45,802 bases of DNA from Gemmatimonadaceae bacterium (GTDB lineage Bacteria > Gemmatimonadota > Gemmatimonadetes > Gemmatimonadales > Gemmatimonadaceae). A model generated the notes under the pieces. The model saw nothing but the letters and a program-made list of their open reading frames with translations. It had not been told where the DNA came from and did not search any database. Shown piece by piece: positions 1 through 45,802 of the stretch (its first letter is position 1; every line of letters begins with the position of its first letter). The stretch spans positions 1-45,802 of the forward strand of contig JACMPK010000054.1 in assembly GCA_014377535.1 (NCBI GenBank), in the 5' to 3' direction. Both the position numbers and the translations under genes were made by a program.

Positions 1-1
1 C

Positions 2-124
2 AAGTCGTATCCTGTCATCACAATGGAAATCACCAGCCATTCGCACCCCTTCTACACGGGTCAGCAGCGCATGATCGACACGCAGGGTCGTGTCGATCGC
101 TTCAAGAAGCGCTACGCCCGATAG
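2..124 (+). CDS. rpmE: 50S ribosomal protein L31, C-terminal fragment
   Basis: This is the last 40 codons of ribosomal protein L31, a component of the large subunit near the central protuberance. The window begins inside the gene, so its start and any N-terminal zinc-binding cysteines are not visible. The visible residues carry the family signature HSHPFYTG followed by [10 protein letters not shown] and a basic tail ending KKRYAR just before a TAG stop. A GC-rich hairpin follows 18 bp after the stop and probably terminates transcription. Identification rests on the HPFYTG and GRVDRF blocks, which are typical of L31. Whether it is the zinc or non-zinc type cannot be decided here. Confidence 0.93.
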
Positions 125-142
125 TCGGTGTTGCAGTGACGA

Positions 143-177
143 AAAGCGGGCGATGCCGATTCGGCGTCGCCCGCTTT
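143..177 (+). terminator. Hairpin terminator after rpmE
   Basis: AAAGCGGG at 143-150 pairs perfectly with CCCGCTTT at 170-177, and the stem extends inward through CGA/TCG and GCCGA/TCGGC. The downstream side has no long T tract beyond the TTT inside the stem. It lies 18 bp after the rpmE stop and is most likely its terminator. The rest of the interval up to 401 shows no convincing gene. Confidence 0.75.
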
Positions 178-401
178 GTCGTTGTGCGTCCGGTGCCGTC
201 GAGATCCAGTGAATGTGTTATCGAACGACAAGGCCTGCTGCGCCGCAGCTATCCCGTCGCGCATGCTGGTTGTGCCACCAATGAAGGGCAAGCGAACGAC
301 GATAGCGCAGCGGTGCGTGGTGCACCGGCTGCGCCATCATTCGAATACATCTTTGTATCGCAGGAGTCGAACGTGCCGCGCGCGGTCGCACCACGCATTG
401 G

Positions 402-914
402 TTACTTCAGCTTGAACGTCAGGCCAATGTTGACCGTGGATGCACCCGCGCCAAGATCGCCGTACAGTGCCAGATTCGGCTTCAGGAAGTACCGACCACC
501 GGCGCGGCCAATCACGTAGAGGCCACTCGTGTAGCCGCAGTCATTGTTCGCGTAGGTGCTGCAGTTGACAGAGCGGAATCCAAGGCCGGCGCCGAGGAAC
601 AGGTCCACCTTGTTCGACGGATCGATGCGGAAGTGGTAGTTCATCGTCGCGCCGACGGGGATGAAGCGTACCCTTTCGAAGCTGTAGATGTCTGCACTGA
701 CCATGAAGCCCAGCATGCCGTTGCCCAGATCCGGCAGGTTCTTGAAGACATTCTCGTAGCGACCGCCGACCGAAGCGTTGGCACCTCCGATGTTGCCCAG
801 GCCCACGACGAAGCCGACGTCCGAGTATCCCTTGCTGACCTGTGCGATGGATTGCGAGGCAGTCACTGCACTGAATGCGGCAATGCCAACGAGGCCGAGA
901 AGTTTTTTATGCAT
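402..914 (-). CDS. Outer-membrane beta-barrel protein
   Basis: This is a 170-residue secreted protein. It begins with a clear signal peptide (MHKKLLGLVGIAAFSAVTAS, cleavage probably after SIAQ). The mature part alternates polar and hydrophobic residues, is rich in Gly and aromatics, and ends in the strand-like segment VNIGLTFKLK, as expected of a small outer-membrane barrel of the OmpW/OmpA-like beta-barrel type. Two Cys (NCSTYANNDCGY) probably form a disulfide in an outer loop. The ATG is followed directly by the signal sequence, so the start is secure. It stands alone, convergent with rpmE. A specific function is not recognisable. Confidence 0.72.
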   Translation of the reverse strand: MHKKLLGLVGIAAFSAVTASQSIAQVSKGYSDVGFVVGLGNIGGANASVGGRYENVFKNLPDLGNGMLGFMVSADIYSFERVRFIPVGATMNYHFRIDPSNKVDLFLGAGLGFRSVNCSTYANNDCGYTSGLYVIGRAGGRYFLKPNLALYGDLGAGASTVNIGLTFKLK

Positions 915-1058
915 GCGTTTGTCCTGAACGTGTGTATGGTGATCTGATGCAGGCCGAACTGCCCCGCACGCTTTACCACAGCACGTTCAGTGCCGTACTG
1001 CGCAGCTCGCCACGCCCGCCTGCGGGAAGGAAATTCCGACGGCCGCTTGCCGTGCCCG

Positions 1059-1433
1059 TCAGGCCGCCTTGCAGGTCGTGCAGCGACCGAAAAGCATGAC
1101 CTCGTGGCCCTCGGTCGTGAACCCGGCCGGCGCCAGCTTCAGAATGTCGGCAGGACAGCCCTCCACCTCGAACACCTTGTCGCAGGCGCGGCAATGAAAA
1201 TGGTGATGGTGTCCCAGGTGGGCGACTTCGTAGCGCGGCGCCTCGCCGGGGATGTCGATGCTTTTGATCTCGCCCTCGTCCACCAGCGTCTTGATAGTGC
1301 GATAGACGGTCGCGATCCCCATGCTCGGCACTTCGGACTTGGCGGCATCGAGCACCTCGGCGGGCGACAGCGGGCGATGCAGGGCGGCGAAAACGCGGCG
1401 GATTGCGCCGCGCTGCCTGGTATTCCGTTCCAT
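1059..1433 (-). CDS. Fur-family metal-dependent transcriptional regulator
   Basis: This 124-residue protein has the Fur layout. An N-terminal winged helix (residues about 8-60, with the recognition-helix signature IATVYRTIKTLVDEGEI) is followed by a dimerisation and metal domain. HHHHFHC around residue 80 supplies metal ligands, and the CRAC and terminal CTTC pairs would form the structural zinc site. Length is slightly short for the family (usually 130-150). It is transcribed away from the SCO1 copper operon, with an AT-rich Fur-box-like site between them. The sequence does not separate Fur, Zur and PerR subtypes. The copper neighbours do not prove that it senses copper. Confidence 0.9.
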   Translation of the reverse strand: MERNTRQRGAIRRVFAALHRPLSPAEVLDAAKSEVPSMGIATVYRTIKTLVDEGEIKSIDIPGEAPRYEVAHLGHHHHFHCRACDKVFEVEGCPADILKLAPAGFTTEGHEVMLFGRCTTCKAA

Positions 1434-1501
1434 CGGCGTCCTCTGCGTCTGCAGCTTGCGGTGGCGTCAACTATTTCGCAGGAACGCCGGGGCGGGTCCT
1501 G

Positions 1502-1530
1502 TTATTGAGAATGATATGATAACGAGAATC
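1502..1530. promoter_or_regulatory. Candidate Fur/Zur operator between fur and SCO1
   Basis: This short AT-rich island sits in otherwise very GC-rich DNA between the divergent Fur-family gene and the SCO1 gene. The stretch GAGAATGATATGATAACGAG matches the first half of the Fur consensus closely (9 of the first 10 positions of GATAATGATA). The reverse strand reads GTTATCATATCATTC, reminiscent of Zur boxes. It lies 69-97 bp upstream of the regulator start and 46-74 bp upstream of the SCO1 start, so it could control both. Confidence 0.5.
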
Positions 1531-1575
1531 GACGCCGACCGCGAGCTGATTCCGGCGGCGGCTAGGTTCCCTCGT

Positions 1576-2145
1576 ATGCGACTGTCGATCGCCGGTCTCG
1601 CCGGCCTGCTGCTGACTGCGTGCGCGGGTCCCTCGTTCAACGGCGTGTCGCTGGACCCGCCCGAGCGCGCACCGCTGCTCCAGTTGGCCGATTCGGGCGG
1701 CGCACGATTCGACCTCGCAGACGAGCGGGGCAAGGTGGTGCTGGTGTTCTTTGGCTACACGCACTGCCCCGACATCTGCCCCACCACGCTGCTCGACTGG
1801 CGGCGCGCCGCGGACCTGCTGGGACGGAAGGCCGACGACGTGCGGTTCGTATTCGTGAGCGTGGACCCGGAGCGTGACACACCGGCAGCGACACAACGAT
1901 ATGCCGCGCGATTCTTGCCGCGCATCGTGGGACTCACCGGCACACGACCGCAGATCGACGCGATGCTTTCTACCTGGAAGCTGGCGAGTTATCGCGACGG
2001 CATTCCCGGTGACACGAACATGGTCTACACCGTCAGCCATCCATCGCAGGTGTTCGTCGTGGACCGAGCCGGCCAGCTTCGACTCTTGCACCGCGCAGAA
2101 CTCACACCGGCCCAGGTGGCCGCCGACATCAGGGAGCTGCTGTGA
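1576..2145 (+). CDS. SCO1/SenC-family copper chaperone lipoprotein
   Basis: SCO proteins are thioredoxin-fold copper chaperones that deliver Cu to the CuA site of cytochrome c oxidase and act as thiol-disulfide reductants. The 189-residue product shows the copper-binding CPDIC motif following VLVFFGYTHC, the FVSVDPERDTP block, and the conserved distal His in YTVSHPSQVFVVD. The chosen ATG starts MRLSIAGLAGLLLTAC, a lipoprotein signal with the lipobox Cys at residue 15. An in-frame ATG at 1516 would put about 20 extra residues before the signal. The gene overlaps the next one by 4 bp (GTGA), so the two are translationally coupled. A Fur-box-like site lies upstream. Confidence 0.92.
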   Translation: MRLSIAGLAGLLLTACAGPSFNGVSLDPPERAPLLQLADSGGARFDLADERGKVVLVFFGYTHCPDICPTTLLDWRRAADLLGRKADDVRFVFVSVDPERDTPAATQRYAARFLPRIVGLTGTRPQIDAMLSTWKLASYRDGIPGDTNMVYTVSHPSQVFVVDRAGQLRLLHRAELTPAQVAADIRELL

Positions 2146-2612
2146 TCGCACGCTGTCGCAGGGCTGGTTCACATGCGTGGACGCAGGCGTGCGGTGCTGC
2201 AGCACTCGCGATGCTGCTGGTTCCAGCAGCCGGTTGCGGTGCGAAAGCCGTGCCTGCCGTTGCCCTGCGGCTGGAGCCGCACATGCGCGCCGCCGAACAG
2301 GGTGCCGTATCGGCCGTGTATTTCATGTTGCGCAACCCGTCGCCCGACACGCTGGTGCTGCATGGCGTGGAGATCGACGTTGCAGGTGGGGTCTCGATCC
2401 ATCGCTCCAGTGACACGAACGGCATGGCCGCGATGGTGATGCAGGATTCCGTGGTCGTGATGCCCGGTGACTCGGTGGCGTTTCAGGAGCGCGGACTGCA
2501 TGTGATGGCAACCAACCTGCACACGGCGCTGCGCGTTGGTGACACGGTGGTGGTGCGACTCCGGCTTCAGAAGGATCGGGTGGACACATTGCGCGTGGCC
2601 GTTCGTGAGTGA
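2142..2612 (+). CDS. PCu(A)C-family periplasmic copper chaperone
   Basis: PCuAC proteins bind Cu(I) in the periplasm and work with SCO proteins to load the CuA centre of cytochrome oxidase. The 156-residue product has an N-terminal signal ending near LLVPAAGCG, probably a lipobox. The cupredoxin-like domain carries the expected His/Met ligands: IHRSSDTNGMAAM and, further on, GLHVMATNL (HxM). The GTG start overlaps the SCO1 stop, and its own stop is overlapped by the next gene, so the three genes are one operon. The family is assigned from the H-x(n)-M...HxM spacing and the SCO1 neighbour. Confidence 0.88.
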   Translation: MIARCRRAGSHAWTQACGAAALAMLLVPAAGCGAKAVPAVALRLEPHMRAAEQGAVSAVYFMLRNPSPDTLVLHGVEIDVAGGVSIHRSSDTNGMAAMVMQDSVVVMPGDSVAFQERGLHVMATNLHTALRVGDTVVVRLRLQKDRVDTLRVAVRE

Positions 2613-2964
2613 GCAGGTGCGACGCGTGCTGACGCCGTTCGCGGTACTGGTGCTGACGGCGTTCGGCACCTGGTGGGCCTGGCCCCACCCGGCCGTGACT
2701 CTGCGCGTGGAATTGGGCGGACGCGGGCTGGTGGTGGACCGGTGGGGGCGGACCACGGCGTTGCCCGAGACCGTGTTCATTGCCGCCACAGGCCGCAACA
2801 CGCGCGTGCGGATCGACAATCGCGACACGACGTACCAGACACTCGGGATCTTTGGTGCCGCTGCGGGTTCCGTGCGCAACTTCAGTGTCCCGCTTCCCGG
2901 TGCCTACGGCGGCTTCTGCTCGGCGCATGCCTCTGGCGGTCAGGTCACCTACGTGGTGCAGTAA
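2605..2964 (+). CDS. Membrane-anchored cupredoxin-like protein
   Basis: This 119-residue product has one N-terminal membrane anchor (VLTPFAVLVLTAFGTWWAW) and a small beta-rich domain. The segment GAYGGFCSAHASGG resembles the C-terminal ligand loop of cupredoxins (Cys then His). The usual N-terminal His ligand is not evident in NRDTTYQTLG, and the final Met is absent, so copper binding is doubtful. GTG at 2605 overlaps the PCuAC stop by 8 bp, so it is the third gene of the copper operon. It may be an accessory or scaffold protein for copper delivery. I do not recognise a named family. Confidence 0.65.
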   Translation: MSEQVRRVLTPFAVLVLTAFGTWWAWPHPAVTLRVELGGRGLVVDRWGRTTALPETVFIAATGRNTRVRIDNRDTTYQTLGIFGAAAGSVRNFSVPLPGAYGGFCSAHASGGQVTYVVQ

Positions 2965-3017
2965 AGGGCGCGGTGCATTCGCTAGATTCTTATCTTCATT
3001 ATCAGACCGGCGGCGTC

Positions 3018-3662
3018 ATGGCAGCAACAGCGGAAGCGATACATCGCGAGGAGATCGCGAACGCGATCACGCACGGTATCGGAGCGCTGGCCAGTGCAGC
3101 GGCCGGTGCGGTGCTGGTGACGCTCGCCACGCTGCACGGCACGCGCATGCAGATGATCAGCGCCGTCGTGTTCTGCGCGTCACTGCTGCTGCTTTACACA
3201 TCGTCCACGCTGTATCACGCCATTCCGTCCGCGGCGGCCAAGCGTCGGCTGAAGGTCTGCGATCATTGCGCGATCTACATGTTGATCGCTGGCACGTACA
3301 CGCCCTTCGCGCTGGTCGGGCTGCGCGGTGCGGTCGGCTGGTGGCTGTTCGGTGTCGCGTGGGGACTGGCGGTGATCGGCGTGGTGTTCAAGCTTTTCTT
3401 CACCGGTCGGTTCAAGCTGTTCTCGACCTTCGTCTACATCGGCATGGGATGGATGGCGGTGTTCGCCATCCGGCCGATGATCGAGAAGATTCCGGTGTCG
3501 TCGCTCGTCTGGCTGCTGGTGGGGGGCGTGGCGTACACGGCGGGCACGGCGTTCTACCACAACGAGCGCCTGCGCTATTCGCATGCCGTGTGGCACCTGT
3601 TCGTGCTCGCGGGCAGCATCTGCCATTTCGTCGCCGTGATCAGCCAGGTCGTTCCGGTCTGA
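3018..3662 (+). CDS. trhA: Hemolysin III / TrhA (PAQR-type) membrane protein
   Basis: This 214-residue, seven-helix membrane protein belongs to the hemolysin III/TrhA branch of the PAQR superfamily. Bacterial members affect membrane energetics and fluidity; the old hemolysin name is not evidence of toxicity. Diagnostic blocks are EEIANAITHGIG at the N terminus, SSTLYH after the second helix, DHCAIYMLIAGTYTPF, and the C-terminal YHNERLRYSHAVWHLFV. The conserved Ser, Asp and His residues of the proposed intramembrane metal site are all present. The ATG at 3018 directly precedes the conserved N terminus. It lies 53 bp after the copper operon, with a TAGATT word at 2983-2988 that could be a -10 element. 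Confidence 0.92.
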   Translation: MAATAEAIHREEIANAITHGIGALASAAAGAVLVTLATLHGTRMQMISAVVFCASLLLLYTSSTLYHAIPSAAAKRRLKVCDHCAIYMLIAGTYTPFALVGLRGAVGWWLFGVAWGLAVIGVVFKLFFTGRFKLFSTFVYIGMGWMAVFAIRPMIEKIPVSSLVWLLVGGVAYTAGTAFYHNERLRYSHAVWHLFVLAGSICHFVAVISQVVPV

Positions 3663-3824
3663 CACCCGACGAATCACGACGCGTACGCCAACCGTTGCGA
3701 TCGGGCAGGACCGGCAACTTGCCGCGGGGGTACGCGTGGGGTGATGACGGGAACCGGCTATCTTCCGGCTCTCCTACCCTTCCTCGACACCCGTGCGCCA
3801 TGTCCGGCGCCGACTGCCCTGCCC

Positions 3825-4811
3825 ATGACAACACCGACTGCCGGTCCGGTTTCGGCCTTCCTGCGCCACAATTTCCGTCACTTCAACGCAGCGGCGCTCG
3901 TCGAGGCGGCCGATGGATACACGACGCACCTTGCCCACGGTGGCAAGATGTTCGTGACCATTGCCGGCGCCATGAGCACGGCAGAGCTGGGCGTGTCACT
4001 CGCGGAGATGATCCGGCAGGGCAAGATTCACGGCATCAGCTGCACTGGCGCCAACCTCGAGGAGGATGTCTTCAACCTCGTGGCCCACGACTTCTACGAG
4101 CGCATCCCGAACTGGCGCGACCTGACGCCGGCGCAGGAGCAGGACCTGCTGGATCGTCACATGAATCGCGTGACCGATACGTGCATTCCCGAGATGGAAG
4201 CCATGCGCCGCATCGAGAGCGTGGTGCTGGAGGAGTGGATCGCCGCCGACACGGCAGGTGAGCGCTATTTCCCGCACGAGTTCATGTACAAGATCCTGCT
4301 CTCGGGCAAGCTGAAGGACAGCTACCAGATCGACCCGAAGAACTCGTGGCTGCTCGCGGCCGCCGAAGCGAACCTGCCGATCATCGTGCCGGGCTGGGAA
4401 GACGCGACGCTGGCGAACATGTTCGCGGGTCACGTCATCAGCGGTGACGTGAAAAACGTGCACACCGTGAAGACGGGCATCGAATACATGATGTTCCTGG
4501 CCGAGTGGTATACGGATGTGACGAAAGACTCGTCGATGGGCTTTTTCCAGATCGGCGGAGGCATTGCTGGTGACTTCCCGATCTGCGTGGTGCCGATGCT
4601 GCACCAGGATCTGCAGCGCGACGAGATTCCGCTGTGGGGTTACTTCTGCCAGATCAGCGACAGCACCACCAGCTACGGCTCGTACTCCGGCGCCGTGCCG
4701 AACGAAAAGATCACGTGGGGCAAGCTTGGCGTGGACACGCCGAAATTCATGATCGAAAGCGATGCGTCAATCGTGGCACCGCTGGTCTTTGCGCTGGTGC
4801 TGGGCCAGTGA
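3825..4811 (+). CDS. Deoxyhypusine synthase-like protein
   Basis: The 328-residue product belongs to the deoxyhypusine synthase family, NAD-dependent aminobutyl transferases. Eukaryotic and archaeal members modify eIF5A/aIF5A. Bacteria lack that substrate, and their homologues are thought to act on diamines or spermidine, for example to make homospermidine. Family blocks are present throughout: VTIAGAMSTAELG, SCTGANLEED, QIGGGIAGDFP and, near the C terminus, SGAVPNEKITWGKLGVD. The Lys of WGK (residue 300) aligns with the catalytic Lys that carries the enzyme-imine intermediate, so the enzyme looks active. The ATG at 3825 gives a family-like N terminus; upstream in-frame starts add a low-complexity leader. 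Its stop overlaps the copC start (GTGA). Confidence 0.88.
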   Translation: MTTPTAGPVSAFLRHNFRHFNAAALVEAADGYTTHLAHGGKMFVTIAGAMSTAELGVSLAEMIRQGKIHGISCTGANLEEDVFNLVAHDFYERIPNWRDLTPAQEQDLLDRHMNRVTDTCIPEMEAMRRIESVVLEEWIAADTAGERYFPHEFMYKILLSGKLKDSYQIDPKNSWLLAAAEANLPIIVPGWEDATLANMFAGHVISGDVKNVHTVKTGIEYMMFLAEWYTDVTKDSSMGFFQIGGGIAGDFPICVVPMLHQDLQRDEIPLWGYFCQISDSTTSYGSYSGAVPNEKITWGKLGVDTPKFMIESDASIVAPLVFALVLGQ

Positions 4812-5248
4812 ACGTGCGCAGCGGCGGCGCTTTCGTACGTGACGGCGTGCGCCCGCTCGCTCGCCGAGCCGTGACGCTTGCGCTGCTGGCCGCCGTGCCC
4901 GCGATTGCGGGCGCAGCGATGATGCACATGAAGCTGAGCCGCAGCGAGCCGGCAGCGAACTCCGTACTGCGCATACCGCCGAAGGACCTGAAGCTCTGGT
5001 TCACGCAGCGGCCTGAGCTCACGGTGACGTCGGTGAAGCTGCGCAGCGGGTCCGGCGCGAGTGCGGTCCAACGTACGCTCGCCCCGCTTGCGCGCGCTGC
5101 GGCTGACAGTGCGCCAATCGTGGTACCCGTCGGCGTGACACTCGCCCCAGGTCATTACGAGATTGCATGGCGCACGATGGCGCGCGACGGGCATGTGCTG
5201 AACGGCATCATCCCGTTCGATGTGGGCAGCGGCGCCGCGAAGCGCTGA
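4808..5248 (+). CDS. copC: CopC-domain copper resistance protein
   Basis: CopC proteins are small periplasmic beta-barrel copper carriers, usually partnered with the membrane protein CopD. The 146-residue product has an N-terminal signal (RRAVTLALLAAVPAIAGAA). Immediately after it come HMKLSRSEPAANSV, matching the family H-x-x-L-x-x-S-x-P start, and the C-terminal block ARDGHVLNGIIPFDVG. Both His positions of the Cu(II) site are therefore visible. GTG at 4808 overlaps the deoxyhypusine-synthase-like stop; a second GTG at 4814 is an alternative. copD starts 12 bp downstream, so the pair is co-transcribed. Confidence 0.88.
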   Translation: MNVRSGGAFVRDGVRPLARRAVTLALLAAVPAIAGAAMMHMKLSRSEPAANSVLRIPPKDLKLWFTQRPELTVTSVKLRSGSGASAVQRTLAPLARAAADSAPIVVPVGVTLAPGHYEIAWRTMARDGHVLNGIIPFDVGSGAAKR

Positions 5249-5260
5249 CCGCACGGCACG

Positions 5261-6184
5261 ATGGAATGGATCGTCGCGCGCTGGGTCACGTTCATCGCGA
5301 CGATGCTCGCGGTGGGCGCATGCGCCGTGGGCCTGGCCGTCATGCCACGTGTCGAAACTGACACCGTCACGCGCCAATCAATAGGACGCGACGTGGCGTG
5401 GGTGGGGATCGGTGCCGTCGTGGCATTGATTCCCGCATCGTGCATGCGCCTGGCGGATCAGGTCTTCGCGCTCCGTTCGCCCGGCGATCCGTGGTTCGCG
5501 GGCATCGAGGCGCTGCTCACGTCCACGACCTGGGGCCTCGGATTTTTCTGGCAGTCCGCCTCCGCGGTTCTGGCTGGCGTCGGATTCTGGCTGGTCTCCC
5601 GTACCCCGAAGGCTCGCTGGCCATGGCTTCCGGCGACGCTCGGCGCCCTCGGGCTCTGCGTCACACCCGCCATGCAGGGCCACGCGATCGGTGCCGAGAA
5701 CGCGAGCATCCTCACGGTCGCGAGTGACATCGCGCATGTCGCAGGCGCCTCGCTCTGGCTGGGCAGCCTTGGCGTGGTCGCGTTCCTGGGCATCGCGCTA
5801 CCGAATGCCGACGGTATCGTGTCGCCGGCACGACGCGACCGGGCCGAGACACGACTGAGACTGCTGATTCCACTGATTCCTCCGGTGGGCATTCCCGGTG
5901 TCGCACTGCTGCTTGGCAGCGGCCTGTTCGCGACATATGTGCACCTGCGTGCAATCAGCGAGCTGTGGACCGTGCAGTGGGGCCTGTACGTGCTTGCGAA
6001 GCTCGTGCTCGTGAGCGTGATCGTGCTGCTCGGTGCGCTGAACTGGCGGCGCCTTGGTCCACGCATGACGACGACAGCGGGTGTCGACGTACTGCGGAAG
6101 TCGCTGGTCACGGAGCTGCTGCTGGCGCTGCTGGTGCTGCTGGTGACCGCGGTGCTGGTGGTGACACCGCTGCCAGGCGAATGA
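5261..6184 (+). CDS. copD: CopD-family copper transport membrane protein
   Basis: The 307-residue polytopic membrane protein has about eight hydrophobic helices. CopD proteins are thought to move copper across the inner membrane or pass it to CopC-type carriers. The signature region HVAGASLWLGSLGVV and the later LYVLAKLVLV...LGALNW block are typical of the CopD domain, and His residues in or near helices (GHAIG, HVAG, YVHLR) could be ligands. It follows copC at 12 bp. It ends 4 bp before the convergent RES-domain gene, leaving no room for a separate terminator. Confidence 0.85.
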   Translation: MEWIVARWVTFIATMLAVGACAVGLAVMPRVETDTVTRQSIGRDVAWVGIGAVVALIPASCMRLADQVFALRSPGDPWFAGIEALLTSTTWGLGFFWQSASAVLAGVGFWLVSRTPKARWPWLPATLGALGLCVTPAMQGHAIGAENASILTVASDIAHVAGASLWLGSLGVVAFLGIALPNADGIVSPARRDRAETRLRLLIPLIPPVGIPGVALLLGSGLFATYVHLRAISELWTVQWGLYVLAKLVLVSVIVLLGALNWRRLGPRMTTTAGVDVLRKSLVTELLLALLVLLVTAVLVVTPLPGE

Positions 6185-6188
6185 GTCC

Positions 6189-6920
6189 TTACCCGATGGC
6201 CTTGAGCCGCGGCGTCTCGGGCTCCGTGCTGCCGAAGGATTCCAGCTGCAGCACCTCGGGTTCAGGCCGGCCGTGCCAGCGGTATTCCAGGTGGCGTCCC
6301 TGCGTGACCGGCAGCAAGGCGCGCGGCCGGTAGATCACGACGCATTCGCCGGTCGAGCGCCGTACGCTGGTCCAGACGATGCCGATGTCACCACGCGCGC
6401 GGCACGCCTCGCCGAACTGCTGTGCGACGGTGTAATCGTCAGGGTGGTACAGCGCCGGTTGCTGCACGTGGCGGCCGCGCAGGTCCACGAGGCGCGCGTC
6501 GAGCGTGGTGACGAGCTCGCGCATGGTGATCGTTGCGTCGAAGCCCAGGTCCGATGCAGCGAGTCGGCGCGAGTGATGATGAATCGTCTCGCGGATCGCG
6601 GTCTGCAGGTCGCGCGCGCCATACCAGGCGCCGAGCTGCGGGGCGTTGAAGCGGCCGCCTCCGGGCGCCGCGTGCAGGAAGGCCGCCATCACGATGGTCG
6701 CTCCGGGCACGCCAACGACCCACTCGCCTTCGGGCAGCACCGCGCTCCGCTCGAGCGCGATCCGCACACGATCGTTCGTGAGGCTCTCGAGTTCCATCGC
6801 GGCGATCGCGTCAGCAGGCGTGGCGACGCGATCGAAGACACCGACAGGCGGGAAGCGCGACGGCACCAGCCGGTGCGCCCGTCCGCGGACACGCACCGAC
6901 TGGACGGCGGCCTCGGTCAC
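6189..6920 (-). CDS. RES-domain toxin (NAD+-degrading family)
   Basis: RES-domain proteins are toxins of type II toxin-antitoxin systems; characterised members degrade NAD+. The 243-residue product shows the domain core. GGRFN near residue 88 supplies the conserved Arg, YGARDLQTAIRET the conserved Tyr and Glu, and GIVWTSVR the conserved Ser, all in the family order. The GTG start at 6920 overlaps the stop of the upstream antitoxin (GTGA), giving the usual antitoxin-then-toxin order; TTG at 6926 is an alternative. Length is somewhat larger than typical RES toxins (150-230), with a short extra C-terminal tail. It ends 4 bp from copD. Confidence 0.85.
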   Translation of the reverse strand: MTEAAVQSVRVRGRAHRLVPSRFPPVGVFDRVATPADAIAAMELESLTNDRVRIALERSAVLPEGEWVVGVPGATIVMAAFLHAAPGGGRFNAPQLGAWYGARDLQTAIRETIHHHSRRLAASDLGFDATITMRELVTTLDARLVDLRGRHVQQPALYHPDDYTVAQQFGEACRARGDIGIVWTSVRRSTGECVVIYRPRALLPVTQGRHLEYRWHGRPEPEVLQLESFGSTEPETPRLKAIG

Positions 6921-7498
6921 GGCCAACTGCCGCGCCAGCCGTCCAGATAGCGACGAACGGCGTAGAGATCCTCGATGGAGCCGCGGCGCATGCGCTCGAG
7001 CGGCGACTGGCCGCCGAAGTCGGAATCACGGTTGGGCGACTTGAGCCATCGGATACCGGTCGCATCGTCAGAGAAGAGCAGGCGCAGCGCCTTGTAGATG
7101 CCCAGCAGCAGCGAAAGCCGCTCGAGCTGGTCGCGCGACGGTGTGCCGACGTCACCCTGTCGCCACTTGTGATACGTGGATTCGCCGATGTCACCGAGCA
7201 GCGTCCGGCGCGCGGCCACCGGGAGCTGCCATTCGTCAGCGATGCCCACGAAGGTCCGCATGCCGGCCGCACCGAGCCGTCGTGCGGCGGCCACGTCGAG
7301 GTCGCGGAGGGCGACCGATGCACGGTCGTCAGACGGGCGGACTGCGTTCGAAAACTCCCTGCGTGGAGTATCACGCCAGACATGCAGGACTGCAAGCGCC
7401 GGCGGCACCGGCCGCGCATACGGTACCTTGCGGTCACGTGCGCCACGCACGCGCACGGGCTCATGCGTTGCGTGCAGGCGGCGGATTTCTTCAATCAC
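6917..7498 (-). CDS. Xre/MbcA/ParS-type antitoxin
   Basis: This 193-residue antitoxin partners the RES toxin. The middle carries a Xre-like helix-turn-helix (around ESTYHKWRQGD, residues about 110-125). The C terminus holds the toxin-binding region with the family pattern IRWLKSPNRDSDFGGQSPLE and a final helix. Such antitoxins neutralise RES and usually autorepress the operon. The GTG at 7498 gives an N-terminal extension of roughly 70 residues that most relatives lack, so a start further in is possible, though no early internal ATG exists. The divergent TlpA gene begins only 8 bp away, so the promoters must overlap. Confidence 0.8.
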   Translation of the reverse strand: MIEEIRRLHATHEPVRVRGARDRKVPYARPVPPALAVLHVWRDTPRREFSNAVRPSDDRASVALRDLDVAAARRLGAAGMRTFVGIADEWQLPVAARRTLLGDIGESTYHKWRQGDVGTPSRDQLERLSLLLGIYKALRLLFSDDATGIRWLKSPNRDSDFGGQSPLERMRRGSIEDLYAVRRYLDGWRGSWP

Positions 7499-7506
7499 CC
7501 GGACAC

Positions 7507-8046
7507 ATGATCATGCGTCAGCGTTGGACTGTGCTGCTGTCGTTCAGCCTTGTGGCGTGCGGCCCCGCGGCGGCGCCGAAGGCCGATGTCTTCAAGGCAC
7601 CGGAAGTCGGTGATGCGGCGCCTGCCTTTGCGGTGGCCACCATAGGCGGCGACAGCGCACGCATCGGTGGTGCGGCGCGGCAACCGGTGACACTGGTGAA
7701 CGTCTGGGCCACGTGGTGCGGCCCGTGCAAGGCGGAGTTTCCGGAACTGCAGGCGCTGCACACCACGTATGCATCGCGCGGCTTGCGTGTGCTGGCAATC
7801 TCGATCGATACCGATGGCGATACCGACGAGGCGGCCAGCGCCTCGTCGATGGGTGCAACCTTTCCCATCGGTCGTGATCCGGCAGACCAGGTGCGCGGGC
7901 AGTTCGCTGCCGTCGGCATACCGGAGAGCTGGCTCGTGTCGGCAGAGGGGAAGCTGCTCTGGCGTCACTCGGGTGCAATTCCGGCCGGTGATCCGGCGGT
8001 GCGTGCTGCGATCGAGGGTGCATTGTCGGCCGCTGGCGCGCAGTAA
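7507..8046 (+). CDS. TlpA-like thiol-disulfide oxidoreductase lipoprotein
   Basis: This is a 179-residue thioredoxin-fold protein of the TlpA/ResA type. It starts with a lipoprotein signal (RQRWTVLLSFSLVACG, lipobox Cys near residue 19). The redox motif is WCGPC within NVWATWCGPCKAEFPEL, and the cis-Pro segment is GIPESWLVS. Such proteins reduce periplasmic disulfides, often in cytochrome c or copper-centre maturation, which would fit the SCO1/PCuAC/CopCD genes nearby. ATG at 7507 or 7513 are both possible. It is divergent from the antitoxin and ends 126 bp before the histidine kinase. Confidence 0.9.
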   Translation: MIMRQRWTVLLSFSLVACGPAAAPKADVFKAPEVGDAAPAFAVATIGGDSARIGGAARQPVTLVNVWATWCGPCKAEFPELQALHTTYASRGLRVLAISIDTDGDTDEAASASSMGATFPIGRDPADQVRGQFAAVGIPESWLVSAEGKLLWRHSGAIPAGDPAVRAAIEGALSAAGAQ

Positions 8047-8172
8047 CGTCGCGAGGCACGCACGCCGCGTGGATGGCAGCGATGTCGCGCGCATGCATGC
8101 GATGCTGCAGGAGCACGCGTGACGACTCGGTACGCGCACGAGTAGCTTGCCGCGCATGCACGTATTCACGCC

Positions 8173-10131
8173 ATGACTGACCCGGGTTCGCCACGGAACA
8201 CGACCGCGGCATTCGATGCGATCGGCGTCCCGGGTCGCGACCTGTCTCGACTCCTTGCCGAAACGCTCGACGCATCGGTGGCAGTTCTCGACCGCACCGG
8301 CATCGTGACGTACGCGTCGAGCTATTGCGAGGAGCTGTTCGGCGTGACGCCGGATCGGTACGTCGGTGCGCACTTCGCGTCGCTCATGAGCGTGCGCGCC
8401 CGCCCGATTGCGACAGAGCTGCTGGAACAGATGACGCGGGGCGAGCGCCTGCCGATTGCGACATGGCTGCTCCGTCGCGACGACGGCTCACAGCTCTGGG
8501 TCGAGACGCGCGTGTCGATGATTCGTGATGCCGACGGCACGGTGACCGGCTACATCACCGTCACGCGCGACATGAGCGAGCGGCGGCTCGCGCAGCAGAT
8601 GTTGATGCGCACGCGCGCGAACTACGACGCGCTGGTGCGTCGCGCCGTCTACGGCGTGTACCGCGCCGTGCGCAACGTGCGCATCCTGGATGCCAATCCG
8701 GCGCTGCTGGAACTGCTCGGCTATGACACGCGTGAAGAGCTGATGGCGCTGGACCTGTCGGTGGATGTATACGCCGACAGGTCCAACCACGAGTGGCTCG
8801 TGCGCATGGCGCAGCGTGGCGAGCTGGATGACCTGGTCGAGGTGACGTGGCGTCGTCGTGACGGAGAGCTGATCGACGTGCGTCTCTCGCTGCGCATGGT
8901 AGAGGACGACGCGGGTGGATCGCCAGTGTTCGAGGGCATCGCGGAAGACGTCACGGAACGTCATCGCGGCGACGAGCACCTCAGGCGCAGTGAACGCATG
9001 GCATCACTGGAGCACATGCTGGCTGGTGTGGCGCACGAGCTGAACAATCCGCTTGCGGCCATCAGCGGATTTTCGCAACTGCTGCTTCGCGGCACGTGGC
9101 CTGTTGAGGATCGGAAGGCGCTGGAGACGATCGGTCGCGAGGCACGACGCGCAGAACGCGTCGTGCGCGACCTGCTGACCTTCGCGCGGCAAGGCAACGT
9201 CACGCGCAGCGAACTGGTGGACCTGCATGGCGTGATCCGTCACATCGTGGACACGCAGCATCATGCGCTGAGCACGCGCGGCGTTCGCGTGTTGATGATG
9301 CTCGCGCCAACGCCGGTGTACGTGCAGGGCGACACGGCGCGACTGGAACAGGTGATGCTCAACCTGGTGGCGAATGCGCGACAGGCGCTGGAGGCGGTGC
9401 GTGGCGAACGCGCGATGGTACAGGCGCCGCTGGAGTTGCGCATCACCACCGAGATCGATGCCGAGGCACACGTCACGGTGCGCGTCGCCGACAACGGTGC
9501 CGGCATTTCGCCCTCGCTGCTGGGCAGGATCTGGGACCCGTTCTTCACGACGAAAGAAGAGGGCGTGGGCACGGGGCTGGGATTGAGCGTGGTGCACAGC
9601 ATCGTGACCGAGCATGGCGGCGTGGTGGACGTGCACAGCGAGATGGGGCGCGGCACCGAGTTCACGGTGCGGCTGCCGACGGTCAACGCGCCGGACGTGG
9701 AGCCGCCGGTCGTGACGGTTGACATTGCGCTGCCCGGGCCGGAGAACACGCCGATCGGTCGCGCGCTGGACGTCCTCGTGGTGGACGACGAGGCGGCGAT
9801 CATCAGCTTCCTGACGCGGTTCCTCACTTCACGCGGGCACGCCGTCGTCGGCGCGAGTGACGGCATGCATGCGCTGCGCATCGCGGAGCAGGTCACATTC
9901 GACGTCGTAATCTGCGATCTCTACATGCCCGAGATGGACGGTGTGGAGCTGATCCGCCGCATGCGAATGCTTCCGACCTGCAGCGGCACGCGGTACGTGA
10001 TGAGCTCGGGCGACGGCCCCGGGTCGCTGATGATGGGTCGTGCCGCGGCACTCGACGCCGACGGGCTGCTGGCGAAGCCATACACGATCGATGAGCTGGT
10101 ACGCGTGGTGGAGGAGACGGTAAAGCGGTGA
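8173..10131 (+). CDS. Hybrid PAS sensor histidine kinase with receiver domain
   Basis: The 652-residue protein has no membrane segment and is probably cytosolic. Order of domains: PAS 1 (about 20-140), PAS 2 (about 150-265), HisKA with the phospho-acceptor in GVAHELNNPLAAISGF (His288), HATPase_c (N box NLVANARQAL, G1 DNGAGIS, G2 GTGLGLS), and a C-terminal receiver domain (VLVVDDEA, phospho-Asp582 in CDLYMPEMDG, Lys in LAKPY). The His, Asp and ATP-site residues are intact. It is an orphan: no response-regulator gene adjoins it, so signal may pass through its own receiver to a distant partner. The ATG at 8173 gives a natural N terminus. Confidence 0.95.
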   Translation: MTDPGSPRNTTAAFDAIGVPGRDLSRLLAETLDASVAVLDRTGIVTYASSYCEELFGVTPDRYVGAHFASLMSVRARPIATELLEQMTRGERLPIATWLLRRDDGSQLWVETRVSMIRDADGTVTGYITVTRDMSERRLAQQMLMRTRANYDALVRRAVYGVYRAVRNVRILDANPALLELLGYDTREELMALDLSVDVYADRSNHEWLVRMAQRGELDDLVEVTWRRRDGELIDVRLSLRMVEDDAGGSPVFEGIAEDVTERHRGDEHLRRSERMASLEHMLAGVAHELNNPLAAISGFSQLLLRGTWPVEDRKALETIGREARRAERVVRDLLTFARQGNVTRSELVDLHGVIRHIVDTQHHALSTRGVRVLMMLAPTPVYVQGDTARLEQVMLNLVANARQALEAVRGERAMVQAPLELRITTEIDAEAHVTVRVADNGAGISPSLLGRIWDPFFTTKEEGVGTGLGLSVVHSIVTEHGGVVDVHSEMGRGTEFTVRLPTVNAPDVEPPVVTVDIALPGPENTPIGRALDVLVVDDEAAIISFLTRFLTSRGHAVVGASDGMHALRIAEQVTFDVVICDLYMPEMDGVELIRRMRMLPTCSGTRYVMSSGDGPGSLMMGRAAALDADGLLAKPYTIDELVRVVEETVKR

Positions 10132-10253
10132 TTTCGCGAACGGCGTCGCCTGTCGTGCGACGTCGCCAGTCACACCTGCTTGCCGACGGTGTTATTGTAA
10201 TGACAGCCGGTGCACGAGCCCCGGTCTCTCGTTGTACGAGGAGCTTTCGCCCG

Positions 10254-10481
10254 ATGGCCAGCCCGACAGAAGGACGTCACGTCCCGATCAATCCGACCAG
10301 AGAAGGGTGGCCCTACGCCATCGCGACGACGCTTCTGGCCGTCGCGCTCTACTTCGGTGCGTGGAGCATTCACAAGGCGACGTATCGCGATCCCACGGAT
10401 CCGATGTTCGAGGCCAAGGGAGCGCTGCCACACACGTCGACCGTGAAGCCGGCACCGGCAGCACCGGCCGCAGCGCACTAG
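10254..10481 (+). CDS. Small single-pass membrane protein
   Basis: This 75-residue protein has one transmembrane helix (residues about 19-38, YAIATTLLAVALYFGAWSIH) preceded by a polar N terminus and followed by a Pro/Ala-rich tail. ATG at 10254 is preceded by GAGGAG, a good ribosome-binding site at suitable spacing, which supports a real gene. It lies 122 bp after the histidine kinase and just before a GC-rich hairpin. I do not recognise a family. Confidence 0.6.
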   Translation: MASPTEGRHVPINPTREGWPYAIATTLLAVALYFGAWSIHKATYRDPTDPMFEAKGALPHTSTVKPAPAAPAAAH

Positions 10482-10507
10482 ATCCGACAGCAGTTCGGGC
10501 AGCATGA

Positions 10508-10541
10508 GGCGGGGGCGTACCGGTGACGGGTCGCCCCCGCC
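10508..10541 (+). terminator. GC-rich hairpin after small membrane protein
   Basis: GGCGGGGGCG at 10508-10517 pairs perfectly with CGCCCCCGCC at 10532-10541 around a 14-nt loop, 26 bp after the stop codon. There is no T tract (TTGCATGTG follows), so it may be a weak terminator or a 3'-end stabiliser. Confidence 0.6.
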
Positions 10542-10592
10542 TTGCATGTGTGACAGTGCGCAGCCGGGGAGTTGGCAGGAGCCTAGCCGTGA

Positions 10593-11363
10593 ATGAGTTT
10601 GCACTGCATGACGATGAACAGTTCCCCACTGCTCGAGCATGGCGACGCGCACCCAGCACTGCCCGGTCTGGCGATCACCGGGATGACGCCGGGTGAGGAA
10701 ACCGCGGTCACGGCGGCGATGCTGATCGTGATGCTGGCAGCCGACGGGGAGAACGTGGCGGCGCTGGTACCGGTGGAAACGGGGATAGACGATCCATGCG
10801 AGGCGGGCAGTCAGGGCTCGTTGATCCGCTGGGCCGCCGGCCACCTGGATGATCCGCGACAGGTCACGCCATTCGCGCTGGAAGCGAACCGCTCGGCAAT
10901 GCACGCGGCCGATGCATCGGGTACGCTGCTGCATGGCGCTGCCTTCGACCTGGCGCACGAAACGCTCGCCGAAGGTCGCACGATGATGATCGTGGTGGAT
11001 GCAATCGGACCGATGGACCCGATCACACCATCGCTCACGATGTTGGATCTGCTTGCACGCTGGGCGCTGCCGGCGATCATCGTGGAACCGGTGAGCCGAT
11101 GGGCCGTTGGTCATGTGAGGCTTGTAGCTCTGGCCATGCTGTCGCGAGACATTCACGTTGCTGGCGTCGTCTTGACACCCTCAGAGACATCCGAGACGGA
11201 CCTTGACGGCGCTCCCGAAGCGATCATGGAAACGCTCGCGGCCATGCTCGATTGCCCGGTCGTGATCAGGCCGCCAATCATCCTGACGCACGACCGCACC
11301 ATTTTGCTCGAAGCGGCACGCGCATGCGGCCTGCAGAAACTCGTGCCGCGGCGAGCCCCCTGA
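10593..11363 (+). CDS. BioD-like (dethiobiotin synthase fold) protein with degenerate P-loop
   Basis: This 256-residue protein has the overall layout of dethiobiotin synthase: an N-terminal strand and P-loop position ([19 protein letters not shown]), an AALVPVETG segment where BioD has a KPVQTG-type motif, [16 protein letters not shown], and HVAGVVLTP. The catalytic elements are altered. The Walker A GKT is replaced by EET (residues 35-37) and is one residue short, the substrate Lys of KPVQTG is Val, and the GAGG-type loop reads DAIGP. It should not bind ATP normally. It may be a diverged regulatory or structural paralogue, or a decaying gene, although the frame is intact. It is followed by pdxH. 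Confidence 0.65.
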
Positions 11364-11427
11364 ATCCTGTTCGCGCTCGCTCGGACCAGCCATCCGCGCG
11401 CTCCTGCCTCCTCGCATCACCGAGAGC

Positions 11428-12069
11428 ATGACCTCGATAGCCGACCTGCGGCGCGACTACGCGCTCGCGTCCCTCGATGCCTCCGACGTGGTGGCCGACC
11501 CCATTGCGCAGTTCAGCGCCTGGTTCGCCAACGCCACCGACGCCAAGATCGCCGAACCGAATGCCATGACGCTGGCGACGCTCGGGCCCGACGGCGCCCC
11601 GGACGCGCGCATCGTGCTGCTGAAGGGCGTGGATGCGCGCGGTTTCACCTTCTTCACCGATTACCGGAGCCAGAAGGGGCGCGACCTGCTCGCACACCCA
11701 CGCGCCGCGCTGGTGTTCTTCTGGCAGGAGCTGGAGCGACAGGTCCGCATTCGCGGCACCGTGGCGCAGCTCAGTGCGACGGAGTCGGCGGCCTACTACG
11801 ACTCGCGACCGCGCGGCAGCCGCATCGGGGCGTGGGCCAGTGAACAGAGCAGCGTGATCACCGACCGCAGCGTGCTCGAAGCGCGCGTGCGCGAGGTGGA
11901 GTCGCGCTTTCCCGACGACACCGCCCCTTCGCTGCCGCCGCACTGGGGCGGTTATCTGGTGGAGCCGACGCACGTGGAGTTCTGGCAGGGTCGCCAGAGC
12001 CGTCTGCACGACCGGATCCGGTACCGCCGCGAGGAGTCGGCGTGGATCGTCGAACGACTCTCGCCCTGA
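11428..12069 (+). CDS. pdxH: Pyridoxamine 5'-phosphate oxidase
   Basis: PdxH is an FMN enzyme that oxidises pyridoxine or pyridoxamine 5'-phosphate to pyridoxal 5'-phosphate. The 213-residue product is full length. Recognisable blocks are [23 protein letters not shown] split across the FMN-binding strand, [46 protein letters not shown], and the C-terminal [15 protein letters not shown]. All are strongly conserved family motifs including the phosphate-binding Arg/Lys residues. The ATG at 11428 begins the natural N terminus. The BioD-like gene lies 64 bp upstream. The 285 bp after pdxH hold no recognisable feature. Confidence 0.96.
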
Positions 12070-12354
12070 CCGACAGGACGTCTGGTCCCCCTCTGGCGCA
12101 GCAGCCACGGCATTCACGCATGCGGGATCATTGCTGCACGCGCAAATGCCGGCAGGTCGGCTACCTGTCGAGTAGCCACTGAAGATTGCAGGGGTGCGTG
12201 GTGACGATGCTGTTCGCCGTTCAGGGCGATTCTGCGCGGCGGAGCCGTCGTTCTGCGTGAAACCTGTTGCCGGTGCGTCGACGTTGCCGATGCCTCGACA
12301 GCTGCTCCACGCAGACGGCTGAAACCGCGAGCATCCGTCGTCCATTCGACACGC

Positions 12355-13101
12355 ATGACTCCTCCTGTGCATCTCATCCTCGGCGCCACTGGTGGCGTCG
12401 GGTCCACGCTCGCCCGTCAGCTCGCCGCATCAGGTGCGCAGCTCGTGCTCGCGGCCCGCAACGCCGATGCGCTGGCTGCACTCGCCACTGAACTCGGTGC
12501 CACCAGTGTCGTGGTCGATGCCACCATTCCGGCCGACATCGATCGTGCGGTGGAGACCACCGTGCAGACATTCGGTCGCATCGACGGCGCGACGAACTGC
12601 GTCGGCTCGTTGCTGCTGAAGCCCGCGCACCTGACACGTCCCGAGGAGTTCGAGGAGGTGCTCAGCGTGAACCTCAAGTCGGCGTTCTCGCTGGTGCGCG
12701 CCGCGAGCCGCGCGATGATGAGCAACACCGAGCCGACCGGCGGCAGTATCGTGCTCGTCGCATCCGCCGCCGCCCGCATCGGGCTCGCGAATCACGAGGC
12801 GATTGCGGCCGCGAAGGGTGGCATCATGAGCCTGACGCTGTCCGCGGCGGCGAGCTATGCGGCGAAGCAGGTGCGCGTGAACTGCGTGGCTCCAGGACTC
12901 GTGCGCACGCCACTGACGGCGCGTATCACGGGCAGTGCCGCCGGTGAGCAGTCGTCACTGGCCATGCATGCACTGGGACGACTGGGCGAGCCGGGCGACG
13001 TGGCGCGCGCGATCGCATTCCTGATGGATCCGCAGAACAGCTGGATCACCGGGCAGACCCTTGGCGTGGACGGCGGGCTGGGTACGCTCCGCAGTCGGTG
13101 A
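12355..13101 (+). CDS. SDR-family protein lacking the catalytic Tyr
   Basis: This 248-residue classical short-chain dehydrogenase/reductase has a Rossmann fold with GATGGVGSTLA at residues 10-20 (TGxxxGxG variant), NCVG at 81-84, SVNLKSAF with the structural Asn106, and the Ser137 position in VLVASAAA. The active-site YxxxK motif reads IAAAK: Ile150 replaces the catalytic Tyr while Lys154 remains. The C-terminal PGLVRTPL and SWITGQTLGVDGGLG are typical. Ordinary dehydrogenase chemistry is therefore unlikely. It may bind cofactor or ligand, or use altered chemistry as some enoyl reductases do. The 285 bp upstream show no clear promoter. A hairpin lies between it and the convergent gene. Confidence 0.85.
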   Translation: MTPPVHLILGATGGVGSTLARQLAASGAQLVLAARNADALAALATELGATSVVVDATIPADIDRAVETTVQTFGRIDGATNCVGSLLLKPAHLTRPEEFEEVLSVNLKSAFSLVRAASRAMMSNTEPTGGSIVLVASAAARIGLANHEAIAAAKGGIMSLTLSAAASYAAKQVRVNCVAPGLVRTPLTARITGSAAGEQSSLAMHALGRLGEPGDVARAIAFLMDPQNSWITGQTLGVDGGLGTLRSR

Positions 13102-13113
13102 CCGATGTTCGTC

Positions 13114-13144
13114 GTCGGCCTGCGGCACGCTGCTACAGGCCGAC
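13114..13144. terminator. Bidirectional terminator-like hairpin
   Basis: GTCGGCCTG at 13114-13122 and CAGGCCGAC at 13136-13144 form a perfect 9-bp stem with a 13-nt loop, located between the convergent SDR gene and the membrane-protein gene. Its right arm lies just inside the end of the minus-strand gene. No T tract is present on either side. Confidence 0.55.
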
Positions 13145-13498
13145 CACCCGGTGCGCTCGGGCGGAGGCATACCAGTGACGGGCGGCGTGCGTGAGCATGC
13201 CGGCAACGCCGCCGACGATCGCGACCAGCCCCGCAATTTCCGCCACTGCGTCATCGACATGTGGCCAGGTCAGCATGGCACCCATCTGCAGCGGCAGCGT
13301 GGCGATGAGCGCGCAGGTGATGAGCATGCTGCGCGCACCGCGCTTCGTGCGCCAGGTGGCCCACGCGCCGACCGGCAGCAGCAGGAAGAGCACGCCGACC
13401 AGCGGACCTCCGCCAACGGTCGCCATTATCGCCAGACACGATCCGGTGACGGCGATTGCACCCAGCGACAGCTTGACGATCGGAGGCGCGTGCGTCAT
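13133..13498 (-). CDS. Four-helix integral membrane protein
   Basis: This 121-residue hydrophobic protein has four predicted membrane helices (around LSLGAIAVTGSCLAIMATVG, LVGVLFLLLPVGAWATW, MLITCALIATLPLQMGAML, and EIAGLVAIVGGVAGML), with basic loops. The ATG overlaps the stop of the upstream TPR gene (ATGA), so it is translationally coupled to it and may work with that periplasmic protein. No family is recognised. Confidence 0.65.
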   Translation of the reverse strand: MTHAPPIVKLSLGAIAVTGSCLAIMATVGGGPLVGVLFLLLPVGAWATWRTKRGARSMLITCALIATLPLQMGAMLTWPHVDDAVAEIAGLVAIVGGVAGMLTHAARHWYASARAHRVVGL

Positions 13499-14466
13499 TT
13501 CAACCGGTCGAGCGCGAATTGCGCATCGCGCATCTGCGGGCTGAGTCGAAGCGCAGCCTGAAACTCCACCCGTGCATCGTCCTTGCGACCCGCGCGCTCG
13601 AAGATCATCCCGAGCCGATGGTGCGCGTTCGCGAACGGCGGGTCGCTGGGGCTGCGCTGTCCGCGCAGGTACTGCCGCAGCGCCTGTTCGCCGCGTTCGC
13701 GCTGCTGGCCCGTGACCGCCGCCGTGCGCCCGAGCGCGAAGAGCGCGAACATGCGGTTCGTACCGCGCGCCTGCCAGCGCGTGACAGTCGCGAAGGCGTC
13801 CGGTGCGCGTTGCCCGTCCGCCTGCATGGCGGAGAGGTTGGCCCAGCCAAGCACGCTGTCCGGAAATTGTGTCGTGGCGCGGAGCAACAGCCTCTCTGCA
13901 GCGGGCTGGTTACGCGCGGCGGTGGCCACAGCGATTTCCGCGGCGAGTCCACGGTACGGCACCAGCCTGCCGATGGCGAGCGCCTGCTCGGCGGCCTTCG
14001 CCTTGTCGCCGCCGATCGTGGACGGTGCCTCGAGCTGAAACTGCATCAGCCCTTCACGCGCATCGATGTTGGTGCCATCCAGCTCGATTGCCTTTGCATA
14101 CGCATCGCGGATCATCGGCGCGAGTTTGAGGCGCGCAGCCAGCGGCGCCATGCGCGCACGCTGTCCGGCAATGTTGCCGATCCAGAGGAACGCTGCGCTA
14201 CTGCTCGGATTGCCCTTCGCCGCCGCATCGAAGTGCGCGGCCGCGCTATCCCAGCGAGATGCAAGGACATCGGCGCAGCCTGCAGCGAAGTGACCGGCAG
14301 GCGTGGTCCTGCCTGATGCGTAGAGCTTCTGCATGGCGGCCCGGTCGACGGCGCTGCCGGTGATCGCACGCTCGCAGCTGCGCGCGTCGGCCATGGTCTG
14401 TGCGCGGACCGGTGCGACGGCGAGCGTAGCAAGGGCGAACAGCGGCAATGCGAGACGTGCGTGCAT
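13495..14466 (-). CDS. Secreted TPR-repeat protein
   Basis: The 323-residue product has a signal peptide (MHARLALPLFALATLAVAPVRAQ) followed by tetratricopeptide-like helical repeats across most of the length. The clearest repeats are near the C terminus (ANAHHRLGMIFERAGRKDDA, then FQAALRLSP). TPR proteins act as protein-binding scaffolds, here in the periplasm. The start chosen at 14466 begins exactly at the signal; a longer in-frame ORF reaches 14544 but adds a Cys-rich leader that does not look like a signal. Its stop overlaps the membrane-protein start downstream. Partner and process are unknown. Confidence 0.78.
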   Translation of the reverse strand: MHARLALPLFALATLAVAPVRAQTMADARSCERAITGSAVDRAAMQKLYASGRTTPAGHFAAGCADVLASRWDSAAAHFDAAAKGNPSSSAAFLWIGNIAGQRARMAPLAARLKLAPMIRDAYAKAIELDGTNIDAREGLMQFQLEAPSTIGGDKAKAAEQALAIGRLVPYRGLAAEIAVATAARNQPAAERLLLRATTQFPDSVLGWANLSAMQADGQRAPDAFATVTRWQARGTNRMFALFALGRTAAVTGQQRERGEQALRQYLRGQRSPSDPPFANAHHRLGMIFERAGRKDDARVEFQAALRLSPQMRDAQFALDRLK

Positions 14467-14546
14467 CGGGACAGGACCAGTGACAGGAACGCGCGAGCAG
14501 CATGCCGGCGCACAAATGTGAAGCGACCGTGCCGCGATGCGCATGC

Positions 14547-15119
14547 CTACCGGCCGCGCATCACCGGCATCCAGCGGGCAATTATTTCACGGCCGGGATA
14601 GCCGGGCACCGTCTCGACGATCCGACCCGAGCTGTCCGTGCGAGCGAAGACCGGCGTGCCCGGAATGCGGAAGGTGAGCAGCACCTGATCGCTGTCGCCA
14701 TCGGGGCCGCCGCTGAAGGCGCCACGCACACCCATGGCGGTAAGCATCACACGCCCCGCCGCGGCACCTTCCAGTGTGACGACGCGCAGCATCGGGACAC
14801 CGTCACTGCCCTGCAGGCCGGCAATGTCCTTGAGGGCCTGCCGGCAGAACGAGCAGGTCTTCGAGTTCACCATCAGGATCGCCGGACGGCCACGCGGCGT
14901 GAGCGGCACGCGCTGGTTTGCCGAGTCACGGACCAGCAGGCCCGTCACGGCGGCACGGGCCTGACCCACGGCTGGATCCTCGGCGGCGAGCGGTGGCGAC
15001 GCGGTGCGGTCCACGGCCACGCGTCCAAGCAGCGCGAGTCCGAGTGCGCCAGCGATCATCCACGCCAGCATCTCGCGGCGGGCGACCTTCGCTGGCGCTG
15101 GCGTCGGCAGGTTGGTCAC
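14547..15119 (-). CDS. Membrane-anchored thioredoxin-like protein
   Basis: This 190-residue protein has an N-terminal membrane anchor (MLAWMIAGALGLALLGRVAV) and an extracytoplasmic thioredoxin-like domain. ILMVNSKTCSFCRQALKDI gives a CSFC redox motif in the usual place after a beta strand, and FRIPGTPVFART is the cis-Pro loop (IPGTP). It is probably a thiol-disulfide exchange or cytochrome-maturation protein. GTG at 15119 lies 2 bp after the rsgA stop, so it is co-transcribed with rsgA. The longer upstream reading frame is antisense-like and overlaps rsgA, so it was not used. Confidence 0.75.
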   Translation of the reverse strand: MTNLPTPAPAKVARREMLAWMIAGALGLALLGRVAVDRTASPPLAAEDPAVGQARAAVTGLLVRDSANQRVPLTPRGRPAILMVNSKTCSFCRQALKDIAGLQGSDGVPMLRVVTLEGAAAGRVMLTAMGVRGAFSGGPDGDSDQVLLTFRIPGTPVFARTDSSGRIVETVPGYPGREIIARWMPVMRGR

Positions 15120-15121
15120 GC

Positions 15122-16177
15122 CTACTCCCAGCTTTCGGCTTCTGCCGCGAGCTCGTCGAGCAGCTTCACGTAGGTGTCGTAGCGGACGGCCGAGATGTCG
15201 TCGCGCGCGAGTGCATCGCGGATCGCGCAGCCTGGCTCGACGACGTGGATGCAGTCGGCGAAGCGGCACTCGCCCAGGTACGGCCTGAACTCCGGGAAGT
15301 AGCCGTCGAGGTGCTCGGCGGTCAGGCCCCACATGCCGATCTCGCGCAATCCCGGCGTATCCACCACGTAGCCGCCGTTTGGCAGCGGATGCAGCAGTGC
15401 ACCCACGGTCGTGTGCCGGCCCTTGTTCACGCTCTGGCTGATCTCGCCGACGCGCAGGTCGAGGCCCGTGAACATGGCGTTCATCAGGCTGCTCTTGCCC
15501 ACGCCACTGGGTCCGCTGAGCACCGACGTGCGGCCTTCGAGCACGCTGCGCAGCGCCTCGAGTCCGCGGCCCGTTTCGGTGCTGGTGACATGAACCGGAT
15601 ATCCTGCGCGTTCGTAGTCGGCAAATCGGATGCGCACACTTTCCGGCGACACGAGATCCGACTTGTTGATCACGACGCGTGCGGCGATGTCGTTCGCCTC
15701 GGCGATGATCAGGAAGCGGTCGATCATGCGCGGATGCGGTTCCGGATTTGCGGCGGCAAAGACGATCAGCACCTGATCGACATTGGCGGCCACGATGCGC
15801 TGACCATACCCGCCACCGGGCGCGCGGCGTGCCAGCTGCGAACGGCGCGGCAGGATCGCGCTGATCGCCCAGGTGGCGGTGGCTTCGTCGTGCTGGATCG
15901 CGACCTCGTCGCCAACGGCCAGCTTCAGGGTCGGTGCCTCGTTCTCCTCGTTGCGATCATCGCGCTTGTCCGCGCGCGACTTCACGCTGGCGCGCGCGCG
16001 GCCGCCATCGCGATCGGCGCGCGCCTGCTTGCCCTTGGCGTCATCGTACCGCTTGAGACGTCCGCGAAGCGCCGCATCGACGATGAGGCCATCGGTGCGC
16101 CGCACACGCCAGACACCGCCGGTGCCACTGAGCACGCGGCCGAGGATCTCGGTCTCCGCTGCCACTGGCTCCGTCAC
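15122..16177 (-). CDS. rsgA: Ribosome small-subunit-dependent GTPase A
   Basis: RsgA is a circularly permuted GTPase that checks late 30S subunit maturation. The 351-residue product shows the permuted motif order: G4 (INKSD), G5-like (TSTETG), then G1 (GPSGVGKSS), and G3 (DTPG). The C-terminal zinc finger has CRFADCIHVVEPGC (Cys, Cys, His, Cys ligands). The N-terminal OB-fold is interrupted by an Arg/Lys/Asp/Glu-rich insertion at about residues 45-82, which is longer than usual. The gene overlaps the preceding hypothetical gene by 4 bp and is followed at 2 bp by the thioredoxin-like gene. Confidence 0.96.
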   Translation of the reverse strand: MTEPVAAETEILGRVLSGTGGVWRVRRTDGLIVDAALRGRLKRYDDAKGKQARADRDGGRARASVKSRADKRDDRNEENEAPTLKLAVGDEVAIQHDEATATWAISAILPRRSQLARRAPGGGYGQRIVAANVDQVLIVFAAANPEPHPRMIDRFLIIAEANDIAARVVINKSDLVSPESVRIRFADYERAGYPVHVTSTETGRGLEALRSVLEGRTSVLSGPSGVGKSSLMNAMFTGLDLRVGEISQSVNKGRHTTVGALLHPLPNGGYVVDTPGLREIGMWGLTAEHLDGYFPEFRPYLGECRFADCIHVVEPGCAIRDALARDDISAVRYDTYVKLLDELAAEAESWE

Positions 16178-16620
16178 GGCGCTTCTCCGGCATGCGGATC
16201 GCCATCACGCTCGTCGCGCATCACGTCGAACCAGCGGTGTGCGGGTGCGGGTGCCGTCGCGGCGATGCGCTGCTCCAGTGCGTCGCGCACCTGCTGCAGT
16301 GTCATGGATGCCAGCGCATCGCGCGCATCAACTTGCGTGTTGCCGCGCGTGAGGTAGTCCGTCTCGAGGTGCCCTTCGACGCCGCTGGCACCGATGCGGC
16401 GCCAGCGCGGAAACAGGATGTAACCGGCCCAGAGCGTGCCGGCGTCATTCACCTGATCCACGCACAGCTCGACCGAATACGAAAAACCATCGCCACCCTC
16501 GAACGCGGCGGGGCGACCGTGCACCAGCGCATATCCGCCGATGGTGTGCTCGTCGCCACGGTCGTGGTTCGGCGGCAGGTGCTGTCCGCTCACGCGCGCA
16601 CACTTGGTGTCATGGGGCAT
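16174..16620 (-). CDS. Hypothetical protein upstream of rsgA
   Basis: The 148-residue cytosolic protein is not recognised. It has no signal or membrane helix. The centre (VHGRPAAFEGGDGFSYSVEL, then LWAGYILFPRW) looks like a mixed alpha/beta fold, and the C terminus is helical (ALASMTLQQVRDALEQRI). ATG at 16620 gives the most natural N terminus; a longer frame up to 16803 would run into Arg-rich, antisense-like sequence. Its stop overlaps the rsgA start (ATGA), so the two are translationally coupled and it may be linked to ribosome assembly. That link is inference from position only. Confidence 0.62.
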   Translation of the reverse strand: MPHDTKCARVSGQHLPPNHDRGDEHTIGGYALVHGRPAAFEGGDGFSYSVELCVDQVNDAGTLWAGYILFPRWRRIGASGVEGHLETDYLTRGNTQVDARDALASMTLQQVRDALEQRIAATAPAPAHRWFDVMRDERDGDPHAGEAP

Positions 16621-16697
16621 GTGACGGCGCGTGCGCCGCGGCACGCCCAACCGGCGCTCACGCGCATCAGCATGTGCCAGCGATGCACACGGACTGG

Positions 16698-17639
16698 TCA
16701 GGCAGTGCGCCGCCCGCCGATCCATTCCTTCACCACGTTGCCCGTCATGAATGCGACATTGGCCGGACGCTCTGCCAGGCGACGCATGAGATACGGGTAC
16801 CACTGCGTGCCGAACGGCACGTAGCAGCGCACGCGGTAGCCGTCGCGCACCAGGCCTTCCTGCAGGTCGCGTCGCACGCCGTAAAGCATCTGAAACTCGA
16901 AGCGGTCGTTCGCGATGCCCTTCTCCTTTGCGAAGCGGCGCGCCTCGGCGATGATCAGCTCGTCGTGCGTGGCGATACCCGGATAGTTGCCGTGCGCCAT
17001 CAACAGGTGCATGGCCTTCACGAAGCTCCCGTCCACGTCAGCCTTCTCGGGAAAGGCAACCGTCGCCGGCTCCTTGTACGCGCCCTTGCAGATGCGCACG
17101 CGTGCACCGAGTTCGTTGGCGCGTTTCACGTCGGCCTCGGTGCGATACAAGTAGCTCTGCAGCACTATGCCGACATTTTCGCGAAAGTCAGGATAGAAAT
17201 GCTTCTCGAAGAGATCGAGCGTCTTCTGCGTATAGGCGCTGGATTCCATGTCGAGGCGCACGAACGTGCCGTACTGCTTCGCGCGCTCGAGGATTTCGCG
17301 CGTGACCTTCACGCAGAGTTCGTCCGAGATATCCATGCCCATCGCCGTCAGCTTCAGCGACACGTTTGCGTTCAGCTTCTGTGTCGCGATCAGGTCCAGC
17401 AGCTGCAGGTACTCCCGCTGCGTGGCGTACGCTTCCTTCTCGTTGGTGGTGCTTTCGCCGAGCAGGTCGAGCGACGCCGTGATACCCTTGGCGTTGAGCC
17501 CGCGGACGGCCTCGATCGCGGTCGTCACCGTCTCGCCGGCGACGAAGCGCGAAGCAAACGACTTCGCCATCCCGTTGTGACGGACGAAATCGAAGATGCC
17601 CTGCTGGTTCGAGAGGAACAGGAGCGCGTTGCGCAGCAT
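16698..17639 (-). CDS. Proline dehydrogenase (monofunctional)
   Basis: PRODH is an FAD enzyme oxidising proline to pyrroline-5-carboxylate, passing electrons to the quinone pool. The 313-residue product covers the PRODH TIM barrel. Key blocks are LDLLGES, VSLKLTAMG, RLDMESS, RICKGAYKEP, GIATHDEL, EFQMLYGVRRDL and the C-terminal substrate-binding RRLAERPANVAF. Length fits monofunctional enzymes of Gram-positive and Deinococcus type rather than PutA. ATG at 17639 starts MLRNALLFLS, the family N terminus. It lies 91 bp downstream of an M14 peptidase and a DPP-IV-like peptidase, a context that suggests proline supplied by peptide breakdown. Confidence 0.95.
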   Translation of the reverse strand: MLRNALLFLSNQQGIFDFVRHNGMAKSFASRFVAGETVTTAIEAVRGLNAKGITASLDLLGESTTNEKEAYATQREYLQLLDLIATQKLNANVSLKLTAMGMDISDELCVKVTREILERAKQYGTFVRLDMESSAYTQKTLDLFEKHFYPDFRENVGIVLQSYLYRTEADVKRANELGARVRICKGAYKEPATVAFPEKADVDGSFVKAMHLLMAHGNYPGIATHDELIIAEARRFAKEKGIANDRFEFQMLYGVRRDLQEGLVRDGYRVRCYVPFGTQWYPYLMRRLAERPANVAFMTGNVVKEWIGGRRTA

Positions 17640-17730
17640 CAGAACGCTGGGAGACGGGTGGGCGCGTCTCCACGGCCTGCGGTGACGCCAATGGTGAAAC
17701 ATAGCCGCATGCCCACCGCAAACGACCGCG

Positions 17731-19455
17731 TCAACGTTCGGGCAATCGCGTGACGATGCGCATCACCGGGTGGAACCTGCCCATGAGCAGGCGATCGTCG
17801 AAGAAATTCCAGGTGGTCGCGCCGTCATTCGACTGCGGTTCGAGCAGCTGTGCCGCGACGAGCAGCTGCGGCTGTGCGGCAGGCACCCAGCGGAAGTCGG
17901 GTGATGGCAGCATGCGAAGGCTCAACCAACGGCCGCGCACGGCGACCTCGGTATGTCCCTGGAATGGGCGACCGGTCCGCACGACGGAGTCCAGCTGGAA
18001 ACGTTCCACGTCGATGGTGCGGGCGCGGCCGATCCCGGACCGCACCACGACGCCATGCCGCGCCAGCAGCGATAGCAAAACAGTGTCGCGACCTTCGACC
18101 AGCCAGCCCCCTGCCGGCACCGTGGCCTTGCGCGTGGCCTCGAATCGGTCGTACACGAGCATGCGCTGCGAGCTCACGCGCCCTGTGCGACGGATGCCGC
18201 GCGGCACGCCCGGCTCGGCGGCCAGGCTGTCGCGATCGGCCTCGAGTTCCTCCACCAGCAGCGAATCGTGGAACGGCCTGGTGGTCATCTGCGTCTCGAG
18301 GATCAGGCCTCGTGGCGCAACGCCTGAGGCCAGCACGCGGCGCGCCGTCGCGATGCGCACCATGATGCTGCGGTCGGCACCCACGGTGCCCATCAGCTCA
18401 CGAATGAACGCCTGCGTGCTGCTGATGCGCACGGCGAACGGATCGTGCGAGAACGCCTCGCTGAGCACCGAGACGCCGCCGGTGAGCCCGAAGTAGTTGG
18501 AGCCGAAGCGCGGGCGCGAGTCGTACGTGAACCAGCCGTCCTTCACCGGGTCGAGCGAGACTTCGCGCGCGAACGAACTGCTGAAGTTGCCGTACGGATA
18601 GGTGAGCACGCCTTTCGCACGCAGTCGGCGCTGCACACCGGCCAGCAGCGTGTCGCTGGTGAACGTGGCGAGCGGCGCGCCGGGATGCAGTGACGGTGAC
18701 CAGGTGAGGTTGTAGCCGTGATAGCTGCCATTCGTGGTGTGCAGGTCCACGAACACGTCGACACCGCCGTTGACGAGGAATGGCAGCAGGGCGCGTGTTT
18801 CCGGCGCCTCGGACTTGATATAGTCACGATTCAGGTCCAGCCCTGCGCCGTTGGCGCGCTCGCCGACGAGCGCGGGTCCGAGCTGTGCACCGCGATTGCG
18901 GCTCTGCGGGCCGAGTGTCTCGTCGCCATCGGCGTTGTACATCGGCACGACGACGAGCGTGACGCTGTCCAGCAGGTTGCGGCGTGCATCGGTGACGACC
19001 GTGCGCAGCAGTGCCAGTACCGCTTCCTTGCCCTCGACTTCACCGGCGTGAATGTTCGCCTGCAGCAGCACGACCGGCTTGCGACGAGGCGCCGCCATCA
19101 CGGCGTCGCAGGTGTCGGTGCCGCTGCCGGTGCGCGCGCAGGCCGTGACGATCATCAGCGGCCGGCCCTTCGTCGACGTGCCCGCGCGCGTGATGCGCAT
19201 GATGCGATTCGGCGCGGCATTCGACAGCACCGTGTCCAGGAAGGCCTTTACTTCATCGTACGGCGTGGTTTCGCAGTAGCCGCTGCGTTCCGCGCGGGTC
19301 GCCGGTGACGGCATCGGCGACGGTGGTACCGGTACGCATCGCCACGACCTGCTCCGCACCGCCTCGCCAGCGATGCGCGCGCGCTCGGCGGCATCGTCGA
19401 TATCCACCGGGCGCCGCGTGCTGCAGGCGGCGATCAGCACTGCCGCAAGCGCCAC
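17731..19455 (-). CDS. M14-family zinc carboxypeptidase lipoprotein
   Basis: This secreted metallocarboxypeptidase of 574 residues has a short N terminus with a lipobox (LIAAC near residue 11). The catalytic domain shows the zinc motif HAGE in NIHAGEVEGKEAV, the third ligand His in VDLHTTNGSYHG, LDLNRDY (substrate-binding Asn-Arg) and a candidate catalytic Glu in SVLSEAFS. The last 200 residues form an extra domain of unknown role. GTG at 19455 is used here, but the lipoprotein signal would be more normal from a CTG at 19470 (residues TARSVALAAVLIAAC), which overlaps the stop of the upstream S9B gene (CTGA). It probably trims peptides outside the inner membrane. Confidence 0.88.
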   Translation of the reverse strand: MALAAVLIAACSTRRPVDIDDAAERARIAGEAVRSRSWRCVPVPPSPMPSPATRAERSGYCETTPYDEVKAFLDTVLSNAAPNRIMRITRAGTSTKGRPLMIVTACARTGSGTDTCDAVMAAPRRKPVVLLQANIHAGEVEGKEAVLALLRTVVTDARRNLLDSVTLVVVPMYNADGDETLGPQSRNRGAQLGPALVGERANGAGLDLNRDYIKSEAPETRALLPFLVNGGVDVFVDLHTTNGSYHGYNLTWSPSLHPGAPLATFTSDTLLAGVQRRLRAKGVLTYPYGNFSSSFAREVSLDPVKDGWFTYDSRPRFGSNYFGLTGGVSVLSEAFSHDPFAVRISSTQAFIRELMGTVGADRSIMVRIATARRVLASGVAPRGLILETQMTTRPFHDSLLVEELEADRDSLAAEPGVPRGIRRTGRVSSQRMLVYDRFEATRKATVPAGGWLVEGRDTVLLSLLARHGVVVRSGIGRARTIDVERFQLDSVVRTGRPFQGHTEVAVRGRWLSLRMLPSPDFRWVPAAQPQLLVAAQLLEPQSNDGATTWNFFDDRLLMGRFHPVMRIVTRLPER

Positions 19456-19466
19456 GGACCGGGCGG

Positions 19467-21764
19467 TCAGAGGTTCTCGCGAATGAAGCGCGTGAGCGAC
19501 TCGTACAGGTGCACGGTCGTGTTGCCGCCGCTGATGGAGTGCGTGCGGTTGGGATAGAACAGCTGCTGCAGCGGCTTGTTGGCGCGGACCATCTTCTCGA
19601 TCAGCTGCACGGAGTTCTGCGGGTGCACGTTGTCGTCACCGGTGCCATGCACGAGCAGGAAGCGCGCCGTGATGCCGCTCACGAAGTTCTGCGGGGCGGT
19701 GGACTGGTAGCCGCTCGCGTTGCCCTGCGGCGTCCACATGAAGCGCTCGGTGTAGATGGTGTCGTAGAGGCGCCAATCGGTGACCGGTGCGACGGCGATG
19801 ATCGCCTTGAACAGGTCACCGCCCTTGCCTGCCACCATCGACGCGAGGTAGCCGCCGAAGCTCCAGCCCCAGAAGCCGATGCGTGATGCGTTGACCCACG
19901 ACTGACGGCCCAGCCAGCGCGCCGCATCCATCTGGTCCTGCGTTTCCTGCAAGCCGAGCGTGCGCTGCGTGCCCTTGCGGAAATCACGGCCACGGAAGGC
20001 CGCACCCCGATTGTCCACCACCACCACCACGTAGCCCTGCTGTGCCAGCGACGCGTGCCAGAGGTAGCGCGAGCCGCCCCACTGGTCCACCACCTGCGGT
20101 GCTGCGGGTCCACCATAGGCATGCATGAGCACCGGATACCTTTTCGTGCTGTCGAACGCCGGCGGCACGATGCGATAGGCATCGAGCTGCGTGCCATCGG
20201 GCATGGGCACCGTGAACAGTTGCGCGGGCGCGATGCCCTGCGCCGCCAGCTTCGCCGTGAGCGCGGCGTTGTCCGTGAGCTGCTTCACCACGGTCATGCG
20301 CGGCAGCGCGTACAGCGCGACCGTCGGCGGCACGCCCAGGCGCGAGTACGCGTCAAACATGAAAGCGGCGGTGGGGCTGATCAGCATCGAGTGTGCACCC
20401 GCGCCACGCGTGAGTCGTTCGGCCCGGCGACCGTCCAGCGTGACGCGCATCAACTGCTGCTGCGTGGGGGTCGGCGCAGCCACCTGCACGTACGCGGCAC
20501 CTGCCTTCTCGTCGATCGCCAGCAGGTCCAGCACGTCCATGCCGTCCGCGGTGACGCGCGTGATCAGGCGCCCGTCGCGACGGTAGAGGTAAAATTGCTG
20601 CCAGCCGCTGCGATCACTGCGCAGCAGGAAACGCTGGCGATCAGCGAGCCAGATGACAGGCTCTCCCTCGGGATTCACGTAGGCGGAATCGCGTTCGGTG
20701 ACGATGATGCGGCCGCTGCCGGTCGTGGCGCTGACCAGCATCACGTCGAGCGCATTCTGGCGACGCGGCATGCGCAGCACCGAGATGGAGTCGGCATCCA
20801 CCCATTCCAGGCGCGTGACGTACTGGCCCGTGTCGGGACCAACGTCCAGCGCGCGCAGGTTGCGACCATCGGCGCCGATCACGTGGACCGTGACACGTGA
20901 GTTGGCCTCGCCGGCCTTGGGATATCGCAGCGTGGAGACGCGAGGATAGATCCCCAGTTCATCGACGATCGGGTACGCCGGCACTGCACCCTGGTCGAAA
21001 CGCCAGAAGGCGATGCGCCTGCTGTCCGGACTCCAGCGGAAGGCGTCGCGAAGACCCAGCTCCTCCTCGTAGACCCAGTCGGTGGTGCCGTTGATGATGT
21101 CGTCGCTGCCATCGGTCGTGAGGCGCGTGTCGGTGCCGGTGCGGAGGTCCTTGACCCACAAGTCGTTCGCACGTCCGTAGGCCACCTTGGCGCCGTCGGG
21201 CGAAAACTTGGCGAACATCTGCAGCGTGGGATCGGCCGCACCACTTGCAAGGCCGGTTGCGAGAAAGCTGGGCCCAGCGGCGGGGCGCGCCGCGGCACCG
21301 GGCGGTGTCGACGCAAGCTTCGTCACGCGCCGCGACGCGAAGTCCACCACGTGATAGAGACCGCGCGTGTTCGTGCGCCACACCCGCACCGACGAGTGGA
21401 AGATCAGCGCCTTCGTCTCGTCGGGCGCCAGCGTGACATCCTCGATGTCGAACGCCTTTCCTGCCTCGTCCTTCAGCACACCGCTGGGCACCAGCACCGA
21501 CTCGGCGCCAGTGGCGGCATCGACGCGTACGAGCGACGCGCCGCCGATGTCGCTCTTCACGAGCAGGTAACTGCGGCCATCCTTCATCCACTGCACGAAG
21601 GGCAGGCCTTCCGCGGCCAGGTCGCGGGTGCGGAAGATTCGCTCGACGCTCAGCGGAGCCGGTGACGTGGTGACCTGTTGTGCGAGCAGCGGCGCGGCGC
21701 GCAGTGCGGACAGCGTGAAGGTGCCGAGCAGGGCGAAGCAGCATGCGGGATACAGCATGGTCAC
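19467..21764 (-). CDS. Dipeptidyl-peptidase IV-type S9B serine peptidase
   Basis: The 765-residue secreted peptidase has a signal peptide ending near PLLAQQ, an N-terminal eight-bladed beta-propeller (DPPIV_N, about residues 90-480) and a C-terminal alpha/beta-hydrolase domain. The catalytic Ser is in GWSFGGYLAS, the Asp in HGTGDDNVHP and the His in NRTHSISG. The propeller EE motif that anchors the substrate amino group is visible in DWVYEEELGLRDAF. Such enzymes release X-Pro dipeptides. GTG 21764 or ATG 21758 are possible starts. It lies 11 bp after the FN3-like lipoprotein and overlaps or nearly touches the M14 gene, so they form one operon. Confidence 0.95.
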   Translation of the reverse strand: MTMLYPACCFALLGTFTLSALRAAPLLAQQVTTSPAPLSVERIFRTRDLAAEGLPFVQWMKDGRSYLLVKSDIGGASLVRVDAATGAESVLVPSGVLKDEAGKAFDIEDVTLAPDETKALIFHSSVRVWRTNTRGLYHVVDFASRRVTKLASTPPGAAARPAAGPSFLATGLASGAADPTLQMFAKFSPDGAKVAYGRANDLWVKDLRTGTDTRLTTDGSDDIINGTTDWVYEEELGLRDAFRWSPDSRRIAFWRFDQGAVPAYPIVDELGIYPRVSTLRYPKAGEANSRVTVHVIGADGRNLRALDVGPDTGQYVTRLEWVDADSISVLRMPRRQNALDVMLVSATTGSGRIIVTERDSAYVNPEGEPVIWLADRQRFLLRSDRSGWQQFYLYRRDGRLITRVTADGMDVLDLLAIDEKAGAAYVQVAAPTPTQQQLMRVTLDGRRAERLTRGAGAHSMLISPTAAFMFDAYSRLGVPPTVALYALPRMTVVKQLTDNAALTAKLAAQGIAPAQLFTVPMPDGTQLDAYRIVPPAFDSTKRYPVLMHAYGGPAAPQVVDQWGGSRYLWHASLAQQGYVVVVVDNRGAAFRGRDFRKGTQRTLGLQETQDQMDAARWLGRQSWVNASRIGFWGWSFGGYLASMVAGKGGDLFKAIIAVAPVTDWRLYDTIYTERFMWTPQGNASGYQSTAPQNFVSGITARFLLVHGTGDDNVHPQNSVQLIEKMVRANKPLQQLFYPNRTHSISGGNTTVHLYESLTRFIRENL

Positions 21765-21775
21765 GGAGGCGGTGG

Positions 21776-22279
21776 TCAGGGCTTCGGGAGCGGTGGCATG
21801 CGGCGGCCCTCGCCTTCGAGCCGGAAGATGGCGACGGGTGAGCGCCAGGCCGTCGAGTCGCGATCACGGTACGCGGTCACGTACCAGCGATAGTTCTGCG
21901 ACAGCGAATACTGGAATCCGTCGGGTAGAACGACCTGCGTGTCCGCCGTGACGGCGGTGAAGATGGGCACCTCGACGGAATCCGAGAGCACGAGTTCATA
22001 CCGCGACACACCCGGTGATGGATGCCACGCGATGCGCCGGTCACCGACTTTCACGTACCCGACAGGCGACGCGAGGGCGACGGTGACGCCGTCCTTGTTC
22101 GGCGCGGGAACCACGGCGTGCTCGCCGGGAGTGCAGCCGGCGAGGCAACTCACCAGCGCAACGGGTGAGAGCACGATCCGAAAGAGGGGCCTTCGGAACA
22201 GCGGCGCTCGGAGCTTCGGCATTCGGAGCGGCGGCATCAGGTGCATCGGCGTTCGGAGCATCGGCATTCTTGACATCAT
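21776..22279 (-). CDS. Lipoprotein with fibronectin-III-like domain
   Basis: The 167-residue frame contains a lipoprotein signal (RIVLSPVALVSCLAGC, lipobox LAGC) and one beta-sandwich domain resembling FN3 (IAWHPSPGVSRYELVLSD, later NYRWYVTAYRD). The first 30 residues are an odd Met/Leu/Pro/Arg pentapeptide series produced by a 15-bp DNA repeat, so the true start may be the ATG at 22222 or nearer the signal. ATG at 22279 overlaps the stop of the upstream pseudoenzyme (ATGA). The FN3-like domain resembles the C terminus of the anti-sigma protein at 24062-24802. It is probably a cell-envelope accessory of the adjacent peptidases. Confidence 0.65.
   Translation of the reverse strand: MMSRMPMLRTPMHLMPPLRMPKLRAPLFRRPLFRIVLSPVALVSCLAGCTPGEHAVVPAPNKDGVTVALASPVGYVKVGDRRIAWHPSPGVSRYELVLSDSVEVPIFTAVTADTQVVLPDGFQYSLSQNYRWYVTAYRDRDSTAWRSPVAIFRLEGEGRRMPPLPKP
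22188..22277. repeat. Period-15 tandem repeat array A
   Basis: Six imperfect 15-bp units, consensus GATGCTCCGAATGCC on the minus strand, have boundaries at 22277, 22262, 22247, 22232, 22217 and 22202. The last five are close to each other and the first is degenerate. The array spans the 3' end of the pseudoenzyme gene and the 5' end of the lipoprotein gene. Another frame would read an Ala/Pro/Asn-rich pentapeptide linker. Confidence 0.75.
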
Positions 22280-23409
22280 CGGCGACCAGGGCGCCTCGAA
22301 CTGGAACGTGACTTCATGAAAGCCGTGGGATCGGCGGTCGGTGCCGGCGTGATCACCGGCACGCGGCCCAGGAGTAGCTGACCGGCGATGGCATCGACCG
22401 GCCGCTCGGTGTTGCTGAGCACCGCGGCGGAACGGTTGCGCGACGGATCCAGCGCGAGATAGGCGGCAAAACCGGGCACATCCTGTGCGTCGAGCCAGTA
22501 GATGTCGCGGCCGTCGAGACGGAGCACGCGCCAGCCAAGCGCAACCGGCAGGGCGGGTTCCGGGCCCAGGCTTCGCGTACGCATCATCAGTGCAAATGTA
22601 CTGGCCAGCGGCCCGCGGCCGGTGTCGGAGGCGGCGGCCAGAAACTGCGACAGCGCCATGACCGATGCGCTCCAGGTACCCGGTGCCGCGCTGCTGCGCG
22701 ACACGCGTCGACCATCGGTGCCATGCCCGAGCGCATCGGACGATGTGCGGGGTTGCGCGGTGAGCAGCGCGATGTCGAACAAGCCGAGCGGCTGCAGCAC
22801 ACGCGCACGGATCGCGGCGGCCAGCGGCAGCTTCGTCTGCCGCGCGAGCGCGAGACCCAGCACGTCGAGTCCGAGCTGCGAGAAGGCGTACCGGCTGCCA
22901 ATGTCGGAGCGCAGCGTCATACCGCGCAGTGCGCGGCTAACGCGCTCTGGTGCGGAGCCGGTGCCGTCAGTCCGCAGGTCGGGCAGGCCGGAACGGTGGA
23001 AAGCCAGGTCGCCGAGGGTGATTGCGCGCCCATTCTTCATAGGCAGCGTGACGGTTCCAGGCATGAAACGCTGCGCTTCGTCATCGAGCGAGAGTTCGCC
23101 GCGTGCAACCAGATTGGCGAGCAGTGCGGCCGTGAACACCGACGCTGCCTCGCCAAGTTCGAATCGGGTATCGGCGGTGAGCGTTGCACCGGCGACCGTC
23201 GCGACGCCCGCCGCCGCGATCAGGATGCTGTCGCGCTCGCGCCAGCCGGCCGCGATCCCACGAAAGGTGCCGTCGTTGATGCGAGGGATGAACGCGGCGC
23301 GGACGATAGCCGGGTCGAGCAGTGGAACGGATTCCTGCGCGCGAGCCCGCGTCGGGAGCAGGCTCGCCAGTGCGGTGGCTCCGGTCACCAGCAGACGGCA
23401 GCGTGACAT
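22276..23409 (-). CDS. Beta-lactamase-fold (class C/serine hydrolase-like) pseudoenzyme
   Basis: The 377-residue secreted protein has a signal peptide (MSRCRLLVTGATALASLLPT, then RARAQ) and the class C beta-lactamase/DD-peptidase fold, shown by FTAALLANLVARGELSLDD, HRSGLPDL and SRYAFSQLGLDVLGLAL. The catalytic residues are missing. The SxxK motif position reads EAAS (residues 87-90), and the YxN position reads FSQ (176-178). It is probably a non-catalytic binding protein. ATG at 23409 directly starts the signal; ATG 23421 is an alternative and the longer frame to 23835 is unlikely. It heads the peptidase operon, with operator-like repeats about 160-230 bp upstream. Confidence 0.75.
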   Translation of the reverse strand: MSRCRLLVTGATALASLLPTRARAQESVPLLDPAIVRAAFIPRINDGTFRGIAAGWRERDSILIAAAGVATVAGATLTADTRFELGEAASVFTAALLANLVARGELSLDDEAQRFMPGTVTLPMKNGRAITLGDLAFHRSGLPDLRTDGTGSAPERVSRALRGMTLRSDIGSRYAFSQLGLDVLGLALARQTKLPLAAAIRARVLQPLGLFDIALLTAQPRTSSDALGHGTDGRRVSRSSAAPGTWSASVMALSQFLAAASDTGRGPLASTFALMMRTRSLGPEPALPVALGWRVLRLDGRDIYWLDAQDVPGFAAYLALDPSRNRSAAVLSNTERPVDAIAGQLLLGRVPVITPAPTADPTAFMKSRSSSRRPGRR

Positions 23410-23570
23410 CCAACCGATCATTCCTCGGGGTCCGGCCAGGGTGATGCAGCAAGTTCGCAGGTCGTCCATCCCGAAGAGGGATGAAAGCTCGCGCTGGCTG
23501 CGCGGCTGCAGTGAGCGCCTGCTGCGACGCGTGCAGAAACGAAACACGCTGGTGCGCAACGTACACATCA

Positions 23571-23636
23571 TGATACATCGGTATGGCGTGTGGAAATACA
23601 TCGGTGCTACATCGATGATACAGCGGCGATGTATCA
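23571..23636. promoter_or_regulatory. Cluster of CGATGTATCA-type operator repeats
   Basis: TGATACATCG at 23571-23580 and CGATGTATCA at 23627-23636 are a perfect 10-bp inverted repeat. Between them lie further copies of the core, ATACATCGG at 23596-23604 and CTACATCGATGATAC at about 23608-23622. The segment is markedly less GC-rich than its surroundings. It lies upstream of the pseudoenzyme/peptidase operon and looks like a multi-site regulator-binding region. No regulator gene adjoins it. Confidence 0.55.
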
Positions 23637-23860
23637 GACCCTGTCCTGGTCGCGTCGCCCATCGACCCTGCGCGCGGCAGAATGGCGTCAGTGGGCTGAC
23701 GCAACTGCGACGCCGCCCGCGCCGCGTTTCGCGCTCGCGGAGCTGGCGCGATACGACGTGCGCCGGCGATTTCGGTTCGCGTGGCGACGCGATCGACGGG
23801 TTGGTGGCCCCGCTGCTGGCGCGCGGCATGCGCACCGTGGTGGCCAGTCACCGTGAACGC

Positions 23861-23995
23861 CCTGCATGCATCGCGGCTGCATTCATCGCCGTTGCATCCA
23901 ACGCCACTGCGTTCAATGCCACTGCCCAAGACGCTTCTGCACACAGCGCCACTGCACACAGCGCCACTGCACACAGCGCCACTGCACATACGACG
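23861..23995. repeat. Period-15 tandem repeat array B
   Basis: Nine 15-bp units run from 23861 to 23995. Units at 23951-23965 and 23966-23980 are identical (ACTGCACACAGCGCC), the unit at 23936 differs by one base, and the upstream ones diverge gradually (GTTGCATCCAACGCC, ACTGCGTTCAATGCC). GCC at the unit end and TGC near the start are almost invariant. The array lies 66 bp beyond the anti-sigma stop in non-coding DNA. Confidence 0.85.
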
Positions 23996-24061
23996 AAACA
24001 CGAATCACGCGATGGCGACACGCGCATTCGCGATCGTGTACCACGCGGTGCTCCGCCTGAG

Positions 24062-24802
24062 CTACCGCACCACGAATGAACCGACTCGCGAACGCACTTC
24101 GCCCTGATCGACGATCCGCGCGCGCACCGACCAGCGGTAAGTGCCAGGCGCGAGCGATGCAGCGGGCACGATGCTCCGCGTCTCGCGCGTATCAATCTGG
24201 AACACCGGCGCGTCGTCGGCATCGAGCACCTCGACGCTGTAGCTCGTCTCCACGCGCAGCGGCTTCCAGCGAAGCGTGACCGGGGTACCTGGCGCGGTCG
24301 CCGGGACGGCCAGCAACTGCAGGTCGGCGCGGGACGCACGAATTTCGTCGCCTGCTCGTTGCTGCGAGACGACGAACCAGCTGGCTCCTGCCACAAGCAG
24401 CAGCGACGCAGCGATGAACACCGGCGTGAATCCCGTGAAGCGCTCTCGACGCGTTTCAGGCAGGTTCGTCACCAACGATTGGCCCAATGCAGCTTCGGCA
24501 ACGGGTGTGGGATACGACCCGGTCAGCGACTGGATCTGGCTCTCGGATCCAATGGTTGCGCCGCGTGCCGCGACCAGATGTGCCACCAGGACGCTGCCCT
24601 CAGCCGTGATCAGCAGCTGGTCGATGGTCGAGAGTCGCATGTCGTCATCGCCCTCACCGAGCGCGAGCAGCTCGATGTGGGACTCCTGAGGGAATTGCAG
24701 CGCATCGAACTCGTTCGCCGTCGCGCGCACAAACGCCTCGCGCAACGCCGCCGGCACAGGACCCGGATCACGCGGCAAGGAAATTCCGTCCGAACGACTC
24801 AT
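24062..24802 (-). CDS. Membrane anti-sigma-like protein with FN3-like C terminus
   Basis: The 246-residue protein is encoded directly after an ECF sigma factor, with its ATG overlapping the sigma stop (ATGA). Residues 1-120 are a soluble, acidic, helical domain with no zinc-finger His/Cys set. A single membrane helix follows (TPVFIAASLLLVAGASWFVV, about 124-145). The extracytoplasmic part is an FN3-like beta-sandwich ending TYRWSVRARI...VGSFVVR. The arrangement suggests an anti-sigma factor that holds the sigma protein at the membrane until an outside signal arrives. The absence of a recognisable anti-sigma domain makes this inference from position and topology. Confidence 0.7.
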   Translation of the reverse strand: MSRSDGISLPRDPGPVPAALREAFVRATANEFDALQFPQESHIELLALGEGDDDMRLSTIDQLLITAEGSVLVAHLVAARGATIGSESQIQSLTGSYPTPVAEAALGQSLVTNLPETRRERFTGFTPVFIAASLLLVAGASWFVVSQQRAGDEIRASRADLQLLAVPATAPGTPVTLRWKPLRVETSYSVEVLDADDAPVFQIDTRETRSIVPAASLAPGTYRWSVRARIVDQGEVRSRVGSFVVR

Positions 24803-25389
24803 GCATCACTCCCCCATATGATCCCGCGGGCGACCAGATACTCGCGCAGATCCGACAACCCCCGATACAGGAGGTTACGAGTCTTCGCTTCGCTCCAGCC
24901 AAGCAGCACCTCGATCTCGTCGCGGTGATACCCCTGCAAATGCAATTTCACGACCGTGCGCCGTGCGAGTCCGAGCGACTCGACCGCGGCACGAACCAGA
25001 ATGCCGAGTGATGCGGCCTCGATATCGGCATCTGGCCCCGGCCCGAGCGCAGGCAGCGCGATGTCTTCGACAGGATCGTGCGTCGCCGCGTGGCGGCGGC
25101 GGCGAAGAAGATCGAGTACTGCGGTCGTGACTACGCGTTGCAGATATGACGAAGAAAGCCGCGCGATGTTCTCGGGGTTCCCGCATACGCGCCACAAGCG
25201 AATGCGCACTTCCTGCTCCACTTCCCCGATGTCGCTGGGGGCGAGTCGATATCGAGCTCCAGTCGCCCTGATCGAGCCCGAGAAGCGGCGCACGATCTCA
25301 TCGAGCAGCGCGGACAGTTCGCGATCGTCCGGCGGCGTGGAGGCGATCAGGTCGTCGCCGGCACTTCCCGGCTGGAATCCGGCGGTCAA
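24799..25389 (-). CDS. ECF-type sigma-70 family RNA polymerase factor
   Basis: This 196-residue sigma factor has region 2 around IGEVEQEVRIRLWRV...SSSYLQRVVTTAVLDLLRRR (core binding and -10 recognition) and region 4 at LHLQGYHRDEIEVLLGWSEA with KTRNLLYRGLSDLREYL (the -35 helix-turn-helix). An N-terminal extension of about 30 residues is unusual but has no obvious domain. The start is TTG at 25389, overlapping the fadJ stop (TTGA), so it is translationally coupled to the fatty-acid genes. No good internal Met exists near the N terminus. The following gene is its putative membrane anti-sigma factor. Confidence 0.85.
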   Translation of the reverse strand: MTAGFQPGSAGDDLIASTPPDDRELSALLDEIVRRFSGSIRATGARYRLAPSDIGEVEQEVRIRLWRVCGNPENIARLSSSYLQRVVTTAVLDLLRRRRHAATHDPVEDIALPALGPGPDADIEAASLGILVRAAVESLGLARRTVVKLHLQGYHRDEIEVLLGWSEAKTRNLLYRGLSDLREYLVARGIIWGSDA

Positions 25390-27548
25390 ACAGGCTTCCC
25401 TGCGGAGTAGAACTGCGCTCCGCTGACTGCCATTGCCCGCAGCGTGCGCGCAGCCTGATAGCGTCCGGGGAACTCCCGCTCGAGCTCATCAAGCGTCTCG
25501 ACCACGGCGCGTGCTCCAACGCGACCGATGTGGCGGAACGGGCCACCACGGAATGGCGGGAAGCCGATGCCGAACACCGCGCCGATGTCGCCATCGCGTG
25601 GTGAACGAAGAATGCCATCCTCGAGGCACAGCACCGCCTCGTTCAGCATCGCGTAGACGCATCGCTGCACGATGCGCTCTGCGGGCACCGTGGTACGCTT
25701 CTGGCCCGTGGGCAGCAGGTCGTACACCGACGCATCGACGCCACCCTTCCTTCCGTCGTCGTCATACAGGTAGAACCCGCGCTTGCCCTTGCGACCCAGG
25801 CGTCCCGACCGGATCACGCGCTGGATCGACTCGTTAGGCGCCATGCGCGCGCCGAACGCCTCCGCGACAATCGCACCGGCCTTGGTCGCGACATCCAGCC
25901 CGACTTCATCCACGAGCGTGATCGGTCCCACCGGGAAGCCGAACTTGACCAGCGCGTCGTCGATGCTCTCGATCGACACGCCCTCGTCGAGCAGCAGGCC
26001 GGCCGCATTCACGTAAGGCGACAGCACGCGATTCGCGTAGAAACCGGGTCCGTCGCGCACGACGATCACGGTCTTGCCCAGCATCCGGCCATACGACACG
26101 GCGCTCACCACGACCTGCGGATCGTTGCCGTCATGCGTGATGATCTCGAGCAGCGGCATCTTGTGCACGGGCGAGAAGAAATGCATGCCCAACACACGCT
26201 CGGGTCGCACACTGGCACTGGCGATCCGGCTGATCGGGATAGTGCTGGTATTGCTGGCGACGATGGTGCGCGGCGGCACCACCGCCTCGATTTCGCGCAG
26301 CACCTGGTGCTTCACCTGCAGGTCCTCGAAGACGGCCTCGATCACCATGTCGACGTTGCCGAAGCCGCTGTAATCGGTGGTGCCGCTGACGGAGAGCAGC
26401 AGGTCATCGAACTGCGGCCGTGTGACTTGTTTCTTCACCAGCTTCTCGCGCATCACCTCGCGCACCGCGGCAAGGCCCTGTGCCACGCGCGCGGTGTCGG
26501 CGTCCTTCATGCGCACGATGGTGCCAGCCGGGCTGGCAACGCTCGCGATGCCGGCGCCCATGAAGCCCGCACCGAGAATGCCGAGGCGCTCGACGGGCAG
26601 CGGCTTAGGAAGCGGTGAAACCTCGACGCCCATGTCACGCTTGAGCGCCGTCGTCGCGAAGAACAGGAAGACCAGCTCCTGCGATTCCGGCGTCATGGCC
26701 AGCTCGCCGAACAGCCGGGCCTCGGTCTGGTACCCGTCGCCGTCGCTGGTGTAACCGGCCGCCACGGCGTCGAGTGCCGCGAGTGGTGCAGGATACAAGC
26801 CCTTCGTCTTCGCCAGCACACCTTCCCTGGCCTTCCGGAAGACGATGGCGCGTCCGATGGGATTCTCGTCCAGCAGCATCTCGCCGGCGCCCTTGTGCTT
26901 CGCTTCGCGCTGCCTGGTGCCATCGGCCAGTTCCAGCGCGCGCTGCAGCGCGACGCGGCGCAGGATGCTGGGATGCACCATCTCGTCCACCAGGCCAAGC
27001 TGCAGCGCCTTCTTCGCGCGCACGGTCTTGCCGGTGAGGATCATCTCCAGCGCGGCCTGCAGCCCGATCAACGCCGGCAGGCGCTGCGTGCCGCCGGCAC
27101 CCGGGATGATGCCGAGCTGCACTTCGGGGAGCGAAACCGCCGTCTTCGATCTGTCGGTCGCGATGCGCCAGTGACAGGCATGCGCCAGCTCGGTGCCGCC
27201 ACCAAGGCAGCCGCCGTCGATCGCGCAAACCACCGGCTTGCCCTTCTCGATGGCCGCAAAATCGGGATGACCGGCGCAGCTTGCTGCCTCGCCATCTTCA
27301 GCGGTGCGAAAATCGAGGAATGCCTCGATATCGGCACCGGCGATGAAATTGCCGCGCTTGCCGCTGAGGATCACGGCGGCACGGATCGCGGGGTCGCGCT
27401 GAATGGTCTCGAAGGCGCTGCGCAGGTCCTGCTGCGCCGCCGCCGTGAAGGTGTTGACGGGCGCGCCGGGCGCATCGAAGGTGAGTACGGCGATGCCGCG
27501 CTCGACCTGCATGGTGATGGCGCGCTGTGCGATGGCTGGAGCGGTCAT
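25386..27548 (-). CDS. fadJ: Multifunctional enoyl-CoA hydratase / 3-hydroxyacyl-CoA dehydrogenase
   Basis: This is the alpha subunit of the beta-oxidation complex, 720 residues. The N-terminal crotonase domain (1-290) has the oxyanion-hole block GNFIAGADIEAF and catalytic Glu regions GCLGGGTELA and LPEVQLGIIPGAGGTQRLP. The NAD-binding half begins at ERLGILGAGFMGAGIASVA, with the catalytic dyad area MHFFSPVHKMPLLEI (His) and ASNTSTIPI. The C-terminal 3-hydroxyacyl-CoA dehydrogenase domain is intact. It catalyses hydration and NAD-dependent oxidation of fatty acyl-CoA. fadI ends 17 bp upstream, completing the pair. The stop overlaps the ECF sigma start. Confidence 0.96.
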   Translation of the reverse strand: MTAPAIAQRAITMQVERGIAVLTFDAPGAPVNTFTAAAQQDLRSAFETIQRDPAIRAAVILSGKRGNFIAGADIEAFLDFRTAEDGEAASCAGHPDFAAIEKGKPVVCAIDGGCLGGGTELAHACHWRIATDRSKTAVSLPEVQLGIIPGAGGTQRLPALIGLQAALEMILTGKTVRAKKALQLGLVDEMVHPSILRRVALQRALELADGTRQREAKHKGAGEMLLDENPIGRAIVFRKAREGVLAKTKGLYPAPLAALDAVAAGYTSDGDGYQTEARLFGELAMTPESQELVFLFFATTALKRDMGVEVSPLPKPLPVERLGILGAGFMGAGIASVASPAGTIVRMKDADTARVAQGLAAVREVMREKLVKKQVTRPQFDDLLLSVSGTTDYSGFGNVDMVIEAVFEDLQVKHQVLREIEAVVPPRTIVASNTSTIPISRIASASVRPERVLGMHFFSPVHKMPLLEIITHDGNDPQVVVSAVSYGRMLGKTVIVVRDGPGFYANRVLSPYVNAAGLLLDEGVSIESIDDALVKFGFPVGPITLVDEVGLDVATKAGAIVAEAFGARMAPNESIQRVIRSGRLGRKGKRGFYLYDDDGRKGGVDASVYDLLPTGQKRTTVPAERIVQRCVYAMLNEAVLCLEDGILRSPRDGDIGAVFGIGFPPFRGGPFRHIGRVGARAVVETLDELEREFPGRYQAARTLRAMAVSGAQFYSAGKPV

Positions 27549-27565
27549 TGGCTGTGTTGGTGGCG

Positions 27566-28861
27566 TCAGACGCGTTCAATGACCATCGCGAACCCCAGAC
27601 CGCCGGCGGCACACACGGTGAGCAACCCGAACTGCCCCCCGCGACGACCGAGCTCATTGCAGAGCGTCGTCGTGATGCGGGCCCCCGTCGCGCCGAACGG
27701 ATGACCCACGGCAATCGACCCGCCCATCACGTTCAACCGGGCCCGATCGACCACGCCGACCGGCGCCTTCAGGCCCGCGCGCTCGGCCCAGGCCTGACTC
27801 TCGAAGCCGCGAAGGTTGCTGAGTACCTGCGCCGCGAATGCCTCGTGCATCTCGATCAGATCCATGTCCTGGAGCGCAAGGCCGGCGCGTGCGAGCGCCT
27901 TCGGTGCGGCAAGCACCGGCGCCTGCAACAGCTGCTCGCCCGGATCCAGCGCTGCGCTCGCATAGGATCGGATGAAGCCGATTGGATGATAACCCAGCGC
28001 GGCCGCCTTCTCCTCACTCATCAACAGCACCGCGGCCGCGCCATCCGTGATCGGTGACGCGTTGCCTGCGGTCACGCTGCCGTAGCGCTTGTCGAAATAC
28101 GGCTTCAGCGCCGCGAGCTGCTCCAGCGAGCTGTCCTCACGGACGCCATTGTCGGTCGTGGCGATCTTGTCGTACCGAGGCGGCACGTAAACCGGAAACA
28201 TTTCGGCCGACAGACGCCCGTCGCGAAGTCCGGCGGCCGCGAGTCGATGCGAGCGGAGCGCGAACTCGTCCTGCTCCTCACGGGAGATGTCATTCAGCTT
28301 CGCCATCTTCTCGGCGCTCTGGCCCATGGTCTCGCCGGTGGTCGGCTCGGCGATGGCGGGCGCGACGGGCACGAGATCTCTGGGGCGCATCTTCGAGAAT
28401 GCGCTGATCTTGGCAGGCAGGCTCTTCGCCTTGTTCGCGGCCATGAGCACGTCGGCGAACGCTCGTGAATGCAGAATGGGCACGTTCGAGAGCGATTCCG
28501 AGCCACCGGCGATGACGCAGTCCATGTGGCCGAGCGCGATCTGATCGGCACCGTCGGCAATGGCCTGATTTGCGCTGGCACAGGCACGACTCACGCTCCA
28601 CGCATCGACATTCTTCTTGAGCAGCGGCATCAGCGCCACTTCACGGGCAATGTTCGGTGCCTGCACGCTCTGCACGACCGTACCAAACACCACCGCGTCC
28701 ACGTCGGCAGCGTTGAGGTTCGTGCGCTGCATCAGCTCGGCCACGCAGAGTCGGCCAAGGTCGATGGCAGACAACGACTTGTACAGGGTGCCGGCACGAC
28801 TGAACGGCGTGCGCACACCGGTGACGATGGCAACGCGCCGAAGCGATCCATTCAGTGACAT
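27566..28861 (-). CDS. fadI: Acetyl-CoA acyltransferase (3-ketoacyl-CoA thiolase)
   Basis: The beta subunit of the beta-oxidation complex cleaves 3-ketoacyl-CoA with CoA to acetyl-CoA. The 431-residue product is full length for FadI. The nucleophilic Cys is in SRACASANQ, the second-site His in EMHEAFAAQV, GGSIAVGHPFGATG is the conserved C-terminal motif with its His, and TVCAAGGLG has the second catalytic Cys. ATG at 28861 begins the family N terminus RRVAIVTGVRTPFSRAG. It is the first gene of the fadI-fadJ-sigma-anti-sigma operon and is divergent from glpD, with 47 bp between them. Confidence 0.96.
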   Translation of the reverse strand: MSLNGSLRRVAIVTGVRTPFSRAGTLYKSLSAIDLGRLCVAELMQRTNLNAADVDAVVFGTVVQSVQAPNIAREVALMPLLKKNVDAWSVSRACASANQAIADGADQIALGHMDCVIAGGSESLSNVPILHSRAFADVLMAANKAKSLPAKISAFSKMRPRDLVPVAPAIAEPTTGETMGQSAEKMAKLNDISREEQDEFALRSHRLAAAGLRDGRLSAEMFPVYVPPRYDKIATTDNGVREDSSLEQLAALKPYFDKRYGSVTAGNASPITDGAAAVLLMSEEKAAALGYHPIGFIRSYASAALDPGEQLLQAPVLAAPKALARAGLALQDMDLIEMHEAFAAQVLSNLRGFESQAWAERAGLKAPVGVVDRARLNVMGGSIAVGHPFGATGARITTTLCNELGRRGGQFGLLTVCAAGGLGFAMVIERV

Positions 28862-28908
28862 ATGCCTAAGTTAGCCCTTGGTGACAGTTGCGGGCTACGC
28901 ACGTCTGC

Positions 28909-31104
28909 ATGACACCGTCGACCGCCTGCCTTGGCCTTCCGCCCAACCTGTCCGTGAGTCGTCCATTCCAGCATGACCCGGGCACAGCGCCCGTCCTTGG
29001 CCTCGCGTCGCGGGCCGTCGCGTGGGCACGGTTGGCAGATGGTGCGTTCGACCTGCTGATCGTGGGCGGCGGCATCACCGGGGCCGGTACCGCGCGCGAT
29101 GCGGCTATGCGCGGGCTGCGGGTGGCGCTGCTTGAAGCCGACGACTGGGCCAGCGGCACCTCGTCGCGCTCGTCACGACTGGTGCATGGCGGCGTGCGCT
29201 ACCTGGAGCACGGGCATCTGCACATGGTATTCGAGGCCAGTCGTGAGCGGCGCACGCTGCTGCAGATCGCGCCGCACCTGGTCCGTCCGCTGCGCTTCAT
29301 GTGGCCGGTGTATCGCGGCGCGCGCATTCCGCGGTGGAAGCTGCGTGCAGGGCTGCTGGCGTACGACGCGTTGTCGCTGTTTCGCAACGTCGGTACGCAT
29401 CGCGGCATGTCGCGGCATGCGATCCTGCAGCGCGAGCCACGCCTGAATGCCGACGGGCTGGTCGGCGGCGCGCGCTACTGGGACGCGAGTACGGATGACG
29501 TGCGCCTGACACTTGCGAACGTGGTGTCGGCGGCGGAGGCTGGTGCGCTGACATTGAACCATGCGCACGTGACGGCGTTCGTGCACGATGCGAACGGCAT
29601 GATCGCCGGCGCACGCGTGCTCGACGCCGTGACCGGTGCGTGGACCGAAGTGCGCGCACGCGTCGTGGTGAATGCAACCGGGCCGTGGAGTGACGTCACG
29701 CGACGACTGGATGATGGCGTGGAGCACGTTGCGGTCCTGGGCAGCAAGGGCGTGCACATCGCGGTGCCGCGCGAGCGCGTGCCGGTGACGGATGCATTGA
29801 CGCTGCTGCATCCCGACGATGGACGCGTGCTGTTCATCCTGCCCTCGCCGGTCCACACCATCATTGGCACCACGGAGACGCCGGCCACGTCAGGTCCCGC
29901 CGAGGTGCGCGCGAATCGTGCCGACGTGGCGTACCTGCTGCGCGCGACGAACGGCTTCTTTCCGTCGGCGGCGCTGGATGACGACGACGTGATCAGCGCA
30001 TGGGCCGGTATACGACCGCTGGTGGCGCAGTGTGGCACGACCGCGAACGACGCATCGCGAGAGCATGCAGTGGTGACGTCGGCGTCCGGCCTGATCTCTG
30101 TCACGGGGGGCAAGCTCACGACCTTTCGCGCGATGGCGTCCGAGATCGCGGACGTGACCGAGCGTGCGCTGGGTCGGCGCACGGCCGTTGCATCGCCCAC
30201 GGCCGACGCTCCACTTCCGGGCGCCGGCGACCTGCCGCACGACGCCGAGGTGCGTGCCGCGCAGGACCTGATCGGTGATGCCGCGAGTGCCACGCAGCTC
30301 GTACGCGCTTACGGCGACCGTTGGCGCCTGGTGTGGGGACTGGTGGAACGTGAGCCCGCGCTTGGTGCACGCCTCGATTCCACGCTGCCCTACATCGCAG
30401 CGGAGGTGATGTGGGCTGCCGTGGCCGAAGGTGCATGGACGGTCGCCGATGTGCTGGTGCGACGCATGCCGATTGCCTATGAACGCAAGGACGCCGGCCG
30501 TGCGCTGGCACCGACGGTCGCCGCGATCATGTCGCGGGTGCATGAATGGGACGACGCCACTACAGCGCAGGCCGTGATGGCGTATGACGACGAATCGAAC
30601 CGGTTGTTCGGCATCGATCCCTGGGATGCACGTCGCGAGCGGCGCGCGTCTCAGGGATCTCGAAGCGACTACTTGATCGTCACGGCCTTCACGCCGGTGA
30701 GGCTGGCGCCTGCCGACACATACCCGATGCCGCCGGGCGTGGCGCGCACGAACGCGATCACCTCGTCGTCCGACGACTTGGCGGCAGGCGGCAGTTCGCC
30801 ACCGGCAAAGATCTGTTGCTGCCAATACGAATCGAGAGCCGATGCCGGACGCCCGAGCAACGTACGGGAAAACACGCCGCGGATCGCGGAACTCTTCGCC
30901 TGTTCGACCGGCGTTGCAAGACCGCCACCGGGAAACTTCGCGATCTTCTTCATGAACAGCCCGGCGACCTCGCTGGTCGACAGCTCCGAGATCGGATTGC
31001 CCGCGTTGACGATGATCTTGACGTCGGCCTGGGCCTGCGCGGCCGGTGCGAACGTGACGAATGCCGCACAGCACGTGATGAGTGACAGGAACTTTCGCAT
31101 GTGA
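28909..31104 (+). CDS. glpD: Glycerol-3-phosphate dehydrogenase, frame extended into next gene
   Basis: This FAD-dependent enzyme oxidises glycerol-3-phosphate to dihydroxyacetone phosphate at the membrane. The dinucleotide motif LLIVGGGITGAGTARDAA is followed by GTSSRSSRLVHGGVRYLE, the family signature, and by VNATGPWSD, SKGVHI, TETPATSGP and SVTGGKLTTFR. The conserved protein ends near residue 580 (LFGIDP, about 30627), but no stop occurs there. The same frame continues about 150 codons antisense to the gene at 30669-31109 and ends at 31104. A +1 shift would reach TGA at 30674-30676. GTG at 28954 is an alternative start. The normal protein probably ends near 30.6 kb. Confidence 0.9.
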   Translation: MTPSTACLGLPPNLSVSRPFQHDPGTAPVLGLASRAVAWARLADGAFDLLIVGGGITGAGTARDAAMRGLRVALLEADDWASGTSSRSSRLVHGGVRYLEHGHLHMVFEASRERRTLLQIAPHLVRPLRFMWPVYRGARIPRWKLRAGLLAYDALSLFRNVGTHRGMSRHAILQREPRLNADGLVGGARYWDASTDDVRLTLANVVSAAEAGALTLNHAHVTAFVHDANGMIAGARVLDAVTGAWTEVRARVVVNATGPWSDVTRRLDDGVEHVAVLGSKGVHIAVPRERVPVTDALTLLHPDDGRVLFILPSPVHTIIGTTETPATSGPAEVRANRADVAYLLRATNGFFPSAALDDDDVISAWAGIRPLVAQCGTTANDASREHAVVTSASGLISVTGGKLTTFRAMASEIADVTERALGRRTAVASPTADAPLPGAGDLPHDAEVRAAQDLIGDAASATQLVRAYGDRWRLVWGLVEREPALGARLDSTLPYIAAEVMWAAVAEGAWTVADVLVRRMPIAYERKDAGRALAPTVAAIMSRVHEWDDATTAQAVMAYDDESNRLFGIDPWDARRERRASQGSRSDYLIVTAFTPVRLAPADTYPMPPGVARTNAITSSSDDLAAGGSSPPAKICCCQYESRADAGRPSNVRENTPRIAELFACSTGVARPPPGNFAIFFMNSPATSLVDSSEIGLPALTMILTSAWACAAGANVTNAAQHVMSDRNFRM

Positions 31105-31109
31105 TGCAT
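30669..31109 (-). CDS. PstS-like periplasmic substrate-binding protein (short)
   Basis: The 146-residue secreted protein has a signal peptide (RKFLSLITCCAAFVTFAPAA) and a single compact domain resembling the short phosphate-type binding proteins: NAGNPISELSTSEVAGLFMK at the start and DDEVIAFVRATPGGIGYVSA near the end, as in PstS-like relatives. It is half the length of true PstS, so it is probably a relative with a different role. Starts at 31109 or 31100 are possible. It is 2 bp downstream of a porin gene in one operon. The opposite strand carries the extended glpD frame. Confidence 0.78.
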   Translation of the reverse strand: MHHMRKFLSLITCCAAFVTFAPAAQAQADVKIIVNAGNPISELSTSEVAGLFMKKIAKFPGGGLATPVEQAKSSAIRGVFSRTLLGRPASALDSYWQQQIFAGGELPPAAKSSDDEVIAFVRATPGGIGYVSAGASLTGVKAVTIK

Positions 31110-31111
31110 CC

Positions 31112-32230
31112 TCAGAAGCTGACGGCGAAACTGCCGAGCCAGTACGAGCCCGACGACGGCGGAGCAATGACGGGCTGGCCGCCCACGTTCGTCAGCAGCG
31201 GAACGAACCTGTCAAAGGCGTAGCCTTTCACGCGGTGATGTTCCAGGCGTACGAGCGCACCGCCGCCGATGCGGTAGGTGCCGCCGAATGCAATGTCCTT
31301 GGTCGCGGTGACGTTCACATTGAGCAATGGTGGCCGCTGGAAGATGCGGTTGTCGGTCATGCTGTACTGCGCAGAGACATCGATCTTCTCCGTAACGGTC
31401 GCAACTGCCTCGGTAGAGTAGCTCTTGCGATCCTGATTTGGTCCGATGCCGTACACACGCAGTGCCTCGCCACGCACGACGGTCCGCGGAATGATACGCG
31501 ATTCCGCCGAATAAAGAATCTCGCCGCGGGTACCGCGTGCGGTGTCGGAATTGATGTGGTAGTCGGCGTAGAATCCGCCGACGCGCGTCTCGCCAAACGG
31601 CAGGTTCAGCCAGCCCTGCACGCCCTTCAGGTTGTTGCCACGGAACGCCCGAATCGAATTGCCTGCGGCCGTGACGACTTGCGTGCGCACCTCATTGCTG
31701 CCGCCGAAGGCGCTGATGTCGAAGCTGAAGCCGTTGCCCAGCGGCTGGCGACGCGTGAAGACCGCGCCATCGACCGTCTCGCGGCCCTCACCGTAGATCT
31801 CGAACGACGGGCGGAAAAACGGCAGCACCGTGCCGACGAAGCGGATCTCGTTGAAGATGCCACGTGGCATCGGCGCGCGTCCCACCTTCAGCGCACCCAG
31901 GCTGCCCTTGCGCTGCCAGTATGCCCACTGCATGGACACTTCGGGAATCGCGGCCTGCAAGGGACTGGTACCAAGCCGACGATTCAGCAGCTGCAGCACG
32001 AACTGGTCCTTCTCGGTCATCTTGTAGCGGAATTGCAACATCGCCGTGCGATAGTCGAAGGTCGCGTACGTCGGAATGCCGACGATCGGCAGATCCTTGG
32101 CCTTGCCGACGGCGGTGTTTAACGCGGCGTGGAACTCAATTGGTGACTCGGTCCCCTGCGCCGCGGCCGGTGCAGCGTGAACAATCGTGGCTGCCAACAG
32201 CGGCAGCATCAGGATGCGGTGCAATCGCAT
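31112..32230 (-). CDS. Outer-membrane porin-like protein
   Basis: This 372-residue protein has a signal peptide (MRLHRILMLPLLAATIVHAA, then PAAAQ) and a long series of alternating strands rich in Tyr, Phe and Gly. It ends in the C-terminal aromatic strand YWLGSFAVSF, the terminal Phe being typical of outer-membrane barrels. It probably forms a porin, and with the adjacent PstS-like protein it suggests uptake of an anion or nutrient. The closest match in style is phosphate- or alkane-type porins, but the substrate is not readable. A candidate promoter with a palindrome lies about 90 bp upstream. Confidence 0.78.
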   Translation of the reverse strand: MRLHRILMLPLLAATIVHAAPAAAQGTESPIEFHAALNTAVGKAKDLPIVGIPTYATFDYRTAMLQFRYKMTEKDQFVLQLLNRRLGTSPLQAAIPEVSMQWAYWQRKGSLGALKVGRAPMPRGIFNEIRFVGTVLPFFRPSFEIYGEGRETVDGAVFTRRQPLGNGFSFDISAFGGSNEVRTQVVTAAGNSIRAFRGNNLKGVQGWLNLPFGETRVGGFYADYHINSDTARGTRGEILYSAESRIIPRTVVRGEALRVYGIGPNQDRKSYSTEAVATVTEKIDVSAQYSMTDNRIFQRPPLLNVNVTATKDIAFGGTYRIGGGALVRLEHHRVKGYAFDRFVPLLTNVGGQPVIAPPSSGSYWLGSFAVSF

Positions 32231-32315
32231 GTCGTCGTGGGTGAAGGTATGGCTGATCAGGGTGGTCCGAGAAATGGTCGACCAATCCTGATGTCTACTG
32301 AAGCGACGTCACCGT

Positions 32316-32343
32316 GAATTAGACACTTTATATGAAGTGTGAA
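32316..32343 (-). promoter_or_regulatory. Candidate promoter with overlapping palindrome for porin operon
   Basis: On the minus strand TTCACA (32343-32338), a 16-bp spacer and TAATTC (32321-32316) make a plausible promoter. The spacer overlaps the palindrome ACACTT-TATATG-AAGTGT (32323-32340), arms of 6 bp perfect. The site is AT-rich in a GC-rich region. A regulator binding there would block the promoter. The rest of the 32231-32528 interval shows nothing else. Confidence 0.5.
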
Positions 32344-32528
32344 AACGCTCATGTGCGTGCGGTATTTCCGTGATGTGCACGCAGGTTCGTCGCGGCTGGT
32401 GCTACGCGTGAGCCACAGACGGCGTGATTGCGCAGGCTACAAAGCCGGAACGCCACCGCGACGGAGTCACGATGGCGTTCGGATCTTGCAGCGCGGTGCG
32501 GGATGCGCACGACGTGATGCGGCGCGCC

Positions 32529-33005
32529 CTACACCACGTCGATCTGATGGATCGTAAGCAGCTCGACGATCTTCAGGCGACGCGTGCACGTGGGCAGCTT
32601 GAGCACCGCGGATTCGCCGACACTCTTGTTCTGCAGTGCGAGGCCGATCGGCGATGACATGCTCACCTGGCCATCCTGCAGCTCGCCACCATCGCCGAAC
32701 ACCAACTCGTACGTCTCGCGGATCTCGGTGGCGGGATCCTCGACGATCACGCGGCTACCGAGTCCCACACGATCGGTCGGGATCTGCGTGACGTCGATAT
32801 CGGAGAGCTTGCTGAGGCGCTGCATGAGCTGGCCAAGTCGCGCCTGCACGAAACGCTGCCGCTCGAGCGCAGCCTTGTACTCGCTGTTCTCGCGCAGATC
32901 ACCATGTTCCACCGCCTTCCGGATCTCCTGCGGAAGCGTCACGTTCAGCTCGTACCGCAGCTTGGCGACTTCACCGGAGAGCTTTTCCTTGAGTTCCGCG
33001 ATCAT
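32529..33005 (-). CDS. greA: Transcription elongation factor GreA/GreB family
   Basis: Gre factors rescue backtracked RNA polymerase by stimulating cleavage of the nascent RNA through its secondary channel. The 158-residue product has the N-terminal coiled coil with the acidic tip region HGDLRENSEYKAALER (catalytic Asp/Glu intact) and a C-terminal FKBP-like domain with VGLGSRVIVED and SPIGLALQNKSVGE. Size and layout match GreA. ATG at 33005 begins MIAELKEKL directly at the coiled coil. It stands alone, divergent from the MBL hydrolase. Confidence 0.94.
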   Translation of the reverse strand: MIAELKEKLSGEVAKLRYELNVTLPQEIRKAVEHGDLRENSEYKAALERQRFVQARLGQLMQRLSKLSDIDVTQIPTDRVGLGSRVIVEDPATEIRETYELVFGDGGELQDGQVSMSSPIGLALQNKSVGESAVLKLPTCTRRLKIVELLTIHQIDVV

Positions 33006-33146
33006 GGACGGGCCGTTGCTGCACAGGGAAACGACTTCGCCCAGCCAGTGGGGGCCGGGCGCGACAAGCAGAAGCTATGTTCCGCCGATTGCGCGCACAA
33101 CACGGCTGGGCGCGCTTTTCACCTGCACGAATGGCAGAGTCAGGCA

Positions 33147-33947
33147 ATGATCCAGATTCACCGGTATCCGGGCGTGACGGAGTGGCGGTTCACATCGCTC
33201 GGCAGCCGGCTCGCGGGCTATGCGGCACGCGCATTTCTGACGGATGACGGCGTCCTGATCGACACCGGAATACCCGCCTGTGGCGCCGCACTGGAGCCCA
33301 TGCTCGACGCGAGTGTCGTACGCGGCGCGATCATCACGCATCATCACGAAGACCACGCCGGCAACGTGGAGCGGCTGGCGCGCCGCGGCGTGCCTCTCTG
33401 GATTGCACCCGACACGCTGCCACGGCTCACATCCGTGAAGCGCATCGGCGCGTACCGCCGCGTCACCTGGCGCTCCATGCCGCGATTGCAGTCCGCCGTC
33501 ATGCCATTCGACACCGGCGACATGCGCATGCTGCCGTCACCGGGACACTGCGCGGATCATCATGTGGTCTGGCATGCGCCGTCGCGCACACTGTTCAGCG
33601 GCGACCTCTTTCTCGGAGTCGCCGTCCGCATCGCGCATCATCGCGAAGATCCGTGGGCAATGATGGACTCGCTGGAACGCATGGCCGACCTTGAGCCTGC
33701 ACGGATGTTCTGCGCGCATCGCGGGCTGGTGCCGGAGCCGGCTGGTGCACTGCGCGCCAAGGCAGCGTGGATCCGTCGCACGATCGGCGAATTGCAACGA
33801 CAGATCGCGGCCGGCAGGAGCGACGGTGCGATCATGCGGGCGGTGCTCGGTGGCGAGTCACTCGCTGGCTGGGCCAGTGCCGGCGACTACTCACGACGCA
33901 ACTTCGTGCGCCTCGTGCGTGAACGTCAGGCGTTGCGGCCCGCCTAG
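33147..33947 (+). CDS. MBL-fold metallo-hydrolase
   Basis: This 266-residue metallo-beta-lactamase-fold hydrolase has zinc ligands in THHHEDHAGN (HxHxDH motif), the third His in PSPGHCADHHVV, the bridging Asp in FSGDLFLG and the final His in MFCAHRG. The active site is therefore complete. The C-terminal helix-rich region (AKAAWIRRTIGELQRQI) resembles the substrate-binding domain of hydrolases such as LACTB2-like enzymes. The substrate is not identifiable. ATG at 33147 gives a natural N terminus. The stop TAG is part of a TAGATT word upstream of the next gene, a possible -10. Confidence 0.9.
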   Translation: MIQIHRYPGVTEWRFTSLGSRLAGYAARAFLTDDGVLIDTGIPACGAALEPMLDASVVRGAIITHHHEDHAGNVERLARRGVPLWIAPDTLPRLTSVKRIGAYRRVTWRSMPRLQSAVMPFDTGDMRMLPSPGHCADHHVVWHAPSRTLFSGDLFLGVAVRIAHHREDPWAMMDSLERMADLEPARMFCAHRGLVPEPAGALRAKAAWIRRTIGELQRQIAAGRSDGAIMRAVLGGESLAGWASAGDYSRRNFVRLVRERQALRPA

Positions 33948-33992
33948 ATTGGTCGCAGGAACCGCACGCCCCCTCGTTCACCGGAACACCGC

Positions 33993-34976
33993 ATGGAATA
34001 CACGACACTGGGCCGCACGGGACTCGTCGTCTCACGACTTGCGCTCGGCTGCATGAGCTTCGGCGCGACGCAGTGGCGTGACTGGGTGCTCACGGAAGAG
34101 GAGGCGCAGCCATTCTTCCGCCGCAGCATCGAGGCGGGTATCAACTTCTTCGACACGTCAGACATGTATTCCATCGGCGTGAGCGAGGAGATCACCGGTC
34201 GCGCGCTGCGCGAGTACGGGAACATGAGCGAAGTGGTGATCGCGACGAAGGTGCACTTCACGATGGGGAACGGCCCGAACATGAAGGGGCTTGGGCGAAA
34301 GCACATCGTGCAGGGCTGTGAGGCGTCACTGAAGCGGCTTGGCGTGGAAACCATCGACCTGTACCAGATTCATCGCCTGGATCGTTCGGTACCGATGGAG
34401 GAAACGCTGGAAGCGCTGGATCACCTGGTGCGCAGCGGGAAGGTACGCTACCTGGGCGCAAGCACGATGCATGGATGGGAATTCGCGAAGGCCCTCTACA
34501 CCAGCAATGCGCATGGCTGGTCGCGTTTCGTGAGCATGCAGAATCATTACAACCTGCTGTATCGTGAGGAGGAGCGAGAAATGATGCCGCTTTGCATCAG
34601 CGAGGGCATCGGCGTGATTCCCTGGTCACCGCTGGCACGCGGGCTGCTGGCCGGTCGCGCGCGCGCGCTGGCAGGCGGCGCGACACTACGTGCGGCATCG
34701 GATGCGACGCAGGTGGAGCATCTTTACGATCATCCGACCGACGATACGGTGATCGACGCCGTTCGCACCGTTGCTGCCGCGCGTGAACTACCCATGGCAC
34801 AGATCGCGCTGGCCTGGCTGCTGCAGCGGCCAGGCGTCACGGCGCCGATCATCGGCACCACGAAGCTCGGTCAACTGGACGATGCACTCGCGGCGCTGGA
34901 CGTGGTGTTGTCGCCGGCTGAATGCGCAGCGATGGAAGCGCCATACACCGCGCACGAGGTGCGCGGCTGGATGTGA
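33993..34976 (+). CDS. Aldo/keto reductase
   Basis: This 327-residue NADPH-dependent oxidoreductase has the TIM-barrel layout of the AKR family. The catalytic tetrad is visible as Asp and Tyr in FFDTSDMYS, Lys in VVIATKVHF and His in YQIHRLD. The cofactor-binding C-terminal pattern APIIGTTKLGQLDDALAAL is present. The N-terminal MEYTTLGRTGLVVSRLALG is characteristic of the YajO/YghZ type. The gene stands alone between the MBL hydrolase and a convergent cytochrome c gene 12 bp away. The substrate is unknown. Confidence 0.94.
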   Translation: MEYTTLGRTGLVVSRLALGCMSFGATQWRDWVLTEEEAQPFFRRSIEAGINFFDTSDMYSIGVSEEITGRALREYGNMSEVVIATKVHFTMGNGPNMKGLGRKHIVQGCEASLKRLGVETIDLYQIHRLDRSVPMEETLEALDHLVRSGKVRYLGASTMHGWEFAKALYTSNAHGWSRFVSMQNHYNLLYREEEREMMPLCISEGIGVIPWSPLARGLLAGRARALAGGATLRAASDATQVEHLYDHPTDDTVIDAVRTVAAARELPMAQIALAWLLQRPGVTAPIIGTTKLGQLDDALAALDVVLSPAECAAMEAPYTAHEVRGWM

Positions 34977-34988
34977 TCGGGCGTGCTG

Positions 34989-35495
34989 CTACCGCAGCGC
35001 GCGCAGCTCGGCGACTGTGAACGGCTTCGTGCGCGATGCGAGCTTTGCACGCACGACCTTCACCTGCGCTGCGGTGATCGGCGTCGCGCGATTGCCCCAC
35101 TGACTCCGCGTATACGTAAGCGTCGCGGCAAGATCCTCATCGTTCAGCACGCCACCCCACGCCATCATCGCGCCGTTGTACTTCTTGCGACGGACCTCGA
35201 TTTCTCCTTCCAGTCCGTGCAGCACGATGGCGATCGGCACGATGGCGCGACCGGTGACCCAATCGGATCCGGCGAGCGGCGGGAAGACGTTCTCGATGCC
35301 TTCGCCGGCCTGCTGGTGGCAGCTCGCGCAGAGCTCACCGTACTTGTTGGTCGGTGGAGCATCGCTATCGGCCGCTCGAACTGCGTGAAGCATCGGGCGC
35401 CCTTCGGCTGACGCCGGGTGGCCGATGCCGATGAGCGCGACGGCAGTGCCGATGCCGGCCACCATGAGCAGGGCGCGCGGGAGTACCATTGCCAT
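34989..35495 (-). CDS. Secreted class I cytochrome c
   Basis: This 168-residue periplasmic protein has a signal (RALLMVAGIGTAVALIGIG, then HPASA) and one c-type haem site CASCH within YGELCASCHQQAGEGIENVFPPL. The axial Met is likely in NGAMMAWGGVLNDEDLAATLTY, a typical cytochrome c helix end. It is a single-haem electron carrier, probably soluble or signal-anchored. The gene is convergent with the aldo/keto reductase and is followed on the other side by a 168-bp gap before metZ. Confidence 0.88.
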   Translation of the reverse strand: MAMVLPRALLMVAGIGTAVALIGIGHPASAEGRPMLHAVRAADSDAPPTNKYGELCASCHQQAGEGIENVFPPLAGSDWVTGRAIVPIAIVLHGLEGEIEVRRKKYNGAMMAWGGVLNDEDLAATLTYTRSQWGNRATPITAAQVKVVRAKLASRTKPFTVAELRALR

Positions 35496-35663
35496 GTGCG
35501 TGATCCGAGTCGGGGGCTGGTGCGCGAAACGTGTCGACGTCGCAGGGTGTCCACTCCGGAACCTATCAGCGCGGCCGCCGCGGCGCTGCAGGATCGACGA
35601 CGCGCGGATTGCGCTGGAAGGGCAAGTCGGTGCATTACTCGAGAGTGCACCTGATTCGATCGC

Positions 35664-36866
35664 CTACTTCGAGCGTTCCAGCGCCTGCTCGATATCGGCA
35701 ATCAGGTCGTCGCGATGTTCGAGCCCCACCGACACGCGGATCATGCCCGGCACGATGCCGACCTGCACCCGCTCGGCCTCACTCAATTTGGAGTGCGTGG
35801 TGGAGGTGGGATGCGTCACGATGCTGCGCACATCGCCGAGGTTCGGCGTGTGCGAGAGCAATTCGAGCGCATCGATGAAGCGACGTGCCCGATCCAGTCC
35901 GCCCTTCAACTCCAGCACCACGATGCCACCGCCAGCCGACATCTGTCGCACGGCCAGCGCATGATCCGCGTGGCTCGCCAGGAACGGATACCGCACGAAA
36001 TCGAGCTCGGCGTGATCTTCGAAGTGCGTTGCGATTGCGAGCGCGTTCGCGCAGTGCCGCTCCATGCGGACCGACAGCGTCTCGAGACTTTTCGACAGCA
36101 CCCAGGCATTGAACGGCGAGAGCGCCGGACCCGTATGCCTGATGAAGAACCGCAGCTCGGTGATGAGGTCGGCGTTGCCCACGACGACGCCGCCGAGCAC
36201 TCGTCCCTGGCCGTCGATGAACTTGGTGGCGGAATGGACCACGAGGTGCGCGCCATGCTTCATCGGCTGCTGCAGCATGGGCGTCGTGAAGCAGTTGTCC
36301 ACCACGAGCATCAGTTCGTGCGCCGCGCAGAGCTGGCCGAGCATGTCGAGATCGATGAGTGCGAGCCCCGGGTTCGATGGCGTCTCGACGAACACGAGCT
36401 TCGTGGATGGCTGCACCGCCGCTTCCCATGCGTCTGCACTTGCATCCGCATCGACGTAGGTCGCCGTGATGCCCCAGCGCGGGAACAGCTTCGTGAACAG
36501 CTGGTGCGTGGAGCCGAACAACGCACGCGACGCCAGAACGTGGTCGCCGCTGCGCAGGAAGGCGGCCATGCTGCCGAAGACCGCTGCCATGCCGCTGGCA
36601 AAGGCGATACCGTCATCAGCACCCTCGAGCAGCGCCATCTTGCGCACGAACTCGTCGGTGTTGGGGTTGGAGTAGCGGCTGTAGATGTTTCCCTGCTCCT
36701 CTTCCGTGAACAGCGCGCGCGCCTGCTCGGCATCGTCGAAGACGAAGCTCGACGTGAGGTAGAGCGGCGTCGAATGCTCGCGTTCCGCGCTGCGCGGTGT
36801 CTGCGTGCGGATGGCGAGCGTCTCGGGATGCAGCGTGCGGGGCGTGCGATGGGGCTGGTCAGCCAC
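35664..36866 (-). CDS. metZ: O-succinylhomoserine sulfhydrylase
   Basis: MetZ is a PLP enzyme forming homocysteine directly from O-succinylhomoserine and sulfide. The 400-residue product has SRYSNPNTDEF (substrate Arg and Tyr), FASGMAAVFG, VDNCFTTPMLQQP with the PLP Asp, and the Lys215-containing HSATKFIDGQGRVLGG. The DGQGR pattern separates MetZ from cystathionine gamma-synthase and MetY. The GTG start at 36866 has AGG spaced about 6 bp before it, and no upstream coding region is present because the leader is a riboswitch and terminator. Methionine-cycle control by S-adenosylmethionine is thus expected. Confidence 0.93.
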   Translation of the reverse strand: MADQPHRTPRTLHPETLAIRTQTPRSAEREHSTPLYLTSSFVFDDAEQARALFTEEEQGNIYSRYSNPNTDEFVRKMALLEGADDGIAFASGMAAVFGSMAAFLRSGDHVLASRALFGSTHQLFTKLFPRWGITATYVDADASADAWEAAVQPSTKLVFVETPSNPGLALIDLDMLGQLCAAHELMLVVDNCFTTPMLQQPMKHGAHLVVHSATKFIDGQGRVLGGVVVGNADLITELRFFIRHTGPALSPFNAWVLSKSLETLSVRMERHCANALAIATHFEDHAELDFVRYPFLASHADHALAVRQMSAGGGIVVLELKGGLDRARRFIDALELLSHTPNLGDVRSIVTHPTSTTHSKLSEAERVQVGIVPGMIRVSVGLEHRDDLIADIEQALERSK

Positions 36867-36931
36867 TTGAACCTCATGAACGAATGCAATGATCCCGCCT
36901 GGCGAGCGCGCGACGGGAGGTCCCGACACGC

Positions 36932-36961
36932 AAAAGCCCGGCAGACAGGAGGCCGCCGGGC
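36932..36961 (-). terminator. Intrinsic terminator in metZ leader
   Basis: On the minus strand GCCCGGC (36961-36955) and GCCGGGC (36942-36936) form a perfect 7-bp stem with a 12-nt loop, followed by TTTT (36935-36932). It sits directly after the SAM-II aptamer and 66 bp before the metZ start, so it can act as the expression platform. Confidence 0.85.
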
Positions 36962-37018
36962 ACTCGCGGTTTAGCACATTCTTTTACGTGGCGGCAATCA
37001 GCGGCAAATGACCACGGG
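36962..37018 (-). promoter_or_regulatory. SAM-II riboswitch aptamer upstream of metZ
   Basis: On the minus strand P1 arms CGTGG (37016-37012) and CCACG (36991-36987) enclose a loop with ATTTG and ATTGC. This is followed by TAAAAGAATGT and the invariant GCTAAA (36975-36970). P1, the ATTTG..ATTGC loop, and the 3' GCTAAA are the defining SAM-II features as known from the metX/metA aptamers, and the pseudoknot pairing can be drawn between CGC in the loop and GCG after GCTAAA. It lies between a promoter and a terminator ahead of metZ, exactly where such a switch should be. Not verified by covariance model. Confidence 0.87.
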
Positions 37019-37035
37019 CTTCAGTTGTGAGGGGA

Positions 37036-37064
37036 GGGATACGCCTGCCGGGTGGTGCTGTCAA
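37036..37064 (-). promoter_or_regulatory. Promoter of the metZ leader
   Basis: On the minus strand TTGACA (37064-37059), a 17-bp spacer and TATCCC (37041-37036) give a good housekeeping-type promoter. The expected transcription start near 37028 is about 10 nt before the aptamer. Confidence 0.75.
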
Positions 37065-37225
37065 GGCGAGCCCGGCCCCATCACAGCCGTCGTGCCGGTT
37101 CCGCGATCGCTTCGACCAACGACACCGCTACCTCCCGGGTAACTGTTGGAGTGGCGAGCCGCAGTGGATTCGACCGCCACGACCCCGGCTCGCCTGGCCG
37201 GGACCAACATTCTCCGGAAACCAGC

Positions 37226-37696
37226 ATGATGCGTCACATGCGCGCGGCCGCACTCGGTGCGGCGCTCTTGATCGGTTCGACCGTATCCGTTGATGCACAG
37301 GGCGGCCCTCCCGGTGGCGGCATGCGCCGAGCGCCTGACGAGATGGCATTGCTGGCGAAGACGCTGGAAGGCGTGAGCGGGATCACCGACGCACAGGCAT
37401 GGTCGCTGGCCGCGCTCGAAACCGGATACAAGCCGAAGTTCATCACCGCGAGCACCGCAATGCGTGACGCGATAGTGGCCGCACGCCAAGCTGGTGGCCC
37501 GCCTGACATGGCCGTGATGATGAAGATGCGCGGGCAGATGGACGACATGTGGAAGGAAGAGCTGGCCGCGGCGCGTGCCATCCTGACGAGCGCGCAGCAT
37601 CCCAAATTCGACGAAAATGTGAAGGGTATTACGGCTGCTGATTCCGTTCGCGACGCGCAGATGCGTGAGCGGATGGGCGGTCGTCCGCCGGAGTGA
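37226..37696 (+). CDS. Secreted helical protein with LTxxQ-like motifs (copy 1)
   Basis: This 156-residue secreted protein (signal MRAAALGAALLIGSTVSVDA) is made of long helices. Two LTxxQ-like motifs are visible: GITDAQAWSLAALE (residue about 57) and ILTSAQHPKFDENV. It resembles the Spy/CpxP-like LTxxQ superfamily, small periplasmic helical chaperones or metal-stress proteins. The ATG at 37226 lies 24 bp after a hairpin (CCCGGC at 37184 to GCCGGG at 37202). A strong terminator follows, and two paralogous genes come next. The precise function is unknown. Confidence 0.75.
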   Translation: MMRHMRAAALGAALLIGSTVSVDAQGGPPGGGMRRAPDEMALLAKTLEGVSGITDAQAWSLAALETGYKPKFITASTAMRDAIVAARQAGGPPDMAVMMKMRGQMDDMWKEELAAARAILTSAQHPKFDENVKGITAADSVRDAQMRERMGGRPPE

Positions 37697-37720
37697 GCGG
37701 TCGTTGACACGGTGTCGTGA

Positions 37721-37762
37721 CGCGCGGCGGGTAATTTCAACTTGCCCGCCGCGCGTTTTTTT
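37721..37762 (+). terminator. Strong rho-independent terminator
   Basis: CGCGCGGCGGG at 37721-37731 and CCCGCCGCGCG at 37745-37755 form a perfect 11-bp stem with a 13-nt loop, followed by TTTTTTT at 37756-37762. It ends transcription of the first LTxxQ-like gene. Confidence 0.95.
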
Positions 37763-37825
37763 ACATTGCATCTTTTCGTGGGTTCAGCCTGATTGTGCGT
37801 GAAACGTCTCTTGAGGATTTCTCCG

Positions 37826-38332
37826 ATGCCGCGTTCCCGCCACATCCTTCATACACGCCGGCTGGCGCTCGCCGGCGCACTGGCACTCGGTGCGACCTTC
37901 GTCGCGACACACGTTGCGGGTGCGCAGGAAGTTGGAATGGGTTCCGCCGCCTCACGGCCCACGATCGAGGACCTGACGGCACAATGGGCTTCTGTGGAAC
38001 GCCCTCTGCTCGGCGTAACCGACCTGACCGACCTGCAGCGCGATGCGATCGAGCTGCTGGAGGAGAAGCATCGGAAGCTGTTCAACATCGAAGCCGGACC
38101 GATTCGGCAGGCACGCATCGCACTGCTGCAGCGCGGGCCGTTCGAGCGCCAACGCGTGGAGCAGGCGCTACAGCGCATGGTCGAGTTGCGACGCCGGGAA
38201 CTGCAGCTGCTGCGCGGGCTGCTGACGGATGCTCAGCGCGTCCGCTATGACGAGAACCTGAAACTAATGGCGGCAGAAGAGGCGGCGGCGGAAACGAAGC
38301 GGGATCGCGAGGCGGCGTTCGTGACGCCGTAG
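37826..38332 (+). CDS. Secreted helical protein with LTxxQ-like motifs (copy 2)
   Basis: This 168-residue secreted protein has a signal MPRSRHILHTRRLALAGALA and cleavage near AGAQE. It shows two motifs in the same order as copy 1: DLTDLQRDAIELLEEKHRKL and GLLTDAQRVRYDENLK. The second is nearly identical in pattern to the ILTSAQHPKFDENV of copy 1. ATG at 37826 has AGG spaced about 9 bp before it. Longer frames from 37793 or 37799 add residues before the signal. It lies between the terminator at 37721 and the third copy. Confidence 0.75.
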   Translation: MPRSRHILHTRRLALAGALALGATFVATHVAGAQEVGMGSAASRPTIEDLTAQWASVERPLLGVTDLTDLQRDAIELLEEKHRKLFNIEAGPIRQARIALLQRGPFERQRVEQALQRMVELRRRELQLLRGLLTDAQRVRYDENLKLMAAEEAAAETKRDREAAFVTP

Positions 38333-38486
38333 GTTTTCGGGTGGCGTGCCAGCTACGAATGGCGCCGAGACGTAACACCACCGGTGTGAAGGCGTTGCAC
38401 GACTGAAACCGTGGCACTCGTGCCGACAGTTCCGTGTACAGTGCAGATCTTGTGTAGTGTAAGTACGGACATTGACGGAGGATTTC

Positions 38487-39074
38487 ATGCCTAGCACGCT
38501 GCAGGCGGTCCTGTCGGCTGTCGCACTCGCTGTCGTCGCGGTACCGATTACTGAACTGGCGGGACAGCCGTCGGCCGCGTTCCGGCAAATTGAGGTCATG
38601 CGGATCGCAAAAACGGTGGAAGACCTGCGATACCACAGGGTTGTCGCCGGCTTTGCGAACCTCGAGCACCTGCTGCTGGACGTTCCAGACATCACGGACG
38701 CCCAGCGTGAACGAGTCGAGCGACTGGAACACGATGCTCGCGGCGAGTTCTTCCGTCTGGGGCTGCCGCTGCGCGAGGCTCGTCGCACCGTGCTGCGGAA
38801 GTGGCCAGTCGAGGACGACATTTATGAACGTTCGCTCAACGCGCTCATTGTGGCACAGCGGGAACTGTATTCCCAAGCGCGGGCGTCGCTGGATTCTGCA
38901 CAGGCAACGCATTTTGATCGGAACACCGTTCAATTCTGGCGTTCCGCTGAGGAGATCTGGCGTCCCGGGGGTCGCGGCCCGACGCCTGGCGGAACGACAG
39001 GCATCTGGGTTTGGACACTGTACGTCAACCCGTTTTTGCCGCTCCTTGCGCTGGATGCAGCCACGACTCCCTGA
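38487..39074 (+). CDS. Secreted helical protein with LTxxQ-like motifs (copy 3)
   Basis: This 195-residue protein is the most diverged copy. Its signal or anchor is TLQAVLSAVALAVVAVPI. The first motif is DITDAQRERVERLEHDARG, and the second SLDSAQATHFDRNTV is degenerate. A C-terminal extension with a hydrophobic segment (GIWVWTLYVNPFLPLLALDA) sets it apart. ATG at 38487 has an ideal GGAGG ribosome-binding site 5-9 bp upstream. It is separated from copy 2 by 154 bp, so it may have its own promoter. It is convergent with the FAD oxidoreductase. Confidence 0.72.
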   Translation: MPSTLQAVLSAVALAVVAVPITELAGQPSAAFRQIEVMRIAKTVEDLRYHRVVAGFANLEHLLLDVPDITDAQRERVERLEHDARGEFFRLGLPLREARRTVLRKWPVEDDIYERSLNALIVAQRELYSQARASLDSAQATHFDRNTVQFWRSAEEIWRPGGRGPTPGGTTGIWVWTLYVNPFLPLLALDAATTP

Positions 39075-39245
39075 GCACATCGTGGTAGTCGTGTGTCCGA
39101 ACGAGTGCGGCACCCATGCTTCCGCAGCACGGCAGGAAACATCAACGCAGAACCGCTCGACGCAGATGTGCTGTATTGTCTGACAGTCGTGCGCGCCGGA
39201 CGATGGCGCCCGTGAGCGAAAAATGTTGTTTGACCGCCTCCAAGT

Positions 39246-40343
39246 TTATTCTCTGCCCAACGCCCAGCGCACCGCGTCGCGTGCGCACAGTGCGCCGACG
39301 ATGTTGCCAGTGCCGCTGTAGGCACCGATCGCGAAGACACCCGTACGAACTTCCTCGCAGATTGGCGCACCACTGCTTGAATAACTGACACTCGCAGCCC
39401 AGCGATGCGTGATCAGCGCACGCGTACCGATGTGCGCGCGCAGGAACTGCTCGAGCCGCTCCTGAATGGGCGCTGACGGCGTGGCGTCATGCGTCCACTC
39501 ATGCTCGACGTCGGTGTCGCGGAACCCGCCGAGTGCGATGGAACCATCGGGGAGCTGCTGCCAGTACTCGTAACCGTTTCGCCAGTAGACCGGTCGCGGA
39601 ATACGCACGTCGAACGCTGGTGCCGTGGCAAGCATCTGCAGGCGTGCCGTGCGGACACGCGGCGCGAGTTCGGGCAGCAGCGCTTCGAGGCGACCGTCGA
39701 CGGCGACGATCACGCGGTCGCAGGTGATGACACCCTGATTGGTACGGACGCAGGTATTGGTGATGTCGAGTGCGCGCGTGCAACTGTGCAGCATGGCGCC
39801 GGCATGCATCGCCTCACGCGCCATGGCGCGCACACGGGTGAGTGGTTGCATCACGCCGTCGGTCGGCACCAGCAGACCTTCGCCCTCCGGGCCCGCATAC
39901 CACTCCGCGGGAAAACCATCCAGCTGCAGCTGTGCGAACTGCGCGCGACAGTCGTCCAGTTCCGCGTCCGACGCGGCGATGCGCAGCGAACCTGTGCGAC
40001 GCGTGCACTGCGGGAAAGCCGCAAACACCGCGTCCAGCTCGTGCAACGTGCGCCGATACCAGGCCACCGCGATCTCGTGACCCAGCAGGCGCACGGCGTC
40101 GTGGTGGAAGTCGGCGATGCCGGCGAGCAGCAATCCACCGTTCCGTCCGGCCGCACCGGCGCCGACGTCGGCGGCATCGATGCCGATTACCCGCACACCC
40201 GCTTCGCGCAGCGCTCGCACCGCCACCAGGCCACTGCCGCCCAGTCCCACCACACATACATCCGCCCGCGCATCACCCCGGAGTGGCGCGGGTGGCTGCC
40301 AGGTCGGCTCGTCGTCCCACGCCGGTGTATTCGGTGCGTGCAC
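39246..40343 (-). CDS. FAD-dependent amino-acid/amine oxidase (DAO family)
   Basis: The 365-residue flavoprotein of the DAO superfamily begins with the FAD-binding DVCVVGLGGSGLVAVRALREAG. It continues with GAAGRNGGLLLAG, typical of gamma-glutamylputrescine oxidase and related amine oxidases, and ends GVFAIGAYSGTGNIVGALCARDA. The substrate is probably an amine or N-methyl amino acid. GTG at 40343 lies 1 bp after the stop of the 61-residue membrane protein and gives a natural N terminus; the longer ORF to 40400 would overlap that gene. Polyamine oxidation is possible given the deoxyhypusine-synthase-like gene elsewhere in the window, but that is speculation. Confidence 0.85.
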   Translation of the reverse strand: MHAPNTPAWDDEPTWQPPAPLRGDARADVCVVGLGGSGLVAVRALREAGVRVIGIDAADVGAGAAGRNGGLLLAGIADFHHDAVRLLGHEIAVAWYRRTLHELDAVFAAFPQCTRRTGSLRIAASDAELDDCRAQFAQLQLDGFPAEWYAGPEGEGLLVPTDGVMQPLTRVRAMAREAMHAGAMLHSCTRALDITNTCVRTNQGVITCDRVIVAVDGRLEALLPELAPRVRTARLQMLATAPAFDVRIPRPVYWRNGYEYWQQLPDGSIALGGFRDTDVEHEWTHDATPSAPIQERLEQFLRAHIGTRALITHRWAASVSYSSSGAPICEEVRTGVFAIGAYSGTGNIVGALCARDAVRWALGRE

Positions 40344-40344
40344 G

Positions 40345-40530
40345 TCAGCGCGACGTGCAGGGCGCGGTGGTGCTGTCGTACGCGCGGCCGGCCGACTCAC
40401 ATTCCGCGCGCGGATCGACGACGAACGATCGCCCCACGCTGACGCGCTTGTAGATGAATGCGATGCCGACGAGCGAGATGACCACGACCATCAGCTTGAT
40501 CGCGCGTTCCAGCTTCTGCATGCCGTTCAT
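40345..40530 (-). CDS. Small membrane protein between LOG and DAO genes
   Basis: This 61-residue protein has one helix (IKLMVVVISLVGIAFIYKRV) after an amphipathic N terminus and a polar C terminus with two Cys. The ATG overlaps the LOG-family stop (ATGA), and its own stop is 1 bp before the GTG of the DAO gene, so it is likely translated as part of the operon. No family is recognised. Confidence 0.6.
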   Translation of the reverse strand: MNGMQKLERAIKLMVVVISLVGIAFIYKRVSVGRSFVVDPRAECESAGRAYDSTTAPCTSR

Positions 40531-41591
40531 TCGCCTCGCGCGCGCGCCGTCTTGCCTTGCGGCGACTTCACCTGCGCCGCGTGCGCCTCGATCACCGCAC
40601 GCGCCGCCTCGACGGGATCGTCGGTGAGCAGCAGCAGGTCCAGGTCACCGGGGCTGATCTTGCGTTCGCCGGCGACGCGCGACTGCAGCCAGCGCACGAG
40701 ACCCGCCCAGTAATGCGTGCCGAACAAAATCACCGGGAACTGGAAAATCTTGCCCGTCTGAATCAGCGTGACCGCCTCGAACAGCTCATCGAGCGTGCCG
40801 AAGCCGCCCGGAAAGCAGATGAACGCGTTGCTGTACTTGATGAACATCGTCTTCCGCACCATGAAGTAGCGGAAGCTGACCAGCGTGTCGACATACGGAT
40901 TCGCACCCTGCTCGAACGGCAGCTCGATATTGCAGCCGATGCTCGGTGCGCCGGCGATGCGCGCGCCCTTGTTGGCCGCCTCCATGATGCCTGGACCGGC
41001 ACCCGTGATGATCGAGAATCCCGCCTCGCCGAGCAGTCGCGCGACTTCCGTGGCGGCGACGTACTGCGGATCATCCGGCGCCGTACGCGCGGACCCGAAG
41101 ATCGAGACGCCCTTCTCGACCGAGGCGAGTGCATCGAAGCCCTCGATGATCTCGCCCGTCATGCGCAGCACGCGCCACGGATCGGTGCGCGTGAAATCGT
41201 CGCGGGGGCCGGGCGACTGCAGCAGCTTCGAATCTTCGGTGAGCGGCACCAGATCGCGGATGTCGGTGTCCTGCACCGGCTTGATCAGCGGCGCCTTGCG
41301 CGTCGGTGACGGTGCGACCACGGTCAGCGGATGCTTCTGCGGCGAGATCACGGTATTCGCCAGCGGCGTCTCGCGACCGGCGCTCCGGTGCCCGTCCACG
41401 TGCCGTTCCATGACGCCCTGCAGCGCCGCGGCCTCGGCGCGCCGCATGGTGGCGACGTTGGCCTTCTTGCCGCCTGCGGTCGTGGCACCGACGGAACCGC
41501 CGTTGCGACTCGCCTTCGGCGCCTTCGTGGGCGTGAGATCGGGCTGTGGTGCAACAGTCGCTGCGGACTTCTTCGCGCGCTTCGCGGGCAT
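40527..41591 (-). CDS. LOG-family (TIGR00730-like) Rossmann protein
   Basis: This 354-residue protein has an unusual N-terminal tail of about 130 residues rich in Lys, Ala, Thr and Pro, ending in a LOG domain. The domain shows VSIFGSAR, ITGAGPGIMEAANKG, GCNIELPFEQG, and the phosphoribohydrolase signature SFRYFMVRKTMF plus PGGFGTLDELFE (PGGxGTxxE). Members release free bases from nucleoside 5'-monophosphates, as in cytokinin activation, though many bacterial roles are unclear. ATG at 41591 starts MPAKRAKKS; ATG 41630 is also possible. The active-site motifs look intact. Confidence 0.88.
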   Translation of the reverse strand: MPAKRAKKSAATVAPQPDLTPTKAPKASRNGGSVGATTAGGKKANVATMRRAEAAALQGVMERHVDGHRSAGRETPLANTVISPQKHPLTVVAPSPTRKAPLIKPVQDTDIRDLVPLTEDSKLLQSPGPRDDFTRTDPWRVLRMTGEIIEGFDALASVEKGVSIFGSARTAPDDPQYVAATEVARLLGEAGFSIITGAGPGIMEAANKGARIAGAPSIGCNIELPFEQGANPYVDTLVSFRYFMVRKTMFIKYSNAFICFPGGFGTLDELFEAVTLIQTGKIFQFPVILFGTHYWAGLVRWLQSRVAGERKISPGDLDLLLLTDDPVEAARAVIEAHAAQVKSPQGKTARARGE

Positions 41592-41729
41592 GCTTTGGGG
41601 GTTGAGACCACCTGGACGGCGTCCGTGCATGTGCACGAGCGATGGGCCGAATAGAATTCTAGTCCCACGCACGTCCCCATCCGCCTCGTCAGTCGGGGGC
41701 GAGCCTCGTCTCCGACGTGCCCCGTCGCC

Positions 41730-43103
41730 GTGCCCCACGTCATCATCGTCGTCGCCGACGGTGTCCGTCCCGATACGCTCGCAGCTGCCGTGGAGGCAGG
41801 CGAAGTTCCCGCGCTGCAGGCGCTGCGGGACGCGCAGGGATTGCACACACTGACGACCGTCTTCCCCTCGGTGACCGGTCCGGCCTACGTGCCATTCCTG
41901 ATGGGCGAGCATCCGGGGCATGTCGGTCTGCCCGGCTTGCGCTGGTTCGATCGCAGCCGCGCCGACACCGGCTGGCCGCACTTCACGCGCAGCTACATCG
42001 GCAGCGAGATGCGGAAGGTGGATCGCGATCTGGCGCTAAATTATCCGACGGCGTTCGAGCGCTCGGGCGGCGGGCTTGCGATGATGAACATGATCGGCCG
42101 CGGCCTGCCCCGAAAGAACCGGCTGACGGATACGGTGGGCTTCGCGTTGCGCGCCGGCTACACCCATTTTCGCGGCGATGTGGCGGGCTGGCTCGACGTG
42201 GATCGTGCGTTGTCGAGCGAGATGCTGCGTCGCGTGCTCGCCGAGCGCCCGCCGTTCACGTTCGCGAGCTTCTGCGGCGTGGACAAAGCGAGCCACAGCC
42301 TTGGCCATCGCGCACCGATCGTGCGACAGGCGCTGCAGATCGTGGATGGCTTCGTGGCCGACGTGACCGCGGCTGCCACGCGGCAGGGCTGGATACATGA
42401 ACTCGCGATATTCGTCGTGAGCGATCATGGGCACATCGATGTGCACGCGCACGACGACCTGGCCGACCTGTTCCGCGAGCGCGGACTGCGCGTGCTGGCG
42501 CACCCAAAGATCTACGGAGTCAGTGATCCGGAGATCGCCGTGATGGTGAGCGGCAACGCCATGGCGCACCTGTTCATGGACCTTCCCTCACGCACGCGGC
42601 CGTTCTGGCCGCGGCTTTCGGCACGATGGAACGAGACGGCCGAGATGCTGCTCACGCGTCCGTCGGTGGACCTGCTGCTGCTGCCGCACAGCGACAGCAC
42701 GGTCGAGATTCGCGGCGGTGGCGATCGCGGATCCGCGATGGTGCGTCGCGAAGGCAACCGCTTTCACTACCACTGCGATACCGGCGATCCGCTGGGTCTG
42801 GGTGACGTGCATGGCGCGCCGGAAGCTGAATGCTGGGAGCGGTCGCTGCAGACGGACTATCCCGATGCGCTGGTGCAGATCCTGGCGCTGAATGATTGCC
42901 GACGGACGGGCGACATGATCCTGAGCGCGACGCGTGCCTGGGATTTTCGCGGGCGTTTCGAGCCCATTCCGCATGCGTCGTCGCATGGAGCGCTGCATCG
43001 CGATCACATGCTGGTGCCGATGCTGACGAACGTGGGGTCCGTGACGCCATATCGCCGGACGCAGGATGTGTTTCATCGGGCGATGGCGCATCTCGGCGTG
43101 TGA
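41730..43103 (+). CDS. Alkaline-phosphatase-superfamily phosphodiesterase
   Basis: This 457-residue protein of the alkaline phosphatase/nucleotide pyrophosphatase-phosphodiesterase superfamily has metal-site residues in IIVVADGVRPDT (Asp), FPSVTGPAY with the candidate nucleophile Thr, GVDKASHSLGH (Asp, His), VSDHGHIDVH (Asp, His) and SHGALHRDHM (His). All expected ligands are there. There is no signal peptide, so it is cytosolic. GTG at 41730 gives the natural first strand. The substrate is not readable; nucleotide, phosphonate or lipid head-group phosphodiesters are all possible. It is divergent from the LOG gene. Confidence 0.88.
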   Translation: MPHVIIVVADGVRPDTLAAAVEAGEVPALQALRDAQGLHTLTTVFPSVTGPAYVPFLMGEHPGHVGLPGLRWFDRSRADTGWPHFTRSYIGSEMRKVDRDLALNYPTAFERSGGGLAMMNMIGRGLPRKNRLTDTVGFALRAGYTHFRGDVAGWLDVDRALSSEMLRRVLAERPPFTFASFCGVDKASHSLGHRAPIVRQALQIVDGFVADVTAAATRQGWIHELAIFVVSDHGHIDVHAHDDLADLFRERGLRVLAHPKIYGVSDPEIAVMVSGNAMAHLFMDLPSRTRPFWPRLSARWNETAEMLLTRPSVDLLLLPHSDSTVEIRGGGDRGSAMVRREGNRFHYHCDTGDPLGLGDVHGAPEAECWERSLQTDYPDALVQILALNDCRRTGDMILSATRAWDFRGRFEPIPHASSHGALHRDHMLVPMLTNVGSVTPYRRTQDVFHRAMAHLGV

Positions 43104-43458
43104 TGTTCTGCGGTGATCGCCGACGGCAATGGCAACGGCAACGGCTTTGACGCAGGGCGTCTGCGGCGCTCGCCGAAGTGCCTGACGCGCAGCACTGCCA
43201 TTCGCGCGGGTAGGCACGGGTGTCGTGTGGGTCGGGATTGGGCGCTCCCGGACCGCTGCTTCCCTGGCAACTGCAATTGCGACGCGACGGTGATTCTTCT
43301 CGGCGGTGATCCTCACGGCGCGCATAATTCCCACGATGCAGTCCGTAATTCTGCGACCCGCCGCACGCAGTTCTGCGGGCGCCGCACCTGCCCTGCGTCA
43401 GCGCCATTTCCATTCGGCACGCGAACAGGAGCGGAAAGCAGCCGGTTAGATTGCCGGC
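43104..43458 (+). other. Intergenic region without a recognised gene
   Basis: This stretch of 355 bp lies between the phosphodiesterase and the small gene before queG. The frames across it are Arg/Cys-rich and do not resemble proteins, and I see no terminator hairpin of note. At its end GCCGG (43441-43445) and CCGGC (43454-43458) flank a TAGATT word just before the ATG at 43459. Confidence 0.5.
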
Positions 43459-43710
43459 ATGACCTGGCCTGCCCTCGTGATGTCGCTCATGTGGCGTTGT
43501 GTGCGTGAGCCGTCGCTGATTGCGCCGCTGCTGCTGGTGGGGTGGCGGTTCAGGCGGCGGAACTGGCATGCACGTGCGCCGTTCCTGCCCATCCCGGCGT
43601 GGGACTACGTGCAGTGGCGGATGCATACGGCATATGGCGACCATCACGCCGTGCCGCCAGTGGATGACATCGCGAACTATGCGCGGTGGACGTGGCACCT
43701 GCCCACCTGA
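43459..43710 (+). CDS. Small hypothetical protein upstream of queG
   Basis: This 83-residue protein has one hydrophobic segment (REPSLIAPLLLVGWRFRRR, around residues 17-35) and a Trp/Tyr-rich C terminus (FLPIPAWDYVQWRMHTAYG). It ends 1 bp before the GTG of queG, which supports co-translation. TAGATT 7 bp before the ATG could be a -10 element giving a leaderless transcript. No family is recognised. Confidence 0.6.
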   Translation: MTWPALVMSLMWRCVREPSLIAPLLLVGWRFRRRNWHARAPFLPIPAWDYVQWRMHTAYGDHHAVPPVDDIANYARWTWHLPT

Positions 43711-43711
43711 C

Positions 43712-44668
43712 GTGACCCTGCAGGCGCCGCGCGGCTTCGCGCATCGGTTGAAGGCCGAGGCCTACGCGCGTGGAGCGATGATCGCGGGGGTCGCGCGGCT
43801 CGGGCCCGCGGAGACGGCGGCCGCGTATGACGACTGGATCGCTGCCGGCTATGCGGGCGAAATGGGGTATCTGGAGCGCGGTGCGGAGAAGCGTCGTGAC
43901 TCGCGGTTGCCGGTGCCGGGTGCGGTGAGCGCGCTGGTGATCGGCGTGAACTATGGCGGGACGGAGCCTGACGGTCCGGTCGCGCGATATGCGCGCGGTG
44001 ATGACTATCACGACGTGCTGGTGCCGATGCTGCGCGGCGTCCAGGACTGGGCGTCAGGAGAGCTTGGGGTCGAAGTGCCAGGAAAGGCGTATACCGATAC
44101 CGGGCCGATGCTCGAGCGTGATCTCGCGCGCCGCGCAGGGCTGGGGTGGTTCGGGAAGAACACGATGCTGATCTCGCCGCGGCATGGATCGTTCTTCTTC
44201 ATCGGCGTGCTGCTGCTGGCACTCGAGCTGGAGCCCGATGCGCCGTTCGAGACGGAGCATTGCGGCAGTTGCACGCGGTGTCTGCAGGCGTGTCCGACCG
44301 ATGCGTTTGTGGCGCCACGGGTGCTGGATGCGACGCAGTGCGTGAGTTATCTCACGATCGAGTTGAAGGGGAGCATTCCGGAGGCGTTGCGGGAGCGGAT
44401 GGGTGGACTCGTGTATGGGTGCGATGTGTGTCAGAGCGTGTGTCCGTGGAACGTGAAGTTCTCGCAGGTGCTGGCTGAGGACTCACCGTTCAAGGCGCGG
44501 GAGTTCGTTGCGGGGAAGGACGCGGTGACGCTGGCGACAGACATCCTGGCGCTCGACCAGGACGCGTTCAGCGCGGCGTTTCGGAAGTCGCCGATGAAGC
44601 GGGCGAAGTTGGCGGGGCTCCGGAGGAATGCGACGGTGGCACTTGGCAACTTGGACACTCTCACCTAG
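43712..44668 (+). CDS. queG: Epoxyqueuosine reductase
   Basis: QueG is a cobalamin- and iron-sulfur-dependent reductase performing the last step of queuosine tRNA modification. The 318-residue product has the N-terminal cobalamin-binding part with RDSRLPVPGA and YTDTGPMLERDLARRAGLGWFGKNTMLI (active-site Asp region). Two 4Fe-4S cluster motifs follow: CGSCTRCLQACP and CDVCQSVCP. All cluster cysteines are present. Length is a little short of the usual 350-380, as the C-terminal HEAT region is reduced. GTG at 43712 follows the small gene by 1 bp. It is convergent with the TPR gene, with 18 bp between. Confidence 0.94.
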   Translation: MTLQAPRGFAHRLKAEAYARGAMIAGVARLGPAETAAAYDDWIAAGYAGEMGYLERGAEKRRDSRLPVPGAVSALVIGVNYGGTEPDGPVARYARGDDYHDVLVPMLRGVQDWASGELGVEVPGKAYTDTGPMLERDLARRAGLGWFGKNTMLISPRHGSFFFIGVLLLALELEPDAPFETEHCGSCTRCLQACPTDAFVAPRVLDATQCVSYLTIELKGSIPEALRERMGGLVYGCDVCQSVCPWNVKFSQVLAEDSPFKAREFVAGKDAVTLATDILALDQDAFSAAFRKSPMKRAKLAGLRRNATVALGNLDTLT

Positions 44669-44686
44669 CCACCTCACGGCACCACG

Positions 44687-45802
44687 TCAGCGGCCGCGCC
44701 CGGTCCGTGGCTGTACGAGCGGTGAGTTCTCCAGGTGATATCGCCGCATCGCGGCGCGAAAGCGCGGAGTGGTTCGAATCGCATCGTACCACGGATTCGC
44801 AAGAATGATGGACGGCACAAGGTCGCCGTCACCGGCTGCCGCCGCTTCGAGGGCGGAGAGGGCACCGCTGGTGTCGCCGAGCACGAGGCGCGAACTGAGT
44901 CGGCTGTACCAGATGCCGCGGATGTCGTCATCGATGCGCTCGAGCCGTTGGGCAATCTGCACGGCCTCGCGCATCCGCCCGCCTTTCGCGAGCGCCAGCG
45001 ACATGAGGCCGAGATACATCGGATCGCTCAGCTGGCCCGCCAGTGCGGCGGCGCGGTCCGCGCCCTCGCGATCGCGACCGGCGAAGGAGAACGCCGCCAG
45101 CATGATGGTCTGAATCGGCACGACGGATGGCGCAAGCTCGTGGGCGCGAACGACCTTCCTGACGCCCTCGTCGGTGCGCCCCACGCTTGCGAGCGTCACA
45201 CCTTCCCACGCGAGAATGATCGGGGCGAGCGGATCGAGTTCCCGTGCCCGTGTAAAGGCTACCAGCGCCTCGGTGATCCGCCCCTGGTTGCTGAAGGCGA
45301 AGCCAAGACGCCAGTGCGCGATGGCGTTGAGCGAGTCGAGTGCAATCGCCCGGCGTACGTCCTTCTCGGCGGCGGACCACTCATACAGCTCGAAGCGGAT
45401 CGCCGCCTGCGCGAGGTGTGCATCCGGGTTGAGCGGATCGAGGGCCAGAGCGCGCGCAGCAGCCACACGGGCGGTGGGGAGCACCTCACGCATGTGACGC
45501 GTGAGGTAGAAGGGGCTTGCCATGAGCGCGATGGCCTTCCCGGCCCACGCACGCGCAAACGACGAATCCGCCCGGATCGCTGCGCCAAAGTAGCGGTCCG
45601 CATCGGCGAAGACGGGACCGCGATTCCGGTACACCTGCATCCCGCGCAGATACTGCTCGTACGCCTGCGGATTGCTGGTACCTGCGCTCAGCGAGGTGTT
45701 GCCGAGCCGCAACTGGAGTTGCCCGGCAATCGCCTGCGCCAGCAGTTCCTGCATGCGGAACACGTCACGGGCATCCTGCTCGAACGTGTCCTGCCACAGG
45801 AC
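44687..45802 (-). CDS. TPR-repeat protein, C-terminal part
   Basis: This is the last 371 residues of a protein that continues beyond the window. The visible start (DTFEQDARDVFRMQELLAQAIAG cut here) and NPQAYEQYLRGMQVYRNRG are the pattern seen in CadC-like regulators and adenylate-cyclase- or kinase-linked TPR proteins, between an N-terminal effector domain and a C-terminal TPR array. About eight TPR-type helices follow, such as NPDAHLAQAAIRFELYEWSAA and AIAHWRLGFAFSNQGRITEA. The N-terminal domain lies outside the window, so regulator, kinase or cyclase cannot be chosen. Confidence 0.8.
   Translation of the reverse strand, partial: VLWQDTFEQDARDVFRMQELLAQAIAGQLQLRLGNTSLSAGTSNPQAYEQYLRGMQVYRNRGPVFADADRYFGAAIRADSSFARAWAGKAIALMASPFYLTRHMREVLPTARVAAARALALDPLNPDAHLAQAAIRFELYEWSAAEKDVRRAIALDSLNAIAHWRLGFAFSNQGRITEALVAFTRARELDPLAPIILAWEGVTLASVGRTDEGVRKVVRAHELAPSVVPIQTIMLAAFSFAGRDREGADRAAALAGQLSDPMYLGLMSLALAKGGRMREAVQIAQRLERIDDDIRGIWYSRLSSRLVLGDTSGALSALEAAAAGDGDLVPSIILANPWYDAIRTTPRFRAAMRRYHLENSPLVQPRTGRGR

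Follow-up and report, generated by a model that had tools for sequence, protein, structure and literature searches.

A predicted SAM-II riboswitch ahead of a metZ-like gene in a Gemmatimonadaceae bacterium, and its setting among the SAM-II loci of the phylum

Introduction

The SAM-II riboswitch class, with its pseudoknot, promoter and terminators, was described in 2005 (PMC1273637), and terminators have been noted as typical for it (PMC2258182). A 2007 survey reported the class in alpha- and gammaproteobacteria and in Bacteroidetes (PMC2258182), and a 2014 study of proteobacterial regulons detected SAM_alpha in no groups of its set other than Rhizobiales and Rhodobacterales (PMC4239095). In Sinorhizobium meliloti, metZ is preceded by a SAM-II aptamer and a terminator, and a leader RNA of about 100 nt increases at high SAM (PMC9373788). 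The metA gene of the same organism also has a terminator past its aptamer, which is not predicted to be SAM-controlled, and high SAM stabilises its read-through mRNAs (PMC9373788). Tandem SAM-II pairs are also known, 44 in number (PMC9481103).

The locus analysed here lies on the minus strand of a 45,802-nt stretch of DNA from an uncultured Gemmatimonadaceae bacterium, hereafter the window. It resembles the S. meliloti metZ unit (PMC9373788) in riboswitch class, type of target gene, a promoter just upstream and a terminator just downstream, and its leader is predicted to have approximately the same length of ~100 nt. In comparison with that unit, the window copy belongs to another phylum, has a much lower Rfam score, carries a P2 of CGC/GCG rather than of GGCC type together with a different loop, has its terminator directly after P2, with GCCCGG, and is absent at the metZ of two congeners. 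The alphaproteobacterial relatives of metZ retrieved for comparison carry SAM-II at 60-81 bits, together with a terminator.

The window locus also shares with the SAM-II element of Agrobacterium tumefaciens metA (PMC1273637) P1, pseudoknot P2 and the GCUAAA core, a near-consensus promoter a few nucleotides before P1, and an intrinsic terminator after P2. Target gene and lineage differ, and binding was shown for A. tumefaciens, whose 68-nt aptamer binds SAM at near 10 uM or tighter, whereas the window switch is predicted from sequence. In the described tandem SAM-II and SAM-II/SAM-V riboswitches (PMC9481103) the first unit is a SAM-II with a terminator, as in the window, but the window copy is single, with a tandem pair located elsewhere in the same genome. 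The combination of metZ, SAM-II and terminator is not a new design, having already been described in S. meliloti (PMC9373788); what is added here is the frequency of the terminator, the covariation between P2 and a terminator arm, and the presence or absence of the switch among congeners.

Results and discussion

Aptamer

The elements of the predicted aptamer are as follows.

36951-37025, minus strand: predicted SAM-II aptamer, match to RF00521 (SAM_alpha), 36.8 bits
37011-37016, minus strand: P1 5' strand CGTGGT, pairs with GCCACG
36987-36992, minus strand: P1 3' strand GCCACG, pairs with CGTGGT
37001-37003, minus strand: pseudoknot P2 5' strand CGC, pairs with GCG at 36967-36965
36965-36967, minus strand: pseudoknot P2 3' strand GCG, pairs with CGC at 37003-37001
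36994-36997, minus strand: conserved TTGC of the loop, whose GC pairs with the GC of GCTAAA
36970-36975, minus strand: GCTAAA core, from sequence and locus comparison

Inspection of the minus strand found every element listed in a preliminary description of this DNA in its place, including P1, the loop words (ATTTG at 37009-37005) and GCTAAA. P1 (CGUGGU/GCCACG) has six pairs, one of them U.G, and encloses the AUUUG...UUGC loop. The H-type pseudoknot P2 joins this loop to the 3' tail through CGC/GCG plus a GC/GC contact of UUGC and GCUAAA.

The preliminary assignment to the SAM-II class, with RF00521 as the proposed check, held: with its gathering score set at 36, the model gives 36.8 bits (E = 8.3e-5 for the window), and no other Rfam family matches anywhere in the window. 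Since this margin of 0.8 bit is thin, an independent covariance model was built from 48 aligned Gemmatimonadota aptamers, none from the window's genome, with P1 as the only structure encoded. It yielded 71.1 bits for the window site (36958-37019; E = 1.5e-16) and 10.1 for the runner-up site in the window. A chance resemblance, in which the element is a set of hairpins of a GC-rich intergenic region, would account for an RF00521 score so close to the cut-off, yet the difference between 71.1 and 10.1 bits excludes it, and the position and gene context agree with 100 other loci; we give it a negligible probability.

In the alignment of the 48 relatives, paired cells make up 99.7% of P1 and 94% of the P2 helix, and the covariation score exceeds all 500 shuffles. 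The third P1 pair covaries among relatives (UA/AU/CG). The outer P2 pair is C-G in 22 sequences, G-C in 17, A-U in one and U-A in one, and is unpaired in four; the four pair types are therefore direct evidence for the pseudoknot. A wider set of 101 SAM-II loci, the window locus included, was drawn from the window's own genome and from related genomes of the same order; TTGC/GCTAAA is found in 98 of these loci, and TTGT/ACTAAA in one.

The low Rfam score for the phylum and the absence of the switch at metZ in both congeners could also point to a decaying or non-functional copy, that is, a recently inserted riboswitch cassette that has lost SAM binding. Given that the window aptamer departs from the 48-sequence alignment at none of its invariant positions, that all P1 and P2 pairs form, and that the terminator and the antiterminator partner described below are intact, decay is very improbable. 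We consider the SAM-II class aptamer ahead of the metZ-like gene, a predicted SAM sensor, confirmed as real on these comparisons.

Promoter and terminator

Two further elements flank the aptamer.

37036-37064, minus strand: putative promoter, TTGACA (37064-37059), 17-nt spacer, TATCCC (37041-37036), from sequence and related loci
36936-36961, minus strand: predicted intrinsic terminator GCCCGGCGG-CCTCCTGT-CTGCCGGGC, followed by the T-run TTTT at 36935-36932, from a terminator scan and related loci

The promoter named in the preliminary description is present, with a perfect -35 and a -10 that matches at only three of six positions. It is not listed by a generic promoter scan, because the -10 is without its last T. 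A TTGAC stands 46-51 nt ahead of P1 in 40 of the 101 related loci, against a background of 3e-4 per nt, and is followed there by a -10 of the form T-A-n-n-n-T after a spacer of ~17 nt. Given this positional conservation, the window promoter is believable despite its weak -10.

The GC stem with TTTT (36961-36932) was likewise found as first described, its seven perfect G-C pairs being extendable to nine. The scan lists 36961-36936, yet 1.1 terminators are expected by chance in 2 kb, which makes this listing weak proof alone. When a terminator was defined as a GC-rich hairpin with a T-rich tail at most 80 nt past the aptamer, terminators were found 3' of the aptamer in 71 of the 101 loci, compared with a mean of 5.2 and a maximum of 9 in dinucleotide shuffles, and with 2 of 71 upstream control stretches. 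A terminator after the SAM-II aptamer is the rule across the phylum, and the transcription-terminating platform claimed for the window, between P2 and metZ, conforms to it. The window terminator starts eight bases past GCUAAA and abuts P2.

Candidate antiterminator and proposed mechanism

Two complementary strands link the aptamer to the terminator.

37000-37005, minus strand: candidate antiterminator strand GCCGCT, overlapping the P2 5' strand and complementary to GGCGGC at 36957-36952, from covariation and the free-leader MFE fold
36952-36957, minus strand: candidate antiterminator partner GGCGGC, in the terminator 5' arm and loop, from folding and covariation

The leader was folded with and without the aptamer constraint, as had been proposed, and the outcome agrees in part with a switch. 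In its MFE fold (-35.5 kcal/mol) the free leader forms neither P1 nor the terminator, and its GCCGCUG loop strand pairs with CGGCGGC of the terminator 5' arm. With P1 enforced (-33.3 kcal/mol) the terminator is back, and when the P2 strands are also masked, a crude proxy for the SAM-bound state, its probability is 0.99. Transcripts of 92-94 nt, however, prefer the terminator (0.83-0.92) even in the absence of the aptamer, and a length of at least 96 nt is needed for the antiterminator to prevail. Hence, folding energies alone are not decisive.

The energy of the loop/terminator duplex against shuffled arms gives a mean z of only -0.86 overall, and of -0.12 for metH-type leaders, which show no such complementarity; the covariation test was therefore relied on instead. 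The loop GCCGCC occurs with GGCGG in 24 loci and with CGCGG in none, and the loop GCCGCG occurs with CGCGG in six loci and with GGCGG in none (Fisher 1.7e-6, a value that ignores kinship and partly tracks gene type). A single locus pairs the loop GUCGCG with CGCGAC. Since the P2 5' strand (GCCGC[C/G]) can base-pair with the terminator 5' arm and covaries with it, it is probably the antiterminator. Given that metH-type leaders are without GCCGC/terminator-arm pairing, the strand-exchange design is not universal. The leaders of a congener's metY (L118) and of an ATP-grasp gene in the window's own genome (L114) are identical to the window leader at ~90 of 115 positions and have the same GCCGCC/GGCGGC pair and terminator, with a different downstream gene.

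The simplest reading is probably strand exchange, in which the P2 5' strand serves as an antiterminator that is removed once SAM closes P2. Transcription would begin ~10 nt ahead of P1. At low SAM, covariation and folding suggest that the loop strand GCCGC, doubling as the P2 5' strand, would pair with GCGGC of the terminator 5' arm, blocking the terminator and allowing metZ to be read. At high SAM, the ligand would bind the P1/P2 pseudoknot and sequester the GCCGC strand, the terminator at 36961-36936 would fold, and transcription would end ~95-100 nt from its start, before metZ. SAM-induced termination before metZ is likewise supported in S. meliloti (PMC9373788).

The switch could instead act chiefly at the level of translation or of mRNA stability, the terminator providing constant attenuation and a small leader RNA. 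This alternative has the S. meliloti metA precedent (PMC9373788) and the equilibrium preference for the terminator at 92-94 nt without ligand in its favour, but the Shine-Dalgarno GAGG (36875) lies ~90 nt beyond the aptamer core, far from P2, while the terminator abuts P2; moreover, covariation between loop and terminator is expected only if both strands compete. We regard this alternative as unlikely, and assign a probability of about 0.88 to the reading that the predicted SAM-II riboswitch represses metZ through transcription attenuation. The aptamer, the pseudoknot covariation, the terminator enrichment, the antiterminator covariation and the gene are shown here.

The metZ-like gene and the origin of its switch

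35664-36866, minus strand: metZ-like gene (homoserine-ester sulfhydrylase family), GTG start at 36866, GAGG at 36875-36872, PF01053

The product is a PLP enzyme of Cys/Met metabolism (PF01053, E = 4.5e-125). Among 53 NCBIfam models the best are O-succinylhomoserine sulfhydrylases, both slightly below their cut-offs (TIGR01325, 489.4 bits against 510.05; NF006003, 509.6 against 522). Because neither equivalog score reaches its cut-off, we label the gene metZ-like, with a succinyl or an acetyl ester as possible donor; the name metZ given to it in the preliminary description is fair in this form. The product shares 87% identity with its counterpart in Gemmatimonadaceae bacterium ES-bin-51, 74% with the one in Roseisolibacter sp. 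H3M3-2, and ~45-52% with alphaproteobacterial MetZ. Divergently from metZ, three consecutive short secreted-looking proteins with no Pfam match are encoded at 37222-39074 on the plus strand, the first of which is syntenic with metZ in the congeners.

A comparison of 32 metZ-like loci from the family and its neighbours shows SAM-II ahead of metZ in only two, the window locus and genome G016. Two congeners have the same upstream neighbour and an alignable intergenic region from which the stretch from P1 to the leader end (~160 nt) is missing; their SAM-II copies stand instead ahead of metX and metY, and their metY scores above the cut-off of TIGR01326. A close metY was not found in the window's genome, an assembly that is 90.6% complete, where the best match was metZ itself (43%). 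Given that both congeners share the locus without the switch and that the window's genome is without a close metY, this lineage probably acquired its metZ switch, the alternative being two losses. A recent transfer from Alphaproteobacteria is unsupported, the leader being closely similar to other Gemmatimonadota leaders.

SAM-II across Gemmatimonadota

SAM-II was found in 58 of 60 relatives and in 202 of 298 genomes sampled across the phylum, mostly ahead of methionine-pathway genes, and turns out to be the common methionine switch of Gemmatimonadota. SAM-I was found in four of the 60 relatives; the window's genome has no Rfam match to it (RF00162), and SAM-I in place of SAM-II was dismissed for this genome. 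A search for SAM-III gave no match, with the control equally silent.

The proposal that the window locus extends the known range of the class stands against the published papers found, but the phylum yields hundreds of examples with the Rfam model itself, and Rfam-annotated genome databases will therefore already show Gemmatimonadota SAM-II loci. A literature search of partial coverage found no report of SAM-II in Gemmatimonadota; given this partial coverage, and since Rfam's own model finds these loci, a first sighting is not claimed.

Downstream genes were named by protein matching, since choosing the longest ORF misnames genes in these GC-rich genomes. The first matched gene after the 101 aptamers is metH in 37 cases, an ATP-grasp gene in 11, a metY/metZ type in 10, metX in 9, hom in 7, thrC in 6, panB and metF in 4 each, sulfite reductase in 3 and an aminotransferase in 2; the rest are single other genes, and two have no match. 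Genes following these loci also include metB and metK.

About 12 loci (L114, L119, L121, L132, L134, L154, L161, L165, L173, L178, L185 and others) have a RimK-like ATP-grasp gene under SAM-II and, after it, a luciferase-like monooxygenase, whose nearest model is the dimethylsulfone monooxygenase SfnG, below cut-off. An FMN reductase precedes the pair in one locus, and in G016, G188 and Roseisolibacter the monooxygenase is followed directly by metZ. The arrangement suggests an operon for organosulfur scavenging controlled by SAM.

In four genomes (L120, L149, L186, L201), panB lies directly under SAM-II, twice with thrC after it; to judge by its sequence, this panB probably encodes ketopantoate hydroxymethyltransferase. 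In one of them, two back-to-back riboswitches (L120/L121; G003:C13:14227-14302, minus strand, and 14510-14583, plus strand) serve divergent genes, panB and ATP-grasp.

The window's own genome has two tandem SAM-II aptamers elsewhere (G000:C20:14247-14031, minus strand; L113 2448-2240, L252). The first has its own terminator, and the second has a U-A replacing the usual C-G contact. The pair heads a co-directional operon encoding a MoxR-like AAA_5 ATPase, a DUF2201/VWA protein and a divergent SAM-synthetase-like protein (PF00438, PF02773), a gene context that looks unusual; an ordinary second SAM synthetase is encoded on contig C163.

Significance

Taken as a single element the window riboswitch is ordinary, and its setting is more useful. 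We put at about even odds a broader picture in which SAM-II is the standing methionine/SAM switch of the whole phylum, strand competition is direct, with the P2 5' strand as the antiterminator, the unit travels from gene to gene as a ~160-nt cassette (in this case to metZ, apparently along with the absence of the congeners' SAM-II-controlled metY), and the regulon includes genes beyond known methionine metabolism, namely the ATP-grasp/SfnG-like monooxygenase operon, panB, and the MoxR-VWA-SAM-synthetase-like operon. From this setting, SAM-II would be the principal SAM sensor of Gemmatimonadota, and its approximately 100 natural variants allow the expression platform to be read by covariation. 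The setting also provides a clean natural comparison, in which one species has the riboswitch at a locus where its congeners have none, and flags genes of unassigned role as probable members of a methionine/sulfur regulon. Of these results, specialists may have use for the phylum-wide regulon and the antiterminator covariation.
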